Assembly (NCBI GenBank): GCA_024743175.1
Contig: JANSXA010000006.1
Coordinates: 124,001 to 188,000 of the forward strand
Length of the DNA stretch: 64,000 nucleotides
Source of the DNA: Pseudomonadaceae bacterium
Lineage (GTDB): Bacteria; Pseudomonadota; Gammaproteobacteria; Pseudomonadales; Azotimanducaceae
Reading direction: 5' to 3'
Shown: one piece after another, positions 1 to 64,000 of the stretch
How positions within the stretch are numbered: position 1 is the stretch's first letter
Layout of the letters: every line of letters starts with the position of its first letter
The notes under the pieces: model-generated
The model's input: the letters and a program-made list of their open reading frames with translations, nothing else
What the model was told of the DNA's origin: nothing
Databases searched by the model: none
Translations under genes and position numbers: made by a program

Positions 1-2
1 CG

Positions 3-821
3 CAACGTCAGGCACGCATTGAACGCGGCGAAGACGTGATTGTCGGTGTGAATAAATATAAACCTGAAACAGATGACGGCGAGCTGGACGTGCTTGCCGT
101 TGATAACAGCAAGGTGCGCGAAGCACAATTACGCCGCCTCAACGAACTGCGTAACAACCGCGACGACGCCAAGGTGCAGGCCTCAATGGATGCGCTGACA
201 AAAGCAGCGGCTGAAAACTCGGGCAACCTGTTGGAACTGGCGATCGAAGCGACCCGTAATCGCGCCAGCGTTGGTGAGGTGTCTTATGCGCTGGAAAAAG
301 TTTATGGCCGGCATGAACCGAAAGCAAAAATGACCCCTGGCGTGTACGCTGAGAGTTATGGTGATGACCCGGCGTTTACCAAGGTCAGCGAAGAAATCAA
401 AATTTTCACTGATGTTGAAGGTCACGCACCAAGTATTCTAGTGGTCAAAATGGGCCAGGATGGGCATGACCGAGGCGCCAAAGTTATTTCTAACGCGTTT
501 GGTGATTTCGGTTTTGACGTCAGTATGGGGCAGCTGTTTCAAACACCCTCAGAAGCAGCAGCACAGGCTAAGGCTGAAGGGGTGCAGGTGGTTGGCGTGT
601 CGACGCTTGCAGGTGGACACAAATCCCTGGTGCCGGAGATGATTAAGGAACTGCAGGACGCAGGCATGAACGATGTGGTGGTTGTTGTGGGTGGTGTTAT
701 CCCGCAGCAGGACTATCAGGCACTGTATGACGCCGGTGTTCACGCCATTTTTGGACCGGGTACAAATATTCCGGACGCGGCAAGTCAGATTCTGCAGCTG
801 ATTCCCGGCAAAAACCGATAA
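3..821 (+). CDS. scpA: Methylmalonyl-CoA mutase large subunit, C-terminal part (5' end outside window)
   Basis: The reading frame is open from the first in-frame codon (3), so the gene starts upstream; about 272 codons are visible. It would isomerise (R)-methylmalonyl-CoA to succinyl-CoA with adenosylcobalamin. The visible part holds the end of the TIM-barrel catalytic region (GEDVIVGVNKY near the edge) and the complete C-terminal B12-binding domain, with the DxHxxG motif (DGHDRG, about 458-475) whose His ligates cobalt, followed by the GGVIPQQDY and GPGTNI segments typical of this domain. The epimerase gene follows 35 nt downstream and propionyl-CoA carboxylase genes lie just beyond on the opposite strand, so the propionyl-CoA to succinyl-CoA route is complete here. 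No cobalamin riboswitch lies in the window, but the promoter is outside it. Confidence 0.95.
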   Translation, partial: QRQARIERGEDVIVGVNKYKPETDDGELDVLAVDNSKVREAQLRRLNELRNNRDDAKVQASMDALTKAAAENSGNLLELAIEATRNRASVGEVSYALEKVYGRHEPKAKMTPGVYAESYGDDPAFTKVSEEIKIFTDVEGHAPSILVVKMGQDGHDRGAKVISNAFGDFGFDVSMGQLFQTPSEAAAQAKAEGVQVVGVSTLAGGHKSLVPEMIKELQDAGMNDVVVVVGGVIPQQDYQALYDAGVHAIFGPGTNIPDAASQILQLIPGKNR

Positions 822-856
822 ACGAAATAAAACCAACAAAAACTCAGGAGTAACAG

Positions 857-1270
857 ATGATTGGACGGTTAAACCATGTGGCCATTGTCGTGCCGGATCT
901 GGCAGCTGCAGCACAAATGTATAAAACCTCGCTGGGCGCCAAGGTGACGGCGCCGGAGCCGTTGCCCGACCACGGTGTCACCACTGTCTTTGTAGAACTG
1001 CCGAATACAAAGATTGAGCTGTTGCACCCGCTGGGAGAAGACTCGCCGGTGCAGAAGTTTTTAGACAACAACCCCAGCGGTGGCATGCATCACGTGTGTT
1101 ATGAAGTTGAGGATATCCACGCAGCAATTGCTCATCTTGTTGACGAAGGTGCCCGGGTGCTCGGCGACGGTCAACCGAAAACCGGCGCTCATGGACTACC
1201 GGTTGTGTTTCTTCACCCGAAAGACTTCTGCGGCACCCTGGTCGAGCTCGAAGAGGTGAAAGCGGCCTGA
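857..1270 (+). CDS. mce: Methylmalonyl-CoA epimerase
   Basis: 137-residue VOC-superfamily protein of the usual length. It interconverts (S)- and (R)-methylmalonyl-CoA between the carboxylase and the mutase. Two beta-alpha-beta-beta-beta modules are visible: an N-terminal one starting MIGRLNHVAIVV (metal-ligand His 7) and a second containing MHHVCYEV (His ligand) and the C-terminal LVELEEV (Glu ligand). The start is backed by an AGGAG about 7 nt upstream of the ATG. It lies 35 nt after the mutase gene and is probably co-transcribed with it. Confidence 0.93.
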   Translation: MIGRLNHVAIVVPDLAAAAQMYKTSLGAKVTAPEPLPDHGVTTVFVELPNTKIELLHPLGEDSPVQKFLDNNPSGGMHHVCYEVEDIHAAIAHLVDEGARVLGDGQPKTGAHGLPVVFLHPKDFCGTLVELEEVKAA

Positions 1271-1294
1271 TACATGCCGCTTATCGATCTGTTG

Positions 1295-1319
1295 AACGGC
1301 GCCGCTTAAAGGCGCTGTT
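1295..1319. terminator. Candidate bidirectional terminator between mce and pccA
   Basis: Inverted repeat with 9-bp arms (AACGGCGCC / GGCGCTGTT, one G-U pair) and a 7-nt loop, in the 55-bp gap between the convergent mce and pccA genes. The following T-run is short (TTT), so strength is uncertain. Confidence 0.5.
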
Positions 1320-1325
1320 TGCAGG

Positions 1326-3311
1326 TTATGCAAATTCCAGGATGGCCTGGTCAACCATTAACGATTCACCTTCGTTGGCCATGACCTTGGCTACTACCCC
1401 ATCTTCTGCCGCGCGTAAGCTGTTCTCCATTTTCATGGCTTCAACAACTGCCAGTTCTTCACCTGCTTTGACCTCGTCACCTTCGGCAACGGATAGTCGC
1501 ACCAGCAGCCCAGGCATGGGAGAGAGAAGAAACTTGGACAGGTCCGGTGGTGTCTTCTCGATCATATGCTGGGCAAGTTCTGCTGTGGCTGGTGTCACAA
1601 CCAGCAGCTGAGTCTCTGCGCCGCGGAAGAAGGCCAGGTACCCGGCTTTAACACGGTCCAGCTGGAGAGTTACCTTCACGCCATTGACCACAGCTTCTAC
1701 CAGCGTGTTGCCGGGCAGCCAATCTGTCTGGATACGATACAACCTGCCTTCAAAGTCCACCTCGAATCCGTGTGCCACCGGCAACAGGGCAATCGGATAA
1801 TGGGTCTTGTTCGCGATGACTACCCAATCCTGGTGAGTTTCCGGCTCGAACCTGCGTGTCTGGCCGCTGATCTCACTGGCACGATCGTTCAGAATCGCGT
1901 TCACTACTGCAGTGACAACAACCGGTATCAGAGGATCACTCTGCGGAACATCGCCGGCATGGAAGCCGTCCGGATATTCCTCAGCAATGAAGTTTGTGGT
2001 GATTCGACCTTCGCGAAAGCGGGGATGCATGATCAGCGCATTGAGGAAACTGATGTTGTGTCGCACACCTCGAATGTAGTAACTGTCCAGAGCGTCTGCC
2101 ATGTGTTCGATGGCTTGTTCCCGGGTATCCCCGTAGGTTACAAGTTTGGCAATCATCGGGTCGTAATACATTGATACCTCACTGCCTTCTTCAATGCCGG
2201 TATCAACGCGGACGTGGTCCGTTTCAACAGGCGCTTTGTAATTGACCAGGCGGCCAATTGACGGCAGAAAGTTACGAAAGGGATCTTCTGCATAGACGCG
2301 GGTTTCCATCGCCCAGCCATTGAGCTGCACATCTTCCTGCTGCAGCGAAAGCACTTCGTTGTTGGCAACGCGAATCATGTGCTCGACAAGGTCCTGGCCG
2401 GTAACAAGTTCTGTGACCGGGTGTTCAACCTGCAAACGCGTATTCATTTCGAGAAAGAAAAAATTCTTTTTCGCATCAACAATAAACTCAACGGTGCCAG
2501 CTGAGCTGTAATCAACCGCGCGGGATAAGGCTATTGCCTGCTCACCCATGGCTTTGCGGGTTTTTTCGTCGAGAAATGGAGAAGGGGCTTCTTCGATAAC
2601 CTTCTGATGACGTCGCTGAATGGAGCATTCCCGTTCACCGAGAAAGATGGCGTTGCCGTGGTTGTCAGCGAGCACCTGGATCTCAATGTGTCTGGGCTCT
2701 TCAATGAATTTTTCAGCAAATACACGATCGTCGCCAAAGCTTGAGCGCGCTTCGTTGGTAGCACGCTCGAACCCGTCGCGGCATTCCTCATCGTTCCAGA
2801 CCACGCGCATGCCTTTGCCACCACCACCGGCGCTGGCTTTCAACATCACCGGATAGCCGATATCCGCAGCGATTTTTACCGCATGCTCAGGTCCATCAAT
2901 GACATCCGTGTAGCCTGGGATCGTGTTCACACCGGCCTCAGCGGCTAACCGTTTGGATGTGATTTTATCACCCATGCTGGTTATGGCTTTTACGCCGGGG
3001 CCGATAAAAGTGATACCTGCGCCGTCCAACGCTTCACAGAAGTCAGCATTCTCGGATAAAAAGCCGTAACCCGGGTGAACAGCCTGGGCGCCGGTTTCTT
3101 TGCACGCAGCAATGATGCGCTCGATCTGCAGATAACTCTGGGCGGAAGGTGAAGGACCGATGTGTACGGCTTCATCTGCCATGCGGGTATGTAGCGCATT
3201 GGCGTCTGCATCAGAATAGACCGCTACGGTTTTGATGCCCATGCGGCGAGCTGTTTTGATGACGCGGCAGGCAATCTCACCGCGGTTGGCTATGAGTATT
3301 TTTTCAAACAT
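1326..3311 (-). CDS. pccA: Propionyl-CoA (acetyl-CoA) carboxylase alpha subunit: biotin carboxylase plus BCCP
   Basis: 661 residues, normal for a fused biotin carboxylase/biotin carboxyl carrier. The N-terminal domain (MFEKILIANRGEIACRV) is followed by an ATP-grasp domain with the glycine-rich loop ASAGGGGKGMR and the carboxylase-C region. The C-terminal biotinyl domain carries the AMKMEN motif, so Lys of about residue 627 is the biotinylation site. It carboxylates biotin with ATP and bicarbonate and passes CO2 to the beta subunit, whose gene ends 21 nt upstream in the same operon. Together they make methylmalonyl-CoA from propionyl-CoA. Substrate is assigned from the neighbouring epimerase and mutase; 3-methylcrotonyl- or acetyl-CoA specificity cannot be excluded from sequence alone. 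Confidence 0.93.
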   Translation of the reverse strand: MFEKILIANRGEIACRVIKTARRMGIKTVAVYSDADANALHTRMADEAVHIGPSPSAQSYLQIERIIAACKETGAQAVHPGYGFLSENADFCEALDGAGITFIGPGVKAITSMGDKITSKRLAAEAGVNTIPGYTDVIDGPEHAVKIAADIGYPVMLKASAGGGGKGMRVVWNDEECRDGFERATNEARSSFGDDRVFAEKFIEEPRHIEIQVLADNHGNAIFLGERECSIQRRHQKVIEEAPSPFLDEKTRKAMGEQAIALSRAVDYSSAGTVEFIVDAKKNFFFLEMNTRLQVEHPVTELVTGQDLVEHMIRVANNEVLSLQQEDVQLNGWAMETRVYAEDPFRNFLPSIGRLVNYKAPVETDHVRVDTGIEEGSEVSMYYDPMIAKLVTYGDTREQAIEHMADALDSYYIRGVRHNISFLNALIMHPRFREGRITTNFIAEEYPDGFHAGDVPQSDPLIPVVVTAVVNAILNDRASEISGQTRRFEPETHQDWVVIANKTHYPIALLPVAHGFEVDFEGRLYRIQTDWLPGNTLVEAVVNGVKVTLQLDRVKAGYLAFFRGAETQLLVVTPATAELAQHMIEKTPPDLSKFLLSPMPGLLVRLSVAEGDEVKAGEELAVVEAMKMENSLRAAEDGVVAKVMANEGESLMVDQAILEFA

Positions 3312-3332
3312 TAAATCTACCTTATACGCCAG

Positions 3333-4865
3333 TTAAAGCGGGATGTTGCCGTGTTTACGCCAGGGGTTTTCCAGCTCTTTGTCGCGTAACATCGCAAATG
3401 AGCGGCACACCCGCTCGCGGGTTTCGCTGGGTACCACAACATCGTCAATATAACCGCGACTGGCGGCGACAAACGGATTGGCAAACAGGTCCTGGTACTC
3501 TTCGGTACGCTTTGCAATACCTTCATTATCACCGAGTTCCTTGCGGAAAATAATTTCAACCGCACCTTTAGCACCCATCACTGCAATTTCAGCACTCGGC
3601 CAGGCCAGATTGACGTCGCCGCGCAGGTGTTTGGAAGCCATGACGTCGTAAGCCCCGCCGTAGGCTTTACGCGTGATGAGGGTAACTTTTGGCACCGTGC
3701 ATTCGGCATAGGCGTACAGGAGCTTGGCGCCGTTTTTGATGATGCCGCCGTATTCCTGCACCGTGCCTGGCATGAACCCGGGGACGTCAACCAGAGTGAG
3801 GATGGGGATATTGAACGCATCGCAGAAGCGTACAAAACGCGCGCCTTTTTTCGAGGAGTCGATATCCAGACAACCAGCAAGCACCATCGGCTGATTGGCG
3901 ACCACGCCAATGGTTGTACCCTGTAACCGGATGAAGCCGATCACAATGTTTCGAGCGTATTCAGGCTGTACTTCAAAGAAATCGTGTTCGTCTGCGATTT
4001 TGTGGATGACTTCGATGATGTCATAAGGTTTTGAGTTATCTGCGGGAACCAGCGTATTCAGCGAAGGCTCTTCGCGTGAGGCTGGGTCTTCGGTGGGCCA
4101 GCGTGGCGGCTTTTCGCGGTTGCTTGCAGGCAGAAAGTCGAAGAAGCGCCGGGTTCGCAGTAATGCTTCCAGATCGTTTTCGAAGGATAAATCCGCCACC
4201 CCTGATTTACGCGTATGAATGCTGGCACCGCCAAGTTCTTCCGGCGTAACCACCTCATGGGTAACGGTTTTAACCACATCAGGCCCGGTGACAAACATGT
4301 AAGCGGAATCTTCAACCATGAAGATGAAGTCTGTCATTGCGGGAGAGTAAACCGCGCCGCCGGCGCAAGGACCCATGATCAGAGACAGTTGGGGGATGAC
4401 GCCAGAGGCAAGTACGTTACGCTGGAAAATTTCCGCGTAGCCGCCCAGCGATGCCACCCCTTCCTGGATGCGGGCGCCACCTGAGTCATTCAGGCCAATA
4501 ACCGGCGCGCCGACTTTCATCGCCTGGTCCATCACCTTGCAGATTTTTTCCGCGTGAGCTTCGGACAGCGCGCCACCAAAGACGGTGAAATCCTGACTGT
4601 AAACAAACACCAGGCGTCCGTTGATGGTGCCGTAGCCGGTGACAACACCGTCTCCCGGAATTTTCTGATCCTGCATGCCAAAATCGTGAGAGCGGTGTTC
4701 GACATACTTGTCCCACTCTTCAAAGGAGTTTTCGTCCAGCAGCACGGAAATGCGCTCGCGAGCGGTGAGCTTGCCTTTCAGATGTTGTTGCTTGATGCGG
4801 TGTTCACCACCACCGAGCATGGCGGCATCGTGTTTTTCTTTCAGTCGGGCGATGATGTCTTGCAT
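3333..4865 (-). CDS. pccB: Propionyl-CoA carboxylase beta subunit (carboxyltransferase)
   Basis: 510 residues, full length for the family. Two crotonase-fold carboxyltransferase halves are present, with the oxyanion-forming glycine motifs [11 protein letters not shown] in the N half and [10 protein letters not shown] in the C half. It transfers the carboxyl group from biotin on PccA to propionyl-CoA. The end matches PccB ([14 protein letters not shown], typical of the family). It is upstream of pccA on the same strand with a 21-nt gap and downstream of a molybdoenzyme gene. Confidence 0.94.
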
Positions 4866-4932
4866 AGAAACTCCAGGTAGCAGTCAGCCGCAGCGGCGCA
4901 GCATGATACCGTTTGCGGCTTTTGGCGGCTAC

Positions 4933-7155
4933 TTATTCAGTTTTGGGAGAGGTTTTTGTGTCCGCGTTGGGTTGTATGTCGACGGCCACATTTTTGAATG
5001 CAGGTGTGCGACTGCGAGGGTCAATCTCAGAGGTGACCAGTTCATTGGCCTCCGGGAAGTAGGCCAGCGTATTGCCACGAGGCAGATCGAAGGGTACCAG
5101 CTGTAGGGCAAGCATCTCTCCGGCGTCAGAACTGACATCCACCAGATCACCTTCGGACAGACCCAAAGCCCGTATATCCTCACGGTTCATGAATATGCAC
5201 CAGCGGCTTTGCGTGCCGCGATAACTGTCGTCATTTTCATAAACCAGGGTGTTGAATTGACCCTCACTGCGCACGGTCGCCAGTCTGAAAGCGCGGCTGG
5301 AACTGTTTACAGGTGGCTTGTTGAGCGCAAAACGGGCGCGTCCACCGGTCCTTGAAAACTGCGGTGTTTTAAGCAGCCGGCCGTTGACATGAAACTCTGC
5401 CTTAGCGACATCGATGTCTGCCAGTGGCTGCATTCCAGGCACCGTGGCCGCGATAGCGTGGCGGATTGATTGATGTGTTTTAAAACTCTGAAAATCGAAA
5501 ACGGATTTATCGATGATCTGCCCTGCAAGCGAGACAAGAATATCGGTTTCACTGCGCGGCCCATCGATTCTATCGATGCCGCCATCCGACAGGCGCACAT
5601 AATTGAACATGCTCTCCTGTGTGGTGGCCTGTTTCTCCTCGTCTCTTGCAAGCACGGGTAACACCAGGCTCTCCCCGTTGTCGATGCCGTACACATGGCT
5701 GCGATTGAGCGTTGTGGTGAGAAAGGTTTTGCGGCTGATTCTGTTCAGGGCTGCTTCTGCCCAGCTGCGCCTGGGGCTTGCACTGAAGAGGTTGCCACCC
5801 ATGATAAACGCGCTGTCCATCTCTCCGGCGGCAGCCCTGTCCAGACAGGCCATGGTATCCAGGCCGATTGTTGTTGGCAGGTTAATACCCAGGTGTTGTT
5901 CAAGCGCGTTGAATACGTCATTGGCCAGCACCGGTTTCACACCGATGGTGCCAATGCCCTGAACATTACTGTGGCCCCGCAGTGGCAGGAGACCGGCGGA
6001 AGGTTTGCCGACCATGCCGCGCAGCAGGGCCAGGTTAGCCACTTCCTCAACATTGGCGACACCGTGCAGATGATGGGTTAAACCCATACCCCAGGCGAAT
6101 ACGACCTGTTCGGCATTGCAGTAAATCTGTGCGATGTGTTCGATCTGCTTCTGCTCAACACCGCTCAGTGCAGTGATATCAGCCCAGCTCAGACTCTGCA
6201 GATGGGCCAGGTAGGCTGCCGCATTTTCTGTATGTCGCTCGAGGAAAGACTCAGCTGCACCGCCGCTGGCAACAACCGCTTTTGCAATGCCCTGGAGCAG
6301 AGCAATATCGCCGCCAATGTCTGGTTGGACGTATTGTGTGGCGATGGGCGTGCCACCGGATATCAGTGACCTGGCGCTTTTTGGCATGGCAAATTTAACC
6401 AGGCCGGGTTCTCTGGCCGGATTAATGACCACAACCTCGCCGCCGCGCTGTCGGCAGCCCTGCAGTTGATAGATAAACCGAGGATGGTTCGACGCGGGGT
6501 TTGCCCCCAGCAGGATGATGCAGTCGCTGTCTTTAAGGTCCGCCAGTTCAACCGTTGCGGTGCCGGTGCCTATGGTGGTGTGCAACCCTTCGGTGGTTGC
6601 CTGGTGGCAATAGTAAGAACAGTTGTTGACGTTGTTGGTGCCGTAAAGCCGCGCGAACAACTGTAATATAAACCCAGCCTCGTTTGATGAACGACCGGAT
6701 GCATAGAAAAAACTGCGTTGTGGTGGTGTCCGGCAAAGCTGCTCTGCAGCTTTGTCGAGGGCAAACGGCCAACTGACTTCAGTATATTGGTTGCTGTCTG
6801 CGGCCTTAAAGATGGGATTGGCCAAACGCCCGAGTCGCGCCAGTTCGCGCTCGTCGAGTTCCCGCAGTTCGGCCAGGGAGTGATTGAATACAGCAGCTGG
6901 AATCGGCGCTTGAAGATCGGTGGATTGCGCCTGCACGCTTTTGTTGCAGACGGATGGGAACTCTCCCATCTCGTTGGTCATGCCGCCGAGCTGACCACCC
7001 ATGCCCAGACCGCAGGTTTTGCAGGTATTTTTACTGGTCAGCGCTTTTGAAGTTGCCCGCAGACCGGATTTCTGTGCGGTGCGCAGCGTGTATAACACTT
7101 TTTTCATTCCGCCACCGGCGGCGGGCGCTGGTGTTGGCCTGATTGTTTTGCTCAT
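4933..7155 (-). CDS. YdeP/FdhF-like molybdopterin-dependent oxidoreductase
   Basis: 740 residues, close to the length of the FdhF/YdeP family (formate-dehydrogenase-like, role uncertain; E. coli YdeP is linked to acid resistance). Near the N-terminus is a CxxCG segment (KNTCKTCGLGMGG) typical of this family instead of a full 4Fe-4S loop. Molybdopterin-binding signatures follow (LLGANPASNHPR, GMGLTHHLHGVANVEE, LRGHSNVQGIGTIG, IMGGNLFSASP), then a C-terminal dinucleotide-binding barrel (EDIRALGLSEGDLVDV). The natural electron donor is unknown. It lies 9 nt downstream of the dehalogenase-like hydrolase gene on the same strand, so the two are probably co-transcribed. I see no clear ribosome binding site at the ATG. 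Confidence 0.88.
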   Translation of the reverse strand: MSKTIRPTPAPAAGGGMKKVLYTLRTAQKSGLRATSKALTSKNTCKTCGLGMGGQLGGMTNEMGEFPSVCNKSVQAQSTDLQAPIPAAVFNHSLAELRELDERELARLGRLANPIFKAADSNQYTEVSWPFALDKAAEQLCRTPPQRSFFYASGRSSNEAGFILQLFARLYGTNNVNNCSYYCHQATTEGLHTTIGTGTATVELADLKDSDCIILLGANPASNHPRFIYQLQGCRQRGGEVVVINPAREPGLVKFAMPKSARSLISGGTPIATQYVQPDIGGDIALLQGIAKAVVASGGAAESFLERHTENAAAYLAHLQSLSWADITALSGVEQKQIEHIAQIYCNAEQVVFAWGMGLTHHLHGVANVEEVANLALLRGMVGKPSAGLLPLRGHSNVQGIGTIGVKPVLANDVFNALEQHLGINLPTTIGLDTMACLDRAAAGEMDSAFIMGGNLFSASPRRSWAEAALNRISRKTFLTTTLNRSHVYGIDNGESLVLPVLARDEEKQATTQESMFNYVRLSDGGIDRIDGPRSETDILVSLAGQIIDKSVFDFQSFKTHQSIRHAIAATVPGMQPLADIDVAKAEFHVNGRLLKTPQFSRTGGRARFALNKPPVNSSSRAFRLATVRSEGQFNTLVYENDDSYRGTQSRWCIFMNREDIRALGLSEGDLVDVSSDAGEMLALQLVPFDLPRGNTLAYFPEANELVTSEIDPRSRTPAFKNVAVDIQPNADTKTSPKTE

Positions 7156-7164
7156 TGCAGGATA

Positions 7165-8142
7165 TTACGCTTGTGCAATTCGCTGCAGGATAAACTCACT
7201 GACTTGCCCGCCGTGGCTGTTCTGCAGAAAGTGGCCAGCCTCCGGGATCGGGTCGAAACTCGCCTGCATCTGCGCTGCCCACTTGCGTCCCCAGGCTTCT
7301 GTGAATACATCGTCGCTGCACCCCCAGATGAAATGTACGGGTTTCTGCCATTGCAACAGTTGTTGGTACTGGTGTGTCTGCGCCGCGCCGTTGCCATTGT
7401 CGTAGTAAACGCTGGGCTGCTGCATCGGGATAGACAACGGAAAACGTCGGAAGCCGTTAAATGCCTCATCAGGCAGGCCCCGGTAGGGTGCAGAGAATCC
7501 CTCATACACGGCAGCTGCCTGGCCGGTTAAGCCGGGGTCTTTACCTTGTGTGAGTGCCGGAAAAATGACTTCTCTGGGCGCCAGGCCCGCACTTAACACC
7601 AGCAACAGGCCAACGTCCGGCTGGGGTCTGTGAAACAGACCGCCCTCGTGCCAGTTTTTCACCCAGTTCCTGGCACCCTCTGAATATTCAAATTCCGCAT
7701 GGTGCAGCCATGTGTTCATGATGAACAGGCGGCTGAAACGTTCAGGCATGTGCACAGCCTGTGCAAGACCGATCGGCCCACCCCAATCCTGACAAACCAG
7801 GCTTATGTCCTGCAGATCCAGGTGAGTGATCAGGCTGGTCAGCACCTCAGTATGACGCGCGATACTGTACCAGTGGCTATCCGTTGGTTTGTCGCTGCGT
7901 CCAAAACCCAGATGGTCGGGCGCAATACAACGATAGCCTGCTGCAACCAGCACAGGAATGATGTCGCGGTACAGATAAGCCCAGGTTGGCATGCCGTGCA
8001 TCAACAGCATGACGGGGCCGTCTTCAGGACCTTCGTCAATGTAATGCACCCGCATGTCCTGCCACGAGTGGTAGTGTGGTGCGTAGTCAAAGTCCTGCAG
8101 GTTGGCGAAGTTTTCATCAGGTGTGCGCAGGAAATCAGTCAT
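7165..8142 (-). CDS. Haloalkane-dehalogenase-like alpha/beta hydrolase
   Basis: 325 residues from the ATG at 8142, chosen over a longer frame because AAGGA lies 8 nt upstream and the N-terminus (MTDFLRTPDENFANL) matches haloalkane dehalogenases. The oxyanion segment is MHGMPTWAYLYR. The nucleophile elbow is CQDWGG, giving Asp 119 as nucleophile and Trp 120 in the place of the halide-binding Trp of subfamily I; the catalytic His is in EAGHF near the C-terminus. An Asp nucleophile fits dehalogenases or epoxide hydrolases rather than esterases. The second halide-binding residue cannot be assigned safely, so true dehalogenase activity is inference. Same strand as the molybdoenzyme gene, 9 nt away. 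Confidence 0.82.
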   Translation of the reverse strand: MTDFLRTPDENFANLQDFDYAPHYHSWQDMRVHYIDEGPEDGPVMLLMHGMPTWAYLYRDIIPVLVAAGYRCIAPDHLGFGRSDKPTDSHWYSIARHTEVLTSLITHLDLQDISLVCQDWGGPIGLAQAVHMPERFSRLFIMNTWLHHAEFEYSEGARNWVKNWHEGGLFHRPQPDVGLLLVLSAGLAPREVIFPALTQGKDPGLTGQAAAVYEGFSAPYRGLPDEAFNGFRRFPLSIPMQQPSVYYDNGNGAAQTHQYQQLLQWQKPVHFIWGCSDDVFTEAWGRKWAAQMQASFDPIPEAGHFLQNSHGGQVSEFILQRIAQA

Positions 8143-8286
8143 ATTGCGTGTCCTTGTGGCCGGTTTCGGAAGCCTGGATGTTGTTCGACGGTCCAGCAAG
8201 CTCGGAGCTTACAAAATATCCGGGCTCGATTCTTGCGCCAAACTGTGCAAAATCCTACCTCTTGAAAGTAAAAAGATGGGGAAGTC

Positions 8287-9405
8287 ATGAATTTCGAATT
8301 TGGCGAAGAACAGAATCTACTGCGCGATCAGGCGCGGGGGTTTCTGACCGATAATTGCCCACCGGCAGTTGTGCGACGTGTGTTGGAAGGGGATGAGCTG
8401 TATGCCGAGGATTTGTGGCAGAAGATTGTCGAAATGGGTTGGACAGCTGTTGTCATCCCCGAGGAGTACGGCGGCTTAGGTCTGTCGTATCTGGAACTGG
8501 TGGTCATTGCAGAGGAACTTGGACGCGCCTGTGCGCCGGTACCTTTTGGTTCTTCGGTTTATCTCGCAACACAAGCGCTGCTTGCTGCCGGTAATGAAAC
8601 TCAGAAAGGGCACTGGTTACCGAAGCTGGCAGCCGGCGAAGCGATAGGCAGTTTTGCTTATGCTGAGGGTAATGGACAAACCAATGCGGCCAGTCTGCAG
8701 ACCCGTTTTGAGGGGGGCAAACTGTCTGGCCACAAAGTGGTTGTGGCTGATGCGCAAATCTCACAATTGATGATTGTGGTCGCACGTAGTGCAAGCGGCG
8801 ATGGCGCCTCACTTTATCTGGTGCCAACAGATCAGGAGGGTGTCAGCTTTGAGCCTGTGAAAACCCTTGATCCCGCAACCAACCATGCCAACGTCAGCTT
8901 TAACGGCGCCTCAGCAGAGTTATTAGGTTCGGAAGGTGGCGGCTGGGCGTTACTGGAGCAGCTGCTGGATGGCGCTGCGGTTCTGTATGCGTGGGAACAG
9001 CTGGGCGGTTCGGATCGATGCCTGGAAATGGCGAAAGAGTACGCGATGGGACGCTACGCGTTTGGTCGGCCGATCGCCTCTTATCAGGCCATCAAACATA
9101 AGCTTGCAAATATGTATGTGAAAAACACGCTGGCAAGATCGAACGCTTATTTTGGCGCATGGGCGTTAAACACGGGTGCGGACGAGCTACCTCTTGCTGC
9201 GGCAACCGCCCGCGTCGGCAGTACCGAGGCGTACTACTTTTCCTCAAAGGAAAACATTCAGACCCACGGTGGCATGGGTTACACCTGGGAATTTGACTGT
9301 CAGTTCTATTATCGCCGCTCGAAAGTGCTGGCTGTTGTTATCGGCAGTGAAGGTTTCTGGCAGGAAAAATTGATTCAAGCTTCAGCGCAAGCTGACGTGG
9401 CATAA
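8287..9405 (+). CDS. Acyl-CoA dehydrogenase (first of a tandem pair)
   Basis: 372 residues, the usual ACAD length: N-terminal helical domain, middle beta domain (SFAYAEGNGQTN and following) and C-terminal helical domain ending GGMGYTWEFDCQFYYRRSK. It would introduce a 2,3 double bond into an acyl-CoA using FAD. A second ACAD gene follows after 14 nt, and the two diverge in sequence, so they may form a heteromeric enzyme as described for some steroid-catabolic ACADs; that is inference. GGGGAAG lies just upstream of the ATG. It diverges from the hydrolase gene at 8142. Confidence 0.9.
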   Translation: MNFEFGEEQNLLRDQARGFLTDNCPPAVVRRVLEGDELYAEDLWQKIVEMGWTAVVIPEEYGGLGLSYLELVVIAEELGRACAPVPFGSSVYLATQALLAAGNETQKGHWLPKLAAGEAIGSFAYAEGNGQTNAASLQTRFEGGKLSGHKVVVADAQISQLMIVVARSASGDGASLYLVPTDQEGVSFEPVKTLDPATNHANVSFNGASAELLGSEGGGWALLEQLLDGAAVLYAWEQLGGSDRCLEMAKEYAMGRYAFGRPIASYQAIKHKLANMYVKNTLARSNAYFGAWALNTGADELPLAAATARVGSTEAYYFSSKENIQTHGGMGYTWEFDCQFYYRRSKVLAVVIGSEGFWQEKLIQASAQADVA

Positions 9406-9419
9406 CCGGAGTTATCATT

Positions 9420-10634
9420 ATGGATTTTGAAGATTCACAAGAAGAAGCAACCTTTCGCAGTGAAGCACGGGCCTGGCTGGAGGCAAATGTACCCAGCGAA
9501 GATGAGCTTGCCGGGCTTGATGGTATGGCGCGGGCAAAATTCTGGCAGAAGCGTAAAGCTGAATCCGGTTGGGCCTGTATTCGATGGCCCCAGGAGTTTG
9601 GCGGGCGTGATGCCAATGCCATTCAACAGGTGATCCTGGGCCAGGAAGAATCCAAAGTGGCTGCGCCAGAAACCGGCGTCTTCGGTATCGGTCAGGGTAT
9701 GGCTGCACCCACGCTCATGACCTGGGCTGATGAAGAGGCGAAGAAACAGTTTCTGCCGCGTTTGGCCAGTGGTGAAGATATCTGGTGTCAGTTGTTCAGT
9801 GAGCCCGCTGGCGGTTCAGACCTTGCTGCACTGCGGACTAAGGCTGAGAAAGACGGCGATGACTGGATCATCAACGGACAGAAGATATGGACCTCAGGTG
9901 CACATTATTCTGACTGGGGAATTCTGGTTGTTCGTACTGATCCTTCGGTGCCTAAACACAAAGGTCTGACGTATTTTTACGTCGATATGAAAAGCCCCGG
10001 CATTGAAATCAAGCCGATCCGGCAGATTTCCGGTGAAGCGAATTTCAACGAAGTCTACTTTACCGATGTGCGTATCCCTGACAGTCAGCGTCTGGGCGAT
10101 GTGGGTCAGGGCTGGCAGGTTTCGCTGACCACGCTGATGAATGAGCGCGCCAGCATTGGCGCCGGTGGCGGTGGTACCAAATTCAGTACGGTGAAAAAAC
10201 TGGCTGAAACCGTGCAGATTAATGGCAAACCGGCAATTGAGGACAGTCATGTGCGTGCACGCCTGGCATCGTGGTATGTACAGGAAGCGGGGTTGAAATA
10301 CACCAGCTATCGCACGTTGTCTGCTTTGTCACGCGGTGCTATCCCGGGGCCGGAAAACTCAATTGGTAAGCTGGTTGGCGCGGTCAAGTCGCAGGACATG
10401 GCCTCGTTTGCAATAGACCTTCTGGAGCAGCAGGGTATCGTACGCGATGCTGATGCAGATGAAATGTTCGGCAGCCTGTTCCAGGATACCTATATGTCCA
10501 TCCCTGGCCTGCGAATTGCCGGCGGAACGGATGAGATAATGGCTAACATTATTGCTGAGAGAGTGCTGGGCTTACCGCAGGAACCACGCATGGATAAAGG
10601 TATTCCGTTCTCGGAAGTGCCTACCGGCAACTGA
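9420..10634 (+). CDS. Acyl-CoA dehydrogenase (second of a tandem pair)
   Basis: 404 residues, ACAD fold with the flavin-binding segment CQLFSEPAGGSDLA, the beta-domain phrase KIWTSGAHYSDWG and a C-terminal GLRIAGGTDEIMANIIAERVLGL, whose R-I-x-x-G-T-x-E-I is a family signature. Expected role is alpha,beta-dehydrogenation of an acyl-CoA. It starts 14 nt after the preceding ACAD gene; the pair forms a two-gene operon facing the convergent crotonase gene. Confidence 0.92.
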   Translation: MDFEDSQEEATFRSEARAWLEANVPSEDELAGLDGMARAKFWQKRKAESGWACIRWPQEFGGRDANAIQQVILGQEESKVAAPETGVFGIGQGMAAPTLMTWADEEAKKQFLPRLASGEDIWCQLFSEPAGGSDLAALRTKAEKDGDDWIINGQKIWTSGAHYSDWGILVVRTDPSVPKHKGLTYFYVDMKSPGIEIKPIRQISGEANFNEVYFTDVRIPDSQRLGDVGQGWQVSLTTLMNERASIGAGGGGTKFSTVKKLAETVQINGKPAIEDSHVRARLASWYVQEAGLKYTSYRTLSALSRGAIPGPENSIGKLVGAVKSQDMASFAIDLLEQQGIVRDADADEMFGSLFQDTYMSIPGLRIAGGTDEIMANIIAERVLGLPQEPRMDKGIPFSEVPTGN

Positions 10635-10645
10635 TCGCATTGGAT

Positions 10646-10675
10646 GCACAGGGCGTGGGTTCTCCCGCCTTGTGC
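10646..10675. terminator. Candidate hairpin between convergent ACAD and crotonase genes
   Basis: 10-bp inverted repeat (GCACAGGGCG / CGCCTTGTGC, one G-U pair) with a 10-nt loop in the 57-bp gap between two convergent genes. No long T-run follows on either strand, so termination is inferred from place and structure only. Confidence 0.4.
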
Positions 10676-10691
10676 AGCCCAGGCACTGGTT

Positions 10692-11522
10692 TTAACGGTT
10701 CGGTTTGACCGGCAGGTCAACAAATTCCGCGTCTCTGGCTTCATTTTTTGCCTGCAGGGCTTCCATGATTTCCGCGTTGTTCATCATCGATGTATTCCAG
10801 ATACTGATGTAGTCCAGTGCATCTGCGGTACTGTGGTCCCGTGCGTAATTGATCATGCGCTTTGATCCGTATACTGCGGCGGGTGCCTTGCTGGCAATCT
10901 CAGCAGCGATCCGCATGACCGCGTCCAGCATGCTCTGCTGGTCGGGGAAAACCTGGTTGATCAGGCCAACCTGTTTGGCTTCCTGGGCGCCCAGCTTGCG
11001 CCCGGTGTATGCAAGCTCACGCACGATGCCTTCCGGTATCAGTTTGACCAACCGCGGGAAAGTGCCGACGTCTGCGGTGAGGGCAATGTTTATTTCCTGT
11101 ACAACCAGAAAAGCATCCTCTGTGGCATAACGCATATCACAGGCGGTTGCCAGATCAACACCGCCACCAAACGCGCCGCCCTGGATTGCGGCGATAACCG
11201 GTATGCGCGCATTTTCCAGAACGTTGAAACTTTCCTGCATGTGCAGAATGTGATTATAAGAGGCCACCGCGCGCTGATTTTTGTGCGGTCGATCGGCGGA
11301 GTCGGTATTCGAGAACATGGTCAGGTCGAGGCCGGCTGAAAAATGTGGTCCGGTAGAGGACACCACGATGACCCGTGCACGTGCATTGTTGTCTATGTCC
11401 TCAATAATTGCCGGAAACTCCTGCCAGAAATCCTGGTTCATCGAGTTACGCTTTTCAGGACGATTCAAAACAACGTGGGCAATCTGATTTTTGATCTCTA
11501 CGGCAAAACACTTGTAGCTCAC
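10692..11522 (-). CDS. Crotonase-family protein, probable delta3,5-delta2,4-dienoyl-CoA isomerase type
   Basis: 276 residues. The crotonase oxyanion segments are FSAGLDLTMF and GGAFGGGVDLATACDMRY. The active-site stretch VQEINIALTADVGTFPRL has Glu and Asp placed as in eukaryotic ECH1 dienoyl-CoA isomerases (acidic pair E...D-V-G-T), instead of the two Glu of classical enoyl-CoA hydratases. It would shift conjugated double bonds of unsaturated acyl-CoAs during beta-oxidation. The assignment within the superfamily is by motif only. It is convergent with the ACAD pair and divergent from the hydrolase at 11597. Confidence 0.82.
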   Translation of the reverse strand: MSYKCFAVEIKNQIAHVVLNRPEKRNSMNQDFWQEFPAIIEDIDNNARARVIVVSSTGPHFSAGLDLTMFSNTDSADRPHKNQRAVASYNHILHMQESFNVLENARIPVIAAIQGGAFGGGVDLATACDMRYATEDAFLVVQEINIALTADVGTFPRLVKLIPEGIVRELAYTGRKLGAQEAKQVGLINQVFPDQQSMLDAVMRIAAEIASKAPAAVYGSKRMINYARDHSTADALDYISIWNTSMMNNAEIMEALQAKNEARDAEFVDLPVKPNR

Positions 11523-11596
11523 GATTTATCTCCCTGATTTTGGGCTTGGATGGTACCCAGGTATAGTCGGGTAATAAATAGCGTGGGGAGAAGGCT

Positions 11597-12835
11597 ATGC
11601 AGTTGCCAGATGATAAACAGTGGGCACAGCGCTGCCTGCACGATGGTGAGTTCATGCTGGCCGCCCGGCACTGGCAGGGTGGGATGACTCTGCAGATAGG
11701 CGACCAGCAGAAGGGGTTAACCTTGATCGACGGACAGCCCCGGGCCGGCCTGCAGGACGGTGTGGCCGGCGTGCTGTCTTTTTCCGGCGCGCAAAGTACC
11801 TGGGAAAAGGTGCTGGCGGCGCGGCCGGAGCGATTTCACCATGACCTGATGGCCAACATTTCCACGGGACAGGGGTTGGCAAGAAGAGGGGACCCCGTGC
11901 TGCATGCTCAGTATTATGCTGCAGTTATGCGCGCAATCGAACTTTTGCGTCCTCGGACCGAACCGATTGTCGAGACGGCTGATCCCAAGCCGGGTGAGTT
12001 TGCACAAGCCGTTGGACGTTATGTGTATCTGAGTCTGGCGGGCGATGACTACCGTGTTTATTTTGAAGAAGCCGGGCAGGGTATACCCCTGCTGCTTCAG
12101 CACACTGCGGGGTGTCACGGCAGTCAGTGGCGGCACCTGTTCGAAAACACAGCAATTACCTCGCGCTTTCGTTTGATTGCTTACGATCTGCCATTCCACG
12201 GTAAATCTCTACCACCGCAGAATGTCTCCTGGTGGAGCGAAAACTATCAGCTGCGCGGTGAGTTTCTGCGCTCGGTTCCGCTTCAATTGGCCGCAGCTCT
12301 GCAGCTCGATACGCCGGTGTTTATGGGCTGTTCAGTTGGCGGCTTGCTGGCCCTGGATCTGGCGCACAAACACCCGGAAATTTTTCGCGCGGTGATTGCC
12401 GTGGAGGGTGCGCTGCAGATAGAGGGCAGTACAGCAGCGCTGGAAGAGCTGTGGCATCCGCAGGTGAGCAATGAATACAAAGCGCGCCTGATGGACGGCT
12501 TAATGGCGCCGGGCTCGCCGGTAAATCTGCGCAAAGAAACCAGTTTTGTTTACGCCAGTGGCTGGCCACCGCTGTTTCTCGGTGATCTGCACTACTATTT
12601 GGACGAATTTGACCTGCGCGCAGTCGCAGGCGAGATTGATATCGATCAGACTGCCGTCCACATACTCTCTGGAGAGTATGATTACAGCGGAACCAGCGAG
12701 TTGGGAGCCGCAGCTCACGCGGCCATAGATGGGTCGACCTGGTCTGAAATGTCTGGCGTTGGACACTTCCCGATGTCAGAAAATCCTCAGGCTTTCATTG
12801 AATATCTGCTGCCGATCCTGGATGGTATTGCGTGA
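11597..12835 (+). CDS. Two-domain protein: SCP2-like N-terminal region fused to an alpha/beta hydrolase
   Basis: 412 residues. Residues about 140-410 are an alpha/beta hydrolase with LLLQHTAGCHGSQW (oxyanion region), nucleophile elbow GCSVGG and C-terminal SGVGHFPMSENP (catalytic His). The first about 125 residues are outside that fold and look like an SCP2-type lipid-binding domain (MTLQIGDQQKGLTLIDGQ, then VLSFSGAQSTWEKV); this is a pattern-level call. The combination suggests hydrolysis of a bound lipid-like ester or thioester. It heads a run of same-strand genes (12858, 13685, 14607, 15804), probably one operon. Substrate unknown. Confidence 0.72.
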   Translation: MQLPDDKQWAQRCLHDGEFMLAARHWQGGMTLQIGDQQKGLTLIDGQPRAGLQDGVAGVLSFSGAQSTWEKVLAARPERFHHDLMANISTGQGLARRGDPVLHAQYYAAVMRAIELLRPRTEPIVETADPKPGEFAQAVGRYVYLSLAGDDYRVYFEEAGQGIPLLLQHTAGCHGSQWRHLFENTAITSRFRLIAYDLPFHGKSLPPQNVSWWSENYQLRGEFLRSVPLQLAAALQLDTPVFMGCSVGGLLALDLAHKHPEIFRAVIAVEGALQIEGSTAALEELWHPQVSNEYKARLMDGLMAPGSPVNLRKETSFVYASGWPPLFLGDLHYYLDEFDLRAVAGEIDIDQTAVHILSGEYDYSGTSELGAAAHAAIDGSTWSEMSGVGHFPMSENPQAFIEYLLPILDGIA

Positions 12836-12857
12836 AGAAACTTGTTTGGATCAATTT

Positions 12858-13688
12858 ATGCGCATAGGTGTATCTCTGCCGATCAGAGAAATGGGTGCTG
12901 ACCTGGGCGCTATCAGGGAATTTGCGCTGGCGGCTGAGAGCCTTGGCTTAACTCATCTACGCGTGCCGGATCAGGTGATTCGACCAGACGGCGGGTACGT
13001 GCATGAATCAATGACACTGTTGAGCTATCTGGCCGCGATAACGGAGAAGATTGAGTTAGTGCCTTCGGTGCTGGTGCTGCCGCTGCGTCAAACCGCGCTT
13101 GTCGCGCGGCAGAGCGCGCAGCTGGATGTCCTGTCGGGTGGGCGGCTGCGGTTGGGCGTGGGGATTGGCATCAATCCGGATGAATATCAGGCGATGGGTG
13201 TCGACTTCCATACCCGTGGCGCCCGTTGTGATGAACAGCTGGAACTGCTGCATGCGTTGTGGACCCAGCCGACGGTGAATTTCGAAGGCCGATTTCATAC
13301 AGTCTCTAACAATGGTATTGAACCGCGACCGCTACAGCAGCCAATTCCGGTCTGGATAGGCGCGCGGTCGATCCCCTCCGATCCAGTGGTACAACGTATG
13401 GGCAGATGGGCCTCCGGCTGGTTTGTGCTGGCCAGCCCTGAGGAGTTTGAAGGTGTGAAAACGCGTATCGACGCCGCAGCGGTGGCGGCCGGTCGCAATC
13501 CCTCTTTGATCGGTACCGAAGCAGGCGTTGCTGTCGTTGGGCCCAGACAGCATGAATGGCGCGAGCGTGTTACCCGATGGCAGCAGATGGGGTTGACGCA
13601 CCTTTGTTTGCGCACGTTAGGCGGTAACCTCGCCGTGAAAGATCACCTACCTACTCTGGAACAAGCAATGGCGGACTTACCTCTATGA
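12858..13688 (+). CDS. LLM-class (F420-type) oxidoreductase
   Basis: 276 residues from ATG 12858 (MRIGVSLPIREMGADL), the canonical N-terminus of the luciferase-like family; a longer upstream frame overlaps the preceding gene and is not homologous. Family signatures are LRVPDQVIRPDGGYVHE, LPLRQTALVARQSAQLDVLSGGRLRLGVGIG and a C-terminal WQQMGLTHLCLRT. Members use F420 or FMN; which cofactor this one uses cannot be read here, and no F420 biosynthesis gene lies in the window. The stop overlaps the next start (ATGA), indicating translational coupling with the hydrolase gene downstream. Confidence 0.85.
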   Translation: MRIGVSLPIREMGADLGAIREFALAAESLGLTHLRVPDQVIRPDGGYVHESMTLLSYLAAITEKIELVPSVLVLPLRQTALVARQSAQLDVLSGGRLRLGVGIGINPDEYQAMGVDFHTRGARCDEQLELLHALWTQPTVNFEGRFHTVSNNGIEPRPLQQPIPVWIGARSIPSDPVVQRMGRWASGWFVLASPEEFEGVKTRIDAAAVAAGRNPSLIGTEAGVAVVGPRQHEWRERVTRWQQMGLTHLCLRTLGGNLAVKDHLPTLEQAMADLPL

Positions 13689-14578
13689 GCGTGGCGGAAA
13701 CAAACCCACCCGAATTAAAATTTGTGCAGGCCAACGGTATCCAACTGGCGTATTTTGAGCGCGGTAAGCCCAGTGCGGATAAACCGACGCTGTTATTTGT
13801 GCATGCCACCGGGTTCCATGGACGCTTGTGGGATTATCACGCAGAGGCGTTTCCTGCACACCATAGCATTGCGCTTGAACTGCGCGCGCATGGGCGTAGT
13901 GAAAACGCAGGTTTCAAAGATTGGAGTGATTTTGGCGTTGATCAGCGTGAATTCATTAATGCCGTGGGGCTGAAAAACGTTGTTGGTGTCGCTCATTCCA
14001 TGGGTGCACATACACTGCTTGACGCGGCGGCAATGACAGGTGTCTTTGATCGCCTGTTACTGCTGGATCCAACCGTTGCTGAACCCGAAGCCTACAACGA
14101 CAGCTATGCAGCGTCGTTTGGTGATCAATTACACCCTGCAGCCAGGCGGCGTAACGATTATGCTTCTGCAGAAGATATGCTTAACCGTCTGTCAGGTAAA
14201 AGTTCTTTCCCGTACTTTAACCCGCGGATCCTGCGGGATTATTGTCAGTACGGACTGGAAGCAACCGAAAGCGGTCGCTATCAGCTGTGCTGTCCACCGG
14301 AGTTGGAGGCACGTGTTTACATGACTGCGCGAACCAACGGTGAGGTGTATAACAGTATTCGATCACTTGATATACCCGTCACCATTGTCCGCGCAAAACT
14401 GCCGGATCCAGACGCCGGTCAGGACTTCTCTTCCTCGCCAACCTGGCCTGAGCTGGCGGGCGAGTTTGCCCAGGCAAAAGATCTACACTGGCAGGACTGC
14501 TCACACTTTATTCCGATGCAGCGACCAGATGATGTGAACCAGCTGATAGCACAGGAACTGGACGCCTGGCGCAGCTAA
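13685..14578 (+). CDS. Alpha/beta hydrolase
   Basis: 297 residues with LFVHATGFHGRLWDYH (HG-like oxyanion motif), nucleophile elbow VAHSMGAHT (Ser), LLLDPTVAEP and DCSHFIPMQRPDDV (His). A Ser nucleophile indicates an esterase, thioesterase or C-C hydrolase. Four-base overlap with the LLM gene upstream; 28 nt before the CoA-transferase gene. Substrate unknown; context suggests a step in acyl or cyclic-compound catabolism. Confidence 0.85.
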   Translation: MSVAETNPPELKFVQANGIQLAYFERGKPSADKPTLLFVHATGFHGRLWDYHAEAFPAHHSIALELRAHGRSENAGFKDWSDFGVDQREFINAVGLKNVVGVAHSMGAHTLLDAAAMTGVFDRLLLLDPTVAEPEAYNDSYAASFGDQLHPAARRRNDYASAEDMLNRLSGKSSFPYFNPRILRDYCQYGLEATESGRYQLCCPPELEARVYMTARTNGEVYNSIRSLDIPVTIVRAKLPDPDAGQDFSSSPTWPELAGEFAQAKDLHWQDCSHFIPMQRPDDVNQLIAQELDAWRS

Positions 14579-14606
14579 ACATGACGATGGCAAAAAGGGG
14601 ATAGCC

Positions 14607-15800
14607 ATGCAGAGTTTTCCGTTAGAAGGCATTACGGTATTGGATTTCGGGCAGGTTTATAACGGCCCGTATTGCGGCTTTCTGCTCGCACAAGCCGGTG
14701 CTCGTGTGATCAAGGTGGAGTCATTGATCGGGGAAACGCTGAGAGGGCGAGGTATGGCAGCCTCCTCGGCTTATCCCTTTGCTTCGCTGAATGCGAATAA
14801 AGAGAGTATCACGCTGAATATCAAATCAGCGCAGGCGCAACAGCTGATCAAAGATCTGGCGGCCCAGGTGGATGTTGTGCTGGAGAATTTTGCCCCGGGC
14901 ACGATGGCACGCTATGGCATTGGTGCTGATGTTTTACGAGCGATTAATCCTGCGCTGATTTATGCGTCCAGCACAGGTTATGGCAATGCACCTGGTCCCT
15001 ATCGCGATTTTCTCGGCATGGATTTTACGCTGCAGGCCATGGCTGGGGTGATGAGCATTACCGGCGAAGAGGGTGGTCCGCCGCTCAAAACTGCTGCGGC
15101 GTTTGCCGATTTCCTGGCCGGCACCCATCTTTATGCGGGCATTGTCTCAGCTCTGTTTGGGCGCGAGAAAACTGGTGAAGGCGCTACCGTAGATATTTCC
15201 ATGCAGGATTGTGTGGTGCCGACGTTGTCCACCGCGCTGGGTTCCTACTATGTTGCGGGAGAACAGCAACCACGCGCGGGTAATCGTCATCCCGGCAAAG
15301 CCCTTGCACCTTACAACGTTTATCCAGCCGCTGACGGGTACGTTGCCATTATCTGTATACGCGAAGGCCACTGGCGAAATCTGTGCACAGCCATGGACAA
15401 TACAGAGGCACGGAGCGACCCGAGATTTGCCACCATGGCTGATCGGTCAGCTAATATGGATGACGTGGATGAGCTTGTTGGCAGCTGGACTCAGGGTCGC
15501 AGCCGTGCAGAGATTCTGCAGATTACACAGCAGCACGGCGTAATCTGTTCGCCGGTAAATGATCTGGCAGATGTACTGGATGACCCGCACCTGGCCGCTC
15601 GCGGAACCTTGGAAAAAAGGCGCCACGCAGCGTTTGGAGAAATCTCGCAATTCAGAACGCCACTGCGCTTTACCGATATTGAGCCCATGGCGTTACGTGA
15701 TGCACCAGCACTGGGCGAAGCGACAGATACCGTGTTGCAGGAGTTACTTGGCCTGGACGAAGATACATTGGCCGCACTGCACAGAGCTGAGGCGATTTGA
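14607..15800 (+). CDS. CaiB/BaiF-family (class III) CoA transferase
   Basis: 397 residues, full length. N-terminal LEGITVLDFGQVYNGPYCG, then AGARVIKVES, NANKESITLNIKS, DVVLENFAPGTMARYG and YASSTGYGNAPGPYRDFLGMDF; the Asp of GMD aligns with the catalytic Asp of the family. It would move CoA between a carboxylic acid and an acyl-CoA, activating a substrate for the neighbouring acyl-CoA dehydrogenases and crotonase. A GGGG box lies shortly upstream of the ATG. Same strand as the upstream hydrolase and LLM genes. Confidence 0.92.
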   Translation: MQSFPLEGITVLDFGQVYNGPYCGFLLAQAGARVIKVESLIGETLRGRGMAASSAYPFASLNANKESITLNIKSAQAQQLIKDLAAQVDVVLENFAPGTMARYGIGADVLRAINPALIYASSTGYGNAPGPYRDFLGMDFTLQAMAGVMSITGEEGGPPLKTAAAFADFLAGTHLYAGIVSALFGREKTGEGATVDISMQDCVVPTLSTALGSYYVAGEQQPRAGNRHPGKALAPYNVYPAADGYVAIICIREGHWRNLCTAMDNTEARSDPRFATMADRSANMDDVDELVGSWTQGRSRAEILQITQQHGVICSPVNDLADVLDDPHLAARGTLEKRRHAAFGEISQFRTPLRFTDIEPMALRDAPALGEATDTVLQELLGLDEDTLAALHRAEAI

Positions 15801-15803
15801 CCC

Positions 15804-16397
15804 ATGGGTAGTTATCTTTATCAGGTGTTACGTGCAAAGCAGAATCACCATCAAACCCTGGCGGCCGAGCTCATCAAGGGTGATGCTGGTAAAGGCACTA
15901 TATGGGGTGTGTTCAGCGGCTTGTTTGGTATCGCTTCAAACGAGTTGATAATGGTGAGCTACTCAGACGATGACGAAGTCTCGCCGGAGATCAATCCCCA
16001 CGCAGTCAGACATGAGGTCTGGCGACCGACAGTCCGGCCCGTGGCGTTCAATCCCTGCAATCAGCCAGGCTTGTATGTGTTCAGACGCTTTCATGTGGCG
16101 GCGCAGGACGTTGCAGAAGTGGTGCAACTGTCCAGCCAGGCCTGGGAGAGTTTTGTTGATGCGGAACGGTATCAGACCCAGCCGCTCGGTCTGTTCTGTC
16201 CACCGGCTGATGAACACGGCGTGGTGAAGATGATGCTGGTCACCTGGTATGACGGTTTTTCTTCCTGGCAGCTATCCCGTGCGCCGGCAGCGGATGCGCG
16301 CGAGAATTTTGCCCGGCGTCATGCGCTTACCCAAACGACTTATGCGGTGGCGACTCAACCTGTTGCTGATTTTCTGCAGCGGCAGCCAGGCGGGTAG
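15804..16397 (+). CDS. Conserved-looking protein of unknown function (possible dimeric alpha-beta barrel)
   Basis: 197 residues, starting 4 nt after the CoA-transferase stop, so in the same operon. The middle part (GLYVFRRFHVAAQDVAEVVQLSSQAWESF) resembles the beta-alpha-alpha units of NIPSNAP-like dimeric barrel proteins, and a second half (HGVVKMMLVTWYDGFSSWQLSR) could be the matching repeat. I do not recognise the family with certainty. No signal peptide. Its last 71 nt overlap the 3' end of the convergent DUF4188 gene, which is acceptable for convergent genes. Confidence 0.65.
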   Translation: MGSYLYQVLRAKQNHHQTLAAELIKGDAGKGTIWGVFSGLFGIASNELIMVSYSDDDEVSPEINPHAVRHEVWRPTVRPVAFNPCNQPGLYVFRRFHVAAQDVAEVVQLSSQAWESFVDAERYQTQPLGLFCPPADEHGVVKMMLVTWYDGFSSWQLSRAPAADARENFARRHALTQTTYAVATQPVADFLQRQPGG

Positions 16398-16863
16398 CGG
16401 CGCCAGCTAATGCACCGGTGGCAGGCACACAGTTGAAAGCCCGTGCCAGGCCGAACTCCGGCATGTTGTTGTACACACATTCAAACGAACCCGGTTGGCT
16501 CAGATAAGTTTCGTGCCAGATACCCACGTCCCCGTTTGAGCCAACCGCCCTGTTGAATTCGGCCCAGGCCGGCAGGTGTTCCGAGCTGCGCGCTTTTGCA
16601 TATTCTTCCAGTGCTGCAAAAGAATCCCAGTACTGCACCATGATTGAAGTGCGGCCGGGCCAGCTTTCAATATGTCGCAACCCCATATCTCCGGCGCTCT
16701 GCAATTCGTTGATCATTTTTCCCATGGCGCGTGCCACCGGTAACCATTTGTGAATTTTCAGCGGTTTATTGATGCGCATGCCGATCAGGAATACCGCAAA
16801 CTGTTGCTGCTCAACCTGGGCGGTAACGCGGGCTTTATTGATCTGATTGATAGAAGACGTCAT
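16327..16863 (-). CDS. DUF4188 family protein
   Basis: 178 residues matching the DUF4188 pattern: VFLIGMRINKPLKIHKWLPVARAMGKMINELQ, then GLRHIESWPGRTSIMVQYWDSFAALEEYAKA, AWAEFNRAVGSNGDVGIWHETYL and YNNMPEFGLARAF. These proteins have a dimeric alpha-beta (monooxygenase-like) fold; the reaction is unknown. The C-terminal 20 residues are low complexity and lie in the 71-nt overlap with the convergent gene at 15804. It faces the DAHP synthase gene across about 100 nt. Confidence 0.8.
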   Translation of the reverse strand: MTSSINQINKARVTAQVEQQQFAVFLIGMRINKPLKIHKWLPVARAMGKMINELQSAGDMGLRHIESWPGRTSIMVQYWDSFAALEEYAKARSSEHLPAWAEFNRAVGSNGDVGIWHETYLSQPGSFECVYNNMPEFGLARAFNCVPATGALAGAATRLAAAAENQQQVESPPHKSFG

Positions 16864-16960
16864 GGTGATTGCACGCTATCTTTACAGTGGAAAGATTGAG
16901 CTTAAATCAGCGAAGCCGGGTCTGTCAATTAACCAGATGCCAGCTCGCCTGAGGATTCCC

Positions 16961-17980
16961 TTAGGGGCTGTTCAGCGCAGTAAGCAGTTTGGCCGTGTCT
17001 GCCCAGCCGAGACAGGCATCGGTAATACTCTGCCCGTAGGTCTCCGCCTGATTCTGCCGCCCACTCTGCAGATGACTCTCAATCATGATGCCAATCAGCT
17101 TGTTCTGTCCCTGTTGTCTTTGTGCCACGACCTCCTTTGCCACAAACGGCTGTCTGTTGGGGTCTTTGCTGCTGTTGCCGTGACTGCAATCAACCACGAT
17201 ACCTGTGTTGATGCCGCGTTCACTGAGTTCATCAGCGGCCTGACTAACGTCTGCAGCGGAAAAATTCGGCTTCACGCCACCTCTGAGAATCAGGTGGCAG
17301 TCCGGATTGCCGGTGGTTTCTAAGAGGGCCGGCGCACCTTCTTTAGTCAGAGAAGGAAACAGGTGGCTGCTTTTTGCCGCCAGCAGTGCATCTACCGCCA
17401 CGCTCACATTACCGCTGGTTGAATTTTTGATGCCCACCGGCATCGATAATCCGGACGCCAGCTGTCTGTGCACCTGGCTTTCCACCGTGCGAGCGCCTAT
17501 CGCGCCCCAACTGATCAGGTCAGAAAAATACTGGCCAAAGGTGGTGTCAAGGAATTCTGTTGCGCAGGGCAGTTTCAGCTCGGTCAGGTCAGCAAGCAGC
17601 GCGCGTGCCTGACGTAAGCCATCGTTGACCTTGAACGACTCGTCAAGATAAGGGTCGTTGATAAATCCCTTCCAGCCGACCGTTGTGCGGGGCTTTTCAA
17701 AGTACACCCGCATGACAATAAACAGATTTTCACTGACCTGTTCCCGCAACTCAGTCAGGCGTTGGCCGTACTCCAAAACTGCAACGGGGTCATGGACGGA
17801 ACAGGGCCCGACAACGACCAGTAAACGCGGATCGAGCCCATTCACAATGTCAGCGATGGTAGTGCGTTGGGTGCTGATGAATGCCTCACTGGCAGCGGTG
17901 AGGGGGATGTCTTCTGCAAGGATTGCTGGAGCTATCAGCGGACGGCCACGTCGTATACGTAAATTATCGATGTTTGACAC
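16961..17980 (-). CDS. 3-deoxy-7-phosphoheptulonate (DAHP) synthase, class I
   Basis: 339 residues of the AroF/AroG/AroH type. It condenses PEP and erythrose-4-phosphate in the first shikimate step. Motifs are VVVGPCSVHDP, YFEKPRTTVGWKGFINDP (substrate-binding KPRT), GARTVESQVHR and VVDCSHGNSSKDP. The N-terminal RPLIAPAILAEDIPLT region is where aromatic amino acids bind in the E. coli isozymes, so feedback control is likely, but I cannot say by which one. The start is GTG at 17980. It diverges from the Na/Pi cotransporter gene. Confidence 0.93.
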   Translation of the reverse strand: MSNIDNLRIRRGRPLIAPAILAEDIPLTAASEAFISTQRTTIADIVNGLDPRLLVVVGPCSVHDPVAVLEYGQRLTELREQVSENLFIVMRVYFEKPRTTVGWKGFINDPYLDESFKVNDGLRQARALLADLTELKLPCATEFLDTTFGQYFSDLISWGAIGARTVESQVHRQLASGLSMPVGIKNSTSGNVSVAVDALLAAKSSHLFPSLTKEGAPALLETTGNPDCHLILRGGVKPNFSAADVSQAADELSERGINTGIVVDCSHGNSSKDPNRQPFVAKEVVAQRQQGQNKLIGIMIESHLQSGRQNQAETYGQSITDACLGWADTAKLLTALNSP

Positions 17981-18065
17981 CCTAAGTTGAGAAAATTTCT
18001 GCTGGATCTGTTTGCAACAATAGCCATAGTAGCGCGCGCGGGGGTTGCTGTAACCGCCGCCAGAA

Positions 18066-18083
18066 CTGTCACATTTCTGTCAC
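18066..18083 (+). promoter_or_regulatory. Pho box upstream of the Na/Pi cotransporter gene
   Basis: Two exact CTGTCAC repeats separated by ATTT, an 11-bp period equal to the PhoB recognition arrangement (consensus CTGTCAT repeats 4 bp apart). It lies 67 bp before the ATG of the Na/Pi cotransporter at 18150. PhoB-dependent induction under phosphate limitation is inferred. Confidence 0.75.
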
Positions 18084-18149
18084 GCTTGCTACCTAGGCTG
18101 GTCGGGTTAAGAAAGTGCCAGCAAACGCGAAATAACGCTAAGGGTCTGC

Positions 18150-19424
18150 ATGCCCGATCAGATATCGACTCCACATACGTCAGTGAATGCAGAAAATGCG
18201 CCAGGCTCTGCCGGTCAAAGCATTGCACTGTGGCTGGGTGTGGTGGCCCTGGTTTACCTGCTGCTGATAGGCGTCAGCGTTGTGGGTGCCGGTTTCAAAT
18301 GGGCCTCGGGCGGTGCTGACGGCGCTGCCGCTATCTTTGCGTTTGCCAGCAACCCCATTGCCGGCGTAATTCTGGGTACGCTGGCAACCGCTCTGGTGCA
18401 ATCTTCAAGTACGGTGACGTCGGTTATCGTCGGTCTTGTTGCTGGCGGCGTGCCGGTGTCGCTTGCGGTGCCCATGATCATGGGCGCTAACATGGGCACT
18501 ACGATAACCAATACAATTGTCAGCCTGGGCAACCTGCGTGACAGTGCTGCGTTCAGGAAGTCTTTTCAGGCTGCCACCGTGCACGATTTTTTCAACCTTT
18601 TCAGTATTGTGATTTTCCTGCCGATAGAAATGCTCTTTCATCCGCTGGAAAAAATGGCGGGTGTTGCAGCAGGGTGGTTTGCCGGTGGTCAGAGCGCGTC
18701 GATTTCGGACGTGAACTTTATTGGCGCTTTAACCAAACCTTTTGCAAATTTTGTGGTCGATCTGGCGCGCGAGCTTCCCGAGGGCATCGGCGCTGGTGTT
18801 GCTATCGGCATTGGCGTGTTGATGATCATGTTATCGGTGGTCTATCTGGGTAAATTGCTGCGCCGTGCAATGACGGGTAAAGCCAGAGGGGTGATGGAGA
18901 AGGCCATCGGCCAGAGGCCTGAAACCGGTGTCATGTCAGGTACGCTGGTCACTGTGCTGGTGCAGTCATCGTCGACCACCACAAGCCTGATTGTCCCTCT
19001 CGCCGGGGCGGGGGTGCTGACGCTGAAGCAGGTGTTCCCTTTCACCATGGGTGCCAACATCGGCACCTGTATCACAGCGCTGCTGGCAGCCACAGCCGTC
19101 ACCGGTGTCTATGAAGTCTTTGCCTTGCAGATTGCACTGGTGCACCTGCTTTATAACCTGCTGGGTGTACTGGCCTTTCTCTACATTCCCTGGGTGGCGG
19201 AGCTGCCAATCAGGGCAGCCACACTGCTGGGGCAGAAATCATCTGAACATCGCAGTTGGGCGTTTGGGTACATTTTTGCGGTGTTTTTCATTCTGCCGGG
19301 GTCGGTTTTTGGCACACAACTACTCACAGGATCTGAGGACACTGAGATAATCGACGCGCTGGAAAGTGACGTGTCGCAGGAGTGTCAGGCTGAGATGGAA
19401 GCCTGTACCGTGAATATAGAGTAA
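18150..19424 (+). CDS. Na+/phosphate cotransporter (PNaS family, NptA-like)
   Basis: 424 residues, about 8-9 membrane segments. The type II Na/Pi signature occurs twice as the expected inverted repeat: LVQSSSTVTSVIVGLVAGG with GANMGTTITN in the first half and LVQSSSTTTSLIVPLAGAG with GANIGTCITALLAA in the second. It imports phosphate with sodium. AAGGG precedes the ATG at good spacing, and a Pho box lies 67 bp upstream, pointing to PhoB control. The acidic C-terminus (GSEDTEIIDALESD...CTVNIE) is a short tail of unknown use. Confidence 0.93.
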   Translation: MPDQISTPHTSVNAENAPGSAGQSIALWLGVVALVYLLLIGVSVVGAGFKWASGGADGAAAIFAFASNPIAGVILGTLATALVQSSSTVTSVIVGLVAGGVPVSLAVPMIMGANMGTTITNTIVSLGNLRDSAAFRKSFQAATVHDFFNLFSIVIFLPIEMLFHPLEKMAGVAAGWFAGGQSASISDVNFIGALTKPFANFVVDLARELPEGIGAGVAIGIGVLMIMLSVVYLGKLLRRAMTGKARGVMEKAIGQRPETGVMSGTLVTVLVQSSSTTTSLIVPLAGAGVLTLKQVFPFTMGANIGTCITALLAATAVTGVYEVFALQIALVHLLYNLLGVLAFLYIPWVAELPIRAATLLGQKSSEHRSWAFGYIFAVFFILPGSVFGTQLLTGSEDTEIIDALESDVSQECQAEMEACTVNIE

Positions 19425-19521
19425 AAAATGCGCTTGCTGGCGGGTGAGTTTGGCATCAGGCTCTACCTATGACACGATAAATACACCAAAAAGTATTTAA
19501 ATTGTTTTAGGGGGAGAAACA

Positions 19522-20412
19522 ATGAGCGATTTTGAAAACAAGGTAGTCATCATTACCGGTGCTGGCGGCGGTCTGGGCAAAGCCCATGCGCTGGAGTTTG
19601 CTCAGCGCGGTGCAAAAGTTGTGGTTAATGATCTCGGTGGCAGTGGCGACGGTACCGGTGCCAGCGATATGGCGGATGAAGTTGTCGCGGAGATAAAGGC
19701 GGCGGGTGGTATTGCCATAGCCAACAAAGCCTCTGTAGCCAGTCGCGAAGGCGCAAAATCAATTATTGATGATGCGGTGGCTGAATTCGGGACCGTGGAT
19801 ATTCTTGTTAATAATGCCGGTATTCTGCGCGACAAAAGTTTCAAAAAGCTGGCTCTGGATGATTGGGATATTGTCATGGACGTGCACCTGAACGGCTCGG
19901 CCTATGTAACCCATGCAGCCTGGCCGATCATGTACGAAAAAAATTATGGCCGGATAGTGTTTACCAGCTCGACGTCAGGCATCTTTGGTAATTTTGGTCA
20001 GGGCAACTATGGTGCAGCCAAAATGGGCATGCTGGGACTCATGAACGTATTGGAAAAAGAAGGTCGTGCAAAGAACATTCGCGTCAACTGCCTGGCACCG
20101 GCTGCTTCAACCCGTCTGATTAACACGATTCCCGGACGTGATGAAGATCTGGATAACCCGGATCCTATGCGTCACCCTAAGCTCGTCACGCCAGCGGTTT
20201 TGTTAATGTGCGCGGATGATGCGCCAACGGGCAAAGTCATTCTGGCGGGTAACGGGCGTTTTTCAACCGCGGCAATCTTCAACAATGAAGACCTGGAGTT
20301 TGGCGCGGACGTCAGCTACGAAGATCTGCTGGCCAAAAAAGATCAGCTGCTGGATATGAGTCAGGCAACAGAGGGTTGGGGCTGGCTGGCGAAACGGATG
20401 CGTGAGCAGTAG
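19522..20412 (+). CDS. SDR oxidoreductase, probable (3R)-hydroxyacyl-CoA dehydrogenase type
   Basis: 296 residues. NAD(P)-binding TGAGGGLGKAHALEFA, NNAG at about residue 95, and the catalytic S...Y-x-x-x-K in SSTSGIFGNFGQGNYGAAKMG. The NDLGGSGDGTGASDMADEVV insert after beta 2 is characteristic of the HSD17B4/peroxisomal multifunctional-enzyme dehydrogenase subgroup, which acts on (3R)-hydroxyacyl-CoAs. GGGGGAG lies just before the ATG. It ends 1 bp before the convergent methyltransferase gene. Confidence 0.88.
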   Translation: MSDFENKVVIITGAGGGLGKAHALEFAQRGAKVVVNDLGGSGDGTGASDMADEVVAEIKAAGGIAIANKASVASREGAKSIIDDAVAEFGTVDILVNNAGILRDKSFKKLALDDWDIVMDVHLNGSAYVTHAAWPIMYEKNYGRIVFTSSTSGIFGNFGQGNYGAAKMGMLGLMNVLEKEGRAKNIRVNCLAPAASTRLINTIPGRDEDLDNPDPMRHPKLVTPAVLLMCADDAPTGKVILAGNGRFSTAAIFNNEDLEFGADVSYEDLLAKKDQLLDMSQATEGWGWLAKRMREQ

Positions 20413-20413
20413 A

Positions 20414-21130
20414 TCAGGAAGCTGTTTTTTTAAGCAGATCGACCCGGTTCGGCGTTAAAAAAGTATATCCCTGTGCCGGGTTGCCATAGCTTTCAAATTT
20501 GTTTCTGACCTGGGCAATGAGTTCCGGCGTAAGAATATGCTCGGTATGGGTTGCCGCCATGACGCCTTTTTCAAATTGACCAAAGTGTTTGAGGGTAACC
20601 CGGTTTTTAAAGAAGTATTCCCGCTCCAGCACAAGCCGGCTGTCAGCCACGGTTTTTTTAACGGCTTCAAACGCGGCCTGCCTGACAACTGATTCATCAT
20701 GAAACAGCCGCAGCACTTCATTGAAGTCACCAGCAAAAACCGGCTCTGAAATGTAAGCCAGACCACCAGGTTTTAACACGCGAGAAATCTCTGCAAGGGC
20801 CTGGTCCAACAGATCCAATGGCACGTGATGCAGGGATTTGAACATCAGAACTATGTCAAAAGTATTGTCAGGTGCGTCGATCGCTTCAGCGCCAAAAGTA
20901 GCAAACTCAATTTTAGGCAGCGCGCCTAATTCGATGTTTTTTGCGTGTGCCTGTGGATCCACCTCCGCAGCCACAATGTGGGCCAGCGGCGTCTTTTCAG
21001 CCAGTTCACGGGTCTTTTCTGCTGTGCCACAGCCGAGTTCCAGTACATTGGCGTTGGTCAATGGCAGCAGCTTCATCAGAACGTCGATTTCATCCGCGAT
21101 ATCCTGATCTGTGGGTCCAATCAGTTGCAT
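20414..21130 (-). CDS. Class I SAM-dependent methyltransferase
   Basis: 238 residues from ATG 21130 (MQLIGPTDQDIADEID). A longer frame to 21250 would overlap the start of the divergent hydrolase and carries no family sequence. Motif I is VLELGCGTAEKT, motif II region VAAEVDPQAHAKN, then FDIVLMFKSLHHVPLDLLDQALAEISRVLKPGG and YISEPVF. Typical of small-molecule methyltransferases of the ubiE/type-11 group; substrate unknown. Confidence 0.85.
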   Translation of the reverse strand: MQLIGPTDQDIADEIDVLMKLLPLTNANVLELGCGTAEKTRELAEKTPLAHIVAAEVDPQAHAKNIELGALPKIEFATFGAEAIDAPDNTFDIVLMFKSLHHVPLDLLDQALAEISRVLKPGGLAYISEPVFAGDFNEVLRLFHDESVVRQAAFEAVKKTVADSRLVLEREYFFKNRVTLKHFGQFEKGVMAATHTEHILTPELIAQVRNKFESYGNPAQGYTFLTPNRVDLLKKTAS

Positions 21131-21230
21131 AAAGTGTCCGTAGCAGTAGGTGTGTAGCGCAAAGCCATTTAATATGTACCGCAAATAAGAACAATTCAAC
21201 CGAACATCTAAACCAGCAAAAAGGTTCTGC

Positions 21231-22145
21231 ATGCAAACGTTTACGCTCAATGCCAGTGATGGCGCGGAAGTGGCCTGTTATACATGGCCCGTAGAAACAC
21301 CCAAGGCGGTCGTGCAGATAGCGCATGGCATGGGCGAACACGCGCAGCGCTATGGCGCCGTTGCGGAGCATCTGAACCAGGCGGGTTATGCAGTATATGC
21401 CAACGATCATCGTGGCCACGGGGTGACCGGGCAGGCGAACCTCGGGTATATGGGTGGCGACGGCTGGAATCGCGTTCTGGCTGATGCTTACGAGATTAAC
21501 GTCGAGATCGCGTCTCAACATCCTGGCCTGCCCCGTATCCTGCTGGGTCACAGCATGGGTTCGATGATGTCCCAGCAGTACATTACCCGTTATGGCCACA
21601 GCATCGACCTGCTTGTGTTGTCTGGATCGCCGGGTTTCAAAGCCAGGTCCGCAGGCCTGTTGTCTCGCAGCATCGCAAAGTTTGAGAAATGGCGGTTGGG
21701 TGCCGGTCAGTCCAGCGATGTAATGCAACGCCTGCTTTTTGGTGATGCCAATAAACCCTTTGCCGGTGACGGTGCCAGTGGCTTCGAGTGGTTGTCGCGG
21801 GATGCGCATGAGGTACAGAAATATCTTCAGGACGACGCCTGTGGTTTTGTTCTGTCCACCGGCTCGCTGGTGGACCTGTTTGCCGGTTCCAGTACCGCTA
21901 CCCAACCTGAAGTACTGGCAAAAATTCCACGTGATCTGCCAATCTATGTTTTTTCCGGTATTGAAGACCCTGTGCATGGAGAACAGAAAGACATCCAGCG
22001 TATGCTGCAGGCTTTTAATGACCAGGGATTGTCCCGGGTAACCGTCAAATGGTATCCAGGTGGTCGACACGAAATGTTTAATGAAACCAATCGTGACGAG
22101 GTATTGACTGATCTGGTCAATTGGCTGGACACAAATATCGAATAA
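21231..22145 (+). CDS. Alpha/beta hydrolase, monoacylglycerol-lipase-like
   Basis: 304 residues. VQIAHGMGEHAQRYG, then YANDHRGHG, nucleophile elbow LGHSMGSMMSQQYI (Ser), YVFSGIEDPVHGEQKD (Asp) and WYPGGRHEMFNETNRDEV (His) fit the serine-aminopeptidase-S33/monoglyceride-lipase family well, including the HGxGEH box. Probable lysophospholipase or monoglyceride lipase acting on lipids; cytoplasmic, no signal peptide. Confidence 0.9.
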   Translation: MQTFTLNASDGAEVACYTWPVETPKAVVQIAHGMGEHAQRYGAVAEHLNQAGYAVYANDHRGHGVTGQANLGYMGGDGWNRVLADAYEINVEIASQHPGLPRILLGHSMGSMMSQQYITRYGHSIDLLVLSGSPGFKARSAGLLSRSIAKFEKWRLGAGQSSDVMQRLLFGDANKPFAGDGASGFEWLSRDAHEVQKYLQDDACGFVLSTGSLVDLFAGSSTATQPEVLAKIPRDLPIYVFSGIEDPVHGEQKDIQRMLQAFNDQGLSRVTVKWYPGGRHEMFNETNRDEVLTDLVNWLDTNIE

Positions 22146-22211
22146 AACCCCGGCGCTCCGGGCGAAATAGCGGTTTCGAACTACACTTGTTCAAGTACGT
22201 TGGAAGCCAGC

Positions 22212-23633
22212 ATGAATCAGTCTGCAAAAACACAACAGGCCCAGCGGGTCGAGCGGTGGCGGGGCAAATTAAATGCCTCGGGGCTGCCCGTGTTCTCGCG
22301 CACGATTCGAGACATTCGTAATGTTTCTTCCAGCAGTCGATCATCTGCGCGGGACCTGTCAGATGTCATTGGACACGACGCCTCGATGGCGGCACGGGTC
22401 ATTCAGATTGCCAACAGCCCACTGTTTAATCTACAGAATCGAGACATTGATACCATCAGCTCTGCGGTGGTGCTGGTCGGTTTTGATGCGGTACGTGAGT
22501 TGGCAATATCCGTGTCGGTGATTGAAGAGATGCTGAAAGGTACGCAACACGCCCGGGTTGGCCAGCACATGGCTCAAGCGTTCCATGCTGCGGCTCAGGC
22601 ACGGGCATTTGCACGCGTCTGCGGGCATAAGTGTGAAGAAGTTTTTGTTGCCGCACTGCTAAAACAGGTGGGTGATATGGCGTTCTGGTCACGCGCGGAA
22701 CAGGAAGCTGAGGCGATTGAAACCCTGGTCGCAGATGGTATGGATCTGGTGCAGGCTGAACTGCAAGTGCTCGGCTTTGAGTTATCGGAACTGGGGCGTG
22801 TGCTTGCTGCAGACTGGAATTTAGGCGACCTCGTCGAACAGGTGCTGGATGGACGCCATGATGATCTGCCGATGGTGCAACACGTGCAGTTTGGCCATCA
22901 GGTGGCGACCCTGCTGCGCGCCCATGACCTGGAATCAGATGCTCTGGCCGACGTTGTGGGCCAACTGGCAAAACACCTGAACATGAAAGCGACTGACGTC
23001 AAATCGCTCATCAGTAATAATCTCGACGGGGCTGACCAGATTGCCAAACAATTTGGTCTGTCCCAGTCGTTGATGCTCGCGGATAAAGCACTCCGGCAGC
23101 AGGGTGATGCCGGGTCCGTGAAAAGCTCCGAAGCCGGTTCCAGCCCGCAGCGGGCAGATTATGATGCCCAAGCTTTGCTGCGTGCATTAACGGACCTGGC
23201 TGAAGACCTCGAAGGTGGTGCTTCCCGGGATGAGTTAATGCAACGAATTGTCGATGGTCTGCACCAGGCTGTAGGCTTCTCGCATGTTTACTTTGCTCTG
23301 TTTACCCCTGACCGGACCAAGCTCGTGGTCAAATACAGCGCCGGTGTTGATGCAGCAGCTGCGCATACATGGCCGCCCCACGATCCTCAAAGTGTACCCG
23401 TATTTGTCAGTGCTCTGACTGACTTCAAGGCCCAGATGTTCACCGATGTAGTGCGTCAGGACGCCTGGCACTTTGGTGGCTCTGGTGCGGTTGTTGCGGT
23501 AAAGCTCGCGCAGAAGCCTGTGGGTATGCTGTACGCGGAGAATGTTGTCGGTCAATCTGTCAGCGCGGAACAATTTACGGGATTTCGCCAGTTCGGTCAG
23601 CAGATTGCGCTGGTTCTGTCTCAAGCGGTGTAA
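22212..23633 (+). CDS. HDOD-domain signalling protein with C-terminal GAF-like domain
   Basis: 473 residues from ATG 22212. HDOD domain at about residues 20-215: LPVFSRTIRDIRNVSSSSRS, DLSDVIGHDASMAARVIQIANSPLF, IDTISSAVVLVGFDAVRELA, VAALLKQVGDMAFW. This domain resembles HD phosphohydrolases but lacks an active HD pair and normally acts as a signalling scaffold. After a linker, residues about 320-470 resemble a GAF domain (ALTDLAEDLEGGASRDELMQRIVDGLHQAVGFSHVYFALF). Possible role in sensing or lifestyle control; no partner gene nearby. Confidence 0.85.
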   Translation: MNQSAKTQQAQRVERWRGKLNASGLPVFSRTIRDIRNVSSSSRSSARDLSDVIGHDASMAARVIQIANSPLFNLQNRDIDTISSAVVLVGFDAVRELAISVSVIEEMLKGTQHARVGQHMAQAFHAAAQARAFARVCGHKCEEVFVAALLKQVGDMAFWSRAEQEAEAIETLVADGMDLVQAELQVLGFELSELGRVLAADWNLGDLVEQVLDGRHDDLPMVQHVQFGHQVATLLRAHDLESDALADVVGQLAKHLNMKATDVKSLISNNLDGADQIAKQFGLSQSLMLADKALRQQGDAGSVKSSEAGSSPQRADYDAQALLRALTDLAEDLEGGASRDELMQRIVDGLHQAVGFSHVYFALFTPDRTKLVVKYSAGVDAAAAHTWPPHDPQSVPVFVSALTDFKAQMFTDVVRQDAWHFGGSGAVVAVKLAQKPVGMLYAENVVGQSVSAEQFTGFRQFGQQIALVLSQAV

Positions 23634-23675
23634 AAAACCAGTACATGTAACACGTCACAGCGTTACACTCCCAGC

Positions 23676-24314
23676 ATGATTTCCCTTGTTCTTAATGGCC
23701 AATATGCAGTGTTTGTGCTGCTTGTTATTGCGCTGGTGGTGTCGCTGTCTTTCCATGAATTTGGTCACGCGATTGTGGCCAAATGGCAGGGTGACGATAC
23801 AGCACAACGGGCCGGTCGCCTTACCCTTAATCCAATTTCCCATCTTGATCCGGTGGGTTTCCTGATGGTGGTGTTTATCGGTATTGGTTATGCCAAGCCG
23901 GTGCCGACCGACCCGCGTAACTTCAAGTCAGCGGTATCCGATTTGTACGTGGCTGCAGCAGGTCCGTTGATGAATTTGTTAACCGCGCTGGTCAGCTGGA
24001 ATATTTTCCTGTTGCTGATCAAAGCCGGTTGGCAGAATCCTGGGGGTGAACTGTTTTTCACCCTGCTCGCGCAGATCAATCTGCTGTTGATGGTATTCAA
24101 CCTGATACCCCTGGGTCCGCTGGATGGGCACTATATTCTGCCGCATTTCCTGCCGAAAAATCTGGCCTACCAGTATCGGGTAATGAACATGCGTTACGGC
24201 ACGGCTGTTTTTCTCGGTCTGATTGTCGCCAGCTTTATGGGTCTGCCCCTGCTGGAATATCTGCAGAAAGCTGCACTGTTCATGCTCAACCTGATCACGC
24301 TGGTGCCTCTGTAG
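23676..24314 (+). CDS. Site-2-protease-family membrane metalloprotease (M50)
   Basis: 212 residues, about five membrane segments. HEFGH at residues 27-31 is the zinc motif; NLIPLGPLDG (third ligand Asp, NPDG-like loop) lies in a later segment. Short, without a PDZ domain, as in the minimal rhomboid-independent S2P group found next to varied genes. Substrate unknown. The ATG of the MFS gene follows 3 nt after its stop, so the two are likely co-transcribed. Confidence 0.88.
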   Translation: MISLVLNGQYAVFVLLVIALVVSLSFHEFGHAIVAKWQGDDTAQRAGRLTLNPISHLDPVGFLMVVFIGIGYAKPVPTDPRNFKSAVSDLYVAAAGPLMNLLTALVSWNIFLLLIKAGWQNPGGELFFTLLAQINLLLMVFNLIPLGPLDGHYILPHFLPKNLAYQYRVMNMRYGTAVFLGLIVASFMGLPLLEYLQKAALFMLNLITLVPL

Positions 24315-24317
24315 CTT

Positions 24318-25529
24318 ATGTCACCTAGAAACAACTACCTGTTTGCAACCAGCACCTGGTTCATGGCCTGGGGTATGCAGTCGGTGGTATTTGCCTGGCT
24401 GGTAACCATTGTGCTGCGCGAGCCGGCTGAACTGGTTGGCTGGGCGCAGACAGCCTTACTGCTGCCCGGCATGCTGTTTATTCTGCTGGCCGGGGTGTTG
24501 GCTGATCGTGTGGGGCCGGATCGTCAGGCGCTTTATGCACAGCTGGCTGCGGCCGGGGTGCCCTGGATTCTTATTGTCGCGCTTTACGCGGGTTGGCTGA
24601 GCTTTCCTGTCATGCTGATTTACGCTGTACTGATGGGGGTGATGCAGGCGTTTGTGACACCTGCCAGAGATGGTTTGTTGAATCACGTTTCCGGTAACAA
24701 GGTGCAACATACGGTACTGCTGACCAGCCTGTTTCAGTTTGGTTTCCAGATCGTCGGCTATTCAATTGCAGCGTTTGCCGACCTGGTGGGTGCTGCTGTG
24801 GTGCTGGCGATGCAAAGCCTGTGTCTGCTGGCTGGTGTTCTGGCTTACTGGCGGATACGTCAATCCGGCATCGTGGAGAACCAGCCGCGTACCACCGATT
24901 CAGTTTTGGACAGTGTGCTGCAGGGTGCCAGAACCGTTTCGGGGTCGCCGATCATGCGCACCGTGGTGATACAGAATGTGGCCATGGCGATGTTTTTCAT
25001 GGGCTGTTTTATAGTCTGCTTTCCCCTTGCCGTGCGGGAGGTGTTCAATGGTTCCTCCAGCAGCCTCGGGCTGTTGAATGGTTTGAATTCAGCCGGACTT
25101 GCATTGACTATTGTGGTCATGTTGAGAATTGGCTATGTGAAACGTGCGGGCAGAGCACTGTTGGTGGCTCAAGCGCTGGGGTCAATTGTGCTGATGCTCA
25201 GCGGTAGCGTAGAAAGTTTTACCGTATTTGTTGTTCTGGTTTTCTGTTGGGGTTTGTGTGGTGGTGCTGCAATGCCGATGTCTCGAACCATGATGCAGGA
25301 GTTAGCGCCGCCGTCCCAGCGAGCTCGTGTGATGAGTTTTTACGCCTTTTCGTTTATGGGCGCTGGTCCCATTGGCACTTTGTTTGCCGGCTATCTGTCT
25401 GAGCTTGTAGGGGTGCAGATGGCGATCCAGATATGTGGCGCGCTGATGCTGACTGTGGTTGTACTGGTTGGCCTAACCTCCCCATTGTGGCGCGAAGATT
25501 TTGAGCAAGCGCCTGCTGGAGTGAGCTAG
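24318..25529 (+). CDS. Major facilitator superfamily transporter
   Basis: 403 residues with about 12 hydrophobic segments. The loop after segment 2 reads LAGVLADRVGPDRQA, the MFS motif A; the C half has a similar loop. Substrate unknown. It starts 3 nt after the protease gene and its TAG stop overlaps the GTG start of the hydantoinase-A gene by one base, so 23676-29224 looks like one operon. Export or import of the hydantoinase substrate is a contextual guess. Confidence 0.88.
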   Translation: MSPRNNYLFATSTWFMAWGMQSVVFAWLVTIVLREPAELVGWAQTALLLPGMLFILLAGVLADRVGPDRQALYAQLAAAGVPWILIVALYAGWLSFPVMLIYAVLMGVMQAFVTPARDGLLNHVSGNKVQHTVLLTSLFQFGFQIVGYSIAAFADLVGAAVVLAMQSLCLLAGVLAYWRIRQSGIVENQPRTTDSVLDSVLQGARTVSGSPIMRTVVIQNVAMAMFFMGCFIVCFPLAVREVFNGSSSSLGLLNGLNSAGLALTIVVMLRIGYVKRAGRALLVAQALGSIVLMLSGSVESFTVFVVLVFCWGLCGGAAMPMSRTMMQELAPPSQRARVMSFYAFSFMGAGPIGTLFAGYLSELVGVQMAIQICGALMLTVVVLVGLTSPLWREDFEQAPAGVS

Positions 25530-27595
25530 TGGCGACGCGTTTGAGTGTGGACATCGGCGGTACTTTTACGGATGTTGTCATTCAGCAAGACTCAGAGGTG
25601 ACTTCGGTCAAAGTGCTGACCACGCATGCAGATCCAGTGTCTGGTGTGCTGCAGGGGGTTGATGACGTATTGTCGCGCACAGGCGTTGCACCATCTGATG
25701 TGCAGCTTGTACTGCACGGCACCACGCTTGCGACAAACGCTTTAATTGAGCGTCGGGGTGCAAAAACCGCGCTGCTGACTACCGCCGGGCATCGCGATGT
25801 GTTGGCGATGGCGTTTGAAAACAGATTTGAACAATATGATGTAAACATAGATCGACCTGCGCCCCTGGTACCTCGCCACTGGCGGGTTGGGATAACCGAA
25901 AGGGTTGCTGCTGACGGCAAAACACTGCTCCCTTTAGATGAAAGTGAGCTTATCTCTGCTGTGCATACGCTGGTAGAGCAGGGTGTCGAGTCGATAGCGG
26001 TTGGCTTTCTGCACAGCTATCGACAACCTGCCCATGAGCTACGTGTGGCACAACTTGTTAAGCAGAAATTTCCACAGCTCTGGATTTCGCTGTCCTGTGA
26101 GGTGTGTCCGGAAATACGTGAATACGAACGTTTGTCGACAACCGCCGCCAACGCTTATGTGAAGCCATTGATGGCAGGTTACCTGGAAAGACTGCAGGCT
26201 GCGCTTGTTGAGCGCGGCTTCAGCTGCAAGGTGCTGTTGATGACCTCCGGGGGTGGTTTGACGACGCTCAATGCCGCAACTCGATTTCCAATTCGCCTGG
26301 TAGAATCCGGTCCCGCAGGCGGTGCGATGCTGGCTGCAAGCGTTGCTCAAGCGCATGATGAAAACAGCGTTGTTTCTTTTGATATGGGTGGCACCACTGC
26401 CAAACTGTGTCTGATTGAGAACGGTGAGCCGCAACATTCTCGTGCCTTTGAAGTTGACCGCAGCTACCGATTTAAAAAAGGCAGCGGCCTGCCGGTCAGA
26501 ATTCCGGTGGTTGAAATGGTGGAAATTGGTGCCGGCGGTGGCTCCATTGCCAGTCTGGATGCTTTGCAGCGGATTCATGTTGGTCCCCAGAGTGCCGGTT
26601 CTGAGCCTGGACCAAGCTGTTATGGACGCGGCGGGACATTGCCGACAGTTACCGATGCAGATCTGCTGCTGGGACGTCTGCTGCCGGAAAATTTTGCCGG
26701 TGGCAGAGTGAGTCTGTCGGTTGAGGCGGCGACCGAGGCGCTGCAGCACCACATCGCGCAACCGCTGTCACTGAACGTTTTGTCTGCGGCGTTAGGTGTC
26801 AGCGAAATTGTCGATGAAAACATGGCCGCTGCGACCCGAGCCCACGCGGCGGAGTGGGGTAAACGCGTGCAGGGCACCTGTCTGATCGCCTTTGGCGGTG
26901 CAGCTCCGTTACATGCAGCGCGCCTTGCACAGAAATTGAAAATCTCACGTGTCCTGATTCCCCCCGGGGCTGGTGTAGGGAGCGCGATCGGCTTTCTCCT
27001 CGCGCCGGTGCGATATGAACTGGTGCGCAGTGACTATGCACGACTGGCGGAGCTCGACCAGGCGGTTGTCATGCAACTGTTTCAACAGATGCGCGCTGAA
27101 GCCGCGGAGGTGCTCGATGATGCCGGCGCAACGGGCACGCGGGAAGAGCGACGGGAAGGTTATATGCGATATGTCGGGCAGGGCTACGAGATTGCCGTAG
27201 ACGTCTCGGACCTGCATTCGCTGTCAGTTGATGAAATCCGTCGTCGCTTTGAAAAAACCTACGAGCGCCTGTATGGGCGCACCATTCCTGATCTGGCCAT
27301 CGAGGTGCTGAGTTGGACATTATCACTCTCCAGTGAACCCATGACGCAAACGCTGCAGGCGACAGATGCACAGGCCATGCAGCAATCGGTGGGCGATCAG
27401 GTTCAGTGGTGGTCTGGCGACAGCGCATTTGCTGCAAAGGTTCTGCTGCGTTCTGAGCTGCAGGTTGGGCAGAGCTATGCCGGTCCACTTGTGATCGCTG
27501 AATCCCAGACGACCACTATTGTGCCTGTCGGCGCCACTGTTGCGGTTCGTGCAGATGATGCTCTGTGTATAGAACTTGCGGAGCAGGAGGGCTAG
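25529..27595 (+). CDS. hyuA: Hydantoinase A/oxoprolinase-family ATP-dependent subunit (HyuA-like)
   Basis: 688 residues, full length. ASKHA-type ATP-binding motifs: LSVDIGGTFTDVV at the N-terminus, HGTTLATNALIERRGAKTALLTTAGHRDVL, VVSFDMGGTTAKLCLI and CLIAFGGAAPLHA. With the HyuB subunit next door it would hydrolyse a cyclic amide (hydantoin, 5-oxoproline) or carboxylate a ketone (acetone/acetophenone-carboxylase relatives) at the cost of ATP. Substrate cannot be read from sequence. GTG start overlaps the previous stop. Confidence 0.92.
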   Translation: MATRLSVDIGGTFTDVVIQQDSEVTSVKVLTTHADPVSGVLQGVDDVLSRTGVAPSDVQLVLHGTTLATNALIERRGAKTALLTTAGHRDVLAMAFENRFEQYDVNIDRPAPLVPRHWRVGITERVAADGKTLLPLDESELISAVHTLVEQGVESIAVGFLHSYRQPAHELRVAQLVKQKFPQLWISLSCEVCPEIREYERLSTTAANAYVKPLMAGYLERLQAALVERGFSCKVLLMTSGGGLTTLNAATRFPIRLVESGPAGGAMLAASVAQAHDENSVVSFDMGGTTAKLCLIENGEPQHSRAFEVDRSYRFKKGSGLPVRIPVVEMVEIGAGGGSIASLDALQRIHVGPQSAGSEPGPSCYGRGGTLPTVTDADLLLGRLLPENFAGGRVSLSVEAATEALQHHIAQPLSLNVLSAALGVSEIVDENMAAATRAHAAEWGKRVQGTCLIAFGGAAPLHAARLAQKLKISRVLIPPGAGVGSAIGFLLAPVRYELVRSDYARLAELDQAVVMQLFQQMRAEAAEVLDDAGATGTREERREGYMRYVGQGYEIAVDVSDLHSLSVDEIRRRFEKTYERLYGRTIPDLAIEVLSWTLSLSSEPMTQTLQATDAQAMQQSVGDQVQWWSGDSAFAAKVLLRSELQVGQSYAGPLVIAESQTTTIVPVGATVAVRADDALCIELAEQEG

Positions 27596-27598
27596 GTC

Positions 27599-29224
27599 AT
27601 GCAGGAGCTGCAGATTCAACTGGCCTGGAACCGGTTGCTTGCCATTGTTGAAGAACAGGCTCAGGTGCTGATGCGCACCGCATTCAGCACCGTTGTCCGC
27701 GAAGCCGGTGATTTATCGGCCGGGGTGTTTAATCCTGCAGGTGAAATGCTGGCACAAGCGGTCACCGGCACTCCGGGTCATGTCAACTCGATGGCAGCCG
27801 CGGTGGCGAAATTTCTCAAAAAGTACCCGCTGGCAAATCTGCAACCGGGCGATGTGCTGCTGACTAATGACCCCTGGGATGGTACCGGGCATCTGAATGA
27901 TTTCACTGTGGTGACGCCGGTTTTTTCAGCCGGGCGGTGTGTTGCTTTGTTTGCCTCGACCAGTCACATCGCAGATGTCGGTGGGCGCGGCTTTGGTCCT
28001 GATGCAAACGACGTTTTTGAAGAAGGTTTACGCATTCCTATTGCCTATCTTTTTCGAGCAGGTACACGCAACGATGTGCTTATGGAAATTCTGCTGGCTA
28101 ACGTTCGAGATCCGCTTGTGGCACAGGGAGATCTGTATTCTCTGACCGCCTGCAACGACGCCGGCGCCGCAGCGCTGCTGGATATGATGCAGGACTTGTC
28201 TTTGCCTGATTTAGATGATCTGGGGGCTGCCATCACAGCGCGTTCAGATGAAGCCATGCGGGAACAGATTTCGCAATTACCAGACGGACAGTACCGTTAC
28301 GCCATGACCGTAGATGGTTATGACGAGCCGGTAGAGATAAAAGCCCTGATGCAGATTCACGACCGGCATATTGAACTGGACTTTGCAGGTTCTTCCGCCG
28401 CCAGCCCCCGGGGCATAAATGTTCCGTTGGCCTACACCCAGGCTTATGCGTCTTTTGGTGTGCGTTGTCTTGTTGGTAATGAGATACCCAATAATGCCGG
28501 CTCGCTTGCCGCGGTGCATGTGTCCGCGCCGCTGGATTGTCTGCTGAATGCGCGCTCACCAAGAGCGGTATCCGCGCGTCACAGCATCGGTCAGATGCTG
28601 CCCGACGTGGTTTTCGGGTGCCTTGCGCAGGTCTTACCTGACGCGGTCCCTGCTGAGGGTGCATCGTGTATCTGGAATCCGGTTTTCATGCACGCTCTGG
28701 GCGCAGCTGAAGATCAGCAGTTTGTTATTAATCCGATCTTCAACGGAGGCACCGGTGCGCGTCCACAAAAAGACGGGTTGTCGACCACGGCTTTTCCCTC
28801 TGGCGTGCGCACCACCTCCACAGAAGTCAACGAAGTCACATCACCGTTGTTGTTCTGGGCTAAAGAGTACACACCTGATTCCGGCGGCGAAGGTCAGTTC
28901 AGAGGCGGCCTGGGACAGACGGTCCGGGTCACGCATAGAAACGATCAACCCTTTGTGATCTCCAAAATGTTTGACCGGATAGTGCATCCAGCCCGTGGTC
29001 GCGCCGGTGGCCTCGATGGTGGGGTGGGGCTGGTTTGTGTTGAGCACGCGGATGGCAGCCTGTATCCGCTTGAGGGAAAAGGCCGCGATCAGGTGCAGGC
29101 GCAGACCACCCTGGTGCTGAAAACACCGGGCGGAGGTGGGTTCGGCCCCGCAGATAAGCGTGACTCCCAGGCTGAACAGGCGGATCGACAGGCAGGGCTT
29201 GTCAATAAAACTGACCGCCGCTGA
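27599..29224 (+). CDS. hyuB: Hydantoinase B/oxoprolinase-family subunit (HyuB-like)
   Basis: 541 residues. Characteristic features are NRLLAIVEEQAQVLMRTAFSTVVREAGDLSAGVFN, GDVLLTNDPWDGTGHLNDFTVV, HIADVGGRGFG, and a glycine-rich C-terminal part (DSGGEGQFRGGLGQTV, TPGGGGFGP). It pairs with HyuA three bases upstream; the complex probably acts in the cytoplasm. The last about 25 residues are Gln/Asp-rich and unconserved-looking. Confidence 0.92.
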   Translation: MQELQIQLAWNRLLAIVEEQAQVLMRTAFSTVVREAGDLSAGVFNPAGEMLAQAVTGTPGHVNSMAAAVAKFLKKYPLANLQPGDVLLTNDPWDGTGHLNDFTVVTPVFSAGRCVALFASTSHIADVGGRGFGPDANDVFEEGLRIPIAYLFRAGTRNDVLMEILLANVRDPLVAQGDLYSLTACNDAGAAALLDMMQDLSLPDLDDLGAAITARSDEAMREQISQLPDGQYRYAMTVDGYDEPVEIKALMQIHDRHIELDFAGSSAASPRGINVPLAYTQAYASFGVRCLVGNEIPNNAGSLAAVHVSAPLDCLLNARSPRAVSARHSIGQMLPDVVFGCLAQVLPDAVPAEGASCIWNPVFMHALGAAEDQQFVINPIFNGGTGARPQKDGLSTTAFPSGVRTTSTEVNEVTSPLLFWAKEYTPDSGGEGQFRGGLGQTVRVTHRNDQPFVISKMFDRIVHPARGRAGGLDGGVGLVCVEHADGSLYPLEGKGRDQVQAQTTLVLKTPGGGGFGPADKRDSQAEQADRQAGLVNKTDRR

Positions 29225-29594
29225 TAGAATGGCTTTTCTGTCTATACTTGAGATATGCAGAGGTTCAGACCTCAAGGCGATGGCTTGCGAGCATTGTTCA
29301 CCTGCCGGATGGTGCAGGGTACACACGTCGAAGGGTTTTGGCTGGGCCGTGTGCCCGATTTCCCTTGACAGCGCAGGCTACCGTCAAGAACATGATTATC
29401 CAGACTCCGCAGTGGCAGAGTTCCACTTAAGGCAAACTGAGCGTGCTTTTGCGTCGATTTAATACTTCTCTCCTGTCTCCGGCTGGCCTGCTCATGTCTT
29501 TTGCGAGCCCTGTCAGGTTTGATTGTGTGCTGTACATTCAGGGTTTTCTGGAGACAGCGGTAGTGATGGACAGGCCTGTGAGGGCGCAAGCCTG
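29225..29594. other. 370-bp gap between hyuB and the Mrp operon
   Basis: No convincing gene. A 77-codon frame (29229-29462, MAFLSILEICRGSDLK...) has four Cys in a short stretch but no ribosome binding site and no family I know. A TATACT hexamer at 29243 lacks a good -35. The promoter of the Mrp operon is presumably here, but I cannot place it. Confidence 0.4.
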
Positions 29595-30065
29595 ATGCGC
29601 CTGATTCTGACGTTTGTCCTGTTGATGTTGGTCTGGTTGCTCTGGAGTGGCTTTTTCAAACCCCTGTTGATCTCACTGGGTCTATTGTCCTGTCTTTTCA
29701 CGCTGTTCCTTGCTCGCCGAATGGGTTTTTTCAAACGCGAGGTGTTCAGTCTGCATCTGGCCTACCGGCTGATACCGTTCTGGGGATGGCTCGCACTTGA
29801 GTTGATAAAGTCGAATCTGACAGTGGCCCGCATTGTACTGTCGCCGAAAATGGTCATCAGCCCCACGGTTGTACAATTGACCGCCCAATCCGATGATCCG
29901 GTTCTACAGGCAATTCTGGGCAACTCAATTACATTGACGCCGGGCACGGTAACCCTGGACGATCACGAAGGAGAGCTGTTAGTACATTGCCTTACCCGGC
30001 AAGGTGCGGATGCGCTGCTGGAAGGGGATATGAACAGGCGTGTTGCAGCTCTACAGCGTTCCTGA
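29595..30065 (+). CDS. mrpE: Mrp-type Na+/H+ antiporter subunit E
   Basis: 156 residues from ATG 29595 (MRLILTFVLLMLVWLLWSG); an upstream in-frame start adds 24 polar residues not expected in MrpE. Two to three N-terminal membrane segments, then a soluble domain with IVLSPKMVISPTVVQL, LGNSITLTPGTVTLD and GELLVHCLT, the family signature. First gene of an eight- to nine-gene operon; MrpE contributes to complex assembly and full antiport activity. Confidence 0.92.
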   Translation: MRLILTFVLLMLVWLLWSGFFKPLLISLGLLSCLFTLFLARRMGFFKREVFSLHLAYRLIPFWGWLALELIKSNLTVARIVLSPKMVISPTVVQLTAQSDDPVLQAILGNSITLTPGTVTLDDHEGELLVHCLTRQGADALLEGDMNRRVAALQRS

Positions 30066-30105
30066 TGATTGAAGAATATGGTCGTAAAGTGATGAGTAAA
30101 AACTG

Positions 30106-30408
30106 ATGGGTATGTACTACGTCGCTGCTGTAGCTATTTTTCTGACCATGATTCTGGCGTTGACTCGAGCGCTGTTAGGTCCGTTAGTTTACGATCGGGT
30201 ACTCGCGGTGAACATGTTTGGCACAAAAACCGTGCTGCTGTTGTCCGTGGTTGCTTTTTTATACGGTCGTCCGGATTTTCTGGATCTGGCTTTGGCCTAT
30301 GCTTTGATTAATTTCATCGGCGTGCTGGCGGTGTTGCAGTTTTTTCAGAATCGACGGGGCGAATCCCTTAATTCCAACATCGACACAACCCCACCGGACG
30401 GTCGTTGA
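30106..30408 (+). CDS. mrpF: Mrp-type Na+/H+ antiporter subunit F
   Basis: 100 residues, three membrane segments. LGPLVYDRVLAVNMFGTKTVLLLSVVAFLYGRPDFLDLALAYALINFIGVLAVLQF matches MrpF, including the conserved DR in the first loop and the D-x-A-L-x-Y-A-L-x-N-F stretch. Followed one base later by mrpG. Confidence 0.92.
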   Translation: MGMYYVAAVAIFLTMILALTRALLGPLVYDRVLAVNMFGTKTVLLLSVVAFLYGRPDFLDLALAYALINFIGVLAVLQFFQNRRGESLNSNIDTTPPDGR

Positions 30409-30409
30409 T

Positions 30410-30748
30410 ATGCAGTTGTGGCTTGATATTCTGAGTTGGATTCTGCTGAGTGGCGGTGGTCTGTTTGTCCTTATTGGTGGCATTGGCATCATCCGTCTGC
30501 CCGATCTTTATACACGAATGCATGCCGCCAGTCTGACGGACACCATGGGCACAGTAATGATTCTGTTAGGCATCATGTTGCAGGCTGGTCTGTCGCTTGC
30601 TTCTGTTAAACTGGCTGCCATTGCCGTGTTCCTGCTGCTGACCGGACCAACGGCGACTTATGCTCTGGCTAACGCTGCAATGCTTGCTGGCCGACATCCC
30701 AAAGATGTTGAGATGCCCCCCGATCTGCCGGAGGACTTGCGGCTGTGA
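30410..30748 (+). CDS. mrpG: Mrp-type Na+/H+ antiporter subunit G
   Basis: 112 residues, three membrane segments with the MrpG pattern LLSGGGLFVLIGGIGIIRLPDLYTRMHAASLTDTMGT and LLLTGPTATYALANAA. The end overlaps the next start by 4 bp (30745-30748), indicating coupling. Confidence 0.93.
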   Translation: MQLWLDILSWILLSGGGLFVLIGGIGIIRLPDLYTRMHAASLTDTMGTVMILLGIMLQAGLSLASVKLAAIAVFLLLTGPTATYALANAAMLAGRHPKDVEMPPDLPEDLRL

Positions 30749-31728
30749 CCGTTCTGTTTGGCATCTTTCTTCTGACTTTGCTGGTCATCTCGGCGATTGG
30801 CATTGTCCGTGCACGAAATCTGTTTGTCGCCGTCATGTTGACAGGTATTTTTTCGCTGCTGATGGCGGCGAATTTCTTCATTCTGGATGCGGCAGATGTT
30901 GCCTTAACCGAGGCTGCTGTTGGCGCGGGTGTATCTACTGTTCTGTTATTGGGTGCGCTGGCGCTGATACCGCCAAACGAAAGTCGTTCGAAACGTGTGC
31001 GTTGGCTTGTGGTCTCAGTCGTTACGCTGACGGCGATTACCCTCGGCTATGCAACGTTTGAGAACCCGCGTCTGGGAGACCCGGAAGCACCGGTGCATCA
31101 ACATGTAGCGCCCTGGTATCTGGAACAGACTCCGGTTCTGATTGACATACCCAATGTGGTCACTGCCGTGCTGGGTTCCTACCGTGGATATGACACTCTT
31201 GGAGAAGTTCTGGTTGTTCTCACCGCAGGTATCGGGGTGCTTTTCCTGCTTGGCCTGCCTGGTGCGTTTGGTGGCCGAAAAACTGAAGACGTGGCCCGTG
31301 GTCGTACTTATCTCAGCCATCACCTTGTGCCACAGGTTGTTGGCCAGTTGCTGATGCCGTTCATCATCCTGTTTGCCTTGTACGTGCAATTCCATGGGGA
31401 ATATGGTCCGGGTGGCGGTTTTCAGGCTGGCGCAATTTTCGCCGCAGCACTGATTCTGTTTGCCTTGATTCAGGGTGAACGGGAGGCGCTTACGCTGATA
31501 CCGCCGCGAGTGCTTGTGGTGCTGATGGCAACCGGTGCGTTGCTGTACGGTAGCGTAGGTGTGTTAACAATGTTGTTAGGTGCTAACTTTCTTGAGTATG
31601 GGGTTTTGTCGAGTGATCCCGTGAAAGGCCAGCAATGGGGGATTATTCTCATTGAGCTAGGTGTTGGTATTTCTGTGGCATCGGTTCTGCTGGCGATTTA
31701 TCACGCTTTTGCATCGCGGGGGCGATAA
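30745..31728 (+). CDS. mrpB: DUF4040 plus MrpB-domain fusion subunit
   Basis: 327 residues. Residues 1-75 match the DUF4040 region normally found in the C-terminal part of MrpA (ADVALTEAAVGAGVSTVLLLGALALI). Residues about 180-325 are an MnhB/MrpB domain with the hallmark FHGEYGPGGGFQAGAIFA. Thus one polypeptide carries the MrpA C-terminal and MrpB functions while the large NuoL-like MrpA N-terminal part is absent and seems replaced by separate D-type subunits downstream. GTG start in the mrpG overlap. Confidence 0.88.
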   Translation: MTVLFGIFLLTLLVISAIGIVRARNLFVAVMLTGIFSLLMAANFFILDAADVALTEAAVGAGVSTVLLLGALALIPPNESRSKRVRWLVVSVVTLTAITLGYATFENPRLGDPEAPVHQHVAPWYLEQTPVLIDIPNVVTAVLGSYRGYDTLGEVLVVLTAGIGVLFLLGLPGAFGGRKTEDVARGRTYLSHHLVPQVVGQLLMPFIILFALYVQFHGEYGPGGGFQAGAIFAAALILFALIQGEREALTLIPPRVLVVLMATGALLYGSVGVLTMLLGANFLEYGVLSSDPVKGQQWGIILIELGVGISVASVLLAIYHAFASRGR

Positions 31729-31730
31729 CG

Positions 31731-32090
31731 TTGGAAATTCTCGGGCTTTACAATTACTGGGTTTTTGTTGTTCTGCTGATGATTGGTCTTTACGCCGTTA
31801 TCGCAAAACCCAATCTGATGAAAAAACTGCTTGGCTTGAGCATTTTTCAGGCAGCGGTATTCCTGCTTTACATCACCATGGACAAAGTTGATGGTGGGAC
31901 AGCACCTATTATTCAACCCGGTGCGGTGGATCAGCTGTATTCCAACCCACTGCCTCAAGTACTGATTCTGACTGCTATTGTGGTGGGCATTTCCACGATC
32001 GCCCTGGGCCTTGCTGTTGTTGTTCGCATTTTTGAAGCTTACGGCACCATCGAAGATGATGAGATCCAACAGGCGGACACTCGGGAGTGA
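31731..32090 (+). CDS. mrpC: Mrp-type Na+/H+ antiporter subunit C (NuoK-like)
   Basis: 119 residues from TTG 31731, preceded by a GGGGGCG box. Three membrane segments; LMKKLLGLSIFQAAVFLLYITMD and LPQVLILTAIVVGISTIALGLAVVVRIFEAYGTIEDDEI match MrpC/NuoK (L-x-L-T-A-I-V-I-x-x-A). The stop overlaps the GTG start of the first D gene by 4 bp. Confidence 0.92.
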   Translation: MEILGLYNYWVFVVLLMIGLYAVIAKPNLMKKLLGLSIFQAAVFLLYITMDKVDGGTAPIIQPGAVDQLYSNPLPQVLILTAIVVGISTIALGLAVVVRIFEAYGTIEDDEIQQADTRE

Positions 32091-33607
32091 GCCTAACCAG
32101 TCAACTACCCGCGTTGCAGGTCGTCGTGCCCATGTTGACGGCCCCCATGGTCATGCTGTTGCGCGGCTCCAGTCTGGCCTGGGCGGCGGCGACCGCTGCC
32201 AGTGTGATGGCATTCTGTATAGCTATCGCGTTAACCCTTGGGGTGCACGATGCAGGTGTGTTGACCTACGCCATGGGCGGTTGGCCTGCGCCTTTTGGTA
32301 TTGAGCTGAGAATTGATGCGTTTAATGTACTGCTGCTGCTGATCACGACGGGGGCCTCCAGTGTCGCTCTGCTCAGTGGCCGTTTCAGTCTTGCCCGGGA
32401 CCTTCCAGAAGATAGGCAACCTCTGTTTTATGCCGCCTGGATGGTTGCGTTGACAGGATTGTCAGGTATCGCGGTGACAGGCGATGCGTTTAATGTTTTT
32501 GTTTTCATGGAGATATCGTCGCTGGCCGGCTACATCCTGGTGGCTGCAGGTCCGGACAGGCGTGCGCTTACCGCAACGATCAAGTACCTGGTCATGGGTA
32601 CAATTGGCGCCACCTTTTACCTTATTGGTGTTGGTCTCGTTTACATGATGACGGGCACTCTGAACTTTGCTGATATGGAAGTTCGTCTTGCTGAAGTCAC
32701 CGATCGAGCTCCAATCCTGCTTGCTGCAGGCTTCATTACCGTCGGGCTTGCACTGAAAGCAGCGGTGTTCCCCCTGCATTTCTGGTTACCAAATGCCTAC
32801 CATCATGCCCCGCATATGGTCACGGTGTTTCTGGCGGCGTGCGCCACAAAGGTGGCGCTGTATGTTCTTTTACGTTTCGATTTTGTAGTCTTCCAGGGCA
32901 ATCTCGTCGGGCATATGGCCCAATACGCGGGTTTCCTTGCGCCACTGGCCATCCTCGGTATTCTCGTCGGTTCAGCAATTGCCGTGGTTGAAGGCCACTT
33001 AAAGCGATTGTTGGCTTATTCTTCGGTCGCGCAGATAGGTTACATTCTGCTTGGGGCTAGTTTTGGTGACATGGCCGGTTTGTCCGCTGCGTTCACTCAC
33101 ATGTTTAATCATGCGCTGGCCAAAGGTGGCCTGTTTCTGGTACTGGCTGCCTTTGCATTGCGAACCAGTGGTTTAAGGCTGCGTGATGTTGCCGGTCTTG
33201 CACATCGCATGCCGCTGACTTGTGCGGCGCTGTTGATTCTTGGTGCAAGCCTGGTGGGCATTCCCGGCACTGCGGGCTTTATTTCAAAATGGCTGTTGCT
33301 GTCCGCCGCGTTTCAGCAGGGCCCCTTGGGTATGGTCGCGGTTGTAGTTGTTGTACTGAGCTCGCTTGCCGCGGTGGTTTATGTCTGGAAGATTGTTGAG
33401 CAGCTCTATTTTGGTGAGCCTGAAGATGTCTCAGACAAAGCAGCAACCCGTACACAAGCCAGCCCGTTTAAATCTGAGGCGCCGGCAATGCTGTTGCTGG
33501 GCATCTGGGTGGTTGCGCTGGCAAATATTTATTTCGGGCTGTTTCCCGGTTTCACTGTCAGCTTGTCAGAAAGTGCGGCAGCGGGCCTGATGAGTCATCT
33601 GCCATGA
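32087..33607 (+). CDS. mrpD: Mrp-type antiporter subunit D, first copy (NuoL/M/N-like)
   Basis: 506 residues, about 14 membrane segments. Proton-path residues expected in this family are visible: Glu in NVFVFMEISSLAGYIL (segment 5), Lys in GLALKAAVFPLHFWLPNAYHHAP (segment 7), Lys in CATKVALYVLLR (segment 8), and HMFNHALAKGGLFL. Start is GTG at 32087. The end overlaps the next D gene by 4 bp. Probable ion-translocating subunit in the inner membrane. Confidence 0.9.
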   Translation: MSLTSQLPALQVVVPMLTAPMVMLLRGSSLAWAAATAASVMAFCIAIALTLGVHDAGVLTYAMGGWPAPFGIELRIDAFNVLLLLITTGASSVALLSGRFSLARDLPEDRQPLFYAAWMVALTGLSGIAVTGDAFNVFVFMEISSLAGYILVAAGPDRRALTATIKYLVMGTIGATFYLIGVGLVYMMTGTLNFADMEVRLAEVTDRAPILLAAGFITVGLALKAAVFPLHFWLPNAYHHAPHMVTVFLAACATKVALYVLLRFDFVVFQGNLVGHMAQYAGFLAPLAILGILVGSAIAVVEGHLKRLLAYSSVAQIGYILLGASFGDMAGLSAAFTHMFNHALAKGGLFLVLAAFALRTSGLRLRDVAGLAHRMPLTCAALLILGASLVGIPGTAGFISKWLLLSAAFQQGPLGMVAVVVVVLSSLAAVVYVWKIVEQLYFGEPEDVSDKAATRTQASPFKSEAPAMLLLGIWVVALANIYFGLFPGFTVSLSESAAAGLMSHLP

Positions 33608-35067
33608 CCACCGTGAACCCCATACTGGTGTCTCTGCTCCTGCCGCTGGTCGGCGCGCTCCTGATCAGTATGACAGGGCGTTGGCCCAATCTGCGGGAAA
33701 CCATCACCTTGGTAACCGCAGTCACCGTCGCGGTGGTGGTGTGGTCGCTGGTGCCCGAGGTGATGGCAGGCGGCCGCCCTGAGTTACAGGTAGTACATTT
33801 ATTTGGTGATCTGCAGATTGCGTTCACCGTAGAACCCCTGGGCATGTTGTTTGGTGCGCTTGCGGCAACCCTGTGGATTGTCAATTCGATCTATTCCATT
33901 GGCTACATGCGTGGCAATAATGAGAAGAAGCAGACCCGCTTTTACGTCTGCTTCGCAATCGCCATTGCCGCGGCTCTGGGCGTTGCCTTTGCCGGTAATC
34001 TGCTCACCCTGTTCCTGTGTTATGAAATTCTCACCCTCTCAACCTACCCGCTGGTTTCACACAAGGGAGATCGCGCGACGGTTGCGTCTGCCAGGGTGTA
34101 TCTGGGTATTCTGCTGGGAACCTCGATCGGTCTGTTGCTACCCGCCATCATCTGGACCTATCTGGTTGCCGGCACGTTGACCTTTGCGCCGGAAGGTATT
34201 CTTGCTGGCCATATTGATGGGCCTGCTGTTGGTTTGTTACTCGCCCTGTTTGTTTTTGGTGTGGGCAAGGCGGCGGTCATGCCGGTACATAAATGGCTGC
34301 CTGCGGCGATGGTTGCGCCTACGCCGGTCAGCGCTCTGTTGCACGCGGTTGCTGTGGTGAAAGCGGGCGTGTTCACCATCACCAAGGTGATCATTTATGT
34401 TTTCGGGGTCGATAACCTTTTTTCAGAACCCTCAAGCGGCTGGCTGATGTATGCAGCGGCGTTCACCATCATTGCTGCCAGTGTGGTTGCCCTGCGTCAG
34501 CAGAATCTGAAACGGATGCTGGCTTACTCCACTATTGGTCAGTTGTCTTATGTGATTATGGCGGCGGCTCTATTAAAGCCTTTGTCAGAGATCGGCGCGG
34601 CCGTACACATTGTGGCTCATGCGTTTGGCAAGATAACGTTGTTTTTTGCAGCCGGTGCCATCTATACCGCAGCAAAGAAGACTGAGCTCAGTCAGCTCAG
34701 CGGCATAGGTGCGCGCATGCCCTGGACCATGGCTGCTTTCACGATTGGTGCCTTGTCGATGATTGGGGTGCCACCTACAGGTGGATTCGTTTCGAAATGG
34801 TTCATTCTTGCCGGCGCGTTTGAGAGTGACAATTATGTGGCCATTTTTACCATCATCACCAGCACTGCATTGAACGCTGCATACTTCCTGCCGATTATTT
34901 TTGCGGCCTGGTTCGGCCGCGAAGTGGAAGGAGGTAAAGACCACGGCGAAGCGCCCTGGCCCATGGTTCTGGCACTATCGTTGACAGCACTGGCAACACT
35001 GGGCTTCTTCTTTTTCAATCAGCCGGTACTCGATCTTGAAAGCCAACTGGTATCACAACTGCCATGA
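33604..35067 (+). CDS. Mrp-type antiporter subunit D, second copy (NuoL/M/N-like)
   Basis: 487 residues. Segment 5 Glu in LTLFLCYEILTLSTYPLVSHKG, segment 7 Lys in GVGKAAVMPVHKWLPAAMVAPTPVSALLHAVAVVKAGVF (two Lys), and HIVAHAFGKITLFFAAGAIY. The KWLPAAMVAPTPVSALLHAVAVVK motif is closer to MrpA/NuoL than to MrpD, so it may fill the place of the missing MrpA N-terminal channel. Overlaps both neighbours by 4 bp. Confidence 0.88.
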   Translation: MTTVNPILVSLLLPLVGALLISMTGRWPNLRETITLVTAVTVAVVVWSLVPEVMAGGRPELQVVHLFGDLQIAFTVEPLGMLFGALAATLWIVNSIYSIGYMRGNNEKKQTRFYVCFAIAIAAALGVAFAGNLLTLFLCYEILTLSTYPLVSHKGDRATVASARVYLGILLGTSIGLLLPAIIWTYLVAGTLTFAPEGILAGHIDGPAVGLLLALFVFGVGKAAVMPVHKWLPAAMVAPTPVSALLHAVAVVKAGVFTITKVIIYVFGVDNLFSEPSSGWLMYAAAFTIIAASVVALRQQNLKRMLAYSTIGQLSYVIMAAALLKPLSEIGAAVHIVAHAFGKITLFFAAGAIYTAAKKTELSQLSGIGARMPWTMAAFTIGALSMIGVPPTGGFVSKWFILAGAFESDNYVAIFTIITSTALNAAYFLPIIFAAWFGREVEGGKDHGEAPWPMVLALSLTALATLGFFFFNQPVLDLESQLVSQLP

Positions 35068-35339
35068 ACAACACCGATAAACAAAGCGACAACAGCCAGC
35101 AGGACGATCACTGGCTGGTGCGGCAAACCACGATACGCAAGCTGTGGATCATCTTCAGTATCATCCTGGCGCTGACGGTTGTCGGTCAGTTTTTCATCAA
35201 AATCAAAGGCTATTTCGGCATTGACGGCTGGTTTGGATTTGGTGCTGTTTACGGGTTGCTGGCCTGTGTTCTGATGGTTGTAGCCGCCAAGGTTCTGGGT
35301 GCGCTGCTTAAGCGTCGGGAAGACTATTACGATGATTGA
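35064..35339 (+). CDS. Small two-TM protein in the Mrp operon
   Basis: 91 residues with two hydrophobic segments (LWIIFSIILALTVVGQFFI and FGFGAVYGLLACVLMVVAAKVLGALL), a polar Gln/Asp-rich N-terminus and a charged tail (KRREDYYDD). I do not recognise the family. Overlaps of 4 bp with the second D gene and 8 bp with the third imply it is made in step with them and is likely an accessory subunit of the complex. Confidence 0.78.
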   Translation: MNNTDKQSDNSQQDDHWLVRQTTIRKLWIIFSIILALTVVGQFFIKIKGYFGIDGWFGFGAVYGLLACVLMVVAAKVLGALLKRREDYYDD

Positions 35340-37017
35340 GATGGTCATTCCACCTGCGTTTCTGCTGCTTGCTGGCGCTGTGTTAATTGGTGTCACCCGC
35401 GGCTGGTTACGCACAGCTGTTCTGCTGCTGGCACCACTGGCGACACTCTGGGCGGTATGGCAGGTACCGGACGGTGTGGCAGTGACTGCATACTTTCTCG
35501 GTTATGAGATTGAACCGGTTGAAGGCAGTGCTCTGCGCCGCCTGTTTGCCACCATCTTTTCGATCATGGCATTTGTTGGTGGGCTGTTTGCCTTCCGCCA
35601 GGCGCGCTGGTACGAGCTGTCTGCTGCCTATGCCTATGCCGCGGGTGCAGTCGGCGTGTGTTTTGCCGGTGATCTGATCACGATGTTCCTGTACTGGGAA
35701 CTGATGGCGATATTTTCTACCGTTATTGTCTGGGTTGGCGGTACACCCCAGGCCAGGGCCGCCGGTATTCGCTACGCCATCATGCACCTGTTGGGCGGTG
35801 TTATTCTGAAAGTGGGCATCGAAGGTATTGTGGTGCATACCGGCTCCGTTGATATTCAGCCCATGCTCGCCACCAATTTTGATACCTGGATGGTGCTTAT
35901 TGGCATTCTGATCAATGTGGCTGCACCTCCCGTGTCAGCCTGGCTGGCTGATGCCTATCCGGCGTCAAGTGCAACAGGGTCCGTTTTTCTTTCCGCTTTC
36001 ACCACAAAATCCGCAGTGCTGGCGCTGATACTCCTGTTCCCGGGCGAATCCGTGTTGATCTGGGTTGGGCTCTATATGGTGTTTTACGGCATCATTTACG
36101 CGCTCCTGGAAAATGATGCCCGGCGTATTCTCGCCTACTCGGTGGTCAATCAGGTTGGATTCATGGTGGTTGCAGTCGGCATTGGCACCGAGATGGCGTT
36201 GAACGGCGCAGCTGCACATGCGTTTGCACACATTATCTACAAAGCGCTGCTGTTCATGTCTGCGGGGGTAGTCATGTACCGCACCGGTTTTACGCGCTGC
36301 ACTGATCTGGGCGGCTTGTTTCGTACCATGCCGTTCACAACAGTGTGCGGCATCATCGGCGCGCTGGCGATCTCCAGCTTTCCGCTGACCTCCGGGTTTA
36401 CCACAAAAACGCTGATCTCCGTAGCCGCCGAACAGCAGGGACTGGTGGTGGTCTACATGCTGCTTGCCGCTGCTTCGGCGGGTGTATTTCTGCATGCAGG
36501 GATCAAATTTCCCTGGTTTGTGTTTTTCCAGAAAGATTCCGGCCTGCGGCCAAAAGATGCACCCTGGAACATGGCTGTTGCGATGGGTATTTTTGCGTTT
36601 CTCTGCATTTTCCTTGGCGTTTACCCTGAACCGCTGTGGGCGCTGCTGCCGTATCCTGTGGAGTACGAAGCGTATGCGCCGGGTAAAGTCTTGTTCTACC
36701 TGCAGCTGCTGCTGTTCTCCGGTCTCGCCTTCTTCCTGTTGCTGCCCTGGATGCAGAGGACACTGACCATTTCGCTGGATACCGACTGGTTCTGGCGGGT
36801 ACTGGGTCGTCGTATCGCGTTGGCTCTGATTGCGCTAATTACCCGCACAGGCAAAGGCCTCAGTCAGCTGCTGGAAAACACACGTCAGCAGATTGCGCCG
36901 CCGTTGTTGCGCCTGCTGGATAACAAAGGTGCACTCGGCCGTACCTGGCAGGTGGGTACAACAGCGCTGTGGATTGTGATTCTGCTGACAACCTATGTAC
37001 TGCTTTACTACCTGTGA
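35332..37017 (+). CDS. Mrp-type antiporter subunit D, third copy
   Basis: 561 residues from ATG 35332. NuoL/M/N-like core with Glu in MFLYWELMAIFSTVIVW (segment 5) and Lys in LSAFTTKSAVLALI (segment 8), but the segment 7 position that normally carries Lys followed by PLHxWLP reads NVAAPPVSAWLADAYPAS, without Lys or His. A long C-terminal extension (about 110 residues, LTISLDTDWFWRVLGRR...) ends in a last hydrophobic segment. This subtype is annotated as antiporter subunit D in other bacteria. Last gene of the operon. Confidence 0.87.
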   Translation: MIEMVIPPAFLLLAGAVLIGVTRGWLRTAVLLLAPLATLWAVWQVPDGVAVTAYFLGYEIEPVEGSALRRLFATIFSIMAFVGGLFAFRQARWYELSAAYAYAAGAVGVCFAGDLITMFLYWELMAIFSTVIVWVGGTPQARAAGIRYAIMHLLGGVILKVGIEGIVVHTGSVDIQPMLATNFDTWMVLIGILINVAAPPVSAWLADAYPASSATGSVFLSAFTTKSAVLALILLFPGESVLIWVGLYMVFYGIIYALLENDARRILAYSVVNQVGFMVVAVGIGTEMALNGAAAHAFAHIIYKALLFMSAGVVMYRTGFTRCTDLGGLFRTMPFTTVCGIIGALAISSFPLTSGFTTKTLISVAAEQQGLVVVYMLLAAASAGVFLHAGIKFPWFVFFQKDSGLRPKDAPWNMAVAMGIFAFLCIFLGVYPEPLWALLPYPVEYEAYAPGKVLFYLQLLLFSGLAFFLLLPWMQRTLTISLDTDWFWRVLGRRIALALIALITRTGKGLSQLLENTRQQIAPPLLRLLDNKGALGRTWQVGTTALWIVILLTTYVLLYYL

Positions 37018-37047
37018 GATGCTTTGTGTTGAACCGACTACAAGCAT

Positions 37048-37075
37048 TTGACACCTGCCACAACTGCTATAGAAT
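37048..37075 (+). promoter_or_regulatory. Probable promoter of tRNA-Gly
   Basis: TTGACA (37048-37053), 16-bp spacer, TAGAAT (37070-37075). The transcript would start near 37082, about 65 nt before the tRNA. Confidence 0.6.
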
Positions 37076-37147
37076 TCGCGTCCCTGGCGGTTCTTGAAAG
37101 AACAGTTGAACCAACTCAACAGGTTGTCTGGCCAGTCAGTTTATAAA

Positions 37148-37223
37148 GCGGGTGTAGCTCAGTTGGTAGAGCGCAACCTTGCCAAGGTTGAGGTCACGAG
37201 TTCGAGCCTCGTTACCCGCTCCA
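37148..37223 (+). tRNA. tRNA-Gly (anticodon GCC)
   Basis: 76 nt including an encoded CCA. Acceptor GCGGGTG pairs with TACCCGC; D stem GCTC...GAGC; anticodon loop CTTGCCAA with GCC; T loop TTCGAGC. It is the last host gene before the integrase (integrase stop 32 nt downstream, opposite strand), so its 3' end is the likely attachment site of the prophage. Confidence 0.95.
37186..37223 (+). other. Probable prophage attL core (3' half of tRNA-Gly)
   Basis: Phages with tyrosine integrases usually recombine in the anticodon-to-3'-end part of a tRNA gene and carry a copy of it, so an identical stretch should reappear at the right end beyond 64,000. The exact core cannot be delimited because attR is outside the window. 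Confidence 0.5.
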
Positions 37224-37254
37224 ATTTTCCCCGGTAGAATGCGGCTTTCAGCGA

Positions 37255-38328
37255 TCATGCTGATTCGCCGCCATGTTCAATTTTCGGCCCTGATGTCATT
37301 TCGCGGCTGAAACTGGATGCAGACTGGGCAGTTGCACGCAATCGCTCCGGGTTGAAGTGCGTATAGATCTGCACTGACTCCACTTTTGACCAGCCTCCCA
37401 ACTCCATGACTTCAAACATGCTGAAGCCTTGCAGGAACAGCTTTGTCGCAAACGTATGCCTGAATACGTGAGCTGTGACATGCTTCTTCACTCCGGCAGC
37501 GTCAGCGGCTTTCTGGAGCGTTCTGGGGTTGACCTTATCGTATGGCTTGCCGCGGTAGGTGAGCACGTTGGTGGTGTGCTTACCGATGTTCCTGCGCACA
37601 ACTTCCATGGCGGCATCGGTCAAAGGGATCGCAATATGCCGATTGCCTTTCTGATTGTGCTTCTCAATCCAGACACACTTTCGCTGGACGTCGACGTCGG
37701 TCCACTTCAGGTGCGTGATGTTGCGCATGCGTAGACCGCAGTCAACCGCCAGGATCACGAAGTCAATTAAGTGCTTTGTCCGCGGTGACTTCTCGAGCTC
37801 AGCGACCAGGGCATCAATTTCGTCCTGTTCTAACCAGACCGGCTTACGCTCGGGTACCTGGAAAAACTCTATCGCCGGTAATCGATCGAGACGCTTTGCC
37901 TTCCTCGCTTTGTTTAGTACGGCACGGAAAGTAGTGAGCGTTCGGTTGGCTGTGGAGGGTGCGTATCCGTCAGCTACCAAAGGCAGAACCTCAGTAGAGA
38001 TAACTTCGTCAGTGATGCTGTTGATGTCTGCGTACTGCCCAAGAACCGCATTAAGCAGCTTCATGCGGCGCACGTCGTGTTCGTATGAAGGTTTACCCTT
38101 CTGAGTAATCAGGTAGGCGACTACTGCTTCTTTCCATGAATACGGTGGACGCTCGCCGAGTTGCTGCTCCCGCCAGATTTCGTTGAGGCGTTTCGCGTAC
38201 CACTCTTTGGCTTGGTGGTGGTCTCGAGTCCGAGAAGACTCTCGTATTCGGCGTCGACGTCCCGTCTTCGGGTCAGTGACCCACTCACAGAGTGACCAGA
38301 TGCCGTTTGCTCTTCTTTCGAGTCCCAT
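37255..38328 (-). CDS. int: Phage tyrosine-recombinase integrase
   Basis: 357 residues from ATG 38328 (MGLERRANGIWSL), chosen because GGGGGAG lies 3 nt upstream; a 16-residue longer frame lacks such a signal. N-terminal DNA-binding part, SAM-like core-binding domain (about 60-150), then the catalytic domain with Arg in VDCGLRMRNITHLKW, HxxR in AHVFRHTFAT, the following GGWSK-His region (QIYTHF) and the Tyr nucleophile in IYTHFNPE. It integrates and, with Xis, excises the prophage at tRNA-Gly. The 5' 208 nt lie inside the excisionase gene in another frame. Confidence 0.95.
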   Translation of the reverse strand: MGLERRANGIWSLCEWVTDPKTGRRRRIRESSRTRDHHQAKEWYAKRLNEIWREQQLGERPPYSWKEAVVAYLITQKGKPSYEHDVRRMKLLNAVLGQYADINSITDEVISTEVLPLVADGYAPSTANRTLTTFRAVLNKARKAKRLDRLPAIEFFQVPERKPVWLEQDEIDALVAELEKSPRTKHLIDFVILAVDCGLRMRNITHLKWTDVDVQRKCVWIEKHNQKGNRHIAIPLTDAAMEVVRRNIGKHTTNVLTYRGKPYDKVNPRTLQKAADAAGVKKHVTAHVFRHTFATKLFLQGFSMFEVMELGGWSKVESVQIYTHFNPERLRATAQSASSFSREMTSGPKIEHGGESA

Positions 38329-38486
38329 TGCTCCCCCTGTAAAAATCTGTCTACCGCAGACTGTGTTATCCGCCACTTATTGCCGCATTTTTGCGCAGGA
38401 ATCAAGCCACTGGCCAGATACCGGCGAACGGTCACCTGATGCAACTTCAGATATTCAGCTGTTTCCTGGACGGTTAAGGCTGCCAT
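38121..38486 (-). CDS. xis: Excisionase-like helix-turn-helix protein
   Basis: 121 residues from ATG 38486 (MAALTVQETAEYLKLHQVTV). Residues 1-50 are a MerR-like HTH_17/excisionase domain: TVQETAEYLKLHQVTVRRYLASGLIPAQKCGNKWRITQSAVDRFL. The remaining 70 residues are Ser/Lys/Arg-rich, and the last 208 nt overlap int in another frame, so the true protein may be just the HTH plus a basic tail. It starts one base after the stop of the 86-residue gene upstream. Expected role: directing Int toward excision. Confidence 0.82.
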   Translation of the reverse strand: MAALTVQETAEYLKLHQVTVRRYLASGLIPAQKCGNKWRITQSAVDRFLQGEQWDSKEEQTASGHSVSGSLTRRRDVDAEYESLLGLETTTKPKSGTRNASTKSGGSSNSASVHRIHGKKQ

Positions 38487-38487
38487 G

Positions 38488-38748
38488 TTAGTACGGTGCC
38501 TCCTCGAGTAACCATTCAACGGTGTCGTCAATCGCCGCGGCGAATTCATCAAACTCGCCCAGGAGGGCATTCAGCTCTAAATCAATGTTATTGTCGATAT
38601 CCGCGTAAGGAGCCGCCAACGTTGTGAGTTTCCCGCGAATGTTGTTGAGTTGCTTCTTGGTCCGCGCGGCCATGGACTTAGGACTTCGGCCACCTATCAG
38701 ACCCAGCTTCTGAGCTCGTGATTCAAACATGGCTGGCTGGCTGCTCAT
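38488..38748 (-). CDS. Phage protein of unknown function, 86 residues
   Basis: Soluble, with a basic N-terminal third (SRAQKLGLIGGRSPKSMAARTKKQL) and an acidic helical C-terminal half (DIDNNIDLELNALLGEFDEFAAAIDDTVEWLLEE). Not recognised. Four-base overlap with the ASCH-like gene upstream; part of the coupled leftward early operon. Confidence 0.7.
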   Translation of the reverse strand: MSSQPAMFESRAQKLGLIGGRSPKSMAARTKKQLNNIRGKLTTLAAPYADIDNNIDLELNALLGEFDEFAAAIDDTVEWLLEEAPY

Positions 38749-39431
38749 TGCTTTATCCTACGAAACTCAACAACCCACACCCATGGATTGTTTTCCCAAG
38801 GATGCTTCTCACCGTTGATCGAATCCCAAAGGGTTTGGAAGTGAGATCTCCACCAACCATCGCTATCCTTCGGGACGGTCAGTTCGATACCTTCGGCTTT
38901 GCAGTCTGCCGCGGTGATCGCTTGCAGTCGCTCAGCTCTAACGTCGGTGACTTCCAGCAAGATTCGACTTGCCCACCGCGGCATGAATCGGCCGTGTCGA
39001 TATCGGCCAAAGGGTCCGAAGTCGTCTAGATCACATTCGCCCCATGGACGAACAGCGCCATCAGCCTCGTACTTGAGTGGGCAGTACTGGCCTGCGGTGA
39101 ACCCAGCATCGTGAGCACTTTCCATGATTTCGGTAGCGTTTTTGTCGTCAAGTTCTGATCCAGTCCGCCATGCTTCGCGCACCCACAGTTTGTCTCCCGG
39201 GAAACCGTATGGGGACGTCATGTACTCCATGATGCCGTGCTGAGTAACCAGGTCCGCTTCTTCTTGGCTTTTGTGCTGAATTGAATATGGTGTTGGTTGC
39301 TTCTTCAGAACCCGCCTGGTTTGAGTCTTGCGCCCTTCCAGGACTGCGTTCACCATTTGGGCGTTAAAGGCGATAGGGCGTTCGATTCCGATTTCCGGCC
39401 CCGTTTTATGCGTAGATCTATGCATGGTCAT
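38745..39431 (-). CDS. ASCH-like phage protein (often labelled morphogenetic protein)
   Basis: 228 residues. The pattern ERPIAFNAQMVNAVLEGRKTQTRRVL, PGDKLWVREAWR, RPWGECDLDDFGPFGRYRHGRFMPRWASRILLEVTDVRAERLQAITAADCKAEGI and ENNPWVWVVEFRRI is that of a common phage family with an ASCH-type (PUA-like) fold. It may bind RNA or modified nucleotides; the morphogenesis label is historical. Overlaps of 4 bp with both neighbours. Confidence 0.85.
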   Translation of the reverse strand: MTMHRSTHKTGPEIGIERPIAFNAQMVNAVLEGRKTQTRRVLKKQPTPYSIQHKSQEEADLVTQHGIMEYMTSPYGFPGDKLWVREAWRTGSELDDKNATEIMESAHDAGFTAGQYCPLKYEADGAVRPWGECDLDDFGPFGRYRHGRFMPRWASRILLEVTDVRAERLQAITAADCKAEGIELTVPKDSDGWWRSHFQTLWDSINGEKHPWENNPWVWVVEFRRIKQ

Positions 39432-40303
39432 TGTGCAAAACCTCCCAGCTCTGCTTCCAGGATCCCGAGCAGAGCGTCAATGTGGTTCTTCAGCTGAACC
39501 AATTCCGAGTCTAGATTGGCGATCACATCTTCCTCACCGTCGACCTCAATAATCTCATCCGGATCGATCACCATTTTGAACTTACGAACGATCAGGTCCT
39601 TATCTAGCGTAAAAGCAAACTCATGAGCGTTAAGGCCAATCCGGTCTACGTCATATCCATCGTTCAGGTGCATGCTCAGGGTTTCACTTTGTAGGTCGAT
39701 GCCACGGAAACTTAAGACTGCAGAATCGCTGTCAGTTAGCACGCATTCTCTACCGAGATCAAAGGGCCCAGCCTCCATAAGCAGACGGCGAAGAAACTTC
39801 TCAGTTTTGTTTTTACCCTCGAGTTCGTACACCTGCAGCACACCCAGGCCTGCGCGAATTGAATCGAGCATCCGCTCTGCGGTTTTGTTGGGTGTTGCAC
39901 CGATGACCAGGACCTTCCGTTTGTGGATGTAGAAAGCGCCAAGATACGTCGATGCCGTTAGTGCTTTAGGCATCAACTCGGCGACAACCTCTTCTTTGAG
40001 CTCTCGCTTTTCCTTCCTGGAGGGTAGGCGTCCCATACGTGAGTTGAATGCTTCGATCCGCTCGCCGAGTGCTTCAGCTACTGCTGCTGCAGGCATGACA
40101 CGTCGTTGAACGCGAATTTTCATGAAGTCTGCGCCAGATAGGCGCCGGCAGAGCAGACCATCCGCTAAGATCGGCACAAAACCCCAGCTTTCCATTGAGA
40201 ATGCACTGCAGGGCTTGAAAGGCTGGTTCTGCAAAAACTCGTCTAAGGCTGCTTCTGACATGGCCCATTCGGACATTAGCTGATAGAAACGAAATGACTT
40301 CAT
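39428..40303 (-). CDS. rdgC: RdgC-like recombination-associated protein
   Basis: 291 residues from ATG 40303 (MKSFRFYQLMSEWAMSE), the standard RdgC N-terminus and length. Conserved pieces: SMESWGFVPILADGLLCRR, MPAAAVAEALGERIEAFNSRMGRLPSRKEKRELKEEVVAELMPKAL, LVIGATPNKTAERMLDSIRAGLG, FRGIDLQSETLSMHLNDGYDVDRIGL and FTLDKDLIVRKFKM. RdgC forms a DNA-encircling dimer and modulates RecA. ATGA overlap with the gene upstream. A phage copy probably protects phage DNA or steers recombination. Confidence 0.87.
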   Translation of the reverse strand: MKSFRFYQLMSEWAMSEAALDEFLQNQPFKPCSAFSMESWGFVPILADGLLCRRLSGADFMKIRVQRRVMPAAAVAEALGERIEAFNSRMGRLPSRKEKRELKEEVVAELMPKALTASTYLGAFYIHKRKVLVIGATPNKTAERMLDSIRAGLGVLQVYELEGKNKTEKFLRRLLMEAGPFDLGRECVLTDSDSAVLSFRGIDLQSETLSMHLNDGYDVDRIGLNAHEFAFTLDKDLIVRKFKMVIDPDEIIEVDGEEDVIANLDSELVQLKNHIDALLGILEAELGGFAQ

Positions 40304-40755
40304 CGCCCGGGTGCACCTCCAGCGTGACACCACTCCAAAAGCTCAACAGCGTCGTCTGTTATGAAATCAGCGAGCATGAACATGAGTTCGGGTTCCCGGA
40401 GTTCGGGGATGTACACCGCTGTACGCTTACCAGCGCCGGCGCAGTAACCTAACTCGAGTGAGGCGGATACTCCGCAAGGCATGAGCATGATGCAGGTGTC
40501 GCACCAGTCCAAAGCCTGCTTGTCGAAAAAGAATCCCTTCTTCGCATACGGATGCCACAAGGCAGCAATGAACTGACCTGCATTCCAGTTCTTCCAGTCG
40601 GGATTGATCGCAGACCAATGAAAGCCGTTGTTGCCTGGTGCCGGATTCTTGAAGTCGTACACTTCGAACCCGTTGAATTTGAGCATCTCGACAACCTCTG
40701 GCTGCCGTTCATTGCGCCAAGATGAGGCAAGGTAGATTTTTCTTGTGGCTGTCAT
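40300..40755 (-). CDS. Nucleoside 2-deoxyribosyltransferase-like phage protein
   Basis: 151 residues. IYLASSWRNERQPEVVEMLKFNGFEVYDFKNP, ALDWCDTCIMLMPCGVSASLELGYCAGAGKRTAVYI and ELMFMLADFIT follow the nucleoside-deoxyribosyltransferase/TIR-like fold; the PCG-x-SA-x-LELGYxxGxGK segment holds the putative catalytic Glu. Function in phages is unknown; possible nucleotide salvage or NAD-related chemistry. Coupled at both ends (4-bp overlaps). Confidence 0.8.
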   Translation of the reverse strand: MTATRKIYLASSWRNERQPEVVEMLKFNGFEVYDFKNPAPGNNGFHWSAINPDWKNWNAGQFIAALWHPYAKKGFFFDKQALDWCDTCIMLMPCGVSASLELGYCAGAGKRTAVYIPELREPELMFMLADFITDDAVELLEWCHAGGAPGR

Positions 40756-40886
40756 TTGTGCTCAACTCCGTAACTGGGTTCATGGCCGGCCCCATCAGTA
40801 AGTGACGCTGCGATAAGGATTGCGGATAGCGTTGTGACGAAAACAATGACAGCGAGAATCCAGAGTCGCGCCCGCTTGCTGATCAT
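40752..40886 (-). CDS. 44-residue single-TM microprotein
   Basis: Short frame MISKRARLWILAVIVFV followed by TTLSAILIAAS and a polar tail ending EHK. Three basic residues precede one hydrophobic helix, giving an N-in membrane protein. ATG at 40886 overlaps the ParB-like stop (ATGA) and its own TGA overlaps the next start, the same spacing as every other junction in this operon, which argues that it is real. Function unknown. Confidence 0.7.
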   Translation of the reverse strand: MISKRARLWILAVIVFVTTLSAILIAASLTDGAGHEPSYGVEHK

Positions 40887-42472
40887 GAGGATCCTCCCGC
40901 AGGCTTACGCACCCGTTTTTTGGGTGGTGTTTTGGGCTTCTTTGTCAGCGCTTTCTTACGTTCCGCAGCAACCTCCTTTTTGATGGCTGCCACGTCGACG
41001 CCCAGCTGCTTGGGTGCCGTTTTCCAAAGCTCAGACCCATTGGAGTAATTGCCGGCTGCAGCTGCAGTCAGCAGCAATTCAAATATCAACGTGTGAAGTA
41101 CTTCGGCGTCGAGCTCCTTGAACGCTTTCTCCAAAGTCGCACGCACATCCAAAGCGGGTTTGTCAGACATGTAGGGCTTGTAGGTCACCTCATCCAAGCC
41201 CGCAGACTTTATGACCCGTTTAGCGACATCGCTCTCCATGCGCCCGATGATGTAAGTCCCCATCGCATGGAACATGTCGAATTCGCTATCGGTTAGGAGG
41301 GTAACTGCCTTACGGATCACACGCTCCTGGACCATCTTTTCCTGGCGCTGTTTCTCCAGCTCTTTCTTCCGGGCAGCTTTGCCTTGCGCTGTCGTGCTGG
41401 AACTGGAAAGTCGATTAGCAGCGGGGGACTCGGGATGTTTTTCGACGAGTACATTCGCCAAAGCCGACTTGGTTACCGCCTTCTTGATTTCGAAGGTTTC
41501 AGGATGCTGTAAGTGGTAGATCTCAACATCAGAACCTTTGATTAACGTACTGACCTTCACACGTTTGTGATCAACCCACTCAACATCATCAAGTGTTATG
41601 TAACTGCTCGTGTAGCGTTGATCGATGGCATCCTCGGCGGCGTCGCCTTCTACGAACTTTCCCTCGCCAGCAGCCTTCATGTTTACCCAGATCGCAACAA
41701 GCTTGCCGCGGAAGCAGGCGCGATCGAGACAAAGGTCTGTTTTGCTGGTGGTGTCGAACAACTCGGACTGAGCACTCGATCGCTTCGGGCACACGTTGCA
41801 GGCACCGGCTTCCGGTACCAGCTGGGCATCATCCATCTTCCACGGAATGGCGCGCAGGCGAAGGAGGTAGTGATCGTTAACGTATTCTTTGACCTTCGCT
41901 TCTCTGACCACATTGTCCCCCCAATAGTGGCGACCACTAAGTTCAGATAAAGCTGTTTCCTGAAGTTCAGAGGTCGGTAGCTTGGAAAGCTCCACTGCGG
42001 CGCCGAGGGTAAGAGTCTCGTCGTCTAACGCTTTACGCGCAGCCGGTGCAAGGATGGTGAGGCGAAGTCGTTTGGCTACATGCGCAGTCGGCCGGCCAAT
42101 ACGCTCTGAAATCTCAGCAATCGAGCGGCCGCGGTCGACAAGTACTTTAAGCCCGTCAGCCTCATCTAATGGATGAACATCTTCACGCTGAAGATTCTCA
42201 ATGATCTGGATCTCCAGGACCTGGTCATCGTCGTATTCACGCACAATGCACGGTGCTGACTTGAGCCCTGCCATTTTTGCGGCTGTGTATCGACGTTCGC
42301 CAAAAATGATTTCGTGCTTAGCACCCTTAAGCTTACGAACACCCAAAGGTTGTTGGATCCCTACCTGTTTGATCGACTCGGCGAGTTCTTCGATGCCGGT
42401 CAGATGCTTACGTGGGTTGGTTGGAGAAGGTTGTAGGTTCCTGAGCGGAATTTCTGTTACTGCAATCGTCAT
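40883..42472 (-). CDS. ParB/RepB/Spo0J-family protein, long phage type
   Basis: 529 residues. N-terminal ParB/Srx CTPase-like domain: IPLRNLQPSPTNPRKHL, ESIKQVGIQQPLGVRKL, GERRYTAAKMAGL and ENLQREDVHPLDEADGLKVL, then an HTH (RSIAEISERIGRPTAHVAKRL). The middle has a possible zinc site (CNVCPKRSS...LCLDRACF) and the end is highly basic (KKALTKKPKTPPKKRVRKP). No ParA gene adjoins, so plasmid-like partition is doubtful; a regulator or DNA-binding role is more likely. Coupled on both sides. Confidence 0.88.
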   Translation of the reverse strand: MTIAVTEIPLRNLQPSPTNPRKHLTGIEELAESIKQVGIQQPLGVRKLKGAKHEIIFGERRYTAAKMAGLKSAPCIVREYDDDQVLEIQIIENLQREDVHPLDEADGLKVLVDRGRSIAEISERIGRPTAHVAKRLRLTILAPAARKALDDETLTLGAAVELSKLPTSELQETALSELSGRHYWGDNVVREAKVKEYVNDHYLLRLRAIPWKMDDAQLVPEAGACNVCPKRSSAQSELFDTTSKTDLCLDRACFRGKLVAIWVNMKAAGEGKFVEGDAAEDAIDQRYTSSYITLDDVEWVDHKRVKVSTLIKGSDVEIYHLQHPETFEIKKAVTKSALANVLVEKHPESPAANRLSSSSTTAQGKAARKKELEKQRQEKMVQERVIRKAVTLLTDSEFDMFHAMGTYIIGRMESDVAKRVIKSAGLDEVTYKPYMSDKPALDVRATLEKAFKELDAEVLHTLIFELLLTAAAAGNYSNGSELWKTAPKQLGVDVAAIKKEVAAERKKALTKKPKTPPKKRVRKPAGGSS

Positions 42473-42762
42473 CAGTGAGTGGTCTCCGATTTGCTGCCCG
42501 GTCCGATCCGTGGTGTGCCGAGTGGACCCTCGTTAGGCGCAACGTCAGCAAGGACCGCCATAGAGCTTTGTTGTATGGCTACTGCCTGTGCAAGCAGGCC
42601 GCAGATCTGGTAGTTATTGCTGGCGACTAGTCGTGCAGCGAGCCGTCTGTCGTCTGAGATTTTTTTAGTTTTTTGGATCAGCTCGTCCTGCAGTTCGCAA
42701 AGCAACTCTTCCAGCTTCCAACCCTCGGGGTTGTCACTCCCCATAAGTATTTTGTGTGTCAT
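42472..42762 (-). CDS. Phage protein of unknown function, 96 residues
   Basis: Start at ATG 42762 (MTHKILMGSDNPEGWKLEELL) with GGAAG just upstream; a longer upstream frame is not supported. Helical, acidic N half (ELQDELIQKTKKISDDRRLAARLV), C-terminal Gly/Pro-rich tail. Not recognised. Its stop overlaps the ParB start (TGATG). Confidence 0.68.
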   Translation of the reverse strand: MTHKILMGSDNPEGWKLEELLCELQDELIQKTKKISDDRRLAARLVASNNYQICGLLAQAVAIQQSSMAVLADVAPNEGPLGTPRIGPGSKSETTH

Positions 42763-42918
42763 ATTCTTCCTTTTTGTGGTGGTGAGTATTGCCCATGCGA
42801 GACAAACACTAGTGTTAAGCGGCATGATGGGCGTATGCTGAAAAAAGTGGCCAGCGGGATGTAGGACTCCCGCTGACCGATCCACCAATCTGAAACAACC
42901 AGAAAGGAGAACCAAAAC

Positions 42919-43116
42919 GTGAGGGATGACTCATGCAAAATGACGATCGCCGGCCGGCCGCCGAGCCGAATACGGCCGCAGACGCCACCAGGATCACTGC
43001 CGGATGTACCGAACCAGTTTCCGAATCCATCTCCAGGCCCGGGCCCGAAGAGAGGGGATCCGCCGAGATCGCCAGCACCTGCTCCTATGCAACCGGTGAA
43101 ACCATCGAGAAAATAG
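42919..43116 (+). CDS. Possible 65-residue proline-rich basic protein, overlapping the SLATT-like gene
   Basis: GTG at 42919 has AAGGAG nine bases upstream, a better signal than the ATG of the overlapping larger frame (42933). The product is rich in Pro, Arg and Ser (PPSRIRPQTPPGSLP...) and would be unstructured. It may be a leader for, or an alternative to, the first 60 residues of the SLATT-like protein. Low confidence. Confidence 0.3.
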   Translation: MRDDSCKMTIAGRPPSRIRPQTPPGSLPDVPNQFPNPSPGPGPKRGDPPRSPAPAPMQPVKPSRK

Positions 43117-43628
43117 AAGGTCGATGGGAGATCGAGTGGGATTCTCGACGGCTCGCCATCTACCACGACCTTCGAGCAGATTTCCTGTCTTGGTTGGATC
43201 GGATAGTGACGTTCGTTGTATTGGTCCTTACATCCGGTGTGTTCGTAACTTTGATTGCGGGTTTGGATGGGACAACGCTGAAATTGGTCGCCGCAGTACC
43301 GGCTGTCCTGAGCCTGCTCAGTTTCAGCTTTCGCTTTGGTGAGATGGCGCATAAGCACGCGACCAGCTATTCGGAATACATGGGTGTACTCCGTCAAGCA
43401 GAGCGCGACGACATGAGCATTGAGGAAATCCGTGCATTGAAAGCCAGACTCAATGAAACGATGACGAGAGCGCCATCCGCAAAACACAAGTTCGCTTTGG
43501 ATGCTGTTGCCCATAACCTCTGCTGTGACCATTATGGTGCAGACGCCCGGCTTCACGTCGGCTGGTTCAAGCGTCTTTTTAAAAACTGGTTCAGTTTCAG
43601 CACGGCAAGCTTTAGACCAATTTCCTAA
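42933..43628 (+). CDS. SLATT-like two-TM membrane protein (candidate effector or exclusion protein)
   Basis: 231 residues on the strand opposite the leftward operon. Residues about 1-65 look unstructured; then EWDSRRLAIYHDLRADFLSWLDRI, two hydrophobic helices (IVTFVVLVLTSGVFVTLI and LKLVAAVPAVLSLLSFSF), a cytoplasmic helical part (MGVLRQAERDDMSIEEIRALKARLNETMTRAPSAKHKFALDAVAHN). The layout (helix, two TM, helix ending in a x-P-x...N segment) is that of SLATT domains, pore-forming-effector candidates in anti-phage systems. The family call is by architecture, not by a firm motif. Possible superinfection exclusion. Confidence 0.6.
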   Translation: MQNDDRRPAAEPNTAADATRITAGCTEPVSESISRPGPEERGSAEIASTCSYATGETIEKIEGRWEIEWDSRRLAIYHDLRADFLSWLDRIVTFVVLVLTSGVFVTLIAGLDGTTLKLVAAVPAVLSLLSFSFRFGEMAHKHATSYSEYMGVLRQAERDDMSIEEIRALKARLNETMTRAPSAKHKFALDAVAHNLCCDHYGADARLHVGWFKRLFKNWFSFSTASFRPIS

Positions 43629-43662
43629 AAAGGAACCCGACGTTGAAAGTGTTTCCATCGGG
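43627..43662 (-). terminator. Candidate intrinsic terminator in the leftward early transcript
   Basis: On the minus strand: CCCGA, 17-nt loop, TCGGG, then a stretch rich in T (TTCCTTTTT). The arms are short and the loop long. It lies just after the 32-residue gene and before the SLATT-like region, the place of lambda tL1. Confidence 0.4.
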
Positions 43663-43666
43663 TAGC

Positions 43667-43765
43667 TCATAATCCGTTGTAGTAGACAATACCTACGATC
43701 AATACCAGTAACGGTGCAGAGCAAATCAGCAAAAGTTCGAAATTTCGGATGAACCAGCGCTTCAT
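43667..43765 (-). CDS. 32-residue single-TM microprotein
   Basis: Short frame beginning MKRWFIRNFELLLICSAP and ending VYYNGL: basic N-terminus plus one hydrophobic helix. ATG 43765 overlaps the stop of the gene upstream (ATGA), the coupling used throughout this operon. Not recognised. Confidence 0.6.
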   Translation of the reverse strand: MKRWFIRNFELLLICSAPLLVLIVGIVYYNGL

Positions 43766-43998
43766 ATTGATAGCGCCAAGACGGTGATGATGTAAAAAGC
43801 AATGCCGGCGACGGTAGCCCCAAGAATCACGTCTAACCAGAACACCCGGGTGCGCTTCCGGATCCACTCTTCAGCTTGGTAAACACAGTCGATCCCAACG
43901 ATAGGTCCTGCTGCGAAGAGCTCAGCTGGCGGCTCGGTCGAACACACTTCCATGCGATCCCCGACTCTTCTCACGTAAACAACATTTTCGGTAGACAT
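43762..43998 (-). CDS. Small membrane-anchored phage protein, first gene after pL
   Basis: 78 residues from ATG 43998 (MSTENVVYVRRVGDRMEV); a TTG 33 nt upstream is an alternative. A polar N-terminal half with ELFAAGPIVGIDCVYQAEEWIRKRTRV is followed by a C-terminal hydrophobic helix (DVILGATVAGIAFYIITVLAL). It begins about 23 nt after the predicted pL start, the position of lambda N, but it has no arginine-rich N-like motif. Function unknown. Confidence 0.65.
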   Translation of the reverse strand: MSTENVVYVRRVGDRMEVCSTEPPAELFAAGPIVGIDCVYQAEEWIRKRTRVFWLDVILGATVAGIAFYIITVLALSI

Positions 43999-44027
43999 TT
44001 GCTGCTCTGGGTTGCCAACTCGGGCGA

Positions 44028-44056
44028 ACAATACGTAAACGCATAATTCAAGTCAA
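44028..44056 (-). promoter_or_regulatory. Leftward early promoter pL
   Basis: Minus strand -35 TTGACT (44056-44051), 17-bp spacer, -10 TATTGT (44033-44028); start near 44021. Both hexamers are overlapped by repressor operators. Confidence 0.72.
44029..44046. promoter_or_regulatory. Operator OL-a (repressor/Cro site at pL -10)
   Basis: CAATACGTAAACGCATAA, an imperfect 18-bp palindrome with a 2-bp centre, covering the -10 of pL. Same motif as four other sites in the immunity region. Centre is 25 bp from OL-b. Confidence 0.75.
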
Positions 44057-44071
44057 TACGTAAACGTATTG
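44054..44071. promoter_or_regulatory. Operator OL-b (repressor/Cro site at pL -35)
   Basis: CAATACGTAAACGTATTG: perfect 8-bp inverted repeats around AA (9 bp if flanking T/A are counted), covering the -35 of pL. The best copy of the operator family. Confidence 0.82.
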
Positions 44072-44167
44072 AAGTTGGTCCGGAATGGCGATAACTTGGC
44101 GTCAGATCAAAGCTATGGAGATGTAGTTTTGGCACCGCGACATCATTCGAAACAAGAAATGTGATCA

Positions 44168-44254
44168 ATGTCTCTCAAATACAAAACCTCAAAGTTGGCG
44201 GACAACTTAACGGTGTTGTTTGTTGCAAGATGGTTTGTAGAGGAAATGGAGTAG
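44168..44254 (+). CDS. Possible 28-residue leader ORF
   Basis: ATG TCT CTC ... TAG encodes a 28-residue peptide (MSLKYKTSKLADNLTVLFVA...). It is in the same frame as the 56-residue ORF starting 3 nt after its amber stop, so the two are either coupled or would be fused by readthrough. Weak ribosome signal; speculative. Confidence 0.25.
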   Translation: MSLKYKTSKLADNLTVLFVARWFVEEME

Positions 44255-44257
44255 AAG

Positions 44258-44428
44258 ATGAACGTTGTGCGCTTTGAAAGGATCTTGGCAACTGAGGATC
44301 CAGAAACTATTAGGCGCTTTTTAGAAGCACTGCCTCAAAAAGATCTGGACCAGATAACTATGGTGCTAGAAGAAATTATTGCTCGTCGAGATCAAGCAAT
44401 TGGCGAAGTAAAACCCTACGTTCCTTAG
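44258..44428 (+). CDS. Possible 56-residue acidic helical protein, antisense to the repressor 3' end
   Basis: Frame MNVVRFERILATEDPETIRR...YVP, with GGAG 6 nt before the ATG. Amphipathic helices, charged, no membrane segment. The last 53 nt overlap the 3' end of the repressor gene on the other strand. Not recognised; its place beside the repressor would suit an immunity-modulating factor. Confidence 0.45.
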   Translation: MNVVRFERILATEDPETIRRFLEALPQKDLDQITMVLEEIIARRDQAIGEVKPYVP

Positions 44429-44723
44429 GAGAAAGGGTTTGATATTGCTCCATAATCGAATCGATTTGATTGGCTTTAGCCTTACCGCCATCGCGCTTTC
44501 GTTTGCCACGCGCGAGCATGTAAAGCTCTTCAGTGTCACGACCTAAAACGCGACAGATCTTGTCCAAGTTACTGCGTCTCGGATCCTTGGACTCTCCAGA
44601 TATAATCCGGTTCACCGTCGGTTGAGTAACGTTCGCCCGACGCGCCAATTCACCCTGCGAGCGGATGCCTCGATCGTGCATCCAACCTTCAATTATTTGA
44701 CCTATGGAGCTCATGTAATACAT
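44376..44723 (-). CDS. cI-like XRE-family phage repressor, short form
   Basis: 115 residues. Helix-turn-helix at about 20-75: SQGELARRANVTQPTVNRIISGESKDPRRSNLDKICRVLGRDTEELYML. The C-terminal 40 residues are charged (RGKRKRDGGKAKANQID...) with a terminal helix. There is no S24/LexA-type peptidase domain, so RecA-stimulated self-cleavage is not expected. GAGGA lies about 10 nt before ATG 44723; a second ATG is at 44714. An operator overlaps the start, implying autoregulation. It diverges from the cro-like gene across three operators. Confidence 0.88.
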   Translation of the reverse strand: MYYMSSIGQIIEGWMHDRGIRSQGELARRANVTQPTVNRIISGESKDPRRSNLDKICRVLGRDTEELYMLARGKRKRDGGKAKANQIDSIMEQYQTLSPKERRVLLRQLLDLDEQ

Positions 44724-44733
44724 TTTCGCATTG
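44716..44733. promoter_or_regulatory. Operator OR-3 (overlaps repressor start)
   Basis: TAATACATTTTCGCATTG; 15 of 18 positions match OR-1. Its centre is exactly 22 bp from OR-2. It covers the repressor start codon, so binding there should limit repressor synthesis. Confidence 0.68.
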
Positions 44734-44737
44734 TCCT

Positions 44738-44755
44738 CGATTCGTAAGCGTATTG
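44738..44755. promoter_or_regulatory. Operator OR-2
   Basis: CGATTCGTAAGCGTATTG; right half matches the consensus half-site, left half is degenerate. Centre lies 22 bp from both OR-1 and OR-3; the right edge touches the -35 of pR. Confidence 0.75.
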
Positions 44756-44781
44756 ACGCTAATACGTTTGCGCATTACGAT
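44753..44781 (+). promoter_or_regulatory. Rightward early promoter pR
   Basis: TTGACG (44753-44758), 17-bp spacer, TACGAT (44776-44781). The predicted start, about 44788, falls within a few bases of the cro-like ATG at 44790, so the cro message would be leaderless or nearly so. Confidence 0.72.
44760..44777. promoter_or_regulatory. Operator OR-1 (within pR)
   Basis: TAATACGTTTGCGCATTA, an 18-bp near-palindrome filling the pR spacer and reaching the -10. Confidence 0.78.
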
Positions 44782-44789
44782 GCGCCGCC

Positions 44790-44987
44790 ATGAGAACCGA
44801 TTTTTCCTCAATGACGCGAGAGATCCTGAACGCTTACGACATAAGTGAAGCGACATTGGCGAAAATGCTGGGCATATCTCAGCCCAGGGTGCACCGAATT
44901 AAGAAGGGGGATGTGAAAGATCCCGCTTTTTCTGTCGGTAAAGCTATCAACCGGTTGTATGACGACCGGCCGATGGTCACAGAGTAA
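44790..44987 (+). CDS. Cro-like regulator
   Basis: 65 residues with a helix-turn-helix (ILNAYDISEATLAKMLGISQPRVHRIKKGDVKDPAF), divergent from the repressor and directly after pR/OR. It is the expected Cro: a small dimeric competitor for the same operators favouring lytic growth. No Shine-Dalgarno sequence is visible before the ATG, consistent with a leaderless start. Confidence 0.82.
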   Translation: MRTDFSSMTREILNAYDISEATLAKMLGISQPRVHRIKKGDVKDPAFSVGKAINRLYDDRPMVTE

Positions 44988-45013
44988 AAATTTAATTCGG
45001 GGAGGACCGTCAG

Positions 45014-45451
45014 TTGCAGTCAGAAAATCTGAGTACCACTGAACAGCTAGGTTTACCGCTACCTCGGGAACTGACAGAAGTCGACCTGGCATCCATTCGG
45101 CGGCAGCCCAACTTCACCAAAGCCTTGCGCCTATGTGTAGATCTCGCCGGGTACGAGAGTGACAAGCAGGTGTACATGGAGATGGGTATAGATTCGGGGC
45201 ACTGGGCTCGGATCTTTAAGGCAGACGCATCGGCACACTTTCCTCACGAGAAGTTGGTCAGATTCATGACTGACATCTGCGGCAACGTCGCACCGCTTTT
45301 GTGGCTCATTCATGAATGTGGATTCGACCCCTCATCCCTTCGACGTTATCAGACGGACGTGGAAGCTGAAAACGAAGAGCTTAAAGCGCGTGTCGAGAAA
45401 CTAGAGAACGAAAAAGCGATTATCGCTAACTGGATGCGGGCTACGAAGTGA
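45014..45451 (+). CDS. Regulator in cII position
   Basis: 145 residues from TTG 45014, supported by GGAGGA 7 nt upstream. The middle (TKALRLCVDLAGYESDKQVYMEMGIDSGHWARIFKADASAHFPHEKLVRFMTDICGNVAPLLWLIHECGF) resembles the phage regulatory/CII-like HTH proteins that follow cro in many lambdoid prophages; the end is a coiled coil (VEAENEELKARVEKLENEKAII) suited to oligomerisation. Likely controls establishment of lysogeny; inferred from place and fold. Confidence 0.68.
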   Translation: MQSENLSTTEQLGLPLPRELTEVDLASIRRQPNFTKALRLCVDLAGYESDKQVYMEMGIDSGHWARIFKADASAHFPHEKLVRFMTDICGNVAPLLWLIHECGFDPSSLRRYQTDVEAENEELKARVEKLENEKAIIANWMRATK

Positions 45452-45467
45452 CTGCTGCCAGTAATTC

Positions 45468-45692
45468 TCAGTTGTCTTGCGCTTCGCCTTCCGCGAGTTT
45501 TTTGCGGAACTCAGCCGCCGTTTTCATCTCGTGTTCTTTCAGCTGGACCAAACGCTCAAGGTGCTTTGCAGCTTCCCGTGCACGCATGTTGGTTCCGTAC
45601 CAGAAGAACGGAGAGAAAAATAAAAGCACTCCCCAGATCACAGCCGCGAATAACAAAAACGTACCGAACGTACCGGTAAATAGTTCTTCCAT
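45468..45692 (-). CDS. Small membrane protein with coiled-coil tail (cargo gene 1)
   Basis: 74 residues from ATG 45692 (MEELFTGTFGTFLLFAAVIW). One or two N-terminal hydrophobic segments, then a charged helix (NMRAREAAKHLERLVQLKEHEMKTAAEFRKKLAEGEA). It runs against the early rightward transcript, as cargo (moron) genes do, and shares an upstream element with the gene at 46617. Not recognised. Confidence 0.65.
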   Translation of the reverse strand: MEELFTGTFGTFLLFAAVIWGVLLFFSPFFWYGTNMRAREAAKHLERLVQLKEHEMKTAAEFRKKLAEGEAQDN

Positions 45693-45751
45693 CTTGAATT
45701 CCGTTGGTTGTTGTAGCGACTCCGATGGTAGCACTAAGCCTATGCATAGGC
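45693..45751 (-). promoter_or_regulatory. Upstream element A of cargo gene 1, with 14-bp palindrome
   Basis: Read on the minus strand it contains the perfect palindrome GCCTATGCATAGGC (45738-45751), then TGCTACCATC, GCTACAACAA and GGAAT before the ATG. Order and spacing match element B upstream of the second cargo gene (palindrome 46-47 bp before each ATG). Confidence 0.55.
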
Positions 45752-45834
45752 GTCAGTTGCCGGAGCTCCCTGCCGGTGGTGTGAAAGTGGGGCAGTTTTT
45801 TAAGGGTCCTTCGATAGACGTTTTTCAAGGCGAG

Positions 45835-46617
45835 TTAAAAGAAACTCTCGAACTTGTTTACGGTGATTCTGACGTGGTTAAGCATGAGGCGCAAAACATA
45901 GTCTGCGGAGCGATGGCTCTCAGCACCGCTGATGCCGAGACCTACGCTCATTCTAAATTGAATTTCTTGACGCTCTTTAATTTTAAGGGCTTCGCTGTGA
46001 AGAGTTGCGCCTTCGATAAGCTCAAAGAAGGGGTTCGCGGGACGGTACCACAAATCTTTTATCCCGGGGGGCTCCATATTATTGCTCGCCGCAAGTTCGT
46101 TAATTATGGGAGCAAAGTCTATGCCGTGATTCACACCAGCAATAGGGATCAACTGTCGGTGTTTGTCGAGTTTTGCGAGTTTGTTGAGTCTGGTGATCTG
46201 TTCTCCCTTCCCGCCGGGATATACCTCGGTTGCGAGCAATGCTTGTTTGATAGCGGCGGTTGCGCTTGGGACTGCGGAATCGACACGATTTGCGAAATCT
46301 ATGGCGTTTCCACCAATCGGAAAATAGATACTGTTACCTGGAGAAGGGTTGCCACAAATAATCTCGAGTTGGAAAGCGAGTTGATCGAGCGCACCTCTGA
46401 GTTGATTTACAACGTCGGATGCGATCACAGCAAGCTGATCTGGGACCTGCGGAACGTTCCTGAGTTTGTAACTACGCCACCCGGTTTCCAAATTTTCTTC
46501 TTTGTAGATCTGCATACCACTAGAACTCATCCAGTTGGCCAACGCTTTACGGAGTTCAGTGATGTGTTGTTCAGCCCGATCGATCTTCGCGATGATTCCA
46601 GAAAAGCTGACGGTCAT
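45835..46617 (-). CDS. Uncharacterised 260-residue protein (cargo gene 2)
   Basis: Start at ATG 46617 (MTVSFSGIIAKIDRAEQHITELRKAL). Soluble; helical N-terminus, then VPDQLAVIASDVVNQLRGALDQLAFQLEIICGN and YFPIGGNAIDFANRV, later LNKLAKLDKHRQLIPIAGVN. The segment around RGALDQLAF and the LDKHR box recur in a widespread family of bacterial proteins without assigned function, as far as I can recall. The antisense open frame (45448-46623) is a shadow. Orientation against pR and the shared upstream element suggest independently expressed cargo. Confidence 0.7.
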   Translation of the reverse strand: MTVSFSGIIAKIDRAEQHITELRKALANWMSSSGMQIYKEENLETGWRSYKLRNVPQVPDQLAVIASDVVNQLRGALDQLAFQLEIICGNPSPGNSIYFPIGGNAIDFANRVDSAVPSATAAIKQALLATEVYPGGKGEQITRLNKLAKLDKHRQLIPIAGVNHGIDFAPIINELAASNNMEPPGIKDLWYRPANPFFELIEGATLHSEALKIKERQEIQFRMSVGLGISGAESHRSADYVLRLMLNHVRITVNKFESFF

Positions 46618-46677
46618 GAATAGTATTCCATCTGTTGTTAGCACTTTGGATGGTACCACCGGATTCGCTCAGGCGAA
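46618..46677 (-). promoter_or_regulatory. Upstream element B of cargo gene 2, with palindrome
   Basis: Minus strand: TTCGC-CTGA-GCGAA palindrome (46677-46664), then GGTACCATCC, AGTGCTAACAACA and GGAAT before the ATG. It is a diverged copy of element A; TACCATC, GCTA, ACAACA and GGAAT are conserved in order. Confidence 0.55.
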
Positions 46678-46739
46678 GACTATGCAGCATGGGCCCGCGG
46701 CTATTCCGTCTGCTGGTGGGGAAGGGGTCTACTTTCAAT

Positions 46740-46814
46740 CGCACGGTAGAGCAGCGGCAGCTCGCCTGGCTCATAACCAGGAGGTCGGGAGTTCAAGTCT
46801 CCCCCGTGCTACCA
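46740..46814 (+). tRNA. Phage-encoded tRNA with CAT anticodon, initiator-like
   Basis: 75 nt including encoded CCA. Acceptor CGCACGG / CCGTGCT pairs at six positions but leaves C1 opposite U72, the unpaired end that marks bacterial initiator tRNAs. D stem GAGC/GCTC gives A11:U24, another initiator feature. Anticodon stem CCTGG/CCAGG has two of the three initiator G-C pairs (29:41 is U-A). Anticodon CAT at 46772-46774; T loop TTCAAGT. Elongator Met or lysidine-Ile tRNAs would pair at 1:72. It lies in the cargo island. Confidence 0.85.
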
Positions 46815-46853
46815 AGCATATCCTTGAAAGGGCTATCAAAGAGGGCGATACGC

Positions 46854-47102
46854 ATGCATTTAGTTAAGCCCGCCAATAAGCAAGTCAGCCTGCTCCAATG
46901 CGTAGGGGCAGCTGGCGACTCGAAGCTAATACCCAAGAAAGGTCGACAACAAGACATCCTGCGCTGCCGTAATGGTGTATTGCTGGCGTTGTCTGAGTCG
47001 ACCGCTATCACTGTTGGCTCCATACCAAACGTAAACCCGATGAGAGTAGATCAACCACCTGCAGGTATGGGCGGGTGGTCTCTAATCCTTGTGCACAACT
47101 AA
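46854..47102 (+). CDS. Possible 82-residue phage protein
   Basis: ATG 46854 with GAGGG 8 nt upstream, 40 nt after the tRNA. Basic protein (MHLVKPANKQVSLLQCVGAAGD...), with ITVGSIPNVNPMRVDQPPAGMGGW at the end. No family recognised; moderate doubt that it is coding. Confidence 0.4.
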   Translation: MHLVKPANKQVSLLQCVGAAGDSKLIPKKGRQQDILRCRNGVLLALSESTAITVGSIPNVNPMRVDQPPAGMGGWSLILVHN

Positions 47103-47117
47103 CTGGGTAATTCCGAA

Positions 47118-47381
47118 ATGGATGTCGACGAAACCTCAAACGAGACCGAAATTATTGATCCGGCGCTGCGGCGTCCTGGCTATGTGTACTTCAAATTCGA
47201 AGTCGTAAGTGATGATCCAGAGAAGAAAGCTGTGCTCTACGACATCATGACCAGCTATGGAGCAGTTACTACCTGGTTACCCAGATCCGCGCGACAAAAC
47301 CAAATTGTCGACAATGTGTTTGGTGGTGAGGTCCTGGAGATCCGGTATTTGTTCGCCAAGAAAAAGGGACTAGTGAAATGA
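47118..47381 (+). CDS. Phage protein of unknown function, 87 residues
   Basis: MDVDETSNETEIIDPALRRPGYVYFKFEVVSDDPEKKAVLYDIMTSYGAVTTWLP... looks like a small alpha/beta domain with a regular strand-helix pattern. Its stop is 3 nt from the end of the convergent DUF4145 gene. Not recognised. Confidence 0.55.
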   Translation: MDVDETSNETEIIDPALRRPGYVYFKFEVVSDDPEKKAVLYDIMTSYGAVTTWLPRSARQNQIVDNVFGGEVLEIRYLFAKKKGLVK

Positions 47382-47383
47382 AC

Positions 47384-48091
47384 TCAGTCCTCGATTTTCT
47401 CTGTCAAAGCCCTCACTTCAGCCTTCAAACCCGAAAGTTGCGCCTTAACCTTTTCGGTCACAGCGCGGTCCTCGATTTTTCCCGGAATCGTAAAAACATA
47501 GTTGAGAAACACTTCGGTGAAATCAACCATCTCTTGCGCCTCTTCTTTGCCAAACTCCACTTCATCATGGACGGCCGAGTTGCCATCTTCTCTAATGATT
47601 CCAGCCCATACCCCGAGTTCCGGAGTAAGCAAATGATCATCTGTCATTTGTTCGATACGAGCTTTCAACCAAAGGTTTTCGTATCTCTTGTCCCCATTGG
47701 TGACGTATTTGGTCGCAATGTCCAGACACTTTCTGGTCATCGCGCCAGCAGCGTCAAAATTCCCATTCTCAAGGCTGGATACTGCTTGTTTGAATATTCC
47801 TGCAATACGGTCAGGAGTAAAAGGAGGAGCCGAATTGTTAGCTGGTTCAGGAAGCTCTTTTTGGATAGCTATTCCAGGAACGTTTTGAAGCAGTCCAGTC
47901 GCATTTTTTGGATCCCAGCGATGAGGGAAGATACCCACTACTACTCTAGGGGAATTGCAGGTGTTGCACGCAAAGAACAATGTCCTTTCGACCATTTGAC
48001 TATTTTCAGGCCGAGCGACCCCAGCCACGTAAACGAACGCGGAGTTGTCTGTATAGCACCTTGCGCAGTGTCCACGGTGAGAAATTGCCAT
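47384..48091 (-). CDS. DUF4145-type protein with N-terminal zinc ribbon (cargo gene 3)
   Basis: 235 residues. N-terminal CxxC pairs (GHCARCY and FACNTC) suggest a zinc ribbon; the C-terminal half (DFDAAGAMTRKCLDIATKYV, WLKARIEQMTDDHLLTPELGVWAGIIREDGNSAVHDEVEFGKEEAQEMVDFTEVFLNYVF) matches DUF4145, a helical domain seen alone and in restriction- or defence-related proteins. Reverse orientation to its neighbours and a head-to-head start with the gene at 48090 mark it as accessory. Role in defence is inferred. Confidence 0.78.
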   Translation of the reverse strand: MAISHRGHCARCYTDNSAFVYVAGVARPENSQMVERTLFFACNTCNSPRVVVGIFPHRWDPKNATGLLQNVPGIAIQKELPEPANNSAPPFTPDRIAGIFKQAVSSLENGNFDAAGAMTRKCLDIATKYVTNGDKRYENLWLKARIEQMTDDHLLTPELGVWAGIIREDGNSAVHDEVEFGKEEAQEMVDFTEVFLNYVFTIPGKIEDRAVTEKVKAQLSGLKAEVRALTEKIED

Positions 48092-48302
48092 GTCTAGATC
48101 CCGCTTCCAAAAACGATTGAATGAAATCTTACAAGATCCTAACGCAAGCTGTGTGAGTGAATTGTGGGATGAATATAGAGCGATTACCGATCAACACGAA
48201 ATAGACGTCTTCGTTGGTCTCCTCATCGGAGAGTTGGTCACAACCCGGGTTCAGCACAAGCATCGAAACAACTCTCAGAGAAGGAGCTCAGTAGGTGACT
48301 AA
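48090..48302 (+). CDS. Phage protein of unknown function, 70 residues
   Basis: MSRSRFQKRLNEILQDPNASCVSELWDEYRAITDQHEIDVFVGLLIGELVTTRV..., helical. GGTGAG 8 nt before the ATG. Start codon overlaps that of the divergent DUF4145 gene (shared CATG). Its end overlaps the replication gene start by 8 nt. Confidence 0.6.
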   Translation: MSRSRFQKRLNEILQDPNASCVSELWDEYRAITDQHEIDVFVGLLIGELVTTRVQHKHRNNSQRRSSVGD

Positions 48303-49197
48303 TCCCTGGTTTCGACTCTACTCGAAGATCATCACAGACCCTAAAGTGGAGTTCCTTTCATTCGAAGATCAGCGCCACTTTGTGTGGTTGCTTTGCCTCA
48401 AAAATGAGGGGTACCTGGACGAAGAATTCCCGTCCAAAAATATGCGCAACAGGATGATTGCTCGCAAGCTCGGATTGCAGGGTGAAGCGTTCGAAAATGC
48501 CAAGCAGCGATTGATGGAAATGGAGCTAATAAATAAGGATTGGCAGCCAATTTCCTGGGATTCTTTGCAGTTTAAGTCGGACTCTTCCAAGGAGCGTGTT
48601 CGTAAGTATCGGGAAAGAAAGAAGAAATCTGATGTGAAACGGTCGAGTAACGTTACAGTAACGGCTCAAGATACAGATACAGAAGAAGATACAGATACAG
48701 AACAAGAGAGAGAGACGCGCGGGCGCGCGTATCCCCCTCCCGATTTTGAGCCTCAGGGACTGACTCGGAAGAAGCTTGAATCCAAGTTTCCAGACACGGA
48801 TCCGGAACGGCTGATCGAGCACTTCAAATCGATAGAATTCCGCATCCCCAAATCCTGGGATGATCGGTTTTGGTCACATGCTGTGGAAAGCGCTCACAAG
48901 TTCAGGCGAGTGCCACCCGGGAGCAGCTCGCCAAATCGTGAGCCGCTCGAATGCCGGCCTGAGTTCAGATCGCTCGAGGAAATCGCCAATCGAATTCTCA
49001 GATCGCGTCTCGCAGGTGAGCCGATTCATGTATCCCCGGATCCCCAGTACGAGTTGCTAAGTGAGTTCGTGGATCGAGCGCTTGCGATCGCCAGCAGTGA
49101 AAACCCAAACAATCCCGAGACGCTGGCGTTCAGCTCGCTGCGTCAGATCCTGCTGCGCAAGTACGACGAGCTCACTGCAGCGGAGGCCATGGTTTAA
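48295..49197 (+). CDS. Phage replication initiation protein (lambda O-like architecture)
   Basis: 300 residues from GTG 48295, AAGGAG upstream. Residues 1-105 form a winged-helix-type domain common in phage replisome-organiser proteins (WFRLYSKIITDPKVEFLSFEDQRHFVWLLCLKNEGYLDE...), followed by a basic linker (KERVRKYRERKKKS), a repetitive acidic linker TDTEEDTDTE, and a C-terminal domain that may bind helicase or loader. The linker DNA holds direct repeats and a GC palindrome, a possible origin. Confidence 0.78.
   Translation: MTNPWFRLYSKIITDPKVEFLSFEDQRHFVWLLCLKNEGYLDEEFPSKNMRNRMIARKLGLQGEAFENAKQRLMEMELINKDWQPISWDSLQFKSDSSKERVRKYRERKKKSDVKRSSNVTVTAQDTDTEEDTDTEQERETRGRAYPPPDFEPQGLTRKKLESKFPDTDPERLIEHFKSIEFRIPKSWDDRFWSHAVESAHKFRRVPPGSSSPNREPLECRPEFRSLEEIANRILRSRLAGEPIHVSPDPQYELLSEFVDRALAIASSENPNNPETLAFSSLRQILLRKYDELTAAEAMV
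48669..48730 (+). repeat. Direct repeats plus GC palindrome inside the replication gene (candidate origin)
   Basis: AGATACAGATACAGAA occurs at 48669-48684 and 48687-48702 (18-bp period; four GATACAG units), followed by a GA-rich run and ACGCGC-GGGC-GCGCGT (48715-48730). The position between the two domains of the initiator gene is that of lambda ori. Origin function is inferred. Confidence 0.45.
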
Positions 49198-49199
49198 TC

Positions 49200-49499
49200 A
49201 TGAACCGCGCCAGGCCATGCAACGGATTTGCGGACGAAGAGCGAACAGCCTACTGCGCTGCGCGCAATGCGTTTGCTCGGAAGCTGACCTTCACGCCGCC
49301 TGGCCCGATTTACTATCACGGATCATTCGATTGCCAGGCGGTCGCTGATGCCGTTGCCCAGACCTACGAAATCCCTGAGACCTACGACCAGTACACACAC
49401 GAAGCGTTGTGGATGAGGTTTGAAGCTGAGTTCAGAGCGCGTTGGGATGCTTACCAGGGTCAGCCCGCGTTGATACCGGCTCAGGAGATGCCGTTTTGA
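49200..49499 (+). CDS. Phage protein of unknown function, 99 residues
   Basis: MNRARPCNGFADEERTAYCAARNAFARKLTFTPPGPIYYHGSFDCQAVADAVAQTYEIPETYDQYTHEALWMRFEAEFRARWDAYQ...; aromatic-rich, soluble. Starts 2 nt after the replication gene and ends 2 nt before the DUF1064 gene. Not recognised. Confidence 0.65.
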   Translation: MNRARPCNGFADEERTAYCAARNAFARKLTFTPPGPIYYHGSFDCQAVADAVAQTYEIPETYDQYTHEALWMRFEAEFRARWDAYQGQPALIPAQEMPF

Positions 49500-49501
49500 G
49501 G

Positions 49502-49933
49502 ATGTCTGAATCTGAGTACTCCGAATGGCTGACCAAGCAAGGCAAGAACCCGTCGCCGGCTGCAAAGAAAAACAAGTTCGGAGCTCAGAAATCAGAATCT
49601 GACGGTATCAAGTTTGATTCTAAGGCTGAGGAAAAGCGTTATCACCATCTCAAAATTCGTGAAAGGTTAGGTGAGATCCGAGACCTCGAAGTGCATCCAC
49701 GATGGGATCTCAAGGGTGGTGAGTATGCTCTGAAGATCCGGTCGCGTCGGTACCCAGACGGCAAGCAGTGTGTATTCACAGCTGACTTCAAATACTTCGA
49801 TATCGAGCTGGAACAGGTGGTGATTGAAGACGTGAAGGGGATTGTCACCGATCTCATGAAGCTTCGTATCGCAGCGTTCGAAATGTTCTACGGTGAACGC
49901 GTTGTCCTAATTCGAAAAGGGGAGGTGATCTAA
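49502..49933 (+). CDS. DUF1064 phage protein (nuclease-fold, possible Holliday-junction resolvase)
   Basis: 143 residues from ATG 49502. NKFGAQKSESDGIKFDSKAEEKRYHHLKIRERLGEIRDLEVHPRWDL, then FTADFKYFDIELEQVVIEDVKGIVTDLMKLRIAAFEMFYG follows DUF1064: the E-x-D-V-K-G and the upstream Asp in ADF look like a PD-(D/E)xK metal site. Members occur in phage replication/recombination modules and resemble resolvases. Its stop overlaps the next start by one base. Confidence 0.8.
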   Translation: MSESEYSEWLTKQGKNPSPAAKKNKFGAQKSESDGIKFDSKAEEKRYHHLKIRERLGEIRDLEVHPRWDLKGGEYALKIRSRRYPDGKQCVFTADFKYFDIELEQVVIEDVKGIVTDLMKLRIAAFEMFYGERVVLIRKGEVI

Positions 49934-50259
49934 TGCTTTCGGTACCGGAAACCTGTGCATACACCGATTATGGAATCTGTCAGATCGTAATCAACGAGAC
50001 TGAGAAGCTCTTTGGTATCCGAGACCTGGTCAAGTACTACAGAACGTCCCGGGCGGTTGAGGCAAGGCACACAGCGATGTACCTCTGCCGGCAATACACA
50101 GAACTTCCACTACATGAAGTCGGCTACATTTTCGGGCGCGATCACACAACGGTCTACCACGGTGAGCGCAGAATCAAAGAGCGTTTGGAAGCCGGCGGCC
50201 GCTATTGCTCGATATACAACCGGCTCAAGTCGCGGATAGATCAGGAAATCGAATCTTGA
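49933..50259 (+). CDS. Stand-alone DnaA domain-IV-like DNA-binding protein
   Basis: 108 residues. ARHTAMYLCRQYTELPLHEVGYIFGRDHTTVYHGERRIKERL closely follows the DnaA C-terminal signature (R-x-x-A-M-Y-L-x-R...L-P-x-x-x-I-G-x-x-F-G-R-D-H-T-T-V), which reads DnaA boxes, yet there is no AAA+ domain. It could recruit or block host DnaA at phage or host origins. It overlaps the DUF1064 gene by 1 nt and the next gene by 4 nt. Confidence 0.85.
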   Translation: MLSVPETCAYTDYGICQIVINETEKLFGIRDLVKYYRTSRAVEARHTAMYLCRQYTELPLHEVGYIFGRDHTTVYHGERRIKERLEAGGRYCSIYNRLKSRIDQEIES

Positions 50260-50576
50260 GTTTCGCCCACTACTTCAGAGACGTCATCCGGCTCACTCAT
50301 GTCGACGTTTACAGAGTCCTGGAACTGTTTGGTGTCACCAGTCACGCAATTGGGCATGCCATCAAAAAGCTACTCTGCTCAGGTCAGCGTGGCGTCAAAG
50401 ATCGTTGGGTTGATGTGACTGAAGCCATCCACACGTTGCTGCGGTGGTGTGAAATGCAGATTGAGGATGGTGGTGAACCAGAAGACATGTTGTTGCTGAT
50501 CGGAAAGATTGAGCGGTGGTGTGTGGCGCAACGGGAGAAAACGCTGAAGCGGATCGAGGCCAACAGAGATCAGTAG
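50256..50576 (+). CDS. Phage protein of unknown function, 106 residues
   Basis: TTG start at 50256 overlapping the previous stop (TTGA) gives MSFAHYFRDVIRLTHVDVYRVLELFGVTSHAIGHAIKKLLCSGQRGVKDRWVDVTEAIHTLLRWCEMQ.... This is the pattern of a small phage family often found next to NinB/DUF1064-type genes; a helix-turn-helix fold is possible (VYRVLELFGVTSHAIGHAIKKLL). Exact function unknown. Confidence 0.65.
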   Translation: MSFAHYFRDVIRLTHVDVYRVLELFGVTSHAIGHAIKKLLCSGQRGVKDRWVDVTEAIHTLLRWCEMQIEDGGEPEDMLLLIGKIERWCVAQREKTLKRIEANRDQ

Positions 50577-50580
50577 CTGA

Positions 50581-50757
50581 ATGGAGTCCGAAAGTTTCAA
50601 GCTGCAGCACGACCAGCTGGAGGACACAGCTCGCATGTTGGATTTTATGGAGATCCTGAAGTCGACAGCGCCGGATACGCCGTTCCTGGACGACGCAGCC
50701 AGATGTGCAGATCGCATCCATGAGCGGCAGGCAAAGATCGTCTCATTGAGTATCTGA
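50581..50757 (+). CDS. 58-residue helical phage protein
   Basis: Short frame MESESFKLQHDQLEDTARML...AKIVSLSI, four bases after the previous gene. Charged, helical, no membrane segment. Accepted because of operon spacing; not recognised. Confidence 0.5.
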   Translation: MESESFKLQHDQLEDTARMLDFMEILKSTAPDTPFLDDAARCADRIHERQAKIVSLSI

Positions 50758-50828
50758 GTAGTATTTGAAAAGTAACCGGGTCTATCCGGAGCCCGTGTAA
50801 AACCGAAGCGAAAGTGGAGAAAGACGGA

Positions 50829-51230
50829 ATGGGAAAAGCGAAAATGTGTTTTAAGTGTGGGGAAATCCTCCTGGACGAAACAAAGTGCGATGACTGCGGC
50901 GCGGTGCAGAAGGCCACCGATTCCGATGACACCAATGCGCCTGATCAGACACTCACCCGAGTGGATCCGGAGAAAGTTGAATTTCGAATTGAGAAAGACG
51001 TACCGCTGCCGTCGGTAGGAAACAGTAAACACGCAACTGTGTACGACGCCGCACCTTTTGCGGAAATGAAAATTGACGACAGCCTTCGGATTCCACTAAC
51101 CAACCAAAAAGACCTGGATGCGCTCTATGCTGGCGTCAGGAGATATGTTGTGACGCGATTTCCCGAATCAAAATGGGCTATGCGGATACTCAAAGAAGAG
51201 TGCGCTGTGCGGATATGGCGAACCAAATAA
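50829..51230 (+). CDS. Zinc-ribbon phage protein, 133 residues
   Basis: Start ATG 50829 with GGAG nine bases upstream. N-terminal zinc ribbon CFKCGEILLDETKCDDCG (CxxC, 9-residue gap, CxxC), acidic linker, then a C-terminal part (IEKDVPLPSVGNSKHATVYDAAPFAEMKIDDSLRIPLTNQKDLDALYAGVRRYVVTRFPESKWAMRILKEECAVRIWRTK) that resembles small phage proteins presumed to bind nucleic acid. Function unknown. Confidence 0.68.
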   Translation: MGKAKMCFKCGEILLDETKCDDCGAVQKATDSDDTNAPDQTLTRVDPEKVEFRIEKDVPLPSVGNSKHATVYDAAPFAEMKIDDSLRIPLTNQKDLDALYAGVRRYVVTRFPESKWAMRILKEECAVRIWRTK

Positions 51231-51257
51231 AACAAGCTATCGCACTTAGGATTTAGA

Positions 51258-52055
51258 TTGGCCAATCAAGACAAAATGTTCGATTCGGAGCTGCGCCAGC
51301 TGACGTTGAAGTTGATCAACGATTGGTTTGAGATCGAGGTTTACTGTAACCGTGCCCAGTACTGCGATGGTAAGAAAAAACGTGTGGTCTCTGTCGACAT
51401 CCCAGAAGACAAGATGCGCTACGCAGATCCATTGGCTGAAGCCCGGGAGACTCGCCCCGAGTTCTGGAATACAACGTTTAAGCGCAAGTATGAGTATTTC
51501 GATCCGCTCCAAAACAGGACAGTCATCAAATCCGAAGAGGTCTCGATCCTGGATGTCTATGGACCCGGGCCAAGTGAAACACGGCAAGTGCCAACATCGG
51601 TAGATCTTCGCTTATCGAACACACGGGGCATGAAACCAGAAGCGGTGGTGCACCGCGCCGCGGCGGCCGCTGAGCGGGAGAGCTTGAAACTCAAAACGCA
51701 CCAGGTGGCCCGCATGCAGGTCGGAATGAAACGTTTACATCAGTTCGCGCCCGTCAGTGCAATTTGCATTCGGCTTTACGCTGCGGGTTACAGCAGAGCC
51801 TACATGGCAAACAGTTTGGATATCTCGAAAGGCCAGGCCATCCAGATCTTTGAATGCGGTCTAACGTGGCTCATGGGAGTACTGCACACCAACCCAGTCT
51901 TTCGTGAGGAGTTCCCTGACTTCAGGTCTGCGGTAAAGCAGCATCAGGCGTTCCGTAAACTCCCCAAAATGCGCAAATCTGATCTTTTTGGTGAAAACGA
52001 CAAACATGTCAAGTCTCCCGCCTCAGCGGAAACGACCGCCTCATGCGGCGTATAG
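51258..52055 (+). CDS. Candidate late-gene regulator in Q position
   Basis: 265 residues from TTG 51258 (AGGA upstream; an ATG follows at 51276). The C half includes a helix-turn-helix-like stretch (CIRLYAAGYSRAYMANSLDISKGQAIQIFECGLTWLMGVL). Not similar to lambda Q by eye. The assignment rests on place: last gene before a strong promoter that is followed by two intrinsic terminators and the lysis genes, exactly where Q lies in lambdoid phages. A transcription activator is the alternative. Confidence 0.5.
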   Translation: MANQDKMFDSELRQLTLKLINDWFEIEVYCNRAQYCDGKKKRVVSVDIPEDKMRYADPLAEARETRPEFWNTTFKRKYEYFDPLQNRTVIKSEEVSILDVYGPGPSETRQVPTSVDLRLSNTRGMKPEAVVHRAAAAAERESLKLKTHQVARMQVGMKRLHQFAPVSAICIRLYAAGYSRAYMANSLDISKGQAIQIFECGLTWLMGVLHTNPVFREEFPDFRSAVKQHQAFRKLPKMRKSDLFGENDKHVKSPASAETTASCGV

Positions 52056-52062
52056 AAACCTG

Positions 52063-52090
52063 TTGACAAACGGTCGACCAAAAGCATAAT
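52063..52090 (+). promoter_or_regulatory. Late promoter pR'-like
   Basis: TTGACA (52063-52068), 16-bp spacer, CATAAT (52085-52090). Predicted start near 52097. The only near-consensus promoter in the late region. Confidence 0.7.
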
Positions 52091-52138
52091 CCTGTTCCCA
52101 ATCTAGCCGGTTTATGTCCAACTTCCACCGGTGATCTT

Positions 52139-52164
52139 AACCCTGGCAACCGCCGGGGTTTTTT
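52139..52164 (+). terminator. Intrinsic terminator tR'-like 1
   Basis: AACCCTGGC, loop AACC, GCCGGGGTT, then TTTT: 9-bp stem with one G-U pair and a T-run. It begins about 42 nt after the predicted late start. Confidence 0.85.
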
Positions 52165-52177
52165 CTACCTGAAATTT

Positions 52178-52201
52178 GCCCGCCAAACATGCGGGCTTTT
52201 T
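52178..52201 (+). terminator. Intrinsic terminator tR'-like 2
   Basis: GCCCGC, loop CAAACAT, GCGGGC, then TTTTT. A second terminator in tandem, ending 20 nt before the first late gene. Confidence 0.83.
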
Positions 52202-52220
52202 ATTGCCCGGAGGAAAGTAA

Positions 52221-52598
52221 TTGCCCATTGAGCGCGAAGAAATACGTATCAACGTTGGACCCTGGAAGCTGGTTTTTGCCTCAATTGCTTTGGTACTTAC
52301 CGTTCTGGGCGGCAACTACGCGATGATTACTGTTGTGCTTAAGTCCGAAGTTACCACGCTGATCGATGACGCCATCACAGCACACACAAGCGCACCGCAC
52401 CCAGTAACACTGGAACGAGCTGAGGAGATAGCCAAACAGGTTACCCAGGTGGATATGGACAACAAGGTCCAGCTGGCCGCAAAAGTGGCTGGTATTGAAA
52501 TCAAACAGGCTGGCTTCTCGAGCGACATCAGCTGGATCAAATCGCATCTGGTTAAGCAGGACGAGAAGCTGGACAAGATATTGGCTGCTCAGAAGTGA
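52221..52598 (+). CDS. Single-TM phage protein, possible holin or lysis regulator
   Basis: 125 residues from TTG 52221 with GGAGG upstream. Residues about 15-40 form one hydrophobic helix (LVFASIALVLTVLGGNYAMITVVL); the rest is a periplasm- or cytoplasm-facing helical domain (LERAEEIAKQVTQVDMDNKVQLAAKVAGIEIKQAG...). It directly precedes the endolysin gene, the usual holin place, but the long soluble tail is not typical of a holin. Confidence 0.6.
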   Translation: MPIEREEIRINVGPWKLVFASIALVLTVLGGNYAMITVVLKSEVTTLIDDAITAHTSAPHPVTLERAEEIAKQVTQVDMDNKVQLAAKVAGIEIKQAGFSSDISWIKSHLVKQDEKLDKILAAQK

Positions 52599-52608
52599 TC
52601 CATTTGCG

Positions 52609-53055
52609 ATGAGAGCGATCAAGTTCATCATCGTCCACTGCGCTGCTTCCCGCCAGGACGTGACCGCTGCAACAATCCGCAAGTGGCACACGGATCCGAA
52701 GAAATTCGTCAACGGTGTGAACGTAGGCGGCAACGGTTGGAGTGACATTGGTTATCACCAAATTATCCGTCAGACCGGCCAGATCGAAGTTGGTCGACCG
52801 ATCACTCGACCAGGTGCGCATGTCCGCGGCCACAATATGGACTCCATCGCCATCTGCTTATCTGGTGGCTTTGGTGGTGCGTTCGATTACACCGATGCGC
52901 AGCTGCTCAGCCTCGAGCTCCTGGTAGGTGGCTACCTAACCAAATTCCCGGGTGCCCAGGTCAAAGGGCACAACGATTTTACCAATGCCAAGACCTGTCC
53001 GAACTTCGACGTCGGTGAGTGGTGGGTTAAGCGCATTTCCAGTAGAGCTGCGTAG
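52609..53055 (+). CDS. Endolysin: N-acetylmuramoyl-L-alanine amidase (T7-lysozyme type)
   Basis: 148 residues from ATG 52609. Amidase_2 fold with zinc ligands His in IKFIIVHCAASR, His in VKGHNDFTNA and Cys in KTCPNFDV; GWSDIGYHQIIRQTGQIEVGRP and AHVRGHNMDSIAICLSGG are classic. It cleaves the amide bond between MurNAc and L-Ala. No signal peptide, so export depends on a holin. Confidence 0.92.
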   Translation: MRAIKFIIVHCAASRQDVTAATIRKWHTDPKKFVNGVNVGGNGWSDIGYHQIIRQTGQIEVGRPITRPGAHVRGHNMDSIAICLSGGFGGAFDYTDAQLLSLELLVGGYLTKFPGAQVKGHNDFTNAKTCPNFDVGEWWVKRISSRAA

Positions 53056-53067
53056 CCAAATCTATTT

Positions 53068-53346
53068 ATGGCAGAACTAGTCCGGCAAACGAAGGAAGGG
53101 ACTTGGCTAATTGAGTGCCCGGCCTGTACCACATGGCATGAGTTCGATTCTCGGTGGACGTTCAATGGTGATGTTGAAAAACCAACGTTTTCGCCATCTT
53201 TGCGTGTCAGATGGACTTATGGGGAAGACGAAGTTAAGCACTGTTGTCACTCGTTTGTTAGGGATGGGCAATGGCAGTACTGCGTGGACAGCACCCACAA
53301 GCTTGCGGGACAAACAGTTCCAGTGCCGCCGTTCGCCGAATCTTGA
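53068..53346 (+). CDS. DUF6527-like phage protein
   Basis: 92 residues. IECPACTTWHEFDSRWTFNGDVEKPTFSPSLRVRW, CHSFVRDGQWQYCVDSTHKLAGQTVPVPPF matches a phage family (DUF6527, earlier mislabelled ammonia monooxygenase). CPAC plus later Cys/His residues suggest zinc binding. Found next to lysis and terminase genes in many phages; function unknown. Confidence 0.8.
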   Translation: MAELVRQTKEGTWLIECPACTTWHEFDSRWTFNGDVEKPTFSPSLRVRWTYGEDEVKHCCHSFVRDGQWQYCVDSTHKLAGQTVPVPPFAES

Positions 53347-53485
53347 ACAGAACTAAGTTTAGCTAAGCCGACCCTGCTTGAGGCTCCGGTTGTACCGAAC
53401 CTCTAACGTGCCAGAGATCCTCCCTTTGATGTTCTCTCCCCAGATCCAGTGCGGAGCGGGGCCGGCGTTTTATTTTGGAGTTCCC

Positions 53486-53998
53486 ATGCGCATAGTCGGT
53501 GTTAACGGTATTGCTACCCATGGTCACGGCAACATCGATGTGTTGTTACACCGCTTGGATCAACTGGGACACGAGACGGTAGATGTCCAATTACGCAAAC
53601 GCCATTTCATCTCGGCGTGGTGGGGACAGAAGTGGGATGTTGAGTCCATCTACAAAGCCTCTGAAGACGGTGATGTGGTGGTGGCTCATTCTTTCGGTGC
53701 ACCTCGGGTGGTGGAAGCCATGAAGTACCGCCATTTTTCAAAAGTTTTTCTCATCCGGCCCGCAATGAGCGCAAAGCATGTCTTTGCCCGGGACGAAGTT
53801 TATTGCTTTCACTCGAAAGACGATTGGCCTGTTCGCATCGGCTCCTGGTTGCCCTGGCATCCTTTTGGTCGCGCTGGCGTAGACGGCTTTACAGATCCAT
53901 TAGTTACGAATTTTCCGACCTCTGGGGGACACAATGCCGATTTCACGACTTACCTTCACCAAACTGTTACCTATATTGCTGACCGGCTTACTGATTAG
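53486..53998 (+). CDS. Small alpha/beta-hydrolase-like phage protein
   Basis: 170 residues from ATG 53486; GGAG 5 nt upstream. VGVNGIATHGHGNIDVLLHRLDQLGHETVDVQL and DVVVAHSFGAPRVVEAM (nucleophile elbow with Ser) suggest a minimal alpha/beta hydrolase; SKDDWPVRIGSW could give the Asp and SGGHNADF the His. It lies in the lysis region, so lipid or envelope hydrolysis is possible, but there is no signal peptide. Its last 65 nt overlap the lipoprotein gene. Confidence 0.65.
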   Translation: MRIVGVNGIATHGHGNIDVLLHRLDQLGHETVDVQLRKRHFISAWWGQKWDVESIYKASEDGDVVVAHSFGAPRVVEAMKYRHFSKVFLIRPAMSAKHVFARDEVYCFHSKDDWPVRIGSWLPWHPFGRAGVDGFTDPLVTNFPTSGGHNADFTTYLHQTVTYIADRLTD

Positions 53999-54380
53999 CG
54001 GCTGTGCAAACAACGATCTAAATCCGCGCTCTGCGGACCTCATCGTCAAATATGCCACGATGAAGGTCATCGAAAAGGCAGATGATCCAGCCGACAAAGC
54101 GATTCGCATTGTTGCAGTTGCAGAACAGGCTTTGGAGGTAGCCAGCACCGAAGGCGTGTTGATTGCCGTAGTTCAAGAGGCGGTGAAAGAGTCCATCGAT
54201 TGGGCTTCGTTATCCCCAGCCGACACGCTGCTTGCGAATGAACTGATCAACCTGGTCGCTGAGGACCTGAATGATCGCGTCGATAGCGGCGTGCTCGAGG
54301 GAGAGTCGATGCTAACAGCCAGGCGAGTCCTGGAAGCTGTGATTGAAGCGACCGAGCTCTACACGTTGAGGGTCGGGTAA
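53934..54380 (+). CDS. Phage lipoprotein
   Basis: 148 residues with a signal peptide and lipobox (FTKLLPILLTGLLISGCANN; Cys of about 24 is acylated). The mature part is helical and acidic (AVAEQALEVASTEGVLIAVVQEAVKESIDWASL...). It starts 65 nt inside the preceding gene. Outer-membrane spanin or a lysogenic-conversion lipoprotein are possible; the mature part lacks the Pro-rich look of o-spanins. Confidence 0.7.
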   Translation: MPISRLTFTKLLPILLTGLLISGCANNDLNPRSADLIVKYATMKVIEKADDPADKAIRIVAVAEQALEVASTEGVLIAVVQEAVKESIDWASLSPADTLLANELINLVAEDLNDRVDSGVLEGESMLTARRVLEAVIEATELYTLRVG

Positions 54381-54847
54381 TGCCAGACCGTATTGATTTT
54401 AACGGTGGTGCATCGCGCTTCCGGGTCCGAGTCAACGGTGTAGTCCGCTCTTCTCATACCACGGAACGCGAGGCCGCACAGAACGCGGCCAATTTCGCAA
54501 TGGCAGCCCCGCATGCAGAGGTGAATTACTACCATGACTACGAGGTCGGTGTGAGTTTTCTCAGAGTAACCAGTGTTCCGGAAGCCTCGGCTGTCGTTCA
54601 AGTTTTTGATGCTCAGGGTAATCCCGCTGGGTATGGTCCTGCCGATGATCCAGCTGGTGTTTTCTTCGGCCGTGGTGATCTACAGCAGGGAGATATCTGG
54701 TCGGTAGTGAGCGTTGGCCCTGGTCAAACGGTAACGCCACTCGAAGGCGGTAGCTTCCTGGTTAACACATCTGGTTCGTTTGATTGGGAACTGCGCCGTT
54801 CTGGCGTGGTGGTGGATTCGGGTACCAAGACGGTGACGGTTACATGA
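54380..54847 (+). CDS. Phage protein of unknown function, 155 residues
   Basis: MPDRIDFNGGASRFRVRVNGVVRSSHTTEREAAQNAANFAMAAPHAEVNYYHDYEVGV is followed by a beta-rich C-terminal domain (SVGPGQTVTPLEGGSFLVNTSGSFDWELRRSGVVVDSGTKTVTV). Starts with TAATG overlap, ends with ATGA overlap into the next gene. Probably part of an appendage or surface unit with the next two genes. Confidence 0.62.
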   Translation: MPDRIDFNGGASRFRVRVNGVVRSSHTTEREAAQNAANFAMAAPHAEVNYYHDYEVGVSFLRVTSVPEASAVVQVFDAQGNPAGYGPADDPAGVFFGRGDLQQGDIWSVVSVGPGQTVTPLEGGSFLVNTSGSFDWELRRSGVVVDSGTKTVTVT

Positions 54848-56244
54848 GAAAGTCCATGGAAAGGTTTGTTTTACTCTTAGCACTGTTGCTCTGCGCGCCA
54901 GCATTCGCCGCAGATTGTGCAGCGACTAATGCCACCGGTGGTGACACGCGCGTATTCCAGCCGTGTACCAAGAACGATATCCCAACGATTAGTGGTACCG
55001 AAGATGTCACTGCCGTTGACGTCTGGGGTCCATATCACATTGCTTGTGGACCCGGTGGTGCATCACCAAGCTGGTCTGGCACATTGCCTACCGGTTTGTC
55101 GGTCAATACGTCCACTGGGAGAATTACGGGTACGCCAACTGCGGACGGCTCTGTCGCCTCAAGCCTGACGTGCACAAATTCTGTTGGCTCAGAGACGATC
55201 AGCTTCACTTGGAACATTGCAGCGGCACCTGGTGGTGGTGAGCCCTATGATCTGACCGCAGGTGGGTCCAGAACTGTTCCGTTTTCGTATGAATGGCCAG
55301 CTGAACCGGTCACAACGAGTACAGCCAGTGTTTCATCAGCCTCAGCCTTTAATGCTGCTGCGGCAATTGACGGCACTGAGATAACTGTCACTCAGTCATT
55401 TTCTGGCAACATCAACGTCACGGCAGATGATATCGATGTGGTGATGGCAAATAACATCACGATCTCTGGCCGTTTGACGATTAACTCGTTTAGTGCCTCA
55501 GGCCGCCTCAATCGCATTCGTTTCACCGGTGGCAACTTTGCTGCTGGCAGTATTCTTATCCATCCAGTCAATGACTTGATGCTTAAGGATGTCTACTTCG
55601 ATACTGACTCTAACTTAGCCAGCGAAGGTCTCAACGACTTCCGAGGCAACTCTGCCAACTCAGGGATAGCTGGCTGGGATCGCATCGCCCTGGTCAATAC
55701 GACCATCAATCACGTCAATGGCAGTAGCACTGGCGACTACGCGTTTTATGCAGCGTCGAGAAACAACTCGACGAATCTGATTTTCGCCAACGTTAAGCTG
55801 CGTGCACAAGGCCAGGTGCACCGAGTCATTCAGCTGTCTAAATACATCATCGTCGATTCGACGTTTAATGATGATGGTGGTGCATCAAGTGCTTTCCGTA
55901 TACATGGCGATGGTGGTACGGCAACGAATGAAGTCTACATGGCTGACTCCATGGTTCGGGGCACGATGAAAATCGACGGTACTGCAGGCTCTCAAGGTCC
56001 GCAGATTGCCAACGGCGTGTTTGAGCGAGTTGACCGATACGCTAATGATGGCTTTTGGTGGTATTCAGAAGCCTTGGCTTCTGGCAACCAGGCCACCGTC
56101 AACGATTCACCGATTTATTATGTTGGTGGTGATGGTGTGAGCGAGGTTGGGCTTGGATCCGGCATTACTGGTAGTAACAACATCCGTCAGCCTTGGGACG
56201 GCTCTACAGTGCCTGATTACAGCGGAGTTGGCGCAATCCGCTAA
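54844..56244 (+). CDS. Secreted beta-rich protein: signal peptide, putative-Ig domain, beta-helix-like body
   Basis: 466 residues. Signal peptide (MERFVLLLALLLCAPAFA, likely cleaved before ADC), then a He_PIG-type domain (SGTLPTGLSVNTSTGRITGTPTADGSVASSLTCTNSVGSETISFTW), then repeated Asn-rich strands (NNITISGRLTINSFSASGRLNRIRFTGGNF..., MLKDVYFDTDSN, LIFANVKLRAQ) as in right-handed beta-helices. A signal peptide on a late phage gene is odd for a virion part; it may be exported by the lysogen or be misassigned as a fibre. TGA/ATG overlaps at both ends. Confidence 0.7.
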   Translation: MRKSMERFVLLLALLLCAPAFAADCAATNATGGDTRVFQPCTKNDIPTISGTEDVTAVDVWGPYHIACGPGGASPSWSGTLPTGLSVNTSTGRITGTPTADGSVASSLTCTNSVGSETISFTWNIAAAPGGGEPYDLTAGGSRTVPFSYEWPAEPVTTSTASVSSASAFNAAAAIDGTEITVTQSFSGNINVTADDIDVVMANNITISGRLTINSFSASGRLNRIRFTGGNFAAGSILIHPVNDLMLKDVYFDTDSNLASEGLNDFRGNSANSGIAGWDRIALVNTTINHVNGSSTGDYAFYAASRNNSTNLIFANVKLRAQGQVHRVIQLSKYIIVDSTFNDDGGASSAFRIHGDGGTATNEVYMADSMVRGTMKIDGTAGSQGPQIANGVFERVDRYANDGFWWYSEALASGNQATVNDSPIYYVGGDGVSEVGLGSGITGSNNIRQPWDGSTVPDYSGVGAIR

Positions 56245-57857
56245 TGGCCTTCGGTGATCTCGTTAAAGCCGATGATTCTGGGTTTTCAACGACACAAACG
56301 TGTGATCTAGGCTCGAACCCAGCCGCGGGTAACCTTCTAATTTTCCACGGCATTAACGGTAACGGCACCGCGACGATTTCATCTCCTCCTGCGGGCTTTA
56401 CTCAACTCCAAGTTAATACTGGTAGTTCGGCCTCGGGAGCTCAGGTTTTTTACTACAAGATCAGTGACGGATCTGAGCAGACCGCAGTTTTGGTTTGGAG
56501 TAGTAGTCTTGGTAAGTCTAGATATGTTGAGATCGATTTAGACGGACAGGTGATTTCGTCAGTCCAATCTAACAAAGACCAGACCGGTACTAGCACAGAC
56601 GTCACGAGCCAGGTGTCGGGCAGCCTTACGCCTGATCAACCGACGAACTTAATTGTTGTTGGTGTCGGCACGCCGAACGAAAGCAACTTTGTCGATGGGC
56701 AGGGGTGGGACGGTACAGAGATCGTTTACAGGCTCTTTGCTGACGCGACATTTGCAGGTCATTCGATTGCTGGCTATATCGATGAATCCGGTGCCACTGA
56801 GCACACGTTCACCACTACGGACACAGGTGGTCGTATATGGGGTTGGATCGCTGCCTTTAACATTGTGTCGGCGACTACTGTTGAGGTTGCGGGCGTTTCT
56901 GAAAGCGATTCTGCTCAAGCGGTGACGCCTGTTAAACAGGCTGCGATTGGTCAAGTTTCCGAGAGTGACATCGCACAAGCGTTGAATTACTCAAAGGCAA
57001 AAACGCTCGGGCAAGTGAATGACTCAAGTATTGCCCAACCGATGAGCGCGTCGAAGGTTAAATCGGTTGGCGCCGTTGTCGAGCTAGACGGTGCGCAAGT
57101 GTTAGGGGCGTTCAAATCTAGGGTATTGGGCAGCGTGAGTGAAACCAACGTGTCTCAATCGCTTGTCAGCACGTCTGTAAGAACTGCTGGGCTCGTTTCT
57201 GAAGCGGATGTTGCTGCAGCTGTACGCCGCGTAAAGAGCCGACAGCTTGGGGCAGTACGGGAGTACTTTCAGGCCGCAACGATTCCTTGTGAGAAATCAC
57301 GGGTTGCTGGGCAGGTTTCCGAAATCAGCTCAGCGACGTCGGTCGGATCAAGTGCTGTTATCGCAGTGGCTGCTGTTGCAGAAACAACGTCGGCTCAGCC
57401 GGTTGCCAAATTGAAAGCTCGTTTGCTTGGTCAAGTTATTGAAACTGATATCGCTATGTCGGTGTTCTCGGGGTCAGCGCGAGAAGTGCTGTCTGTGTCT
57501 GAATCTAACCAAGCTCAGCCGCTCTCGAGCGCCAAAACGAAGCCTGTAGGCAACGTGATCGAGACAGATTCGGCAAATGGTGTTTTTACTGGATCTTCTC
57601 GACAAGTAAACCAGGTTTCGGAATCAAGCCTTGTCCAGCCGTTGAACGTGATGAAGTCACAGGCTGTTGGATTGGTGTTTGAATCGGATGCGGCGCTTCC
57701 GCTGGCGTATCCAAAAAGCCTGGCTATTGGCCAGGTTGTTGAAACAGATGTAGCGATGGCAGTAACCATCCCAGGCATATCCGGAGCTGCTGCTCGGATC
57801 AAACTCAGTGGTGTTTTTCAGCCAACAGTAAGTCTAAACGGTGTTTGGCTCAGTTAA
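56244..57857 (+). CDS. Repeat protein: N-terminal beta domain plus fifteen 20-residue repeats (probable fibre)
   Basis: 537 residues. Residues 1-215 are a beta-rich domain often seen on phage appendage proteins (PAAGNLLIFHGINGNGTATISSPPAGFTQL...). Residues 218-517 are fifteen consecutive units of exactly 20 residues with the pattern V-x-E-[ST]-[DN]-x-A-Q near the start and [KR]-x-x-x-[LVA]-G-[QA] at the end. The tail (IKLSGVFQPTVSLNGVWLS) is a short beta cap. Strict length and alternating hydrophobics suggest a beta-solenoid or trimeric fibre shaft. Starts one base before the previous stop ends. Confidence 0.75.
   Translation: MAFGDLVKADDSGFSTTQTCDLGSNPAAGNLLIFHGINGNGTATISSPPAGFTQLQVNTGSSASGAQVFYYKISDGSEQTAVLVWSSSLGKSRYVEIDLDGQVISSVQSNKDQTGTSTDVTSQVSGSLTPDQPTNLIVVGVGTPNESNFVDGQGWDGTEIVYRLFADATFAGHSIAGYIDESGATEHTFTTTDTGGRIWGWIAAFNIVSATTVEVAGVSESDSAQAVTPVKQAAIGQVSESDIAQALNYSKAKTLGQVNDSSIAQPMSASKVKSVGAVVELDGAQVLGAFKSRVLGSVSETNVSQSLVSTSVRTAGLVSEADVAAAVRRVKSRQLGAVREYFQAATIPCEKSRVAGQVSEISSATSVGSSAVIAVAAVAETTSAQPVAKLKARLLGQVIETDIAMSVFSGSAREVLSVSESNQAQPLSSAKTKPVGNVIETDSANGVFTGSSRQVNQVSESSLVQPLNVMKSQAVGLVFESDAALPLAYPKSLAIGQVVETDVAMAVTIPGISGAAARIKLSGVFQPTVSLNGVWLS
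56895..57794 (+). repeat. 15 tandem 60-bp coding repeats
   Basis: Fifteen in-frame units of 60 bp, each encoding 20 residues, without a single insertion or deletion. DNA units are diverged, so the array is old or selected at protein level. The last unit is the least similar. Confidence 0.82.
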
Positions 57858-57872
57858 TTAGGAGATCAGTAA

Positions 57873-58241
57873 ATGCAGGTGCAACGAGTTTTTCCACAGG
57901 ATGAAAATGGCAATACATTGATTCCCCGGAACGCTCTCCCGATCGGCGATAACGGCAAGCCCGTTTTACCCCAGGGAGAACACAAGATTGTCACGGACGA
58001 ACCTGTTGATGTTCGAGTTCGGGTTTTGAAAGAACCTCCTCGCAAGCAGAATTTCTCACCAAAACTGATCAACACTGGAATGATGGTTGGCTGGTTGAGG
58101 AATGAAGGTGGTTCATTCGTCTTCCGAACCCCTGATGGTGAAGATGACGTTGTGTACCGCATCGTGCGGGCACCTGGTCGCTATCCCACCGAAGACGGTG
58201 GTCATGTCGTTAACCATTTCTTTGAGTGTGAGGTAGCTTAA
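57873..58241 (+). CDS. Phage protein of unknown function, 122 residues
   Basis: MQVQRVFPQDENGNTLIPRNALPIGDNGKPVLPQGEHKIVTDEPVDVRVRVL... begins with a Pro/Gly-rich strand region and ends RIVRAPGRYPTEDGGHVVNHFFECEVA. A GGAG lies upstream of the ATG. Likely belongs to the appendage group; not recognised. Confidence 0.6.
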   Translation: MQVQRVFPQDENGNTLIPRNALPIGDNGKPVLPQGEHKIVTDEPVDVRVRVLKEPPRKQNFSPKLINTGMMVGWLRNEGGSFVFRTPDGEDDVVYRIVRAPGRYPTEDGGHVVNHFFECEVA

Positions 58242-58243
58242 TC

Positions 58244-58714
58244 ATGGCGGATCAAATCCCAAACATTGCTCTCGGCCGTGCGGTCGAACTTTATCGTCGT
58301 GTAGATGAGAACGACCCCGCGAACGCGGTGCTGCTGGTTGTCATGATTGTTACGACCGCCACAGATGCGACGCTGAAGGACCTGGATACGCTTGCAGCCA
58401 TACTGGCTGACGGCAACACGGCTGAAGCTACTAACACCAACTATGCGCGCAAGGTGTTGACTGACTCCGACCTGGTAGCGTTTGCGCCAGATGATGCCAA
58501 CGACAGGGCTGATCTCGATATACCAGACCAGACCTTTGTCGCGCCTGCAGCTGGTGATGACTGGACGGATATGCTGATCTGTTATGACCCAGATAGCACC
58601 GGTGGCGATGATTCAACGGTTGTGCCGCTAAGCCAGCATGACTTCGAAGTGTCACCAGATGGATCAGACATCACTGCCCAGATCGCTTCTGCTGGTTTCT
58701 ACCGAGCCAGCTAA
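58244..58714 (+). CDS. Phage protein of unknown function, 156 residues
   Basis: MADQIPNIALGRAVELYRRVDENDPANAVLLVVMIVTTATDATLKDLDTLAAILADGNTAEATNTNYARKVLTDSDL..., with Thr/Asp-rich strands later (DSTGGDDSTVVPLSQHDFEVSPDGSDITAQIA). Resembles small structural proteins found near fibre genes of marine phages. GAGG upstream. Not firmly recognised. Confidence 0.62.
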   Translation: MADQIPNIALGRAVELYRRVDENDPANAVLLVVMIVTTATDATLKDLDTLAAILADGNTAEATNTNYARKVLTDSDLVAFAPDDANDRADLDIPDQTFVAPAAGDDWTDMLICYDPDSTGGDDSTVVPLSQHDFEVSPDGSDITAQIASAGFYRAS

Positions 58715-58733
58715 GTAGAGCGATCGTCGCGTT

Positions 58734-59099
58734 ATGCCAAATCCCTTTCTAGTCATAGATCAGAACACGGATGTGGTCTATGAGATGACCGTGTATTCGG
58801 ATGCTGATCAAACTCAGGTCCAAGACCTTACCGGTTTCAGTATTGTGTCTTACACACTGGGAAAGTTTGACCCAGACGCGAACGTTACGATTCGGCTATC
58901 TGACAGCGCAACCCCAAACGGAAGTGTGGTTGCGTTCGTAGAGCCACGAACAGAAGGCAAGGTAAGGATACAGATTGATCACCTTGATAACGTTGACTTC
59001 CCGCCTGAAGACTTGATTCATGAACTTATCTTAGCCAATGCGTTAGGCGAGCGTGGCAAGGTGTACACGGATGAAGTACGGGTCAGACAGACGCTGTGA
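58734..59099 (+). CDS. Phage protein of unknown function, 121 residues, possible baseplate/appendage part
   Basis: MPNPFLVIDQNTDVVYEMTVYSDADQTQVQDLTGFSIVSYTLGK...VTIRLSDSATPNGSVVAFVEPRTEGKVRIQI is a single beta-sandwich-like domain of the kind found at the N-terminus of baseplate upper proteins (inference from pattern). Last gene before the putative cos region. Confidence 0.58.
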   Translation: MPNPFLVIDQNTDVVYEMTVYSDADQTQVQDLTGFSIVSYTLGKFDPDANVTIRLSDSATPNGSVVAFVEPRTEGKVRIQIDHLDNVDFPPEDLIHELILANALGERGKVYTDEVRVRQTL

Positions 59100-59286
59100 T
59101 CATGGAATACCTAAACAAGTCAGGTAACGCTATGTGCGACAAGGTGATCGATGCCGTAGAGCCCGCCCCGGTTGGGTCCTTCCTGGCCTGTAGCTGCATA
59201 CGGGCGTTCAGCTCGCGAAAAAACGATAGCGTTACAGCCCTATAGGGGGTTGTCGATTCAGAATTGATTCGACCATTTAGATCTGT
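59100..59286. other. Gap upstream of terminase: candidate cos/packaging region
   Basis: 187 bp between the appendage genes and Nu1, the place of cos in lambda. It holds GTTGGGTCCTTCCTGGCC (59169-59186), a C/G-rich then T/C-rich block of a kind common before terminases, and GATAGCGTTACAGCC with a CCCTATAGGGGG palindrome (about 59236-59247). A 47-codon frame (59102-59245) without a ribosome signal is probably not a gene. Confidence 0.4.
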
Positions 59287-59814
59287 ATGAACGTCATTGA
59301 GTTAGATGCAAAAGCCACGCAGCGGAATTTCGCTGCCATGGTTGGTGTTTCGCAGAATGCGGTTCAAAAGTTGGTGGCGGCCGATGTGTTGGAAAAGCGT
59401 GGAACGTACCGAGAATGGCTGCTCAGCTATTGCGCTCGCCAGCGTGCTGAAGCAGGTGGTCGCGCCGGTGAAGACCAGGTCGCACTAACGCAGGCCCGAA
59501 CGCGTGAAGCCCTTGCGAAAGCGGAGGCTCAGGAAATCGTGAACCTGGAAAAGTCCAAGGTCCTGATTGAAGTAGAGGACGTCTCGCCATTGATGGTGGC
59601 GTTGTTTGAAAACCATAGAGAGCAGCTGATTAACGAGGTTGATAAAGCAATTGAGCGGATCGAATCGAAGTACAAGGTCAAACTCGAAGACGCTGACCTT
59701 CTTGCCAGAATCCGTATTGCCCTCCAATCTTCAGTTGGTCACGCGGGCGAACTTAGCAAAGCTATTAGAGCTCACGTCCAAAAGTCTAACGCCAGTCGAG
59801 CCGCTCTCGACTAG
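59287..59814 (+). CDS. Terminase small subunit (Nu1-like)
   Basis: 175 residues. N-terminal winged-helix (NFAAMVGVSQNAVQKLVAADVLEKRGTYREWLLSYCARQRAEAGG), then a coiled coil (LTQARTREALAKAEAQEIVNLEKSKVLIEVEDV) and a C-terminal helical part that would contact the large subunit. This is the Nu1 layout. It recognises the packaging site just upstream. Confidence 0.87.
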   Translation: MNVIELDAKATQRNFAAMVGVSQNAVQKLVAADVLEKRGTYREWLLSYCARQRAEAGGRAGEDQVALTQARTREALAKAEAQEIVNLEKSKVLIEVEDVSPLMVALFENHREQLINEVDKAIERIESKYKVKLEDADLLARIRIALQSSVGHAGELSKAIRAHVQKSNASRAALD

Positions 59815-61726
59815 AGAATGGTCAGAAAAATACCTCAAGCTGCCTGAAGAAAATGCAGATGTTCCAGGCAGTTACAGCTTGGACTATGCGCCATACCTGA
59901 TCGGCATTATGTACGCGGCGGATGATCCTAAGATTGCCGAGATCGCCTGCATGAAAGCTGCGCAGGTAGCGTGGACTACGTGCTTGATAGCGATGATCGG
60001 TCGCCGAATTGATAATACACCCATGCCTATCGTTGGGATGTTTGCAGCGGAGGGTGCAGCCAAAGACTTTAACGATGAGAAGTTCACTCCCATTGTTGAA
60101 GCTACGCCGAAGTTATCCGCCCGGATCGATGTCAGCACCTCACGCAAGAGTGGCAACCGCGCACTGTTCAAGAAATTTGAAGGTGGTTTCTTAAAGCTGG
60201 TGACTTCGAACTCCGCACGGTCTGTTAAGTCAACGCCGGCTCGCTTTGTGTTTGTGGAAGAGCCAGACGATGCGCAAGGTAACGTTGCGCAACAAGGTGA
60301 TTCAGTATCGCTACTGTGGGAACGCGGGAAGCGAATGCGCAATGTCAAACGAGTGATTGGCGGTACGCCTTCTGTCAAAGGGTTGTCGCGAATCGAAGAG
60401 CACATCGATCAATCGGACAAGCGAGTGCTGCCCATTGTCTGTGGCGGTGGTGATGGATGTGGTGATGCGCATGTTCTTGATTGGGAGAACGTCAGCTGGG
60501 CGACCAGCGAAACGGAAAACCATTCTGTGTACGGAAACGCTATCCCGGAGACTGCGTTTTATGCATGCCCGTATTGTGGTTTGGTCTGGGATGACTACCG
60601 TCGAAAAGAGAACATACGAGAAACGGTCTATTCCGCACTCGAAGCCGGTGATGAAAATGGCGGTTGGGTAGCAACACAAAAATTCTATGGGGTCGCCGGG
60701 TTCACGGAGCTCAACGAACTCTATTCGTGTCTGCCAGGTGCTGGTATGGCCGAGCTCGTTACGGATTACTTAAACGCCCAGCATGCTGCGGAAAACGGAG
60801 ACCAGACAAAAGTCATCGTCTTCCAAAACTCGAAGCTCGGTCGGCCCTACGAGTACAAAGACGAACAAGCGGACGCCGATACCCTTAGAGAGATTCACGG
60901 TGCATACGAGTACCAGGACTACGCGGAGATGGTTTGCCCAACTGAAGGTTTACTGGTAACCGCGGGCATCGACGTGCAACGAAACCGCTTAGCTGTAGTG
61001 CTTCGGGCGTACGGCGTGGCTGAGGAATCCTGGTTGCTGTACTGGGGTGAAATGTACTCGGAAAATGATCCGATCAGTAAGAACGATGCTGTTCTGGGAT
61101 CGCTTGATACCCTACTTTTTTCTCCAATCAAGCGAACCGACGGATCCACAATCTATTGTGAGTCCGTAACCATTGACAGTTCTGATGGTATGACCAGCGA
61201 CACCGTTTATCACTGGGTGCGTAAGCACAACAAGAAGGGTAAAGCCTTGGTAATGGCCGGAAAAGGTTCAAGTTCTCTGCAGGACGTAGAGATCTTTACC
61301 CAACCCAAGCAGCCAGTTGATCACAAGAATCCGAAGCGACGCACCAAAGCAGATAAGTATGGTTTGCGGCCGTACATCATTGGTACTAACAAGGCGAAAG
61401 ATTTGATCAGCGGTCGAATCAAACAGCCCGGTTCTGGCGAAGGCCGTATGCACGTTTATCCGGGTGTTAGGTCAGATTATTACGAACAGGTCACATCTGA
61501 GGTTAAGGCGCCACATCCAAAGAATCCGAAGCGTCGCGTATACCAACCGAAAATTGGAGTGCGCAATGAAGGGTTGGACTGCGAGGTTTACGCACTGCAT
61601 GCAGCGCGCGCTAAGCGTGTACATCTCATGTCACCTGCAGATTGGGAAGCGCGGCGGGCAGCTATAGGTAAACCGCCCATGGGTAAGCGTTCGATTAAAC
61701 AAGAAAGACGGAAAGGAAATTGGTAA
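59735..61726 (+). CDS. Terminase large subunit, GpA family
   Basis: 663 residues from TTG 59735; another TTG at 59639 would add 32 residues that lie inside Nu1. No ATG start fits. LSTREWSEKYLKLPEENADVPGSYSLDYAPYLIGIMYAADDP begins the family region. The Walker-A-like segment reads MKAAQVAWTT: the early Lys is kept as in lambda gpA, but the GK(S/T) part is lost. Walker B region FVFVEEPDD. The nuclease part starts VTAGIDVQRNRLAVVLRAYG. A Cys pair (ACPYCGLVWDD) adds a zinc knuckle. It cuts and translocates DNA into the prohead. Confidence 0.92.
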   Translation: MVTRANLAKLLELTSKSLTPVEPLSTREWSEKYLKLPEENADVPGSYSLDYAPYLIGIMYAADDPKIAEIACMKAAQVAWTTCLIAMIGRRIDNTPMPIVGMFAAEGAAKDFNDEKFTPIVEATPKLSARIDVSTSRKSGNRALFKKFEGGFLKLVTSNSARSVKSTPARFVFVEEPDDAQGNVAQQGDSVSLLWERGKRMRNVKRVIGGTPSVKGLSRIEEHIDQSDKRVLPIVCGGGDGCGDAHVLDWENVSWATSETENHSVYGNAIPETAFYACPYCGLVWDDYRRKENIRETVYSALEAGDENGGWVATQKFYGVAGFTELNELYSCLPGAGMAELVTDYLNAQHAAENGDQTKVIVFQNSKLGRPYEYKDEQADADTLREIHGAYEYQDYAEMVCPTEGLLVTAGIDVQRNRLAVVLRAYGVAEESWLLYWGEMYSENDPISKNDAVLGSLDTLLFSPIKRTDGSTIYCESVTIDSSDGMTSDTVYHWVRKHNKKGKALVMAGKGSSSLQDVEIFTQPKQPVDHKNPKRRTKADKYGLRPYIIGTNKAKDLISGRIKQPGSGEGRMHVYPGVRSDYYEQVTSEVKAPHPKNPKRRVYQPKIGVRNEGLDCEVYALHAARAKRVHLMSPADWEARRAAIGKPPMGKRSIKQERRKGNW

Positions 61727-61735
61727 GGGGTCATC

Positions 61736-61936
61736 GTGGCGTGGACTAAAGCAGAATTAGATGAACTCGAGGCTAACTTTCGCCGCGGTGTTCAAAAGGT
61801 CAAGTTCCGCGATCGCGAAGTGGAGTATAGATCTCTCGCAGAAATGCGGGACATCATCGACCAAGGGCGCCGCGAACTGGCCGGAGCGAGCAAGCGTCAT
61901 CTGTACCCCGTAACGCAAAGAGGGTATCAACCTTGA
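61736..61936 (+). CDS. gpW-like head-tail joining protein
   Basis: 66 residues from GTG 61736 with AAGGGG upstream. WTKAELDELEANFRRGVQKVKFRDREVEYRSLAEMRDIIDQGRREL matches phage gpW, which completes the filled head before tail attachment. Overlaps the portal start by 4 nt. Confidence 0.87.
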   Translation: MAWTKAELDELEANFRRGVQKVKFRDREVEYRSLAEMRDIIDQGRRELAGASKRHLYPVTQRGYQP

Positions 61937-63417
61937 AGCGTACGGTGCTCGATAGGGTTGTAGAGTACTTCAAGCCAACTCAAGCTGTACGTCGATACCA
62001 AGCACGTCAAACTGCCGAAAGAATGGTCAAGGCGAGTGCTGGCTACGATGCCGCGGGTGTCGGTCGCCGCCAGATCCACCGTGGCTCAGACTCTTCAGCA
62101 AACGTTGAGACGCGTGGAGTGTTAGCACTGCTGCGTGCAAACCAGCGCGAACTGGTGAGGAACAACGCATATGCAGCGATTGCTGTAAACCGCGTTGCTG
62201 TATTGAGCGTCGGTACCGGAATCGTACCCAAAGCGCGACATCCTAATAAGCGCAAACGACAGCAAGCTGACAACTTAATGCGCGAATGGATGCGCAGCGT
62301 TAACTGTGATTTGGACGGCCGCAACAACCTGTTTGGGTTGCAAACTCTCACTGCCAGAACGGAAGCCGAGAGCGGCGAGGCATTGGCAGTCAGAAAGATC
62401 ATCAATGATCCGAATTTACCGATTCCGCTCAAGATCATGGTAACTGAGGGTGACATGATCGATCACTCCAAAGACACTGTTGCGACGTTTGGACCCAGTG
62501 TCGCTGGAGAAAGAAACGTACAAGGTATTCGCTTTGACGCAACCGGTCAGCGTGATGGTTATTGGATGTACAAAGAACATCCGGGCGAGCGAGGATTCCA
62601 TCAGCTACAGAGCGAGGTGATTCCTGCCTCACAAATCGGCCATGTTTATCAGGTCCTTAGGCCTGGACAGGTGCGCGGCATACCGCGCGCTGTTGCGAGC
62701 CATCAGCATAGCCGCGGACTTTACGATTTCAGAGACGCGAGGATCGAGCAGCAGAAACAAGCGGCAAACTTCGTCGGTACGGTTTCAAGTCGAGAGGATG
62801 TTGAAACCCCTGTTGACGGTGATGTTTTACCGGAAACCATGGAGCCAGGATTTTGGGCGCGTTTGCACCCGGGTGACGAGGCTAAGTTTAACCAACCACC
62901 TACGGTCTCTGGGCAGGGTGAATTCACTCAGTCCGAGGAGCAACTCATTGCTTCAGTTTGGGGCATAACCTACGAGGAGCTCACAGGTGATTATTCCCGG
63001 GTAAATTTTGCGAGCGGCAAGCTGGCGCGCCTGGCGATGTATCAGAACATCAGGAATTGGCAGGACAACATGCTAATTCCTCATTTCTGCAAGACGATCG
63101 AACGTTGGTTTATTCAAGCCGCAGCGCTTCGTGGTATAGATCTGAAAGGAGTCACTTTTGACTGGCGTCCGCCCAGAAAAGAAATCCTGGATATTAAAAA
63201 CGAACTGCCGGCGATTATTCGCGAGATTCGTGCTGGGTTGAATTCTTGGCAGAACGTCCTGCGTGAACGCGGAATAGATCCAGAGGAACTTGCCCAGGAT
63301 TATAAGGAAGACAATGAGATGTGGGACAAACTCGGTCTCATTCTCGATGTTGATGGTCGAAATGTGACATTCAACGGACAAATTCAATCTACGGAGGGTT
63401 CCAGTGAACCAGAATAA
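61933..63417 (+). CDS. Phage portal protein, lambda family
   Basis: 494 residues from TTG 61933. RGSDSSANVETRGVLALLRANQRELVRNNAYAAIAVNRVAVLSVGTGIVPKAR, GRNNLFGLQTLTARTEAESGEALAVR, EVIPASQIGHVYQVLRPGQVRGIPRAVASHQ and GITYEELTGDYSRVNFASGKLARLAMYQN are lambda gpB-type portal signatures. It forms the DNA-entry ring of the head. Its end overlaps the protease start. Confidence 0.93.
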   Translation: MKRTVLDRVVEYFKPTQAVRRYQARQTAERMVKASAGYDAAGVGRRQIHRGSDSSANVETRGVLALLRANQRELVRNNAYAAIAVNRVAVLSVGTGIVPKARHPNKRKRQQADNLMREWMRSVNCDLDGRNNLFGLQTLTARTEAESGEALAVRKIINDPNLPIPLKIMVTEGDMIDHSKDTVATFGPSVAGERNVQGIRFDATGQRDGYWMYKEHPGERGFHQLQSEVIPASQIGHVYQVLRPGQVRGIPRAVASHQHSRGLYDFRDARIEQQKQAANFVGTVSSREDVETPVDGDVLPETMEPGFWARLHPGDEAKFNQPPTVSGQGEFTQSEEQLIASVWGITYEELTGDYSRVNFASGKLARLAMYQNIRNWQDNMLIPHFCKTIERWFIQAAALRGIDLKGVTFDWRPPRKEILDIKNELPAIIREIRAGLNSWQNVLRERGIDPEELAQDYKEDNEMWDKLGLILDVDGRNVTFNGQIQSTEGSSEPE

Positions 63418-64000
63418 CAATACGGCTAACGCACAGGTTGCTGGTCTCACAGCTGCGCAAAACTCTATCGGCGCATCAGGAGAACTCTTACTGTACGGCG
63501 TGATTGGGGATTGGTGGGATGACTTGGATGTCGCCACGATTGTTAATCAGTTAGAGCAGGCTGCCGGTGATGAAATCGTCATTCGCATTCACTCCAAAGG
63601 CGGCAACGTCCTGGATGGACTGGCAATCTACAATCGATTAAAGAGCTCCAACAAGCGGGTTGTTGTCTACAACGATGGCATGGCGCTGTCGATTGCCGGC
63701 GTGATTATGTGTGCCGGTGATGAGGTGATCATGCCGGACAACGCTCTCTTCATGATGCATAAGCCTTGGAATTTCATTGAAGGTAATGCAGATGAATTGC
63801 GCGAAGCAGCTGACGGCTTAGACATGCTACAGCGCAGCCTCGTACCTATTTATATGGGTAAATCAGGGCTCGATGAAGAAACCGTAAATCAGATGCTCGA
63901 GGGATCGGGCACCTGGCTGAACGGTGTTGAGGCAAAGGAACATGGATTTGCCGACACCGTTATCGATTCGATACAGGCTGCCGCCAGTGTCGATCTCTCA
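63404..64000 (+). CDS. ClpP/S49-like head maturation protease, 3' end cut by window edge
   Basis: 199 codons visible from GTG 63404, open to the edge. After a 22-residue leader the ClpP fold begins (GELLLYGVIGDWWDDLDVATIVNQLEQA). IRIHSKGGNVLDGLAIYNRL gives the oxyanion glycines, NDGMALSIAGVIMCAGDEV the putative nucleophile Ser, and MMHKPWNFIEG the catalytic His. It would process scaffold and capsid proteins; a fused scaffold or capsid region may follow outside the window. Confidence 0.9.
   Translation, partial: MNQNNNTANAQVAGLTAAQNSIGASGELLLYGVIGDWWDDLDVATIVNQLEQAAGDEIVIRIHSKGGNVLDGLAIYNRLKSSNKRVVVYNDGMALSIAGVIMCAGDEVIMPDNALFMMHKPWNFIEGNADELREAADGLDMLQRSLVPIYMGKSGLDEETVNQMLEGSGTWLNGVEAKEHGFADTVIDSIQAAASVDLS

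Follow-up and report, generated by a model that had tools for sequence, protein, structure and literature searches.

The prophage and the tRNA-Met locus

Two tRNA genes were called by ARAGORN in the analysed DNA (a stretch of 64,000 nucleotides, referred to as the window): tRNA-Gly at 37148-37223 and tRNA-Met(CAT) at exactly 46740-46814, both on the forward strand. The former is the integration site of a prophage of about 45.6 kb, within which the latter is located. The features considered here are (window coordinates):

37148..37223, + strand: tRNA-Gly(GCC), the integration site (ARAGORN); 37201-37222 are the left copy of a 22-base repeat
37255..38376, - strand: prophage integrase (PHROG 1, E 1e-52), adjoining tRNA-Gly
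45835..46659, - strand: divergent open frame left of tRNA-Met, with no family match; its start is uncertain and an overlapping + strand frame is present
46740..46814, + strand: initiator-type tRNA-Met(CAU), with CCA encoded, C1·U72 unpaired, A11:U24 and a 7-nt D-loop
46765..46781, + strand: its anticodon arm CCTGG-CTCATAA-CCAGG (positions 27-43, read from the sequence), with U29:A41
46854..47102, + strand: small open frame right of tRNA-Met, the first rightward gene, with no family match
48295..49197, + strand: DnaD-like/replication initiation protein of the rightward arm (PHROG 10469, 7e-14)
59639..61726, + strand: terminase large subunit (PHROG 15, 1e-152)

The 22 bases of the tRNA-Gly 3' end occur twice in the 4.72-Mb draft genome (with up to 2 mismatches allowed), at C18:161201-161222 (window 37201-37222) and at C18:206830-206851, which lies beyond the window. 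A prophage location had been proposed in an earlier reading of this DNA made from the letters alone (the sequence-only reading), and it is supported by the integrase beside tRNA-Gly and by this repeat about 45.6 kb downstream. The tRNA-Met gene lies between the repeats, at 9.5 kb from the left copy and 36 kb from the right, and is thus within the phage genome and not in the host flank; it was the only tRNA detected in this interval, where 150 of 162 candidates were scored. It sits in a gap between the leftward frame at 45835-46659 and small rightward frames without a known family. The rightward prophage genes include those for the DnaD-like protein, a Holliday junction resolvase, an amidase, terminase and portal proteins, and the leftward ones include genes for an exonuclease and a ParB-like protein. 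A host tRNA left at the phage end (an attB relic) was considered and ruled out, given this inner position, the unlikeness of the tRNA-Met to the host initiator and the derivation of the repeat from tRNA-Gly.

The stretch 46400-47200 showed neither a sigma-70-like promoter nor a terminator consensus (0.5 and 0.8 expected by chance), and a PADLOC search of 10 prophage proteins gave weak matches alone (22 bits at best). The two proteins flanking tRNA-Met had no relatives in viral contigs, the DnaD-like protein was found only in the host itself among 206 family genomes, and when the 6 kb around the tRNA were compared with phages, the matches of the best 20 of 23 records were confined to the tRNA. 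Seven of the 8 viral records with the nearest terminases carried no tRNA in the stored sequence (some are short fragments), and the eighth (G208) had three near one end. Upstream of the packaging genes, at 54784-56244, the prophage encodes a protein with a putative Ig domain (He_PIG).

Structure and class of the tRNA

The tRNA-Met scored 61 bits with the Rfam tRNA model (gathering score 29). In its lowest-energy RNA structure it forms the complete cloverleaf, bases 1 and 72 being unpaired, and the z-score of this fold is modest (-2.05; 8 of 200 shuffles folded equally well). As a control for spurious calls, 20 shuffled 64-kb windows yielded 1 tRNA call in total, a tRNA-Ile. Every stem is intact. 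The acceptor elements are C1·U72, G2:C71, C3:G70, A4:U69 and A73, with CCA encoded; the D arm has A11:U24 and the D-loop AGCGGCA, and the anticodon stem CCUGG/CCAGG (U29:A41, G30:C40 and G31:C39) carries the loop CUCAUAA. The CAT anticodon, unpaired 1:72, A11:U24 and two of the three initiator G-C pairs had all been read correctly in the sequence-only reading.

Covariance models were trained on tRNAs from the class to which the host belongs (14 of 22 distinct initiators, 14 of 15 elongator tRNAs-Met and 10 of 12 tRNAs-Ile2), the elongator and Ile2 training tRNAs being separated by their acceptor start and one odd tRNA (L264) being left out. The initiator model gave the window tRNA 77.1 bits, the elongator-Met model 63.0 and the tRNA-Ile2 model 59.6, i.e. 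with margins of 14.1 and 17.5 bits, respectively. The initiator-like identity proposed earlier is thereby borne out; a confident assignment to elongator Met or tRNA-Ile2, named there as the result that would speak against it, was not obtained. The three host CAT tRNAs were sorted correctly by these models, the best score leading by at least about 22 bits (initiator/elongator/Ile2 scores of 105.6/65.8/56.2 for the host initiator, 62.8/105.5/81.6 for the elongator and 57.4/78.9/100.8 for the Ile2-type tRNA), and 15 of the 16 phage tRNAs compared scored best as initiators, the remaining one, of a Cellulophaga phage (L301), being slightly better as an elongator (75.6 versus 74.8 bits).

That the gene really encodes an elongator tRNA-Met, or a tRNA-Ile2 of the lysidine type, is hardly credible. 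It has the CAT anticodon, and its 3' part (query 32-75) is 89% alike elongator tRNA-Met of genomes of the same genus; however, the scores of both alternatives are lower by the margins given above, and the comparison elongator and Ile2 tRNAs have a paired G1 and C11:G24, neither of which is present in the window tRNA. This identity was therefore rejected. A 3' part of an elongator-Met-like tRNA, with no complete tRNA in the 3-kb stretch, was also noted in another genome (G118:C13:86966-87012; L184) and is possibly an attachment-site remnant.

The identity elements of bacterial initiators include G2:C71, C3:G70 and A11:U24, which aid formylation (as described in PMC7949028), and the window tRNA matches the elements given there except at pair 29:41; two pairs of the three-G-C-pair feature (29-31:39-41) are present and 29:41 is U:A. 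Judged by its nucleotides and model scores, assignment of the tRNA to the bacterial initiator type is well supported.

The host draft genome contains one initiator (C8:125934), one elongator Met and one Ile2-type gene among 33 tRNA matches (two of which are those in the window), and the initiator pattern occurs in it at two places, the host gene and the prophage gene. The host tRNA-fMet (G000:C8:125934) shares with the window tRNA A11:U24, the unpaired 1·72, the loop CUCAUAA, G30:C40 and G31:C39, but differs in having U1·U72, G29:C41, a 9-nt D-loop and other acceptor and T stems, so that 61 of 79 aligned columns are equal. A near copy of the window tRNA was absent from the 205 other family genomes (best match of 60.8 bits versus 136 for the tRNA against itself); the 29 of these matches that were inspected are host-type initiators or elongators, one case being a partial one.

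Pair 29:41 in bacterial and viral initiators

The initiator pattern was found in 52 of 56 genomes of the class, at 56 places, with G29 at 54, A29 at 1 and U29 only in this prophage. In the phylum, it was found in 238 of 299 genomes, and among the 150 matches listed A29 occurs in 95 and G29 in 55 (initiators with another D stem are missed by these patterns, 4 of the 56 and 61 of the 299 genomes being without a match). The three-G-C feature is therefore not strict at 29:41. The pattern joining the initiator D stem to the U29:A41 arm, to which the same limit on D stems applies, was absent from all 397 other sampled phylum genomes, i.e. it was found only in this prophage among 398.

The picture in viruses is different. 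The same D-arm together with the exact anticodon arm (U29:A41) was found in 54 viral stretches of IMG/VR; this stem feature is thus present in many viral sequences and in none of the related bacteria examined, and it makes the window tRNA look viral in type. When position 29 was left open, at least 120 stretches of one viral collection matched the initiator pattern, some of them probably through host genes at provirus edges, and the view of the sequence-only reading that phage tRNAs are usually elongators understates the initiators that phages carry. From 80 loci of this open set, which probably includes such host genes, 77 tRNAs were parsed, with A:U at 29:41 in 35, G:C in 21, U:A in 20 and C:A in 1. 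The 16 phage records compared have U:A in 7, A:U in 6 and G:C in 3, a make-up that leans to the window's type since these records are 16 of 175 BLAST matches to the window tRNA.

A tRNA was called by ARAGORN in 51 of the 54 stretches (3 were without), 42 of the 51 being distinct; in 33 of the 51 cases the stored sequence, often just part of a contig, has no second tRNA. Separately, 33 of the 51 have a standard T arm suitable for parsing, and these comprise 19 acceptor types and 19 T-stem types; the other 18 were dropped by the parser for unusual T arms, and one more was dropped in the pairing count. Across the resulting 30 distinct stem sets (29 further ones and that of the window) the acceptor and T stems vary with pairing preserved. 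Acceptor pairs 2-7 were kept in 175 of 180 cases (shuffled 3' arms: mean 147.1, maximum 157) and T-stem pairs in 148 of 150 (shuffled: mean 110.2, maximum 121), so that pairing in both stems exceeds all 1000 arm shuffles; the parser took the variable-loop length with most pairs, which slightly favours pairing, and the shuffles ignore relatedness. In 21 of the 30 sets, window included, bases 1 and 72 do not form a standard pair. The constancy of the anticodon arm was fixed by the search and carries no evidence, and it is in their other stems that the viral tRNAs sharing this arm show the pattern that would be expected of real initiators under selection. As A29 is normal in other classes of the phylum, departures at position 29 are tolerated, and U29:A41 is probably likewise tolerated rather than essential to the initiator role.

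Several of the viral tRNAs are unusual in the T arm. Nine of the 51 (L104, L324, L336, L346, L348, L351, L359, L364 and L368), all of initiator type, resemble one another in that the 5' side of this arm is lengthened or interrupted (GTCATAAACGGTTC and variants). The initiator-type tRNAs of viral contigs L333 and L360 have the T loop ATCGAAG (A at 54) and L332 has AGCGAAG, where TTCRANY is usual. A54 is characteristic of initiators in archaea and eukaryotes.

The best-ranked named phage in the BLAST search with the window tRNA was Xanthomonas phage Elanor. The tRNAs of this phage and of Xanthomonas phage vB_Xar_IVIA-DoCa5 (both Mesyanzhinovviridae) equal the window tRNA in 64 of 77 and 62 of 78 columns, respectively, and share with it A11:U24 and the same 27-31/39-43 stem with U29:A41, but their genes are placed between terL and other genes before ribonucleotide reductase, and the DoCa5 tRNA differs further in C1·A72 and the loop UUCAUAA. 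Caulobacter phages CcrSC and CcrBL10 also carry an initiator with U29:A41 (noted as tRNA-fMet in GenBank); in contrast to the prophage, they have large genomes (317 and 221 kb) and several tRNAs in the stretch shown. The initiator-type genes of Elanor (ON189045.1, 4041-4116) and DoCa5 (ON932079.1, 1656-1731) are unannotated in the records, and a second, weaker tRNA match lies in Elanor at 4251-4340.

Possible roles of the phage tRNA

The reading that we prefer, with a probability of roughly 0.6, is that the gene encodes a working tRNA-fMet of a temperate phage, which would top up or replace the host initiator pool during lytic growth. After induction or infection, the tRNA would be transcribed rightward with the neighbouring phage genes and processed, charged with Met by the host MetRS and then formylated, and it carries most of the marks used by Met-tRNA formyltransferase, IF2 and the ribosomal P site. 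Once charged, it could add to or substitute for the host pool (the draft genome yielded one gene for it) and so sustain initiation under a flood of phage mRNA, or after loss of host tRNA to toxins such as VapC that target initiators. The supply of initiator tRNA sets initiation cell-wide, and its cleavage by VapC stops translation. Points counted in favour of this reading are the initiator scores, the identity elements, the single host initiator gene, the stem pairing of the viral tRNAs, the VapC matches in the family (see below) and the partial rescue of E. coli from a tRNA-fMet-cleaving VapC by extra metZWV tRNA-fMet (PMC8522696). Counted against it are the lack of a promoter or terminator consensus, of a near copy in the family and of relatives of the flanking proteins, as well as the 7 of 8 nearest-terminase viral records without a tRNA in the stored sequence and an anticodon loop equal to that of the host. 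Dosage alone and replacement after nuclease attack cannot be told apart from the present data.

The same gaps around the gene could be read as a sign of a passenger, i.e. a tRNA that was picked up, or handed down by an ancestral phage, and has persisted by chance while doing little today: the 205 other family genomes are without a near copy, no relative was found for the locus and no promoter consensus was seen. We consider this rather unlikely, as the stems are intact, CCA is encoded and the initiator marks are kept despite equality with the host initiator in just 61 of 79 columns, and as the same arm recurs in 54 viral stretches, the parsed ones with compensating changes. A more specific counter-defence role, in which the tRNA substitutes for host tRNA-fMet cut by VapC-type or other toxins and U29:A41 reduces cleavage, is a possibility that we would hold with some reserve. 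That the phage tRNA stands in for host tRNA-fMet cut by a defence nuclease, as suggested in the sequence-only reading, is plausible. A model of initiator-specific VapC gave matches above its curated cut-off in 14 of 206 family genomes, but the host's own copy is below threshold and looks incomplete. At E<=0.001, 71 of the 206 genomes match, the host among them, but this limit is loose and non-specific, 6 of 14 control genomes matching too (none above the cut-off). VapC of Shigella and Salmonella acts on the anticodon stem-loop, cutting at A38-C39 (PMC4105405), phage tRNAs have been proposed in print as nuclease-insensitive replacements (PMC10264068), and the stem of the window tRNA does depart from the host type. 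The loop at the cleavage site, however, is unchanged: CUCAUAA is also the host's loop, and the change lies in the stem at 29:41, so that the tRNA does not use the known way of resisting nucleases through the anticodon loop (a change at or near the cleavage site, of the kind discussed in PMC10264068). Moreover, phages were described as having generally avoided encoding tRNA-fMet in S. flexneri, where VapC-LT2 targets the anticodon (PMC10264068), cleavage data for U29:A41 were not found in the literature covered, and the PADLOC matches among the 10 prophage proteins scanned are weak.

The altered stem could also act on start-codon choice, because G1338 of 16S rRNA makes contact with pair 29-41, and exchange of pair 30-40 next to it lowers discrimination against CUG in E. 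coli (both PMC11497404). A different grip in the P site, helping initiation at GTG and TTG starts of the prophage, is nevertheless quite improbable. The sequence-only reading had seen unusually many such starts, and no significant excess emerged when 30 prophage and 34 host ORFs were compared using a crude ORF choice and the start with the best SD: non-ATG starts were 14/30 in the prophage and 13/34 in the host part (Fisher p 0.61), and those with an SD of 4 or more 6/13 and 4/12, respectively. TTG leaned to the prophage, both by best SD (9/30 versus 4/34, p 0.12) and by first start (11/30 versus 6/34, p 0.10), and there may be a small TTG effect in it. On the other hand, the anticodon CAU is identical to the host's, and A29 is a normal base in other classes of the phylum (95 of the 150 matches listed).

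A wider proposal, tentative and on balance unlikely, is that viruses keep an initiator tRNA lineage of their own, with an anticodon stem unlike that of cells at 29:41, a pair that G1338 grips and that falls within the target of VapC. Through this change, phage initiation might evade a check imposed by the host (cleavage by toxins or scrutiny in the P site) with the tRNA still being a good initiator; the proposal starts from the U29:A41 type being in 0 of the 397 other sampled phylum genomes and its arm in 54 viral stretches. In the mostly open-access literature covered on phage initiator tRNA, the three G-C pairs and VapC, no 29:41 difference of viral initiators is described. If functional, the viral change at this pair would offer a natural means of probing the way in which the initiator stem is read by the ribosome and by toxins.

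As for VapC in the host itself, its genome has four PIN-domain matches, one of which resembles the fMet type (89.3 bits versus the cut-off of 140, over profile positions 18-129). This VapC-like gene (G000:C7:583493-583825; L294) is nearest to the tRNA(fMet)-specific type, with the match starting at profile position 18 or 19; it looks interrupted, with the protein start appearing in another frame just upstream.

Genes for tRNA-fMet in phages and prophages, including a lone initiator in a prophage, have already been published. Among 15 Sinorhizobium meliloti phiLM21-like prophages with a single tRNA gene, this gene is called tRNA-fMet(CAU) in 4, according to the description in PMC12429752. They resemble the prophage studied here in being temperate, of about 50 kb, integrated at a tRNA gene and equipped with a lone tRNA-fMet, but have another host, and the likeness is one of description. 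An initiator in a prophage qualifies the statement, made for S. flexneri, that phages tend to avoid tRNA-fMet (PMC10264068). Because codon compensation poorly explains an initiator, a phage with a lone tRNA of this type is a clean case for asking why phages carry tRNAs at all. Another initiator-type tRNA was noted in Pseudanabaena phage Pan5 (ON968456.1, near 31589-31643; L304), where it overlaps a CDS named 'omega transcriptional repressor', possibly a mis-annotation.
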